Virus record (IMG/VR): IMGVR_UViG_3300044691_000583
Location: 1-27,254 of that record
DNA from: a virus
Strand: one strand, 5' to 3'
Length of the DNA stretch: 27,254 nucleotides
The notes under the pieces are model-generated. The model saw only the letters and a list, made by a program, of their open reading frames with translations. It was not told the DNA's origin and made no database searches. The translations under genes and the position numbers were made by a program. Of the stretch, positions 1 through 27,254 are shown one piece after another (the first letter of the stretch is position 1; each line of letters starts with the position of its first letter).

Positions 1-1023
1 GGAGGTCAGATCTACCGTTGTGAAACCTGACGGGCCAAACACGATGTCACTAGGGATAGCCGGATTATAGTAGCCACACTGTAGAATCTGGTTTCCAGCC
101 GAAAGGTAAGGCCCATAGTAAAGCGCCTGAAAGAAGTAGTTGTGTGGCTGAGACGACGGCACTCCGCGGCCAAGATTGGCATAGATGTTGTCTCTCGCGA
201 AACACCTTCTCCACACCGTATTCATGGACGTAGTGCTGAATGCAGACTCAAATGCGCCGGAGGAGTAAACGTCCTCGATCACGCAGTTATTGCTCCTAGA
301 CAAGGTCGGAACGTCCATATCGATTTGGATATGCGCTCCTGTAGGAGAGTTGGCCCCCTTTAGGTATCCTTGCCCAATATAACAATTAGACGATGCAAAT
401 ATGTTTATAGAGTCTTCTGGCCATGAGTTCTGGGGATCGTTCTCGCAATAGAAGTTTGTAAGCTTCGAGTTGTTGCTGAACGCAATCGCGACCATCTGCC
501 CTGCCGGGCCCGGCCCGCAAAAGTTGTACCCTTCGATGTAATCAAAGACTCCATTTGGAGCACTTCTTGAATATATCCCAGCCGACGCACCCGTCATTCG
601 CACGCGTTTAACTATCGGGTTTAACGAGTTTTCGATGTGGAACGCGTAGAAGGACGGGTCGCTCCCTGGAACCTGGCCAGATGTTTTCCCGATGTTTTCG
701 GTAATCACATTCTCCGCGTGGAAGTAGTCCTTTCCCACGCAGTATACACCTGGGCCACCACTGTGGCGGATGCGACAGTTGAAAAGTTGCACCCCAGAGT
801 GCGACACCGTGAGACCTGGCGTTCCGGTTGCTGTGATGTCCAATCCGGAGAGCACTTGTCCGTTCTGCGACGTGGTGATTGGCCCGGAGGGAGTCAGCGA
901 CGTGATTGGCTTGTGACCTAGCACTGCAAGCCGCGCTGCTGCCACCGCCTCGGCGCGCGGCAGGGCGGCGAACGCCGCCAGCGCCGCACTGCCGCCGATC
1001 AATCTTCTGCGGGAGAGGTTCAC
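1..1023 (-). CDS. Beta-helix-like exported protein with Tat-type signal, 3' end outside window
   Basis: This reading frame is open for 341 codons and runs off the left edge, so the protein is longer than seen here. It starts at a GTG whose last two bases fall in the stop codon of the upstream gene (GTGA overlap). The first 26 residues look like a twin-arginine leader: S4-R5-R6-R7-L8-I9, a hydrophobic Ala-rich stretch, then A-E-A as a possible cleavage site. The rest has short turns rich in Gly, Asn, Ser and Val, with phrases such as LFNCRIRHSGGPGVYC and CVIEDVYSSGAFES, as in right-handed parallel beta-helix proteins (pectate-lyase-like fibres and depolymerases). No catalytic residues can be assigned. 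Base composition falls below that of the rest of the window (about 35% GC at 361-420), suggesting recent acquisition. A polysaccharide-binding or -degrading tailspike, or an exported conversion protein, are the main options. Confidence 0.75.
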   Translation of the reverse strand, partial: MNLSRRRLIGGSAALAAFAALPRAEAVAAARLAVLGHKPITSLTPSGPITTSQNGQVLSGLDITATGTPGLTVSHSGVQLFNCRIRHSGGPGVYCVGKDYFHAENVITENIGKTSGQVPGSDPSFYAFHIENSLNPIVKRVRMTGASAGIYSRSAPNGVFDYIEGYNFCGPGPAGQMVAIAFSNNSKLTNFYCENDPQNSWPEDSINIFASSNCYIGQGYLKGANSPTGAHIQIDMDVPTLSRSNNCVIEDVYSSGAFESAFSTTSMNTVWRRCFARDNIYANLGRGVPSSQPHNYFFQALYYGPYLSAGNQILQCGYYNPAIPSDIVFGPSGFTTVDLTS

Positions 1024-2561
1024 TGGCGGGATGGGCCGTTGGCGTTGACGTAGACAGTTCCGGTTACAGCCGTTTCGAGTGCGAACTCAAGCAGCGTGTT
1101 GGCGGCCGCGCCGCACTTTGGGATCGTGAACGACGATGGCGACATGGACCCAGCCGCCACGCCCAACGCAACCCTCCACAGCACTGCGCCACCAACTCCA
1201 TCTCGAATCACGGCGGTGGTTGCCGCGCCCAGCGTCGTCCACGAGATATCCACACTGGAGACGCAGTTCTTCCGGGTGGCGTTGGCCGCTATGAGGGTCA
1301 CCGCGGTCGTGGTGTTGGTGACGCCGGTTCCAGCATAATTCCAGACGTTCGCCCCATCGTCTAGCAGGTCCACAATGAGATTGTGGTTACGACAACCGAA
1401 GCGGACCCAACCCCACTTCTGCTCTGTCTGCACAGCCGGCAAGGTATCTCGGCATTGCGCCGCCATGGCCGCGCCGCACACAACCGTATTGGAGTAATCG
1501 CCGCCGCTCTCGGCGATCTGACAGGGATTTGTCGTCCCGGTCGAAGTGCTCCACCCCCCAATGATCAGGGGAGCTGGAGTGCAGCTCGTGCCTCGCGGAC
1601 ACGGCCCTTGGACAGTGAAGATGTTGCCAGTCGGAGGCGCGTTGATCGTGCCGAGTTGATCTGACGCGATCACAACTGGAGACGACAACGACGATATCTG
1701 CTGGCCCGTCGTGAATGAAGCCGGGTTTCCCGCGCTATCTACAATAGTGATCGGATTGATAACTTGCGTCAGGCCAGACGAGCCTGAGGCCGCAAGTTGC
1801 ACGGTGGCAGACCCAGACGCCCACGCTGAAGCGCGCACCCGAATGTTAGACATGCCGGTTGCATCCACGCGGAACACGCCTGGGGCGGTGATTGTCTTGG
1901 TCGTCAGCGCCGCGCCGAGGATTTTTCCTCCGGCTGGTCCATAAGTACCGCCGTCCGCCGTCTCCTCAATGTTCAACGTCCCCGAGAACGTCCCGGTAAC
2001 AGTCAGTGTCGCCGAAGAGTGGCCATTGAGGGGCCACGTCAATGCCGAGTTCACCGTGGGCGTGCCGGTGACCAAGCTGACGCTACTCTGGCCACTCAGG
2101 GTGGCTGTCGCGCTGTCCGCGGCGGTTATGGTGGAGGCGCTTGGGCGGTAGTCAGGGTCGCTCGGCAGCACGACGGGGGCACTGCCAGCCTTGGTCGCCT
2201 GACCCAGGCTGGGTGTTTTTCCGTCAAGCGACGAAAGCGACCCGTTCGCAGTCACTTGATTTGAAGCTGTCGCCGCTCCAGACGGCAGCGCTGAAGAGTT
2301 CACGACCACGCCGTTGGTGGTGCCCGGGGTCGACTGATCAAGGCCGACCTTGCCGATAACATTACTTCCGGCTGGGGTTGCCCCCGTGAGGTCGGTGTGA
2401 ATTTGGTCGAGCTTCCCGTTCGCGCTCGCCTGATTGCCCGCCGTCGCGGGGTCCACCGCGGCCGAATTGTCGGGCTTCCGCAGGATGACCGAGGTCTGCG
2501 CCGACGCCGCTCCCGCGATGAGAGACGCCGCAATCGCGACAGTCGCGAATAGACGCCTCAT
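1020..2561 (-). CDS. Fibre-like protein with Sec-type signal peptide
   Basis: A 513-aa protein. I chose the ATG at 2561 because it forms an ATGA overlap with the upstream stop and gives a textbook signal peptide: MRR, then a hydrophobic stretch, then A-S-A before QT, with predicted cleavage after residue 21. The mature N-terminal half carries low-complexity phrases seen in phage fibre and adhesin-like proteins (TASNQVTANGSLSSL, GSAPVVLPSD, and later SSPVVIASDQ, a diverged repeat of the latter). The C-terminal part holds eight cysteines, including CPRGTSC and PKCGAA, which suits disulfide bonding outside the cytoplasm. Virion structural proteins normally lack signal peptides, so this is odd for its place right after the tail genes. 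It could be an exported host-surface protein, a periplasm-matured fibre, or a fibre gene that picked up a leader. Function is not recognised. Confidence 0.8.
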   Translation of the reverse strand: MRRLFATVAIAASLIAGAASAQTSVILRKPDNSAAVDPATAGNQASANGKLDQIHTDLTGATPAGSNVIGKVGLDQSTPGTTNGVVVNSSALPSGAATASNQVTANGSLSSLDGKTPSLGQATKAGSAPVVLPSDPDYRPSASTITAADSATATLSGQSSVSLVTGTPTVNSALTWPLNGHSSATLTVTGTFSGTLNIEETADGGTYGPAGGKILGAALTTKTITAPGVFRVDATGMSNIRVRASAWASGSATVQLAASGSSGLTQVINPITIVDSAGNPASFTTGQQISSLSSPVVIASDQLGTINAPPTGNIFTVQGPCPRGTSCTPAPLIIGGWSTSTGTTNPCQIAESGGDYSNTVVCGAAMAAQCRDTLPAVQTEQKWGWVRFGCRNHNLIVDLLDDGANVWNYAGTGVTNTTTAVTLIAANATRKNCVSSVDISWTTLGAATTAVIRDGVGGAVLWRVALGVAAGSMSPSSFTIPKCGAAANTLLEFALETAVTGTVYVNANGPSRQ

Positions 2562-2995
2562 GACCACTGCTCCCATTCGATAGTTGTCCCTGCCGTAGAG
2601 TAGAACGAGACCTTATGGATGGACCTGTATGGGAGCTGCTTCTCTTCCCCCACCAATAGGACTCTCTCGATGGGTGATCCGGTCGCCGTCACGCCGACGC
2701 GATAACTGGCGTCGTTTGGACCGCGATTGCGAAATGCTTTTCCGCTCGGAGAAGCGCTGGCCGCAATAAGGTCGAGGGCGACGCCCGCCGTTACCGCTGA
2801 ACTGCCCTCTGAGACCGTCGTCGCCACCTCTTCGCCGCCGACGAGCGTGACCGGAACCGGATTTCCAGAGGCAACGTCCACGCCGCCGACCTGAAGCTCC
2901 GCCTTTTGGTGCGGCGTGTGGATACCGCCAGACTCGGTCGTGCGGATTGTCTGATTAGTCTGGTGGCCATCGACCACAGCCATATTGTCGGACAT
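2558..2995 (-). CDS. Small structural-type phage protein, function unknown
   Basis: A 145-aa protein starting at ATG 2995, about 50 bases after the stop of late-control gene D, and overlapping the next gene by ATGA. Residues 33-60 (KAELQVGGVDVASGNPVPVTL) resemble the 'value at default' phrases common in phage fibre-associated proteins. The C-terminal half (FRNRGPNDASYRVGV and YRSIHKVSFYSTAGTTIEWEQ) looks like a compact beta domain ending in aromatic residues, like small virion proteins that carry a spatially regular surface value. There is no signal peptide, unlike its two downstream partners. Tight coupling suggests it works with the exported 513-aa protein or attaches it to the tail, but that is inferred from position only. 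Confidence 0.75.
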   Translation of the reverse strand: MSDNMAVVDGHQTNQTIRTTESGGIHTPHQKAELQVGGVDVASGNPVPVTLVGGEEVATTVSEGSSAVTAGVALDLIAASASPSGKAFRNRGPNDASYRVGVTATGSPIERVLLVGEEKQLPYRSIHKVSFYSTAGTTIEWEQWS

Positions 2996-3045
2996 GCGCG
3001 CGGAGCCCCAATTCTGAGGCGCAGGCTACGCGCGCGCGGCTGTCC

Positions 3046-4083
3046 CTACGGGCTCGCTTCGGTGTCCCCGTCGCTGGTGTCCGTCTCGGAGTCCGTCGCC
3101 TCGCCCAGCGTCTCCATGGTCAGCGTCGTGCGAAAGCCTCGGCTCTCCAGCACGTGCCTGACGCTCTTCACGACGTACTCGCCGTCCACGTCTGGATCGA
3201 AGCCCTTGGCGAGGATCACGCACTCGGCGAACACGTCCGGCAGGCCCGCACCCTCAGTCTCGAAGTTCGCCGTGCCGCGCTTGAGGTCGTGCTGCGCAGC
3301 GAACGACGCGCGGTGCGCCTCGTTTTTGGTGGCGTAGAGCACGCGCACGCGATGCTCCGGATTGCCCGCGCCGGAACGCACGCGGCCGCGCCGCCCGTGC
3401 TTATGGTCGCCGTACTGCGCCGACACTGCCTTGTAGTCGCCCCGGTTCGCCGATGTGGCCGTCCATGTGGCCACCATGCCGGGCGTGAGCGTTATCGTCG
3501 GCTTCGCGCTGCCGCTCGGCAGTTTGGTCGCGCCCTTCTTGGCGATGACGATCTTGCCGTCCGCCAGCTTGAAGGTCGCACCATTGCGGTGCGCCAGGCG
3601 CGTCAGGAAGTGGACGTCGGACTCGTGGCTCTGGTCGATGTGGCCGATCGGGCGACCAGCGACCTCGGGGTCCACCACCGCCGTCAGGCCGTGCCGCCCG
3701 GCGACCTCATTGACGATCTGGCCGACCGTCTTGCCGTGGTAGGAGCGCGCGCGCGCCGCGCGGATGTCGCTGGTCAGCTCGGCGGCCTTGGCGCTCACGT
3801 GGAGCATCCGGCCGCTGTCGCCGCCCCGCTTCGTCCACTGGTCGACCTTGTAGCGGCCCATGTAGACGGGCGTCGGCTCGTAGCCGAGCCACACCTGAAT
3901 TTCAGTGTTGGGCGCGGGGGCCTTGAATCCCTCGCGGTCGTCCAGTTCCAACTCGACGGCGTCGGACTTGCGGCCGGCCTCGTCGGTCACTGACAGGCTG
4001 AACAGCGGCCCGCGCTTGCCGAAGACCTCCGAGGTGACATCCTTGCCGCCGATGATCAGGCGCGCGGCAGGAGTCCTGCTCAC
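3046..4083 (-). CDS. D: Baseplate hub protein, P2 gpD family (late control D)
   Basis: This is the P2 gpD family (Phage_GPD), equivalent to the T4 gp27 baseplate hub that connects tail tube and spike. Residues near the start (RLIIGGKDVTSEVFG), then LELDDREGFKAP, EIQVWLGYEP and VYMGRYKVDQWTKRGG follow the family layout. The central FLTRLAHRNGATFKLADGKI segment is the strongest family signature, and the C-terminal part ends with VKSVRHVLESRGFRTTLTME. The GTG at 4083 (345 aa) is preferred because it forms a GTGA overlap with the stop of gene X; a GTG six bases further upstream is also in frame. It follows U and X, as in many P2-like elements. The extreme C-terminus is acidic and Thr/Ser-rich, possibly a disordered tail. 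Confidence 0.92.
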   Translation of the reverse strand: MSRTPAARLIIGGKDVTSEVFGKRGPLFSLSVTDEAGRKSDAVELELDDREGFKAPAPNTEIQVWLGYEPTPVYMGRYKVDQWTKRGGDSGRMLHVSAKAAELTSDIRAARARSYHGKTVGQIVNEVAGRHGLTAVVDPEVAGRPIGHIDQSHESDVHFLTRLAHRNGATFKLADGKIVIAKKGATKLPSGSAKPTITLTPGMVATWTATSANRGDYKAVSAQYGDHKHGRRGRVRSGAGNPEHRVRVLYATKNEAHRASFAAQHDLKRGTANFETEGAGLPDVFAECVILAKGFDPDVDGEYVVKSVRHVLESRGFRTTLTMETLGEATDSETDTSDGDTEASP

Positions 4084-4301
4084 GACCACAGCCTCGTCGA
4101 CTGCTTGCGGTCCTTCTGCACCGGCACGGGGATGCGCAGCGTGAGGCCGGCCGGCAGCTTCGGGCCGCGCTCGGCCAGGCCGGGGTTGGTGTCGAGGAAG
4201 GTCGCGGTCGCGCTGGAGTCGCCGAACCGCTTGAACATGATCAGGTCGGCCGCATCACCCTCCTGGGTGATGTAGGTTTCAAACGTGAAGGCGTCACTCA
4301 T
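4080..4301 (-). CDS. X: Tail protein X, LysM-like
   Basis: A 73-aa protein of the P2 gpX family (Phage_tail_X), a small LysM-like protein needed for tail formation that probably binds near the hub. The phrases YITQEGDAADLIMFKRFGD, TNPGLAERGPKLPAGLTLRIP and the final basic tail match the family (typically about 65-75 aa). Two ATGs are in frame, at 4307 and 4301. The run of five Gs ends three bases before the first and nine before the second, so 4301 is the better spaced. It overlaps the end of U and is coupled to D by GTGA. Confidence 0.9.
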   Translation of the reverse strand: MSDAFTFETYITQEGDAADLIMFKRFGDSSATATFLDTNPGLAERGPKLPAGLTLRIPVPVQKDRKQSTRLWS

Positions 4302-4698
4302 CGCCATACGCCCCCAGCGTGATCTCGAACTCGATGCAGCGCGGGGTGCCGTCGCTGAAGAAAACCGTCTGAGTCTCCTTCAGGCTCTCAATGACGAAGT
4401 CGCCCCAGATGCGGCCGTTGCCGTCGACCATCAGCAGCGGCGTGCCGAGATCAGCTTGGGCTCGCATGGTCGACATTTGGGCGAGCCCGCCTCGCGCCGG
4501 TTGGAAGCTCGGGTAAATCTTGCCTGACATCGTGATCTTGGTGTCGCCAGGCCCGACGAACTGACGGGCCGGCGCGACGCCGATCCGTTCGACGGCCGGC
4601 CACCTCCACTCATCCGTCCGCTCCAAACTTTGGTAGGCGGCCGTGCTGATTGAGAATCGGAAATCCCCAAGAGCCATCATGACCGTGCTGTCAGTCAT
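4294..4698 (-). CDS. U: Tail protein U, P2 gpU family
   Basis: A 134-aa protein of the P2 gpU family (Phage_P2_GpU), involved in tail completion around the tape measure. Typical features are MMALGDFRFSI at the N-terminus, YQSLERTDEWRWPAVERIG, then RQFVGPGDTKITMSGKIYP, and GRIWGDFVIESLKETQTVF near the C-terminus. The length fits the family. It starts eight bases before the tape-measure stop codon and runs into X, the usual T-U-X-D order. Confidence 0.93.
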   Translation of the reverse strand: MTDSTVMMALGDFRFSISTAAYQSLERTDEWRWPAVERIGVAPARQFVGPGDTKITMSGKIYPSFQPARGGLAQMSTMRAQADLGTPLLMVDGNGRIWGDFVIESLKETQTVFFSDGTPRCIEFEITLGAYGDE

Positions 4699-7066
4699 GG
4701 AGATAACCCCTCGCGTCGCCAGCTAGGCGCTTCAGCACCCGCTCGACTTCACGCGCCGTTGCGGCCGGATCGTTCGCGCCTTGGATCACGATGCCGCCGA
4801 CGTGGACCTGGGTGGTCGAGCCCCCTCCCCGCGCATTCGAGTTGGCGGCCGCTAGGAGCGCCGACGTGGCGCGGGCGGTGATGATCGAGCCGCTTCGGCC
4901 AGGCGCGAAGAGTTCCTGGCCGCTCTCGTTGATCTCGTAGGTGCTTCCGCCGCGCACGGGACCGCCAAGCGCGCGGTGCGGGGGCCGCAGTTGTGCAGGC
5001 AGGCTGGACGCGGGCCACCCGATACCGTCTGCGATGGTCTGCCCAATTCCAGCTACCGCGCCAGCCTGGCCGCCCGTGAGGAACCCGTTGACGACATTCT
5101 GGACAAGGCCTTGGCCGCTGACGCTGTGGAAGAACCGCCCGACCGACTCGATGGCCTCGGCGATCTTGTTGATGAAGCCGGTGAGGCTGTTCACCATGCC
5201 GCCGACGACACCGCCGAAGGTCTCGCCACCCTTCTTCCACTTCGACTCGTCGGCCGGCAGGAACAGCTTCCCGATCCAGCCGAAGAAGGCGGAGAAGGAG
5301 TTGACCACGGGCGTGAGTGCGCTGCCGATCGCGCTGAACACGCCGGAGATCGCGCTGCCCAGCCGCTCCATCGCAGCCTTGGTTTCGGGGCTGAGCGCCT
5401 TCTTGAACCCATCGGCGAACCCGCGGAAGAACGCCTTGATGCCGTTCCACTTGGCAATGAGGACGGCGATGGCCACGCCGAGCGCCACGATGAGGCCGAT
5501 AATCGGCAAACCGACCGTGAGTAAGCCCTCAACGAAAAGGATGCGCAGCGCGCCGCCGATCCGCATCATGAGTGGAATCTGCGGGCCGAGCGCGCCCACC
5601 GCGCCGAACAGCGGCTTGATGGCGCTGACGGCGATCCCCGCCGCCGTGCTGAAGACGCCGAGGCCGGCCGCCACGAACTCGAACACCTTGCCGACGAAGC
5701 TCAGCGCGACGAGCCCGGCGAGCGCCACGACGATCTCGGAGACCGCCTTGCCGAGGCGGGGGTGCTTCTGGAAGACCACGGCCAGCTTGTTCACGCCGTC
5801 AGCGAGTCTCGCCATCGCGCGCGCGGCCGGGATCAGGACCGGAGCGGAGATCGCGGCCATCAGGTTCGTGAACGACGCCTTCAGTGCTGCCGGCCCCGCC
5901 TTGGGGTCGTTCAGCAGGGTGTTCATGTACGTCTTGTCGACGCCTGGCACTTCATCGGTGAACGCCGCGTCCTTATGCAGGCGCTTGCGGTCGTTCGTGT
6001 TGATCAGCGAGCCCAGCAGGCGCGAGGCGGTGTTCTTGCCGACGAGGGTCGAAAGTTCCTTCTGCACGGCGATCTGATCGTCGGCGTTGACACCGTTCTT
6101 CCGGAGCGCCGGCAGCAGGAATTGCTCGGCCCACTGAAGCGGGTTGCGCAGGAAGGTGTCGGTGCCGGTGATGGCCCCCGCCTTCCAGCCCTTGATCGAG
6201 CCGTTGTTCGCGAACTTGGCCTGGCTCTTGTCCAGCAGGCCCAGCCGCAGCCACTCCTCCGCGTAGCTCTTGCCGCCCATCCCAACCTTGCCGAGGATGG
6301 TGTTCGTGAGCGCCTGGTGCATGGTGCCGGCTTGGTCCGCGCCGTACTCCTGCATCAGCGACGGCGCGATCTTGTAGAGGTATTCGTCCGACAGGCTCTT
6401 CACGAGCGGGTTGCCGGTCGCAGCGAAGGCCTTGAACTCGTTCCCGCCGACACGCCCGCGCGTGAACATCATGGCTTTGTAGGCCATCTCCGTCTCGTGC
6501 GTGTAGCGGCCCTCGTCGTTGGCCGCGCCGCGCATTTCCAGCATGCGGATCAGCGAGCCGATCTGCTGCGTGGACTGGCCGTCTCCGCCGTGTTCGCCGG
6601 ACGAGTTGTTCAGCAGGAACGCGAGCTTCTGGTTGCGACCGACATTGGCGATGGCGTGGCCGTAGTCGCCGAAGGCCGAAGTCGTCTCGTTGATCATGGC
6701 GAGGTTGCTCGCCAGGGTCGACGTCGGCAGATCGAGGATCGTCTTGTTCGCCGCCGCGATGGCCTGCGCCACCTGCGTCGAGTTGCGGCCCGCGTTGCGG
6801 AGCGCCTGCATTTCGTGGTCGAGTTCCGCGCCCGCGCCGATCGCCTTGGACAGGGTGAAGCCGATGCCACCCGCCGCCAGCAGGCCGCCGATGCTGGTCG
6901 CCGCCGAGCTGAAGCGCGACATGGCCACGCTCATCTCGGCCGAGGCGATCTTCAACTTCCGGCCCATGGCCGAGAAGCGCTTCTCGACGGTGGAGGCCGA
7001 GGCGTTGACCGAGGAGCCGACCCTGGCTCCTATGTCGACGAACACTGATAGCCCGCGCGCCGCCAC
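4691..7066 (-). CDS. T: Tail tape measure protein, P2 gpT-like
   Basis: A 791-aa protein, close to the roughly 815 aa of P2 gpT, setting tail length and probably helping DNA entry. It begins with GTG at 7066, after AGAGG-type purines and seven bases past the stop of the chaperone extension. The N-terminal 130 residues form an alpha-helical, Ala-rich region. Residues about 440-468 (ALAGLVALSFVGKVFEFV) and 505-538 (LLTVGLPIIGLIVALGVA) are strongly hydrophobic and could cross the host membrane. A glycine-rich C-terminal segment contains ESGQELFAPGRSGSIITARA, a phrase widely found at tape-measure C-termini. Its length predicts a tail similar to that of P2. Confidence 0.95.
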   Translation of the reverse strand: MAARGLSVFVDIGARVGSSVNASASTVEKRFSAMGRKLKIASAEMSVAMSRFSSAATSIGGLLAAGGIGFTLSKAIGAGAELDHEMQALRNAGRNSTQVAQAIAAANKTILDLPTSTLASNLAMINETTSAFGDYGHAIANVGRNQKLAFLLNNSSGEHGGDGQSTQQIGSLIRMLEMRGAANDEGRYTHETEMAYKAMMFTRGRVGGNEFKAFAATGNPLVKSLSDEYLYKIAPSLMQEYGADQAGTMHQALTNTILGKVGMGGKSYAEEWLRLGLLDKSQAKFANNGSIKGWKAGAITGTDTFLRNPLQWAEQFLLPALRKNGVNADDQIAVQKELSTLVGKNTASRLLGSLINTNDRKRLHKDAAFTDEVPGVDKTYMNTLLNDPKAGPAALKASFTNLMAAISAPVLIPAARAMARLADGVNKLAVVFQKHPRLGKAVSEIVVALAGLVALSFVGKVFEFVAAGLGVFSTAAGIAVSAIKPLFGAVGALGPQIPLMMRIGGALRILFVEGLLTVGLPIIGLIVALGVAIAVLIAKWNGIKAFFRGFADGFKKALSPETKAAMERLGSAISGVFSAIGSALTPVVNSFSAFFGWIGKLFLPADESKWKKGGETFGGVVGGMVNSLTGFINKIAEAIESVGRFFHSVSGQGLVQNVVNGFLTGGQAGAVAGIGQTIADGIGWPASSLPAQLRPPHRALGGPVRGGSTYEINESGQELFAPGRSGSIITARATSALLAAANSNARGGGSTTQVHVGGIVIQGANDPAATAREVERVLKRLAGDARGYLHD

Positions 7067-7072
7067 TGTCCT

Positions 7073-7252
7073 CTACCTCTTCGCCGCCTCGGCGATCTGC
7101 CTCTCAAGTTCGGCCGCCGCCTCGTGTGCGTCGGCGAAGTCGGCGCGGTCCATCTCCATGATGAAGTCGCCCGTCATGCCGCCCTTGCTCACCTTCATCA
7201 GCGCCAGGACGGCGATCCAGAACTCCTGCCCGTCAGGTAGCGCCGGAGCCGC
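7073..7252 (-). CDS. Frameshift extension of tail assembly chaperone (E' equivalent)
   Basis: This frame opens after a TAG at 7264-7262, overlaps the end of the E-like gene and stops at TAG 7075-7073, just before the tape measure. It encodes 59 residues including LPDGQEFWIAVLALMKVSKG and ends with an acidic amphipathic helix (HEAAAELERQIAEAAKR). That is protein-like, unlike the Arg-rich third frame. There is no start codon with a Shine-Dalgarno sequence near its beginning; the first ATG has only a distant GGAG. Expression by frameshifting from the upstream gene is therefore likely, giving a fusion of about 139 aa, close to the 142 aa of P2 gpE+E'. The frame relation is +1 (or -2), not the -1 used by P2. 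Confidence 0.72.
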   Translation of the reverse strand, partial: AAPALPDGQEFWIAVLALMKVSKGGMTGDFIMEMDRADFADAHEAAAELERQIAEAAKR

Positions 7253-7493
7253 GAAAGGCCTCTAGTTGGTCGTTCAGCCTCCCGGCGTCGAATTCGTCGA
7301 GTTCCGCCATCACCTCGGGAGCGACTCCGCACAGGCGAGCCAGGAGGGACACGCCCTTCTCGAAGTCGCTGCCCTTCAGCTTGGCGGCCCACAAGTTGTC
7401 GGACACCTTCGGCCGGCGCATCGTGAACTTATCGAAGGTCTCCCCGTCCACGGTGATGGGGAAATCCAGATGCACCTCTGCCGTGACGCTCAT
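7233..7493 (-). CDS. E: Tail assembly chaperone, P2 gpE-like
   Basis: An 86-aa protein between tube and tape measure, where P2 and Mu encode the chaperone that coats the tape measure before tube assembly. The sequence starts with strand-rich LDFPITVDGETFDKFTMRRP and continues with KVSDNLWAAKLKGSDFEKG and LLARLCGVAPEVMAELDEFD, the pattern of the phage tail assembly chaperone families (GpE/gp41-like). It starts at ATG 7493 with GGAAAG about nine bases upstream. Residues after F80 are replaced in the proposed frameshift product. Confidence 0.88.
   Translation of the reverse strand: MSVTAEVHLDFPITVDGETFDKFTMRRPKVSDNLWAAKLKGSDFEKGVSLLARLCGVAPEVMAELDEFDAGRLNDQLEAFRGSGAT
7253..7256 (-). promoter_or_regulatory. 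Candidate +1 programmed frameshift site (TTT-C)
   Basis: The two frames overlap only between 7261 and 7233. Within that window the zero frame reads GAG GCC TTT CGC. A peptidyl tRNA-Phe on TTT could slip one base forward to TTC, a better match to its GAA anticodon, and continue with GCG. A -2 shift giving the same frame is also possible. No canonical heptanucleotide is present. Confidence 0.45.
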
Positions 7494-7525
7494 CGTTCAG
7501 TCTTTCCGTTGGGGTGGTTGACGGA

Positions 7526-8020
7526 TTAGAGGCCGATGTCAGCGCGGATACCGGCCAGTTGGTCGACGCCGCCGACGACGCGGATCATGTTCTCGATGTC
7601 GATCTCGAACAGGTCTTCGCCAGCCTGATTCCAGCGATAGTAGTCGACGGTGATCTCGTGCTCGGGGCTGGTCTTGTCGCCGGACTTCCAGTTGCCAGGC
7701 GTGAAGCTCTTGAACCGGCCGCCGACTTCGATGGTGACCGCCACGCGGGTGGCGTCGGAGTCCCGCACCAGAGAGCCCTTGAGCTGGATGCGGTTGCCGC
7801 TGGCGAGCGCCTTGATGACGTCGGGGGCGTACTCGCCCAGCGTGAGCTTCATCGACATGGCTTCCATACCCATGTCGATCTCGTAGCTGGCGTCCATGCC
7901 GCCGGCCCGATGCTCGTCCATCTTGATCTTCACGTCCGGCGGCGAGGCTTCGTCGCACAGGCCCGCGTATCCAACACCGTTGATGAACAGGTTGAAGTTC
8001 TTGAGAATCCTCGGGATCAT
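7526..8020 (-). CDS. FII: Major tail tube protein, P2 gpFII family
   Basis: A 164-aa tube protein (Phage_tube). MIPRILKNFNLFINGVGYAG is the classical N-terminal signature, followed by PDVKIKMDEHRAGGMDASYE, GMEAMSMKLTLGEYAPDVI and a C-terminal ISPEHEITVDYYRW-type segment, here SPEHEITVDYYRW. Length fits P2 gpFII (172 aa). It starts nine bases after the sheath stop with AAGG at good spacing. Sheath followed by tube is the standard contractile-tail order. Confidence 0.96.
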   Translation of the reverse strand: MIPRILKNFNLFINGVGYAGLCDEASPPDVKIKMDEHRAGGMDASYEIDMGMEAMSMKLTLGEYAPDVIKALASGNRIQLKGSLVRDSDATRVAVTIEVGGRFKSFTPGNWKSGDKTSPEHEITVDYYRWNQAGEDLFEIDIENMIRVVGGVDQLAGIRADIGL

Positions 8021-8029
8021 GGTCCTGCC

Positions 8030-9466
8030 TTAGGCCTGCGCGAAGATGCTGCTGATGTAGTTGTCGGTGATCGTCGACCGGAACGTCACGCGCTCGGCAG
8101 GCGTCGGCGGCGTGAAGTCGTAGGAGAAGGTCGCATGACCGGCGGCGATGTCGGCCGGCGCGTTGAAGTCGGGATCGACCCAGCACTTGCCGCCGAGGAT
8201 CGCGCCCTGCGCCTTGAGTTGGCGCAGATAGGCGTTCACCGAAGCCGCGACCTCGTCGAAGTAGGCGCGGTTGATCACCCGGTCGACGGCCCAGCGGTGA
8301 GCCTTCTGGATCGACACGTCGATCATGTCGGCGGTGCGCGAGACGGCCAGGAACGACCACTTCGCATCCGAGGACGCCGTGCGGTTGCCCCAGAGACGCC
8401 AGCCCTCATCGCGGATGAAGGTGGTGATGTCGTTCTCGTTCAGCAGGTTGGCGCGGGTGTTCGGGTCTCCGAGCGCCCAATCCACCTCGCGGCCGAGGCC
8501 GCCGATCCCGTTGATGGTCTCGTTTGAGGGAGACTTCCAGAAGCCGACCTGGGAGTCGATGCGCGCGATCAGACCGGCGACGCGAGCCGACGCGGGTTTG
8601 ACCTCGTAGGCCGCCACTGCCGGGTCGGCGTTGTAGACCTTCACCGCCGGATCGACGATGAAGATGCGTCGGTTGCTCCAGTCGTTGCGATAGGCGAGCG
8701 CCTCGCTGTCGGTCGTGTTCGGGCCGTCAACGATCACATGGGCGCGCTGCATTGTCGCCAGCGTCAGCAGGGCCGAAGCGACCGGGTTCACGCCGGCAGC
8801 CGTGGTCACCGCGCCAGGCGTCGCGGCGGTGCCGAAGCCGCCACCAGTGAAGGTGTAGGTGACCGAGCCGGAGATGTTCCGGCCGGGGTTGTCGATGACG
8901 ACGCCGGTGACGGTGCCCGCAGCGCCAGCGGTGCCGAGGACGGCGTGGCCGGTCGGGAGCACCTTGTTCGCGTCGCTGCCGCCGCCCGCGAAGGTCACGG
9001 TCGGGGCGCTGGTGTAGCCCACACCCGCTGTCGTGACGGCGGCGGCGGTTGCGCCCACCGGGCGATCGCTGGTGAAGCCGGGCGCGATCAGGATCATGGG
9101 CGCAAGGCCCAGCAGGGTCTCGGACTTCCTGAAGGCGAATACGCCCGTCATGTTCGCCTGCGAGCCGATCACATTGTTCACGGCGGCCGCTTGGCTCATG
9201 CCAGCGTCCACGCGGACGACGACGACGAAGGCCCCGAACTGATCGAAGATGCCGGCGAGCGCATCCGGCAGGGTTCCGGTCAAGCCGAGCAAGGCGTAGC
9301 CGCCACGGCTGTTGACGAGGACCGGAGTATCGAGCGGGAAGGCGGTGGCATCGGCCAGCGGCGCAGTGCCGATCAGGCCGATGACGGCCGAGCGGATGGT
9401 TTGGACCGGACGAGGGCCGTCATCAATGGTGATGACCTCGACGCCGTGAAGGAAATCGCTGCTCAA
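8030..9466 (-). CDS. FI: Tail sheath protein with inserted beta-rich repeat domain
   Basis: A 478-aa contractile sheath protein (phage_sheath_1 family; P2 gpFI is 396 aa). It starts at a rare TTG (9466), supported by a strong GGAGG at 9478-9474 seven bases upstream and by no better in-frame start. N-terminal HGVEVITIDDGPRPVQTIRS, central AHVIVDGPN and C-terminal AERVTFRSTITDNYI all match the family, including the handshake-forming ends. Residues about 137-227 do not: they sit between APGFTSDRPV and NPVASALLTLA and contain GVGYTSAPTVTFAGGG followed by a diverged second unit (NPGRNISGSVTYTFTGGG). That is a beta-type repeat found in many surface and fibre proteins and probably projects from the sheath. 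Confidence 0.95.
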   Translation of the reverse strand: MSSDFLHGVEVITIDDGPRPVQTIRSAVIGLIGTAPLADATAFPLDTPVLVNSRGGYALLGLTGTLPDALAGIFDQFGAFVVVVRVDAGMSQAAAVNNVIGSQANMTGVFAFRKSETLLGLAPMILIAPGFTSDRPVGATAAAVTTAGVGYTSAPTVTFAGGGSDANKVLPTGHAVLGTAGAAGTVTGVVIDNPGRNISGSVTYTFTGGGFGTAATPGAVTTAAGVNPVASALLTLATMQRAHVIVDGPNTTDSEALAYRNDWSNRRIFIVDPAVKVYNADPAVAAYEVKPASARVAGLIARIDSQVGFWKSPSNETINGIGGLGREVDWALGDPNTRANLLNENDITTFIRDEGWRLWGNRTASSDAKWSFLAVSRTADMIDVSIQKAHRWAVDRVINRAYFDEVAASVNAYLRQLKAQGAILGGKCWVDPDFNAPADIAAGHATFSYDFTPPTPAERVTFRSTITDNYISSIFAQA

Positions 9467-9473
9467 GGGCCAG

Positions 9474-9478
9474 CCTCC
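9474..9478 (-). promoter_or_regulatory. Shine-Dalgarno GGAGG fixing the TTG start of the sheath gene
   Basis: The coding strand reads TTTTGGAGGCTGGCCC before TTG AGC AGC. This is the strongest ribosome binding site noticed in the window, fitting the high copy number needed for sheath, and it decides the unusual TTG start. Confidence 0.8.
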
Positions 9479-9518
9479 AAAATCTCAGCGAACCATAAGC
9501 GCGGGATCGCCAGGCGTC

Positions 9519-9536
9519 GGGGCGGGTTGGGTGGCC
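9519..9536 (-). repeat. Intergenic C-rich motif, copy 1
   Basis: GGCCACCCAACCCGCCCC on the coding strand, nine bases after the stop of the 258-aa gene and about 50 bases before the sheath start. Exact 18-base match to copy 2, 14 kb away. Confidence 0.6.
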
Positions 9537-9545
9537 TCGCCGGAC

Positions 9546-10322
9546 TTACGGCAGCGCGCCCACGTCTTCGAGGAAGGTGTGGAGGATGCTGACGGCCCCG
9601 CGGACCAGTTCGCCGCTCGCGGAGGGGAGCGTTCCCCAAGCCATGAGGCGTGCCTGGTTTGCGCTGTTCGCGACGAGAGGCGACGCGGTAAAGCCCGCAG
9701 AACCCGCGCCATTTGAGAGGAGTCCACTCGGCACGATGGTTTGAACGGACTGTGCGCCCATCGCTACCGCCACGATGCCGGATTGCGATTGGAACGCGAC
9801 CGCGCCCGCCACGCCGAATGAGACCCCGGTGTTGGATCCTGAGGTCCTGCTGACGACCGACCCTTGAAAGTTCGGGCCTTGCCCCATCAGAGTCACGGCA
9901 CCTAGGGAGCAGTCGAACGCCCCCGCCCAGAGACACCCGCTGAATGCGACCAGCCCGGTTGTGTCGAACGGCATGCTCACATAGTCGCTCGCACCCAGGC
10001 CGTTGAATCCCTTGAGCGCCGTAAAGGTCGGAGCCCCGCTGATCGTCGCGTCCCGCGCCGCAGTGACGAGATTGCGGAGACTGTCTTCTGGTGTGTCGGC
10101 GCAGAAGAGGTAGAAGTCTTGGAAGAGCGACCACACCCCCGCTTGCTTCCACCGATAGATCGCCTGATTGAGGGCGCTCTTGTAGGTGGCGCTGGGGGCT
10201 GTCGAGAACCTCGACAGAAGGTCGCTCGTCTCCCGCTGCAACGGGATGGCTGGCAGGCCGGCCGCCGATACCGCGCCGCCGCGCCTGGGCGAGAACCGCC
10301 CGAACCGCCCGTAGTCGGACAT
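9546..10322 (-). CDS. Accessory tail or fibre protein, function unknown
   Basis: A 258-aa protein. I placed the start at ATG 10322 (TGATG junction with the upstream stop) rather than further upstream inside that gene. The N-terminal 80 residues include a basic glycine-rich start (MSDYGRFGRFSPRRGGA) and an aromatic segment (YKSALNQAIYRWKQAGVW, FQDFYLFCADTPEDSL). Then comes a beta-rich lectin-like stretch with FTALKGFNGLGASDYVSMPF, a phrase layout seen in phage proteins with concanavalin-like folds. No enzymatic motif is visible. Its position between fibre-like genes and the sheath suggests a receptor-binding or fibre-tip role; this is inference. Confidence 0.75.
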   Translation of the reverse strand: MSDYGRFGRFSPRRGGAVSAAGLPAIPLQRETSDLLSRFSTAPSATYKSALNQAIYRWKQAGVWSLFQDFYLFCADTPEDSLRNLVTAARDATISGAPTFTALKGFNGLGASDYVSMPFDTTGLVAFSGCLWAGAFDCSLGAVTLMGQGPNFQGSVVSRTSGSNTGVSFGVAGAVAFQSQSGIVAVAMGAQSVQTIVPSGLLSNGAGSAGFTASPLVANSANQARLMAWGTLPSASGELVRGAVSILHTFLEDVGALP

Positions 10323-10750
10323 CAGTAGTCCTCGGCTTGGATTTCCCATTGGAAGCCGGCGGTCAACGCGACTCCCGACGCGACGTAGAAGACGTCACCT
10401 GGCTGGAGGTCAACGTAATCCGCGTCGCCGTAGTTAAAGTCGATCTCTGGCGTTGAGATGTTCTCGTTGAAGGCCGCCATGGTCGCCTGAAGGCGGTCGC
10501 GCAGCAGGCCGAGCACGCTGGTCGCAGCGGACTTCGCCACATAGACCTTCTGGCGGGTCGCGGTCGTCACCTGGGCGAGCGGCTTCACCGTCACCTTGCG
10601 CACCCGCCGGAACTTCACGCTACCGTCGCTCGGCACGGTAAAGGCCGCGACCGCGCCCGTGACGTTGGTGTCGCTCGTCTTCGCGCCAGTGGTAACCGGA
10701 ATGGCCGTGAAGATGGTCTTCGAGTAGAGCGGCGGATTGGTGAGTGCCAT
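10322..10750 (-). CDS. Small tail-associated structural protein, function unknown
   Basis: A 142-aa protein starting at ATG 10750 with AAGGA about nine bases upstream. It is beta-rich with TVPSDGSVKFRRVRKVTVKP in the middle and ends with DYVDLQPGDVFYVASGVAL and FQWEIQAEDY, resembling small phage domains that present a quantity or surface. Not assigned to a family. It is coupled to the downstream gene by TGATG. Confidence 0.72.
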   Translation of the reverse strand: MALTNPPLYSKTIFTAIPVTTGAKTSDTNVTGAVAAFTVPSDGSVKFRRVRKVTVKPLAQVTTATRQKVYVAKSAATSVLGLLRDRLQATMAAFNENISTPEIDFNYGDADYVDLQPGDVFYVASGVALTAGFQWEIQAEDY

Positions 10751-10762
10751 GGGGTGCCGTCC

Positions 10763-11563
10763 TTAGAGCGCGAGCGCGAGTGCGGTGACTTCGTCGAGGA
10801 GGTCATCCACCTCGCTCTTGAGGTAGACCGTCGATATTGTGATGGCGGTGAACTTCGTCCACGACACTTTGTCGCCGGCCGTCAACGCGACCGCGAAGAC
10901 GATGTTCGTGCCGGATATCACGGTCACGTCGCTCGGCAGCACCGTCAGGCCGTTCTTCGCCACGATGATGTTGCCGGGGTCATACCCGCCCGTGACGGCC
11001 ACGGAGGTCTCGCCGCCGGCAGCCGTGAACGCCTGGCGCTGCAAGATTCCCTGCACGATCGAGCCTGTGTCGACCCACGTCGCCCCGTTGAAGACGCGCA
11101 TCTTGCTCAGTGTCGTGTCGAAGAACAGCGCGCCGGTCGCGACGGGATCGCCGTTGTCGTCCAGCGTCGGTGCGGTCGTGTGCGGGCCGAGGTACTTCGA
11201 GCGGTAGGTCTCGACGGCGGTCGCCATCTTGGCCAGCGTGTTGAACTCTGTCGGCGCGCCGCCGCGAAGGTCCGAAAGAACCTGGGCCTCCATCTGCGCC
11301 GGGAGGTCGATGGCCGTCCAGTGATCGGAAAGCGTCTGTAGGGTGTCGCCGATATTCGTCGCCTGATCGAAGACCGGAATCAGGGCCGCAGTCAGACGAT
11401 CGAGGCCCACCTGCTTCAGCGAGTCGATCGCCGCCACGAAGTCAGGAGTCACCGCTTCGAGCGCCCGCAGGCGCGCGATGATGTAGGCCATCGCCGCGTT
11501 CATCCGATCTGGCGAGGCGACCGGATTGGCGACGAAGTCCAGCTCTGTCGGGAGCGTTCCCAT
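10763..11563 (-). CDS. Putative tail fibre protein
   Basis: A 266-aa protein. The N-terminal 130 residues are helical (MNAAMAYIIARLRALEAV). Residues about 125-165 carry KYLGPHTTAPTLDDNGDP, ATGALFFDTTLSKMRVFNGATW, a small beta module very common in phage tail fibres. The C-terminal part (AGGETSVAVTGGYDPGNIIVA, KNGLTVLPSDVTVISG) matches another repeated fibre module. These modules support a fibre or fibre-connector role. It lies where P2 encodes fibre H, although it has no similarity to P2 gpH that I can recognise. Confidence 0.8.
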   Translation of the reverse strand: MGTLPTELDFVANPVASPDRMNAAMAYIIARLRALEAVTPDFVAAIDSLKQVGLDRLTAALIPVFDQATNIGDTLQTLSDHWTAIDLPAQMEAQVLSDLRGGAPTEFNTLAKMATAVETYRSKYLGPHTTAPTLDDNGDPVATGALFFDTTLSKMRVFNGATWVDTGSIVQGILQRQAFTAAGGETSVAVTGGYDPGNIIVAKNGLTVLPSDVTVISGTNIVFAVALTAGDKVSWTKFTAITISTVYLKSEVDDLLDEVTALALAL

Positions 11564-11565
11564 GA

Positions 11566-11742
11566 TCAGCCGAGCGGATTCACCGTCGCGACCACGTCGT
11601 CCGCGATCATGAGGTCCAAAGTCGTTTGGTCGACCGTGATGTTGTCGAACGACGGCTTGAAGGTGAACTCCTCATGCACCCAACGCTTGTTGAGCGTCAC
11701 ACGGTAGTATCCGATCGTCGAGTTCTGGTAGGTGATCGCCAT
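11566..11742 (-). CDS. 58-aa small protein in the fibre region
   Basis: A short frame starting at ATG 11742 and ending with TGA three bases before the next gene. It reads MAITYQNSTIGYYRVTLNKR, then WVHEEFTFKPSFDNITVDQT and a final acidic TLDLMIADDVVATVNPLG. Codon usage and the neat fit between two genes support a real gene. A G-rich stretch lies about twelve bases upstream. Its beta-type, aromatic-rich sequence suggests a structural or adaptor role. No family recognised. Confidence 0.7.
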   Translation of the reverse strand: MAITYQNSTIGYYRVTLNKRWVHEEFTFKPSFDNITVDQTTLDLMIADDVVATVNPLG

Positions 11743-11758
11743 CGTTGGTCAGGCCCCC

Positions 11759-14017
11759 TTAGAGCGCGTAGTCTTTGCGCCAGGCGAAGTGGAAGATGTT
11801 GAGCGCTGAGTCCGTCGTGGCGTCGAATTCGATCTTGTAGCTGCTGAGTGCCGAGCCGAGGTTAAACAGCCACGTCCGCTCGATCGCGCCATCCACCTGC
11901 GCCACATCGACGAAGGACGAGGCGCTGGTGAGCGTCGTGTAGCCCGCGCCGGAGCGCAGCTTGCAGAGCGCCGTGTGGTGCGCGGCGTCGAAGCCGCCTT
12001 CCAGACGCGCGATCACGCGGATGCTGGTCGACGGAGCCGGCAGGGTCCGCGCCGTCGAGATGTGGGCCAGCGTGGTGCGCGGGATCGACACCTTGACCTG
12101 AGAGTTGGTCAGCGTGACGCAGGGCATCACGTCGGGCGTGCCGGTGAAGACGGCGCGCAGCGGCAGCAGCGGCGGGATGTTGCCGCCGGCCGTCAGCGCG
12201 GCCACCGTCGCCTGCTGGAGCGGAAGCCACGAGCTGCCCACCTGCACTTCGTAGGTGAGATCGGTCGACCCTGGCACGATGGATGCGGCCAGGATGTCGA
12301 TGGTGGTGATGCCGCCCGACAGCGTCAGGGCCGTCATCGGGATCACGGTGCGCGATTGACGGAATTTCGCCGCGTAGAGCGAGAAGCACAGGTCGCGGGT
12401 GCCGTCGCCCTGCTGATACGCACCGTCCAGCACGTAGAAGAAGGTGCCCTGCGGGAAGTTGGAGCCCTGCGTCGTGGCGAGCCAGTGGTCAGCCGCCGTG
12501 ATCACCACGAAGGCGTAGCGCGTGCCGCCCTTCAGGAAGATGGGGCCAACGGGGATTTGCGTTTCAGCGTTCAGGACGAGCGCCGAGCGATCGACGTCGA
12601 CCTTGCAGACGGCGTTGGCCAGATCGGGCGAACCGCGGTCCACTTCGCAGATCGCGAGCGTGATGCCGCCCGTGGCCGCCAGGCGCGTGAAGGTCAGGCC
12701 GACCGCGTCGAGCCACATATCGTTCGCGTTCAGGAAGGTCTCGGCCACCTGCGCGCCGGGCACGCTGTAGCTGGTGGTGACCTCTTCCCAATACGGCTCT
12801 TCGTAGGTGTCGTACCAGAACTCCTCGACGCGAACGGCATCGTGGCCTGCGCCGAATTGCGTGGCCGTGATGCTGTCGACAGCGAACGTCTCGCCGTCCT
12901 TCTGGAAGGTCTGGCCGAGCGGGTCATACTGGCCGGACAGCCACCAGGCCGAGTTCGTGCAAACCGTGAAGGCGGTGCCGTATCTGATGCGCGTGCGCGA
13001 CATCATCTTCTGCACCATGGCGTGGGTCTGGTAGGTGTAGGCGGAAACCTGCACCTCGCCCTGCTGGGGTCCGACCGTCATGCGCTGCGCGCGGTCGTAG
13101 GCGGGGAACAGCACGCCTCCCACGATCTTCGCATTCGCATCCAGCGAGTTGAAGATGCCGAGCGCCGTGACATTGGCGTTCAGGTCGGCGAAGCGAATGC
13201 CTTCCTGCACCTTGGCCTGGAAGTTGGCGTTCGTCAGGTCGCTGGTGGTCTGAGACAGGAAGAAGTCGGCGGCCGAGTCGGCGGCGGCCGAAGGGATTCC
13301 ATTCTTGGCTTCCAGCACCGCCAGACGCGCCAGTGAGCGCCCGTAGACCTCGACGCCGACCAGGCCCGTGGTCTTGCTGGCGAGCTTGGCCAGGTCGGAG
13401 CCCAGCGACACGATCTGCGGCGCGGCGACAGCCTCGAACGCCTCCAGTACGGCGGCGCGGGCGGAGACGCTGGACACGCTATCGAGCGCGTTCGCCGCCA
13501 CCATGGTTACGGAGACGACGCCAGTCGGCGACAGCACGACGGTCGCCACCGCGAGGACGCCCGCGTCGAGGATCGGGGAGACCGGATCGGGCGACTCGGA
13601 GCCATAGGAGACGCCGATGTTGACCACGCGAGCGTGCGTCTGGGAGACGGTGCGTGGCTCGGACGCGCCGGTCTCTTCGTTGATCAGGAATTCGCGCGGC
13701 GCGTTGTCGGTGTCGACTTCCGTGCCCCAAATCGCGATGGTCGCGATCTTCTTGGTGGACACCGGCAACGAGGTGGTGAAATCTTTCACGAGCGGAGTGG
13801 CCATGACGTAGACCTTGCCGGCCGAATAGAGGCGGCCAACGGACACTGTCACGACGGCTGCGGCCGTCTTGGTCGCCACGAGGCCAGCGTACTTCCGATC
13901 CGCAGTTACCGAGTCACCCACCAAGTCATCGAAGGACCCTTGGATATAGTCCTGCATCTTGGTGTAGTCGGCAGGGTCATTGTCCATGCCGTCGTAGAAG
14001 GTGACGCGGCTTTCCAT
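11759..14017 (-). CDS. Large baseplate or fibre structural protein, DUF4815-like
   Basis: A 752-aa protein directly after tail gene I, beginning at ATG 14017 with AGAGGT at good spacing. The N-terminus (FYDGMDNDPADYTKMQDYIQ) and the mid-protein YDPLGQTFQKDGETFAVDSI with a following NANDMWLDAVGLTFTRL resemble the DPLxQTF region of DUF4815-type phage structural proteins, recognised from memory with moderate confidence. The middle has helical Ala-rich segments and the C-terminal 250 residues are beta-rich (YEVQVGSSWLPLQQATVA). The gene sits where P2 has the long fibre gene H, so it is probably the baseplate-proximal fibre or fibre-support protein. Confidence 0.78.
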   Translation of the reverse strand: MESRVTFYDGMDNDPADYTKMQDYIQGSFDDLVGDSVTADRKYAGLVATKTAAAVVTVSVGRLYSAGKVYVMATPLVKDFTTSLPVSTKKIATIAIWGTEVDTDNAPREFLINEETGASEPRTVSQTHARVVNIGVSYGSESPDPVSPILDAGVLAVATVVLSPTGVVSVTMVAANALDSVSSVSARAAVLEAFEAVAAPQIVSLGSDLAKLASKTTGLVGVEVYGRSLARLAVLEAKNGIPSAAADSAADFFLSQTTSDLTNANFQAKVQEGIRFADLNANVTALGIFNSLDANAKIVGGVLFPAYDRAQRMTVGPQQGEVQVSAYTYQTHAMVQKMMSRTRIRYGTAFTVCTNSAWWLSGQYDPLGQTFQKDGETFAVDSITATQFGAGHDAVRVEEFWYDTYEEPYWEEVTTSYSVPGAQVAETFLNANDMWLDAVGLTFTRLAATGGITLAICEVDRGSPDLANAVCKVDVDRSALVLNAETQIPVGPIFLKGGTRYAFVVITAADHWLATTQGSNFPQGTFFYVLDGAYQQGDGTRDLCFSLYAAKFRQSRTVIPMTALTLSGGITTIDILAASIVPGSTDLTYEVQVGSSWLPLQQATVAALTAGGNIPPLLPLRAVFTGTPDVMPCVTLTNSQVKVSIPRTTLAHISTARTLPAPSTSIRVIARLEGGFDAAHHTALCKLRSGAGYTTLTSASSFVDVAQVDGAIERTWLFNLGSALSSYKIEFDATTDSALNIFHFAWRKDYAL

Positions 14018-14018
14018 T

Positions 14019-15311
14019 CTAGGCGACCTCTTTTATTTCACCGAAGGTGAAGTCCCCGAAGCGTAGGCCGCTGGAGAAATGCACCTGGCCATAGGTGGCC
14101 GTGTCGATCAGAACGGTATCGCGGAAGGCCTTGGAGACGCGGACGGCTTCAATAGCCCTCGTAAGCGGCCCCATGTCCGCCGCCTGCCTGTAGCCCGCGC
14201 CGTGCCAGCGCCCGGCGCGCCGGACGCCGCGCTTCATGGGCACGCGGATGCGCAGCTCGGCCGTGTATGGCGCGATGCCGAACCGGCCGTGGCCGTGATA
14301 GCTGCGCGTCTTGCGCTGCACCCCCATCCGGTCGGGCGTGAGGAGCGAGATGCGATCGTAGATCATCAGCGGCGCGTAGCTCGTGCGCAGGAAGGTGCCG
14401 GCTCGGAATCGGCCGCAGAACGCGCGCGCAGCCGGCGCAACGCGAGGCTGGGAGATGCGCTGCGGGCGCACGTCCACCACGTCGACCCCCCGCCCGACCG
14501 CGAACATCTCGTTGTCGTCCGAGAGGCTCACCGTGACGATCTTGGTCGCGGCGTCGGTGGATTGGAGGTGGCCGCTCCCCTCGAAGCCGTGGCCGTGCCA
14601 GGTCCGCTTGCGGGCTCCGCTAATCAGCACGCGCTCGGCGGCGATGCCGTCCAGCGCCTCGTATTGGATGTCGGTCTCCACGCCCAGATCGTAGAGTGTG
14701 GCGCGCCGGCCAGAGAGTGCGCGGCCGCGCGACGCGCTCATGAATCCGACGACCGTCCGCTGGACATTAATCGTGGTCTGGACGGGGAAGCCCACCGGGG
14801 AATAACTCCCCACCCCGTCGAGCGTGATCGCTTCCCTCGTGTGGAAGCGCTTCCCGCCCGGCCCACTCAGGAACATACACTTCGCCCGAATTTCCGTGCG
14901 CGTGGCGAACGGATAGATTCGCACCTGAGGCAGGCTGTCGAGCCATGCCTTGCGTTGATCCGCCGTCATCGCCGCGTATAGGAAGCCGCCGCCGGGCGGG
15001 CGGATGATCCGCTTGACGGTCGCCCCGGTCAGCGCCACGTGCTGCTTGATGCCGGCGGCCGTGGTCTTCAGGCGGTGCAGCAGCAGCGCCTTGCGGATGG
15101 TCTCGCGCTTCTCGGTCTCGGGCCAGGCCTCGTCCCAGACGTCGAGTGAAAACTGCTGCGCCATCCAACCCAGCAGGCGAGCCGGGCATGTGTCGACATT
15201 CCACAGCGACGCGACGAGCGAGGTGGGCAGAAGTCGGCGTGCGCCGCTCGTGTTCGAGAGCGCAAGTTCCCAAGGCGTCCGGTTCGACGGAAGCAGCGAC
15301 GGGACGGTCAT
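14019..15311 (-). CDS. I: Baseplate protein I, P2 gpI family, with long C-terminal extension
   Basis: The first 130 residues belong to the P2 gpI family: LLPSNRTPWELALSNTSGAR, then LLGWMAQQFSLDVWDEAWPE, KRETIRKALLLHRLKTTAAG and VKRIIRPPGGGF. P2 gpI is only about 176 aa; here the protein has 430. The extra part is basic and contains three related patches, WHGHG (238-242), YHGHG (338-342) and WHGAG (369-373), set in Arg-rich surroundings, suggesting a repeated fold. It ends with QVHFSSGLRFGDFTFGEI, a typical family-type closing segment. The start abuts the stop of J. It closes the baseplate ring and may also mount fibres. Confidence 0.92.
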   Translation of the reverse strand: MTVPSLLPSNRTPWELALSNTSGARRLLPTSLVASLWNVDTCPARLLGWMAQQFSLDVWDEAWPETEKRETIRKALLLHRLKTTAAGIKQHVALTGATVKRIIRPPGGGFLYAAMTADQRKAWLDSLPQVRIYPFATRTEIRAKCMFLSGPGGKRFHTREAITLDGVGSYSPVGFPVQTTINVQRTVVGFMSASRGRALSGRRATLYDLGVETDIQYEALDGIAAERVLISGARKRTWHGHGFEGSGHLQSTDAATKIVTVSLSDDNEMFAVGRGVDVVDVRPQRISQPRVAPAARAFCGRFRAGTFLRTSYAPLMIYDRISLLTPDRMGVQRKTRSYHGHGRFGIAPYTAELRIRVPMKRGVRRAGRWHGAGYRQAADMGPLTRAIEAVRVSKAFRDTVLIDTATYGQVHFSSGLRFGDFTFGEIKEVA

Positions 15312-16223
15312 TTAGACCGCCTCGGAGCTGATCGTGATGCCTGTGCAATAGTAGGTCTGATCAGCGGCCGGGATCAGGTCGACCAGCGACCCAACGGGGA
15401 CCGCATTTTCGACGCCGCCTACCTTGGCGGCCGCCAGGAGCCCATTGGCGTAGACGGTCAGGCCCGCACGGTGGCGCGCATCGGCGTAGGTCTGCACCGC
15501 CGCCTGAGCGGCGGCACGCACCACAGCGGGGTCGGGGCCGATCGGGATCAGTAGCTTGATCGCGACGGTGTAGTTGACGGGTGCGACGGAGCGCACCGCC
15601 ACCACGTCTGTCAACTGCGTGGCCGAATCGTCGAGGAAGACCTTGGCGACCGAATTCACGACGTCGGTGCCAACCGTGCCATCTCCCGTCCGGCCCAACA
15701 GGATCACGTCGACTCGGCCGCCGGAGCGCTTGATCGTGGTGACATCCTTTACGGACGACGCGGTCAGCAGCGCCAGCGAGCGGTAGCCGCCGCCAGTCAT
15801 GCCGGCGTAGGGCAGCGCCTCGGGCGCGAGGGTCACGCGCACGCGGAGATCGTCGTTACTCTCCATCACGGCCGCCGCGCCCGTGCTCGGGTTTGCCGGC
15901 GTGATAGTCAGGCGCTCGACGCCGTAGAAGGCGGCCAGGTTGTCGAGGTTCCCGTCGATCGCGAACGCGAGCATGACCGAGCGCGCGGCGTCATTGATCG
16001 CGGCCAGGTCGAGCGCTTCGCGGTAGGCGTCCTCCTGCTGAAGGATGCCGGCGGGATCGGTCTCCAGCGTGTCGACGTCGTAGGCGATGCCGGCCGCCGT
16101 CAGGCGTGCCTTCAGGTCCGCCATGCGCGCCGCCAGGATCGCCTCATAGTCGACCGCCTGCACGACCTGGGGAGGCGGCAGGCGCGAGAGGTCGAGGTTG
16201 GCGGAGACGAAGCGCTCAGTCAT
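15312..16223 (-). CDS. J: Baseplate wedge protein J, P2 gpJ family
   Basis: A 303-aa protein of the baseplate J family (Baseplate_J). I use ATG 16223, which overlaps the small upstream gene by ATGA, instead of a longer in-frame start. Family marks are RFVSANLDLSRLPPPQVVQA, DYEAILAARMADLKARL, AINDAARSVMLAFAIDGNLD, NLAAFYGVERL, then DDLRVRVTLAPEALPYAGM and GGYRSLALLTASSVKDVTT. Length equals P2 gpJ (302 aa). Neighbours W and I confirm the assignment. Confidence 0.96.
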   Translation of the reverse strand: MTERFVSANLDLSRLPPPQVVQAVDYEAILAARMADLKARLTAAGIAYDVDTLETDPAGILQQEDAYREALDLAAINDAARSVMLAFAIDGNLDNLAAFYGVERLTITPANPSTGAAAVMESNDDLRVRVTLAPEALPYAGMTGGGYRSLALLTASSVKDVTTIKRSGGRVDVILLGRTGDGTVGTDVVNSVAKVFLDDSATQLTDVVAVRSVAPVNYTVAIKLLIPIGPDPAVVRAAAQAAVQTYADARHRAGLTVYANGLLAAAKVGGVENAVPVGSLVDLIPAADQTYYCTGITISSEAV

Positions 16224-16372
16224 GCCGTTTGCCTCGGCCGCATGGCGCGCTTGCAGGCGGCGCAGGTGACGATGAACGGCACGAAGGTCACCGCATCGAC
16301 GCAGCTCCACAGCCCAATTCCGCAGCGCGTGTGGCCGCTACCTAGGCGCAGATGAATCTTGGCTAGGTTCAC
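16220..16372 (-). CDS. 50-aa four-cysteine, zinc-ribbon-like protein
   Basis: A short gene between W and J. It starts with a GTG overlapping the W stop (GTGA) and its TGA overlaps the J start (ATGA). This exact fit at both ends strongly argues that it is real. The peptide begins VNLAKIHLRLGSGHTRCGIG and has cysteines at residues 17, 24, 37 and 40, the last pair as CAAC followed by a basic tail (KRAMRPRQTA). Four cysteines could bind zinc. No family is recognised, and placing such a protein inside the baseplate operon is not part of the P2 layout. Confidence 0.75.
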   Translation of the reverse strand: MNLAKIHLRLGSGHTRCGIGLWSCVDAVTFVPFIVTCAACKRAMRPRQTA

Positions 16373-16734
16373 AGCGGCACACTCACGACTTGCGGTTCTG
16401 AGACCGAAAAGTCGCCCAGATGGCCCCTTGGGTAATAGACACCTTGGATAGCGATGGTCAGTTGGCCGCTGCTCGCCGACTGCACGCTCATCTTCGAGAC
16501 CTTGAATCTGGGCTCGTAGTCTCGGATCGCCTTGGCGACGGCGGCGTAGAAGTCGATGAGCGTCACCTGATTCATCGGCTGATCGACCATGCGTGGCACG
16601 GACGATCCGACAGCCCGGCGCATGACGCGGCTTTCTCGGGCTGTGGTGAACAGAACTTCGAGGCTCTGCTGGACGTGAGCCCAGCCCGACAGGATGCCCC
16701 CCGTTCGCCGATCAATCCCGGTGCCCGCGGTCAT
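16369..16734 (-). CDS. W: Baseplate protein W, gp25-like lysozyme-fold protein
   Basis: A 121-aa protein of the GPW/gp25 family, homologous to T4 gp25, a wedge core protein. IDRRTGGILSGWAHVQQSLE near the N-terminus, then TARESRVMRRAVGSSVPRMV and VAKAIRDYEPRFKVSKM are the usual conserved blocks. Length matches P2 gpW (115 aa). ATGA overlap with V and GTGA with the small gene downstream. Despite the name it is unrelated to lambda gpW. Confidence 0.95.
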   Translation of the reverse strand: MTAGTGIDRRTGGILSGWAHVQQSLEVLFTTARESRVMRRAVGSSVPRMVDQPMNQVTLIDFYAAVAKAIRDYEPRFKVSKMSVQSASSGQLTIAIQGVYYPRGHLGDFSVSEPQVVSVPL

Positions 16735-17342
16735 ACTGGCGCTCCCGTGATTCCGCCCTGCGGATCGGTGTGGGTGTGCGTGTCGCCGACGTTTTTGCTG
16801 CCGTGTTTCAGGCCGCCGGAGTCGAGCGTGAGGGTCTGGCCGCCGGCCGTAAGCACGAGCGAGCCGTTCTCCATGTGTAGGGAGGCGTCCCCCACGATGA
16901 CGTCGACCTTCGTGTGGCTAGTGAACTTCAGCGCGCCGGCCGCCTCGTCGTACTCGATGACCGAGCCGTCCGTGAACTGCTTGCGCCAGAGGTCCGGCCG
17001 GTTGCCTGGCGCGGGGTGCGTGTCGTTGTGGATCGAGTGGCCGACGACGCCGTTCTGAAGCTCGCCCGACTCGGAGTGGATGAGAGCGGACTCCCCGACC
17101 TTCAGCGGGTTCCACTCGTTCGAGCGGCCCGTAGCCATGGGAAGCCAGTCGGTCTCGATATAGCCGTCCTCGTCGGCGGAATCGCCGATCCCTACCCGCA
17201 CGCGTGGGCTGGTCGTGTCGGAGTAGTCGACCGCCGTCACGACTCCGTACTTCACCACATCGGCGACGCGGCGCTCCGCCTCGGTCATCTCATAGGAGCC
17301 GACTCCGCTCGTGCCGCCAGGATCACGGGAGATCAGCAGCAT
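16731..17342 (-). CDS. V: Baseplate spike protein V, P2 gpV family
   Basis: A 203-aa protein of the baseplate assembly V family; P2 gpV has 211 aa. It forms the trimeric membrane-piercing spike. The OB-fold part includes VVKYGVVTAVDYSDTTSPRV and DWLPMATGRSNEWNPLKVGE; then come GELQNGVVGHSIHNDTHPAP and the beta-prism segment LTAGGQTLTLDSGGLKHGS. The C-terminus has VGDTHTHTDPQGGITGAPV, whose H-T-H motif is the known iron-binding tip motif of P2-type spikes. Start ATG 17342 overlaps the upstream TGA by one base (TGATG). Confidence 0.95.
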   Translation of the reverse strand: MLLISRDPGGTSGVGSYEMTEAERRVADVVKYGVVTAVDYSDTTSPRVRVGIGDSADEDGYIETDWLPMATGRSNEWNPLKVGESALIHSESGELQNGVVGHSIHNDTHPAPGNRPDLWRKQFTDGSVIEYDEAAGALKFTSHTKVDVIVGDASLHMENGSLVLTAGGQTLTLDSGGLKHGSKNVGDTHTHTDPQGGITGAPV

Positions 17343-17881
17343 CACGGCACATCCGGGTTGAAGATGATCTCTTCGGACGGCGCGGGCGCTTGTGGCTTCA
17401 CGAACACCTCGGTCGGAATCCAGCCAGGGCTCGTGTCCGCGCGGTAGGGCGACCAGGCCTTCAGGTGATAGCCCATGAAGAGGCCGCCCAGGATGCGGTC
17501 TTGGGCGTCGGTCACATCGATCTGGGAAGACATCAGCAGCGGGTCGACCGCCGGGAAGCCGGGAACCTCCCAATTCTCCAGCAATGCCTCGATCTCCTCG
17601 GCGATGTCGTCGAGCAGATCGTCGACCTCCGCGCCAACGGCCAGCACCTCGATCGTCACTTCCATACGGCGGCGGAACGCGCCGTCCTGGCGATCGGCCG
17701 GATAGTCCTCTTCCCGCTCCTCCTCGTGGCGCAGGTAGATCAGCATGACCGGGCCTTCGGCGGAGAGCACGCCGTTCAGGTCGACCGGCGGCGTCATGGT
17801 CGCGAAGACGCGGTCCTGGCAGGCGGTCGCGTTCAGCAGGCGGGCCTTGAACGCCGCTCGGATGGCTTTCCTCGGGTGCAT
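17342..17881 (-). CDS. Probable tail terminator or head-tail completion protein
   Basis: A 179-aa protein starting at ATG 17881 (TGATG with the upstream stop). MHPRKAIRAAFKARLLNAT, the hydrophobic VMLIYLRHEE, a basic FRRRMEVTIEVLAVG and an acidic helix DDLLDDIAEEIEALLENW follow the order of the lambda gpU/gpZ-type tail terminator or completion proteins that cap the tail. It lies between the FII-like head-attachment gene and the first baseplate gene, where such a protein is expected. Sequence alone does not separate the gpU-like from the gpZ-like option. Confidence 0.72.
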   Translation of the reverse strand: MHPRKAIRAAFKARLLNATACQDRVFATMTPPVDLNGVLSAEGPVMLIYLRHEEEREEDYPADRQDGAFRRRMEVTIEVLAVGAEVDDLLDDIAEEIEALLENWEVPGFPAVDPLLMSSQIDVTDAQDRILGGLFMGYHLKAWSPYRADTSPGWIPTEVFVKPQAPAPSEEIIFNPDVP

Positions 17882-18222
17882 CAGGCCCTCATCAGGCGGA
17901 CGCACGTCATGCCGGTGCCGTCGTGCTGGACGTTGAAGACGGAGAAGTTTTCGCCGCCAATGACGACGGTCGCCCGGCCGTTCTTCACGCCGGGGATCGC
18001 CGAGGTGAGGCAGTGGAACTCTGGCTTGTCGCCGGACACGTCCTGGCCCTGGCTATAGCTGAACTGGTTGTTCTGCCGCAGGCCCTTGGTGACGTTCGGA
18101 TCGTCGTAGATGCCGGGTACGTCCGTCAGGACCGCGCCGCCGTTCAGCGTGAAGGTGGCGGTGGCCCCGAACTCGTCGGGGTCCACGAAGGCGAGCCGGT
18201 CTTCGTCCGTCTCGATGGCCAT
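17881..18222 (-). CDS. Head-tail attachment protein, lambda gpFII-like
   Basis: A 113-aa protein, nearly the length of lambda gpFII (117 aa). FGATATFTLNGGAVLTDVPG and SDKPEFHC-type and GENFSVFNVQHDGTGMTCVRL segments fit the Phage_attach (gpFII/gp15-like) pattern of a compact beta barrel with a flexible N-terminus. It provides the tail-binding face of the head connector. It starts at ATG 18222 with AAGGGG at proper distance, and follows the FI-like gene as in lambda. Confidence 0.85.
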   Translation of the reverse strand: MAIETDEDRLAFVDPDEFGATATFTLNGGAVLTDVPGIYDDPNVTKGLRQNNQFSYSQGQDVSGDKPEFHCLTSAIPGVKNGRATVVIGGENFSVFNVQHDGTGMTCVRLMRA

Positions 18223-18238
18223 GGGCTATCCCCTTATC

Positions 18239-18259
18239 GGGGCGCGTCTACGCCGCCCC
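18239..18259 (-). other. Stem-loop between FI-like and FII-like genes
   Basis: The coding strand reads GGGGC, an unpaired G, GCG, loop TAGA, CGC, GCCCC: two short stems separated by one bulged base. It lies in a 42-base gap and is not followed by a T run, so it is a weak terminator candidate; it could be a processing or translation-control structure. Confidence 0.4.
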
Positions 18260-18264
18260 AGCCT

Positions 18265-18726
18265 TCACGCATCGCCGATCGCCAGCGCGAGCGCCTGATC
18301 GACCTCGTCGGACGTGATGTCGTAGCCGAGCACGGCCTTGAGCACGTCGAGCTTCGGCTTGCCGGCGCGCGCGCCGGTCTTCACGTAGTCGTCGGGCTCC
18401 AGCAGGTGGATGTGCTCGGCGATCTCGTGCAGCCGCTCATTGGCGGGCAGGACCGGCTCGGACGTCACAGCCGTAGCCGCTCCGCCCGAGCCTGCCTCCG
18501 CCACCCCAACGGAAGGTGTTTCGGCGACGACTTCGGGGTGGTTCCCCGCGCCGTCCGCCGTATCGTGTTCGGGCGGCAGGTGAAGCTCGCCCTGTTCGAT
18601 GAACTCGTTGACCAGGCCACGCTCGATGAGCAGCAGCCCCTCGTTGTCGTCGACCACGAGGTAGGGCAGCGGAGGGCAGATGCCCTCCGGCCCGTGCAGA
18701 ACGCCATGCGTAGGGGTGATACGCAT
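18265..18726 (-). CDS. FI-like protein with C-terminal helical domain, function unknown
   Basis: A 153-aa protein in the position of lambda FI, between capsid E and FII. Residues 1-55 contain LPYLVVDDNEGLLLIERGLV; then a Gly/Ala/Thr/Val linker (about 55-90). The C-terminal 60 residues read ERLHEIAEHIHLLEPDDYVK, TGARAGKPKLDVLKAVLGYD, TSDEVDQAL, a HeH/LEM-like helical pattern often seen in phage head proteins. Lambda gpFI assists DNA packaging, so a packaging-related role is possible but inferred from position. Starts four bases after the capsid stop. Confidence 0.78.
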   Translation of the reverse strand: MRITPTHGVLHGPEGICPPLPYLVVDDNEGLLLIERGLVNEFIEQGELHLPPEHDTADGAGNHPEVVAETPSVGVAEAGSGGAATAVTSEPVLPANERLHEIAEHIHLLEPDDYVKTGARAGKPKLDVLKAVLGYDITSDEVDQALALAIGDA

Positions 18727-18730
18727 GGGC

Positions 18731-19789
18731 TTAGGCTACCGTCGCGCAGAGCGTCGCGTTCGGCCGGTACGGGACCAGCAGCGGCGCGGACTGCATCAGG
18801 AAGTAGCGGGCCGAGGGGTCTTCCTCCTCCCACGACTTGACGAAAAGCTGGCGAGGCTGAAGGCCGGCCTTCAGGTCCTTGATCGCGCCGTAGTGCTGCA
18901 CGCCCTCGGTGTCGGCGGGGCTGCACAGGATCACCGTGTTGGCCGGCAGCATCGGCGTGTCGGTGCCGGTGATCGGGTCGATATAGCGGCCCGAGTATAC
19001 CCAGAAGTCGAAGTCGCCGGCATGGCCCATGTAGCGGGTCCGGTCGGTGCCGAGCAGCATCGGGCCGGTCTGGATGTTGGCCTCGCCCATCTGCCGGCGC
19101 TGGTTGGACAGCAGCAGGGTGAACGCGGGGTCCTGCCGCAGCAGCTTCCACGCCGCCAGGTCCATGATCACCGTCTTGGCGACCACTTGGCTGTTGGAGA
19201 AGATCAGCTCCGACCAGGCCTCGATGTTCGCCAGCGGCGAAACGCCGTTGGTGATCACGCCGGCCGTGCCCCAGACGTTGCCGCCTGCCAGGGTGATGGT
19301 CTGCGACGCGTCACGCAGGAAGTCGACATCGACCGCGGGGTAACCCTCACCCTCGATCTTGCACTTGCCGCGCCGGATGGTCTCCGCCGCCCAGACTTCC
19401 AGACGCCGGTTCAGCATCCGCATCTGGTCGTTGAGGTGCCACGCGACCGACGCCTGAAGGCGCTGTTGCGGGGTCAGGCTGCCGCCGATCTTCTCGCCCG
19501 CGATGCGGTTGAAGAACTTGTTCGGGGTGAAGACCCGCTTATCCTTCAGGTAGGCCGGCGCGAAGCTCTTGGTCGAGTAGCCCATGCCCTCGACGACCTT
19601 GCCCTGCACGAGCGGGGACACGACCGGGGTGATGCGCCGATGGGTATCGGTCACCACGTCGAAGTAGATTTCCTCGACGTCCGAGACTTGCGTGCCGCCG
19701 AAGAAGTTCGACAGGAAGAAGTCGATCGGTTGGACGTAGGTCTCCACCACCCGGTTCAGGACGGCAGTATCGAAAATTCCGACGCTCAT
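18731..19789 (-). CDS. Major capsid protein, lambda gpE family
   Basis: A 352-aa protein of the Phage_cap_E family (lambda gpE is 341 aa), with the HK97 fold. Marks include VETYVQPIDFFLSNFFGG, EEIYFDVVTDTHRRITP, PLVQGKVVEGMGYSTKSF, FAPAYLKDKRVFTPNKFFNR and near the C-terminus KSWEEEDPSARYFLMQSAPL. It forms the shell together with the decoration protein upstream. Its neighbours, protease, decoration and FI/FII-like genes, give the full lambda head order. Confidence 0.96.
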   Translation of the reverse strand: MSVGIFDTAVLNRVVETYVQPIDFFLSNFFGGTQVSDVEEIYFDVVTDTHRRITPVVSPLVQGKVVEGMGYSTKSFAPAYLKDKRVFTPNKFFNRIAGEKIGGSLTPQQRLQASVAWHLNDQMRMLNRRLEVWAAETIRRGKCKIEGEGYPAVDVDFLRDASQTITLAGGNVWGTAGVITNGVSPLANIEAWSELIFSNSQVVAKTVIMDLAAWKLLRQDPAFTLLLSNQRRQMGEANIQTGPMLLGTDRTRYMGHAGDFDFWVYSGRYIDPITGTDTPMLPANTVILCSPADTEGVQHYGAIKDLKAGLQPRQLFVKSWEEEDPSARYFLMQSAPLLVPYRPNATLCATVA

Positions 19790-19807
19790 TGGAGTTGCCG
19801 TCCCCTC

Positions 19808-20467
19808 TTAATAGGCCAGGCCCGCGACAAGGTGGATGTCCACCATGCGCAGGGGATCGAAGACGGTGGCGAGCGAGTGGCCCGTGCCGTAGACGAGGAA
19901 GTTGCTGTTGAAAGTGCCGGCCATGTAGACCATGGCGTCGGCGTCGGCCGAGGTCGCGTCCACGTCTTCCGCCAGGATGGCGTAGGGGGTCTGCGAGCCG
20001 TCTTTGCTGGCCGTCTGCGCGGCGGTCACCTTGCCGGAGCCGGCGGCCACGGTGATGTCGAAGCCGTCGCCGGCCACGAAGGGGGTGCCGCCAGCGGTGA
20101 TGGTGAAGCCGAGGTCGTCGGCGAAGGCCGCGCCGGTCGCGCCGTTGACCGCCAGCACGAAGCCATCGGGGTCTTCGACCGTGAAGACGGTCGCGGCGGT
20201 GAAGCGGACGCTGTAGACCCCGACCTTGTCGGGGTTTTGGATGGTCACCGCGGAGATGGTGCCGTTGCCGGTGTTGCCGCCGCTCTTGGCGACAGCGGTG
20301 GCCGCGCCCGAGGCGATCTTGCCGAGGACGGTGCCGCGCGTCAGCACGCCAGCGCCGGAAGCGACGGTGAGCTTCTTGCCGATCTCGACGACGACAATGA
20401 GTTCGTCGGGCGCGTACACGCCCTCCGAGTTCACGCCGTTCGTCCGGCTCTTCATGGTGTTGACCAT
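19808..20467 (-). CDS. Head decoration protein D with inserted domain
   Basis: The ends match lambda gpD (HDPD): ELIVVVEIGKKLTVASGAGV, LTRGTVLGKI, then TPYAILAEDVDATSADADA and MVYMAGTFNSNFLVYGTG. Lambda gpD has only 110 residues; here there are 219 because about 90 residues (roughly 58-150) are inserted, with NGTISAVTIQNPDKVGVYSV, FTVEDPDGFVLAVNGATG and TAGGTPFVAGDGFDITVAAG. The insert looks like an all-beta domain that probably stands on the capsid surface. gpD trimers stabilise the expanded head. Confidence 0.92.
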   Translation of the reverse strand: MVNTMKSRTNGVNSEGVYAPDELIVVVEIGKKLTVASGAGVLTRGTVLGKIASGAATAVAKSGGNTGNGTISAVTIQNPDKVGVYSVRFTAATVFTVEDPDGFVLAVNGATGAAFADDLGFTITAGGTPFVAGDGFDITVAAGSGKVTAAQTASKDGSQTPYAILAEDVDATSADADAMVYMAGTFNSNFLVYGTGHSLATVFDPLRMVDIHLVAGLAY

Positions 20468-20482
20468 CGGTCGAGGGTTCCC

Positions 20483-20875
20483 TTACTTCTCGGCCGTGGC
20501 CGAGGGCGGCGCGAAGCCGGCGATTTCAGCGGCGAGCTTGTCGGCGGCGCTCGCGTCGGTCTGCTCGACGAGCGGAGCGGTCGAGGGCTTCACCTCGGCG
20601 ACCTTGGTTTCGTCGGCCTTCAGCACCTCGATGCGCTTGGCGTTCGCGGCGGCTACGACATCGGCGGCCGCCAAGCCGAAAGCCTCGACGGTGGTGCCGT
20701 CATTGATGGCCGTGCTCAGCGCGTCGTCGGCGACGCCGAAGGACTTGGCCATCTTGTTCAGGCCCGCAATGCGGGTGCGCTCGGCGACGCGGTCGGCGGC
20801 GACGGCCGCAGCGACCTGAGCGGCCACATCGACCACTTCGACGGTCGCGGCCGGCTTCTCAACGATCTCGCTCAT
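20483..20875 (-). CDS. Nested scaffold, Nu3-like, from internal start in protease gene
   Basis: Within the protease frame, residues 279-281 are M-S-M. The coding strand shows AAAGGG at 20887-20882, directly before the first ATG and six bases before the second (20875), a good ribosome binding site inside a gene. Translation from 20875 gives about 130 aa: MSEIVEKPAATVEVVDVAAQ, a helical Ala/Val/Lys/Glu-rich chain, and NAKRIEVLKADETKVAEVKP near the end. Lambda makes scaffold Nu3 from an in-frame internal start in C. Same gene position, composition and a fitting ribosome site support the analogy; no direct homology is recognisable. Confidence 0.65.
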   Translation of the reverse strand: MSEIVEKPAATVEVVDVAAQVAAAVAADRVAERTRIAGLNKMAKSFGVADDALSTAINDGTTVEAFGLAAADVVAAANAKRIEVLKADETKVAEVKPSTAPLVEQTDASAADKLAAEIAGFAPPSATAEK

Positions 20876-21715
20876 CGACATCCCTTTGCTGCGAGTTGAC
20901 CTCGATCCAGAGGAGAGTTCCGCGAGCACGGACTCGAAGTTCCCCAAGCTGTCGGCCAGGCCGGCTTCCACCGCATCCTTGCCGACGAAGATGCCGCCCT
21001 TCCCGAAGTTGTTCAGGACCGTTTCGGTATCCACGCCGCGATTGCGCGCGACGTTCTCGACGAAGACCTGGGCCATCGCGTCGACCATCTTCTGGATGCC
21101 CTTCGCGCCGGCTTCAGTCTCGGGGCCGGCGTTCTTGTCCGGCGACTGTGAGGAGACGAAGCGATAGGCCTTGGAGCCATCCTTGGGCTCACCTGACACG
21201 CGCATGCCCATCTGCACGCCGATCGAGCCGAGCAGCGCTGTGGGGTCGACCACGATCTTGTCGGCCGCGCTGGCGATCCAATAGGCCGCGCTTGCGCCCA
21301 TGCCACCGACATAGGCGGTGACCGGCTTCTTGCCGCGCGCGCCGTAGATCGCCTGGGCAAGCTCGGCAGTGCCGCTCGCCTCGCCGCCAGGCGAGTCGAT
21401 GTTCAGCAGGATCGAGTTGACCGTGCGGTCGTCGAGCGCCGCCTGGAAATCTCGGCGCAGGGTGTCGTAGGAGGTCGCGCCGGAGATCGCGGTGAAGAAG
21501 TTGGCGCGCTTGAACAGTGAGCCGCGCACGTCGATGATCGCCACTCCGTCGCGCACGGTGGCGCGGTCGGCGCTCTCCAGCGTCTTCGCCCGATAGGCCT
21601 CAAGCGCCTCTGGGGTGACGTCAAGGTTCTCGCGCGCGGCGACGGACAGCAGCGTCTCAAGCGCGCCCTCCTCCATCGCCCAGACGGCGTTCAGCGCGGC
21701 CTCCAGAGCCCTCAT
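20483..21715 (-). CDS. Head maturation protease, S49 (lambda gpC-like)
   Basis: A 410-aa S49 (SppA/ClpP-like) serine protease. GGMGASAAYW holds the nucleophile S142; K194 (SPDKN) lies 52 residues downstream, the same spacing as the Ser-Lys dyad of lambda gpC and Bacillus SppA, as I recall them. NSILLNIDSPGGEASGTAEL at about 100-118 and VDPTALLGSIGVQMG at 157-170 are further signatures. The domain ends near residue 265; the remainder is Ala/Glu/Val-rich, as in the scaffold portion of lambda gpC. It cleaves head proteins during maturation. Starts by ATGA with the portal. Confidence 0.94.
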   Translation of the reverse strand: MRALEAALNAVWAMEEGALETLLSVAARENLDVTPEALEAYRAKTLESADRATVRDGVAIIDVRGSLFKRANFFTAISGATSYDTLRRDFQAALDDRTVNSILLNIDSPGGEASGTAELAQAIYGARGKKPVTAYVGGMGASAAYWIASAADKIVVDPTALLGSIGVQMGMRVSGEPKDGSKAYRFVSSQSPDKNAGPETEAGAKGIQKMVDAMAQVFVENVARNRGVDTETVLNNFGKGGIFVGKDAVEAGLADSLGNFESVLAELSSGSRSTRSKGMSMSEIVEKPAATVEVVDVAAQVAAAVAADRVAERTRIAGLNKMAKSFGVADDALSTAINDGTTVEAFGLAAADVVAAANAKRIEVLKADETKVAEVKPSTAPLVEQTDASAADKLAAEIAGFAPPSATAEK

Positions 21716-23346
21716 TTCTTGGTGTCCTTCTTCGGTGCGCCGCCGGCGGGCGCGGCCGCGCCGCCACTCTGAAGCGGCCGGCCGGTTGACGACTCCGTGC
21801 CGGGTGGCTCGGCGGGCTCAAGGTTCTCCTTGATCCGCTCGCGCCGCTCGACGCCGCGCTGCTTGGTGTTGTGCTTCCAGTTGCCGCCGGTCTGATTGAT
21901 CGTGACCTGTTCGAGGGTCTTGACGCCGGAATCCATCCACGCCTGCTCGGCGTTGGCCTCCTTCAGCGGGTCGAGCACGATCCGCGCCGGGCCGATCCAC
22001 TCCGAGCCGCACCAAGCCGCGCGAAGAATGGGGTCCTCGAAGAAGCCGGGGGCCTTGATCACGCCGCGCGCGATCGACTCTGACAGGAACCACGCATAGG
22101 TCGGCTGGCAGAAGTTGCGGGCCAGCCACACGCGGCGGTCCATGAAGAACTGCCAGGCCACCTCCAGCGCTGCACGGCTCGCCGAATAGCTCGACGAGAA
22201 GTGCATGATCAGCACCTCGTAGGGGATGCCGAGCGAGATGCCGATTTTGCGGATGATGGCGAGGAAGAACGGGTCGAAATTGGCGTTCGGCCGTGCCGGG
22301 TTCGCGGTCTCGATGCTTTCGCCAGCACCCAGCTCGACGACCGAGCCGGAGCCGAGCGCGACTTGGTTCGAGGGAATGGAGGCGGGGCCGAGGTGGTTCG
22401 GATCGTGCAGGCTCTCGCCGATGATGTCGTTCGGCGAACCGTTCTGATTTTTGATGAAGACGGTGAAAAAGGCGGAGACCACGGCCGCCATCAGTTCGGC
22501 CTCGGCGTAGCGGTCGAGCTGCTTCAGGTCTTCGATCACAGGGGCGAGCGAGGGCACGCCGCGCGACTGGCCGACCCGCTCCTTGTCGAACAGGTGCAGG
22601 ATCAGGGCGTCCCCGCCCTCCCCTTCGGCCGACACCCGCGTCCAGTCGGCCGGCGTGAAGAACGCGCCGTTGACGATGGCGTCGCCGGGGTGCCGGTTCA
22701 GGACGTGGTAGGCGACAGGCGTGCCGTCGTCGTCGATCTCCACTCCGTCGCGGTAATGGAAATCCGCCTGTTTGGCGTAGGGGGTGCAGACGCGGTCGGC
22801 TTCGAGAAGCTGGATGGCCAGGCCGAGAAAGCCGCCACGCTCCTTGTAGCGACGAAGCGCGAACACGTCGCCGCTCTCGAAGGTGCTCGTGAAGGCGAGC
22901 GCCTGCATCTCGTAGAAGTTCTGGGTCTGGGTCAGGTCGGCGAGTTTCGACGACGCCCATATGTCGAACAGCGATCCGACGTTTTCTTCCCAGGTCTCCG
23001 CTGCGGCGTCGGCGATGCCTAGCACGGTGCGGTTGATCTGGGGCTTCAGCTTCAGGCCGGACCCGACGATGTTGACGCGGCTGGTCCTCAACGCGCCGCG
23101 GGCGATGCCGGCATTTCGGGTCAGGTCGCGCGAGCGCGAGCGAAGCGTCGTGAGATCGCCGATCGTGTCGGCGTCGGCCGAACCCGCGAACGGGTTCCAG
23201 TTCTTCATCGACGTGCGCTCGTGGCGCGCGCCCGTGTATTGTCCGATGTTGTAGAAGCCGGTGCGACCGAGGTAGCTCGTCGCGGCCGCTTTCGGCGCGA
23301 CCGCAGCTAGGGCGCGCTCGAAGAAGTTCGGCTTTGGCAGCTTCAC
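21712..23346 (-). CDS. Portal protein, lambda gpB family
   Basis: A 544-aa portal protein (Phage_portal_2, lambda type; lambda gpB is 533 aa). Forms the dodecameric DNA gate. The segments YTGARHERTSMKNWNPFAGS, ADTIGDLTTLRSRSRDLTRN, ARGALRTSRVNIVGSGLKLK and SSYSASRAALEVAWQFFMDR, ARNFCQPTYAWFL are highly characteristic. The C-terminus is basic and Pro/Gly-rich (TKK end). The GTG start at 23346 overlaps the stop of the upstream gene by GTGA, and its stop overlaps the protease start by ATGA. Confidence 0.96.
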   Translation of the reverse strand: MKLPKPNFFERALAAVAPKAAATSYLGRTGFYNIGQYTGARHERTSMKNWNPFAGSADADTIGDLTTLRSRSRDLTRNAGIARGALRTSRVNIVGSGLKLKPQINRTVLGIADAAAETWEENVGSLFDIWASSKLADLTQTQNFYEMQALAFTSTFESGDVFALRRYKERGGFLGLAIQLLEADRVCTPYAKQADFHYRDGVEIDDDGTPVAYHVLNRHPGDAIVNGAFFTPADWTRVSAEGEGGDALILHLFDKERVGQSRGVPSLAPVIEDLKQLDRYAEAELMAAVVSAFFTVFIKNQNGSPNDIIGESLHDPNHLGPASIPSNQVALGSGSVVELGAGESIETANPARPNANFDPFFLAIIRKIGISLGIPYEVLIMHFSSSYSASRAALEVAWQFFMDRRVWLARNFCQPTYAWFLSESIARGVIKAPGFFEDPILRAAWCGSEWIGPARIVLDPLKEANAEQAWMDSGVKTLEQVTINQTGGNWKHNTKQRGVERRERIKENLEPAEPPGTESSTGRPLQSGGAAAPAGGAPKKDTKK

Positions 23347-23564
23347 AGCGGGATCACCCGCCGAATACGAATCCCGCCCGTGCCCTCGCGGGCCGCCAGT
23401 GGCTCAAGCCGGCGGCGCTCGGCCGTCAGCCATTCTAGGTCTCCGCGCCACAGTTCACGGTCGCCGATGCGATAGCGCTGACCGCGCGTCGCGATGGCCG
23501 TGATGGCGGCGTTCACCTCATTGAGGCTGTCGCGATAATAGGTCGGGGAGCCGGCAGTCGCCAT
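23343..23564 (-). CDS. Small head-tail joining protein, gpW-like
   Basis: A 73-aa protein upstream of the portal, exactly where lambda carries W (68 aa). The helical start SPTYYRDSLNEVNAAITAIA, the beta-turn RGQRYRIGDRELWRG and the second helix DLEWLTAERRRLEPLA follow the helix-hairpin-helix plan of gpW-like adaptor proteins. It probably belongs to the connector that holds the DNA in the head. Family assignment is by layout and position. Overlaps the portal by GTGA. Confidence 0.68.
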   Translation of the reverse strand: MATAGSPTYYRDSLNEVNAAITAIATRGQRYRIGDRELWRGDLEWLTAERRRLEPLAAREGTGGIRIRRVIPL

Positions 23565-23580
23565 GCCGGCAGAGTACGGT

Positions 23581-23595
23581 GGCCTCTACGAGGCC
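23581..23595 (-). other. Hairpin after intergenic motif copy 2
   Basis: GGCCTC, loop GTA, GAGGCC: a perfect 6-bp stem just after the C-rich motif and 16 bases before the gpW-like start. No T-run follows. Confidence 0.45.
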
Positions 23596-23597
23596 TT

Positions 23598-23615
23598 GGG
23601 GCGGGTTGGGTGGCC
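23598..23615 (-). repeat. Intergenic C-rich motif, copy 2
   Basis: GGCCACCCAACCCGCCCC on the coding strand, identical over 18 bases to the copy at 9519-9536. It directly follows the stop codon of the 41-aa membrane protein and precedes a hairpin. Confidence 0.6.
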
Positions 23616-23741
23616 CTACTTCTTGTCGCGCAGGATGGTGTCGACCACCTTGTCCTCTGCGCGGCGCTGTCTCCAGTTCCGACGCAGCTCCACGCAGAAC
23701 GCGAAGATGCCGAAGGCGAAGAGTAGCAAAACGATAATCAT
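23616..23741 (-). CDS. 41-aa single-pass membrane protein
   Basis: A short gene starting with ATG 23741, which overlaps the stop of the upstream helix-turn-helix gene (ATGA). It reads MIIVLLLFAFGIFAFCVELR followed by a charged tail (RNWRQRRAEDKVVDTILRDKK). Residues 2-16 are a hydrophobic membrane segment and the basic tail should stay in the cytoplasm. Function is unknown; a small phage membrane protein in a packaging cluster could act at the envelope or in lysis, but there is no direct evidence. Confidence 0.72.
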   Translation of the reverse strand: MIIVLLLFAFGIFAFCVELRRNWRQRRAEDKVVDTILRDKK

Positions 23742-24037
23742 CTGGCAGGCCCCCGCGGATACCCAGGCTTGATCACGTGTTCCATCGTGTATGGGCGCGC
23801 GCCGTCAAGCATCATTCGAATCGCGACCTCGATCGGGCCGGACAATGTCGTCTTGCCCGACTCCAGTTTCGAGATGTGCGAGCCGCCGAATCGCGGCGAC
23901 AGGTCGAGCGCACGGGCCAGTTCGGCGCGGGTGATCGCGCGGCCCAGGCCCCAGATGCGCCCCAGGTCTTCGCGTACCAGGGGAATCGACAGGGCTCTCT
24001 TTGGGGCGGATTCCGCCGCGGTCTCGGCCTCGATCAT
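23738..24037 (-). CDS. Helix-turn-helix (XRE-type) DNA-binding protein
   Basis: A 99-aa protein starting at ATG 24037 behind AGAGGG. Residues about 36-61 (TRAELARALDLSPRFGGSHI, SKLESGKTTLSGP) show the pattern of an XRE/Cro-type helix-turn-helix with a partly extended turn; the following segment VAIRMMLDGARPY resembles the last helix of such domains. It is placed between large terminase and the connector genes, not in a regulatory cluster. It could control late transcription or contact DNA in packaging. Positions within the late operon support co-expression with head genes. Confidence 0.78.
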   Translation of the reverse strand: MIEAETAAESAPKRALSIPLVREDLGRIWGLGRAITRAELARALDLSPRFGGSHISKLESGKTTLSGPIEVAIRMMLDGARPYTMEHVIKPGYPRGPAR

Positions 24038-24088
24038 GTCGCCCTCTTCATACCCGGAATGTTGCCATACATGGTTTTAACCCTGTCA

Positions 24089-26017
24089 TCAAGCCGATAT
24101 GCCGGAGTTGCGCACGCGGCGCGCGGGGCCGCCAGGCGCGGCGATCTTCACCGGCTCAAGAGAGGCCTTTTTCGCCTCTAAAGACGCGTTCAGTTCAGCA
24201 AGTCGGCGGCCAACATCGACGCCCGCGGAGAAGAACGCGGCATAGCTGTAGACGCAGCAGTCCCACGCCTCGTTCCTGGCGTTGTCGGCCTTTTCCCAGA
24301 CCTTAAACGCGTGTCCGTTTTTGTATTTCGTGATCGCCTTCTCGACTGTCAGTTGCTCAAAATAGGCGGTCTCGTAGGGGTAGCGTTTCGGGAAGTGGCA
24401 GAACCCCGGCCCGCGCTCACGGATCATGAGCCGCTGCTGCATGGAGTTCTTCGCCGTGTCGACTCCGACGATGAAGGTGTCCGTGTTCTTGGCTTGGTTG
24501 GTCGTCGCCTTCTTCGGCCAGATCGACCGGCCAGGCCCCTGAATGCCCTTGATCGCCCGCACGCCCCAGCCGTACCGGGGCCGGCAGTAGTCATGGACCG
24601 CCTGCGTCATGAAGCCGGAGTCGATGCAGGTAATGGCGATCTTCATCCGCACGCCGCTCGGGTGCTGGAATTGTCGGCGAATCACGTCGTCGAGCGCCGC
24701 CCAGAAAGCGGGCGCGGTCGGGTCGGCGAAGTGGACGATGTAGTCGAGTGAGTGGCGCTCCTCATGAGCGCCCCAGCCGACAATTTCGCACTCGAAACGG
24801 TTCCCCTGTATGTCGACGCCGGCCGTGATGAGGCCCACGGCGGCCGGCAGGACGCCCTTGGGCGCGTCTGGGCCATAGGCGTCGACATAGCCGGCCTCGT
24901 AGACCTCGCGCCTGCCGTAGAGGCTGTCAGGGTCGGCGCGCTCACCGCCTTCTTCCCACGTTTCTCCGAGGACTGTATTGATGAACTGCTTCAGCAGTTC
25001 CGGGTGCCCTTTGGATTCGAGGAACTTCTTGACGATCTTGCCGATGGTCGTCCACGGCGAGGCCAGCCGGTTGATGTGGAAGCTGGCGTGGCCCTTGAAG
25101 GGCTCGGTCGCGATCCACCGTCCGCCCTTGATCGCCTCCAGCCGCTCAGCCTCGGACCACTGGGAGCCACATCCCTCGCAGAAATAGGCGGCGTCCTCGG
25201 GCGCAAGGCCGACCTCCGGCCCCCACTTCACCTGACTCCAGACGAGGTGCTGCGCGTGGTCGCAGTGCGGGCACGTGAGATGGTAGCGGCGCTGATCGCC
25301 TTCGAGGAACGATGCCTCGATCCGGCTCTCACCTTTGATCGTGGGCGTCGAGAAGAGCCCGATCTTGCGGTTCCAGAAGGTCTCCGTCCGCTCACTGGCC
25401 AGGCCCACCGGGTCGCCTTCGCGGCCGGCGCTGACTGGATAGCGATCCACCTCATCCGCCAAAACGACCCGGATCGGGCGGGACGCCAGGCCAGCCGGGG
25501 CGTTCGCGCCGACCATGGTGACGCGCCCGCCGGGGAACGATTTCAGCAGGATCGTCTCGCTCGATGCGTTGCCCTTGTCGTTGAAGATGCGCTTCAGGAC
25601 GGGCGTGTCGCGGATCGACGGCGACATGCGGTCCTTCGAGAAGGCCTCGGCCATGTCGACGCTCGGCTGGAGCACGAGGATTGGCGCGGGATCGCCATGG
25701 GCGTAGTAGCCGATGACGTTCAGCAGCGCCTCGGTCTTGAGGAGCTGCGCGCTCGACATGACCGTGACCTTCTCCACGAGGGGGTCGGAGAAGGCGTCCA
25801 TCACCCCGCGCGCGGGCTCGACGCGAGCCGTGTCCCACTTGCCGGGCTCGGCGGCGGACTCGGACGGCAGGAAGCGGTAGCGGTCGGCCCACTCGCTCAC
25901 AGTCAGTTTCGGCGGCGGGGAGTAGGCGCGGGCCAGCGCGCCCCTGACGGCGTCGCCTAGGCGCTGTCGGGCGTCGTCCCTGATGCGCTCGACGACGCCA
26001 TACTTACTCGCTGCCAT
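24089..26017 (-). CDS. terL: Terminase large subunit, GpA family
   Basis: A 642-aa protein, almost the same length as lambda gpA (641 aa), that pumps DNA into the head and cuts concatemers. The ATPase part has a degenerate Walker A-like SSAQLLKTE (88-96) and a Walker B VVLADEVDR (D188, E189). A zinc-ribbon pair, C249-PH-C252 and C280-EG-C283, follows. The nuclease part has ITAGVDIQGNRFECEIVGWG with D402 and CIDSGFM with D466, expected metal ligands. The start overlaps the small subunit by 14 bases. The GpA family usually goes with cos-type packaging. Confidence 0.97.
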   Translation of the reverse strand: MAASKYGVVERIRDDARQRLGDAVRGALARAYSPPPKLTVSEWADRYRFLPSESAAEPGKWDTARVEPARGVMDAFSDPLVEKVTVMSSAQLLKTEALLNVIGYYAHGDPAPILVLQPSVDMAEAFSKDRMSPSIRDTPVLKRIFNDKGNASSETILLKSFPGGRVTMVGANAPAGLASRPIRVVLADEVDRYPVSAGREGDPVGLASERTETFWNRKIGLFSTPTIKGESRIEASFLEGDQRRYHLTCPHCDHAQHLVWSQVKWGPEVGLAPEDAAYFCEGCGSQWSEAERLEAIKGGRWIATEPFKGHASFHINRLASPWTTIGKIVKKFLESKGHPELLKQFINTVLGETWEEGGERADPDSLYGRREVYEAGYVDAYGPDAPKGVLPAAVGLITAGVDIQGNRFECEIVGWGAHEERHSLDYIVHFADPTAPAFWAALDDVIRRQFQHPSGVRMKIAITCIDSGFMTQAVHDYCRPRYGWGVRAIKGIQGPGRSIWPKKATTNQAKNTDTFIVGVDTAKNSMQQRLMIRERGPGFCHFPKRYPYETAYFEQLTVEKAITKYKNGHAFKVWEKADNARNEAWDCCVYSYAAFFSAGVDVGRRLAELNASLEAKKASLEPVKIAAPGGPARRVRNSGISA

Positions 26018-26558
26018 CGCCGTCTTCTGGGGTCGGTGCCCACGACTTCACCTCGGCGAGCGCGCCCAGGATTTCCTTCTCGGCGGCGGCAATGACCTTT
26101 TCGGCGGCCTCCCGGCTGTTGTTCATGAGCACCATGACGGTCGGCCGGAGCTTCGTCGGGATGCCGAGCAGCCGCGTGCGGACGCGGGCGTTCTCCTCGA
26201 CGACGATCGCCTCCACCTCGTCGATCGGCACGACCAGGCCGGCCTCGCGGGCGGCTTTCAGCTCGTTGATGTCGGCCAGGGCGCGCTCTTTGCGGGCCTT
26301 GGCCTCGTCCTCGCTCTCGACGCCCTCGCCGGGCGGCACGAAGGGGTCGTCCCTGGCGCTGCGCGGCTTGGCGCGGCCGTCGCGCGCCTTGAACTTATGC
26401 GCAGCGAACCAATTGATGACCTCGGCGGTGTCGAACTCCCACTCCACGCCTTTGCTGCCCTGCCGGGTGTACGGCATGCCGTCCTTATCGACCCACGCCG
26501 TCACGGTCGGCATGGTGATCCCGAGGATGTCGGCGATCTCCCGGCGGTTACACCTCAC
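26004..26558 (-). CDS. terS: Terminase small subunit, Nu1-like
   Basis: A protein of about 184 aa (lambda Nu1 is 181 aa). The likely start is the GTG at 26558, whose GTGA overlaps the kinase stop; the longer frame begins with TTG deep inside the kinase gene. RREIADILGITMPTVTAWVD and KDGMPYTRQGSKGVEWEFDT give the winged helix-turn-helix with its wing, as in Nu1/Phage_Nu1, which binds the packaging site. The C-terminal half is charged and helical (SRVRTRLLG-type and AEKEILGALAEVKS segments) and would bind the large subunit. Confidence 0.92.
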   Translation of the reverse strand: MRCNRREIADILGITMPTVTAWVDKDGMPYTRQGSKGVEWEFDTAEVINWFAAHKFKARDGRAKPRSARDDPFVPPGEGVESEDEAKARKERALADINELKAAREAGLVVPIDEVEAIVVEENARVRTRLLGIPTKLRPTVMVLMNNSREAAEKVIAAAEKEILGALAEVKSWAPTPEDGDGSE

Positions 26559-27088
26559 GCCCGGCTCGCCATCCCCATCAGGCCGATGGCCGCCATGCGC
26601 AGTTGATGGAGGTTGGCGTTGTTGTGGATGACGCAATCCGCCTCCAGATTGGCGATTTCGGTCTCCGAGGCGTGTCCCATGGTCTCGATGCCGGGCCGAA
26701 CAATGCGCCAGACCTGGCCGCCGAGCGCCTTGATGGCCGCGACCTCGTTCGGGAAGCGCACATCGTCAGCGACAACATGGTGGGCGCGCTCCAGCATGCC
26801 CTCGGCCTGCTTTTTCCAGAGCGTGATCCAGATTTCCGGGTGGATCAGGTTGCGACCCCACTCGGTCCCCAACTGCTGCATGGCGTGACGCGGTGTGACG
26901 CCGCCCAATTCGGGGATCGGGGTCGCCTTTTCGTCGCCGTAGAGCTGCGCATGGGTGAAACCGACCGCTGCGAGCATGCTTTTCAGCGGATCGGCGAAGG
27001 CGACGCGGCGAAATTCTCCGAGTTCGCGCAGCACGTTGGCGACTTCGCTCTTGCCCGAGCCGGCAAGGCCGGTGAGACCGATGATCAT
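26555..27088 (-). CDS. Deoxynucleoside monophosphate kinase
   Basis: A 177-aa kinase resembling the T4 gene 1 type deoxynucleoside monophosphate kinases that raise dNMPs (including modified ones in some phages) to dNDPs. The P-loop G7-LAGSGKS14 follows the start MIIGLTGLAG. RRVAFADPLKSMLAAV, TPRHAMQQLGTEWGRN and HHVVADDVRFPNEVAAIKAL are further family blocks. ATG 27088 is preferred over one at 27136: it has GGAAAG upstream and gives the natural P-loop N-terminus, whereas the longer form would translate across a hairpin. Its coupling to the terminase is unusual for lambda or P2. Confidence 0.92.
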   Translation of the reverse strand: MIIGLTGLAGSGKSEVANVLRELGEFRRVAFADPLKSMLAAVGFTHAQLYGDEKATPIPELGGVTPRHAMQQLGTEWGRNLIHPEIWITLWKKQAEGMLERAHHVVADDVRFPNEVAAIKALGGQVWRIVRPGIETMGHASETEIANLEADCVIHNNANLHQLRMAAIGLMGMASRA

Positions 27089-27117
27089 TTTGCTTTCCGG
27101 TGCTGGGTGGCGTCCAT

Positions 27118-27136
27118 ATGCGGTTTTTGACCGCAT
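27118..27136 (-). other. Stem-loop upstream of the kinase gene
   Basis: ATGCGGT and ACCGCAT form a 7-bp stem around a 5-base loop (CAAAA on the coding strand). It lies 30 bases before the chosen kinase start and covers an alternative ATG at 27136. It could be a leader structure or an operator; no T-run follows, so an intrinsic terminator is unlikely. Confidence 0.5.
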
Positions 27137-27151
27137 TTGCCTGATCTAGAA

Positions 27152-27167
27152 GGCGTTTTGGGTGGCC
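27152..27167 (-). repeat. Intergenic C-rich motif, copy 3
   Basis: The coding strand reads GGCCACCCAAAACGCC, matching copies 1 and 2 at 14 of 16 positions. It lies upstream of the kinase gene, near the palindrome and hairpin. Confidence 0.5.
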
Positions 27168-27209
27168 CCAGGCCCGCGTTCTCGACTTTTGACCCTGGAA
27201 ACAAAACGT

Positions 27210-27225
27210 ATTTGAAATTTCAAAT
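27210..27225. repeat. 16-bp AT-rich perfect palindrome upstream of the late operon
   Basis: ATTTGAAATTTCAAAT is identical on both strands and stands out in GC-rich surroundings. It is about 122 bases upstream of the kinase start. Candidate roles are an operator for a dimeric regulator, part of a promoter (the coding strand includes TTGAAA, but I see no convincing -10 box), or part of a packaging site. Confidence 0.55.
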
Positions 27226-27254
27226 TCGGGGATACGACGCGGTCGCGCGATACC

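Follow-up and report, generated by a model that had tools for sequence, protein, structure and literature searches.

The tail operon analysed here ends in two consecutive genes, P0002 and P0001, which carry a Sec-type and a Tat-type export leader, respectively. This pair had been singled out in a sequence-only reading, and the observation was confirmed; judged by their motifs, by comparison with shuffled sequences and by the cysteine content of the proteins, both leaders look functional. Homologues in other viral contigs indicate that exported modules of this kind recur, the P0001/P0002 block being one example.

The window, which is an entire virus record of 27,254 bases, contains a morphogenesis operon on the minus strand for a contractile P2-like tail, as identified by Pfam and PHROG-type profile matches. 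Its head part comprises the small and large terminase, portal, protease, decoration, major capsid protein and neck genes, and its tail part comprises the baseplate V/W/J/I genes, a gene for a 752-aa protein, fibre candidates and the sheath, tube, tape measure, gpU, gpX and gpD genes. Profile matches and comparison with relatives identified the gpD baseplate hub gene (3046..4089, minus strand) as the final conserved tail gene. Judging from the tail relatives, the host is probably an alphaproteobacterium, and no lysogeny genes were seen in profile searches of the whole window. The 752-aa protein (11759-14017; phrog_17470) follows the baseplate genes. It also occurs in four viral contigs and in phages of Bradyrhizobium and Aurantimonas, and it is a useful marker for this tail lineage.

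Directly behind gpD lies a block of three genes, all on the minus strand. P0003 (2558..2995) encodes a 145-aa leaderless partner without cysteines, and a small leaderless gene comparable to it also precedes the exported gene in contig L110. The product of P0002 (1020..2561) is 513 aa long and has a Sec leader, phage-type repeats (GKVGLDQSTPGTTN), a C-terminal beta domain and eight cysteines; a well-spaced GGGAG lies upstream of the start codon at 2561. P0001 (1..1023), which is incomplete at the contig end, encodes a right-handed beta-helix protein of at least 341 aa with a Tat leader and eight cysteines. P0003 and P0002 overlap by ATGA, and P0002 and P0001 by GTGA, with the GTG at 1023 as the start of P0001. 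The GTGA coupling and the twin-arginine leader described earlier for P0001 were thus both borne out, and the description of the gene is corrected in that it is truncated and encodes a beta-helix protein.

The block was probably acquired horizontally, because its GC3 is 0.63-0.72, compared with 0.87-0.91 in the genes for gpD, tape measure, sheath, fibre and the 752-aa protein, because gpD precedes lysis-type genes in relatives, and because P0001 and P0002 had no match in five related viral records. The relatives in question are Aurantimonas AmM-1, Bradyrhizobium BDU-MI-1 and the viral contig L002, which share the tail cluster, and the same order was judged by eye in a further viral contig, L015. 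A scan of genome contigs with gpD returned distant relatives only. Deviant GC3 is a sign of recent acquisition, and P0003, which had been suspected of belonging with the exported pair, indeed appears to be a member of the acquired block.

The putative Sec leader of P0002 (residues 1-21; 2499..2561, minus strand) reads MRRLFATVAIAASLIAGAASA/QTS, the slash marking the predicted cleavage point, and has a positive n-region, a hydrophobic h-region and an AxA site, as the sequence-only reading had described. It received a score of 5.8 from a heuristic of our own, which was used for all Sec leader calls in place of SignalP. When applied to 108 annotated CDS, the heuristic gave three positives, all among the 67 CDS of AmM-1, and one of these, a candidate false positive, is the annotated large terminase. 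When residues 2-60 of P0002 were shuffled, 132 of 5000 shuffles (2.6%) reached the leader cut-off, so the leader by itself is merely suggestive. P0002 contains eight cysteines (2.4 expected), all within residues 321-483. The protein matched no PHROG, and so no tailspike or tail fibre family, and it had no match among PDB sequences. The earlier term "fibre-like" is based on repeats common to phage structural-type proteins and is not backed by a family match.

P0001 begins with MNLSRRRLIGGSAALAAFAALPRAEA (residues 1-26; 946..1023, minus strand), a putative Tat leader with the twin-arginine motif SRRRLI, an h-region and an AEA site. The Pfam TAT_signal model (PF10518) aligned with residues 2-22 at 14.8 bits (E 0.028), below the model cut-off of 22.7. 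Tat-type leaders arose in 91 of 20000 shuffles of P0001 (0.5%) and were found in only one of 2224 ORFs of related viral loci. Export of P0001 is supported by this leader and by its eight cysteines, against 1.6 expected, and P0001 is likely a Tat substrate, although this assignment is less tested than that of P0002. The protein matched Pfam Beta_helix (9e-5), and it gave no match to PHROGs, to tailspike or tail fibre families or to PDB sequences; no catalytic residues were identified in it. Structure predictions were partial or poor (P0001, single-sequence model, pLDDT 57, partial; P0002, without an alignment, pLDDT 35), so that fold matches are uninformative for both proteins; the fold search with P0001 returned no significant match.

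Two candidate relatives of P0001 were considered. Assignment to the TAT-translocated repetitive protein family TIGR03808, which likewise combines a Tat leader with a repetitive protein, was rejected, since the match reached 9.2 bits against a cut-off of 120 and covered only the leader (residues 1-37). A beta-helix protein of Methylobacterium bullatum (L018) could be aligned at 30% identity with almost the whole of mature P0001, but it lies on a large bacterial plasmid record, has two domain copies with no cysteines in them, and has no recognised leader. The two domains of the L018 gene (6642-8924) are beta-helices nearly identical to each other and related to P0001. No locus was confirmed in a broader profile scan for beta-helices.

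Viral contigs, phages and plasmids searched with the whole P0001, P0002 and P0003 proteins gave nothing or at most one match each, and searches of 385 and 397 alphaproteobacterial genomes found P0001 in one genome and P0002 in none. The tblastn searches of isolated phages, one with a leader-bearing homologue and one with a repeat consensus, also returned nothing, for which the low-complexity filter is possibly responsible. Since the whole-protein searches were nearly empty, homologues were sought by motif: the P0002 repeat motif GKVGxDQxTPGTTN was used to draw viral contigs, and P0002 repeat motifs led to more than 100 homologous viral ORFs. The first set comprised 70 distinct complete ORFs among the matches listed, of which 21 had a Sec leader and 49 were leaderless. 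The contigs remaining from the same motif scan, previously unused, served as a hold-out, with 9 leader-bearing and 25 leaderless ORFs listed.

Exported proteins of several Gram-negative bacteria favour even cysteine numbers (PMC7678975). In the window, the virion genes from gpD to the portal encode 30 cysteines in 6456 aa, about 0.46 per 100 aa. The mature parts of the 21 leader-bearing ORFs listed in the first set contained 1, 2 (five ORFs), 4 (seven), 5, 6, 8 (five) or 10 cysteines, with a median of 4, versus a median of 1 in the 49 leaderless ORFs listed (Mann-Whitney U, p = 5e-9, an indicative value that overstates independence because the homologues are related to one another). Even counts were found in 19/21 of the leader-bearing ORFs versus 9/34 of the leaderless ORFs with any cysteine, among the matches listed. 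The hold-out agreed: all nine leader-bearing ORFs listed had an even count (2-10 cysteines), and the 25 leaderless ORFs, among which L153 and L178 have leaders just under the heuristic cut-off, had a median of 1. Over both sets of matches listed, leader-bearing ORFs had 1-10 mature cysteines, even in 28/30, and leaderless ORFs had no even bias.

The cysteines also occupy fixed positions. A PTxGTDTP C-terminal domain was collected by a separate pattern scan that listed 13 leader-bearing and 93 leaderless copies. Among the copies listed, two fixed columns were each cysteine in 10 of the 13 leader-bearing domains versus 0/93 and 3/93 of the leaderless ones, as in APTCGTDTP...GIGFCLT versus APTVGTDTP...GIAFAIT. 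The C-terminal domain of P0002 (1020..1331, minus strand), aligned with leader-bearing homologues, contains a Cys433/Cys483 pair. Among the copies listed, the leader-bearing L324 and L153 have this pair in the same columns. One further copy of the domain, L335, was scored leaderless and is a frameshifted copy of L324. The two genes (L335:2314-2928 and L324:4963-5553) are near-identical exported genes, and the frameshift in L335, between leader and C-terminal domain, reflects assembly error or decay. In leader-bearing L323 and L341, the P0002-type domain has a different cysteine pair. That one fold should carry different pairs of cysteines able to form disulphides in its exported versions would be difficult to account for if export were not real.

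These results argue well that the leader-bearing homologues are built for an oxidising compartment. Even, enriched cysteines and a fixed pair in P0002 are likewise what is expected of an oxidised extracytoplasmic fold, and cysteine content, parity and fixed pairs give its leader support independent of the heuristic. We consider it very likely, from these sequence features, that P0002 is exported through Sec.

We investigated the genes around the motif genes, taking as neighbours those on the same strand within two genes. Among the matches listed, a leader was found in 23/66 neighbours of leader-bearing versus 5/145 neighbours of leaderless motif genes in the first set, in 16/31 versus 4/85 in the hold-out, and in 39/97 versus 9/230 in both together. 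All 23 leader-bearing neighbours listed in the first set, a few of which were entered twice, had even cysteine counts, one of them zero, and 15 of the 16 listed in the hold-out were even. The loci checked had a phage context: portal and terminase genes in L323, tail genes in L081, L110 and L325, a small terminase in L130, and an internal-virion or endolysin-type match in L111. Another contig, L164, has a Sec-plus-Tat pair like P0002/P0001 beside what were judged by eye to be podovirus-type tail genes. The sequence ELDLYE in its Tat protein looks by eye like a GH16 active site, for which a search gave no confirmation. The earlier judgement that such exported proteins are unexpected beside tail genes thus holds against textbook tailed phages; the arrangement is not unique, since similar exported clusters occur in many viral contigs.

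Most leader-bearing neighbours had no Pfam match. Those with matches included a pectate-lyase-like/tailspike match in L074, a tail-fibre match in L130, virion structural families, among them the LamG type, in L139, L092 and L153, and a GH74 xyloglucanase-like protein in L155 (5e-22 to a solved chain). The last (L155:3729-6338), an exported protein with a C-terminal Big_7 domain, adjoins a motif gene. A LamG-like gene near the motif gene was exported in L092 and L114 (4 Cys) and leaderless in L122 (0 Cys). Six or seven leader-bearing genes, most with even cysteine counts, stand in a row in L130 (2-5498). Beside the exported cluster of L111, an acyltransferase-like membrane protein (12118-13221, minus strand) was noted by eye, possibly for O-antigen modification. 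Beta-helices and LamG-like domains, in combination with fibre-like repeats and at least one glycoside hydrolase, would point to glycans outside the cytoplasm, and among the roles proposed earlier some neighbours favour glycan binding or processing.

From these features we infer that the block may act on glycans. P0001 and P0002 would be made late, alongside the tail proteins, as is favoured by the ATGA/GTGA coupling behind tail genes. Both would cross the inner membrane and form disulphides in the periplasm. Their targets may be glycans of the host envelope or of the host's exopolysaccharide, which they would bind or process. They would leave with the virions at lysis, and their action would keep progeny from being trapped on debris or on neighbouring cells. 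P0003 would remain cytoplasmic and may be a virion decoration protein. For the explanation as a whole, from an acquired export block through Sec/Tat export and disulphides to glycan action that eases progeny release, we see the chances as evenly balanced; outer-membrane crossing counts against it.

The same proteins might instead be fibres matured outside the cytoplasm, that is, virion accessories that form disulphides in the periplasm and dock on released virions at or after lysis. The repeats and C-terminal domains are common to leaderless phage structural-type proteins, there are similarities to tailspikes, tail fibres and virion structural families among the exported neighbours, and the LamG-like gene occurs in exported and leaderless form. 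In some phages, attachment of tail fibres and tailspikes can take place in a lysate, which also speaks for such docking. It would be demanding in a diluted lysate, however, and the window has other fibre candidates (10763-11563). We regard this reading as possible, though the less probable. Because there is an enzyme among the neighbours and we know of no docking route for exported fibres onto virions, we slightly prefer free glycan-acting proteins.

A role in superinfection exclusion or receptor masking at the surface or in the periplasm, or in conversion of the lysogen by a prophage module that is expressed there, would fit an accessory block that is missing from related tail clusters and differs in GC3, and exported phage proteins of these kinds are known. 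The start/stop overlaps with late tail genes favour late expression, however, and the window shows no lysogeny genes; we consider such a role unlikely. The heuristic does give false positives, and the leaders could in principle be chance or non-functional sequences on ordinary structural proteins assembled in the cytoplasm. A chance leader would not be expected to predict cysteine number, even parity, position-specific pairs and the leaders of neighbours, with the association replicated in the hold-out and fixed pairs in two domains. The cysteine evidence led us to reject this highly improbable explanation.

The building blocks belong to phage families already known. Exported phage proteins are in themselves nothing new, and the same is true of Tat beta-helix proteins. 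The repeats and C-terminal domains of P0002 are also those of the leaderless GKVGIDQTTPGTTN and APTVGTDTP families of viral contigs, which are repeat/beta-sandwich structural-type proteins, but P0002 and the leader-bearing subset differ from them by a Sec leader and by cysteine pairs in places where the leaderless copies have none. P0001 is a right-handed beta-helix like phage tailspikes and pectate-lyase-like proteins, from which it differs by its Tat leader, its eight cysteines and the absence of a tailspike family match or a significant fold match. SAR endolysins, spanins and filamentous coat proteins also use host export; the first two are lysis proteins and the third are membrane-assembled, whereas P0001 and P0002 are fibre-like proteins of a tailed phage. 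Tailed phage fibres are thought to be built in the reducing cytoplasm. In a collection of open literature, with few subscription papers and no bioRxiv preprints, we came upon no account of tailed-phage clusters of exported, fibre-like proteins with paired cysteines.

These clusters suggest a little-described class of phage products that act outside the cytoplasm, probably on surface sugars. We doubt, but do not dismiss, the broader proposition that many tailed phages pass receptor- or glycan-binding parts through the host export and disulphide machinery to join the virion only after lysis; if true, it would add an extracytoplasmic assembly step to tailed phages. If the recurrent exported class is real, such proteins could be found by a sequence rule, a leader combined with paired cysteines within a structural operon, its members would be candidates for secreted depolymerases, dependence on host dsbA or tatC would be a testable phage requirement, and many phages would work late in infection through the Sec, Tat and Dsb systems of their hosts.
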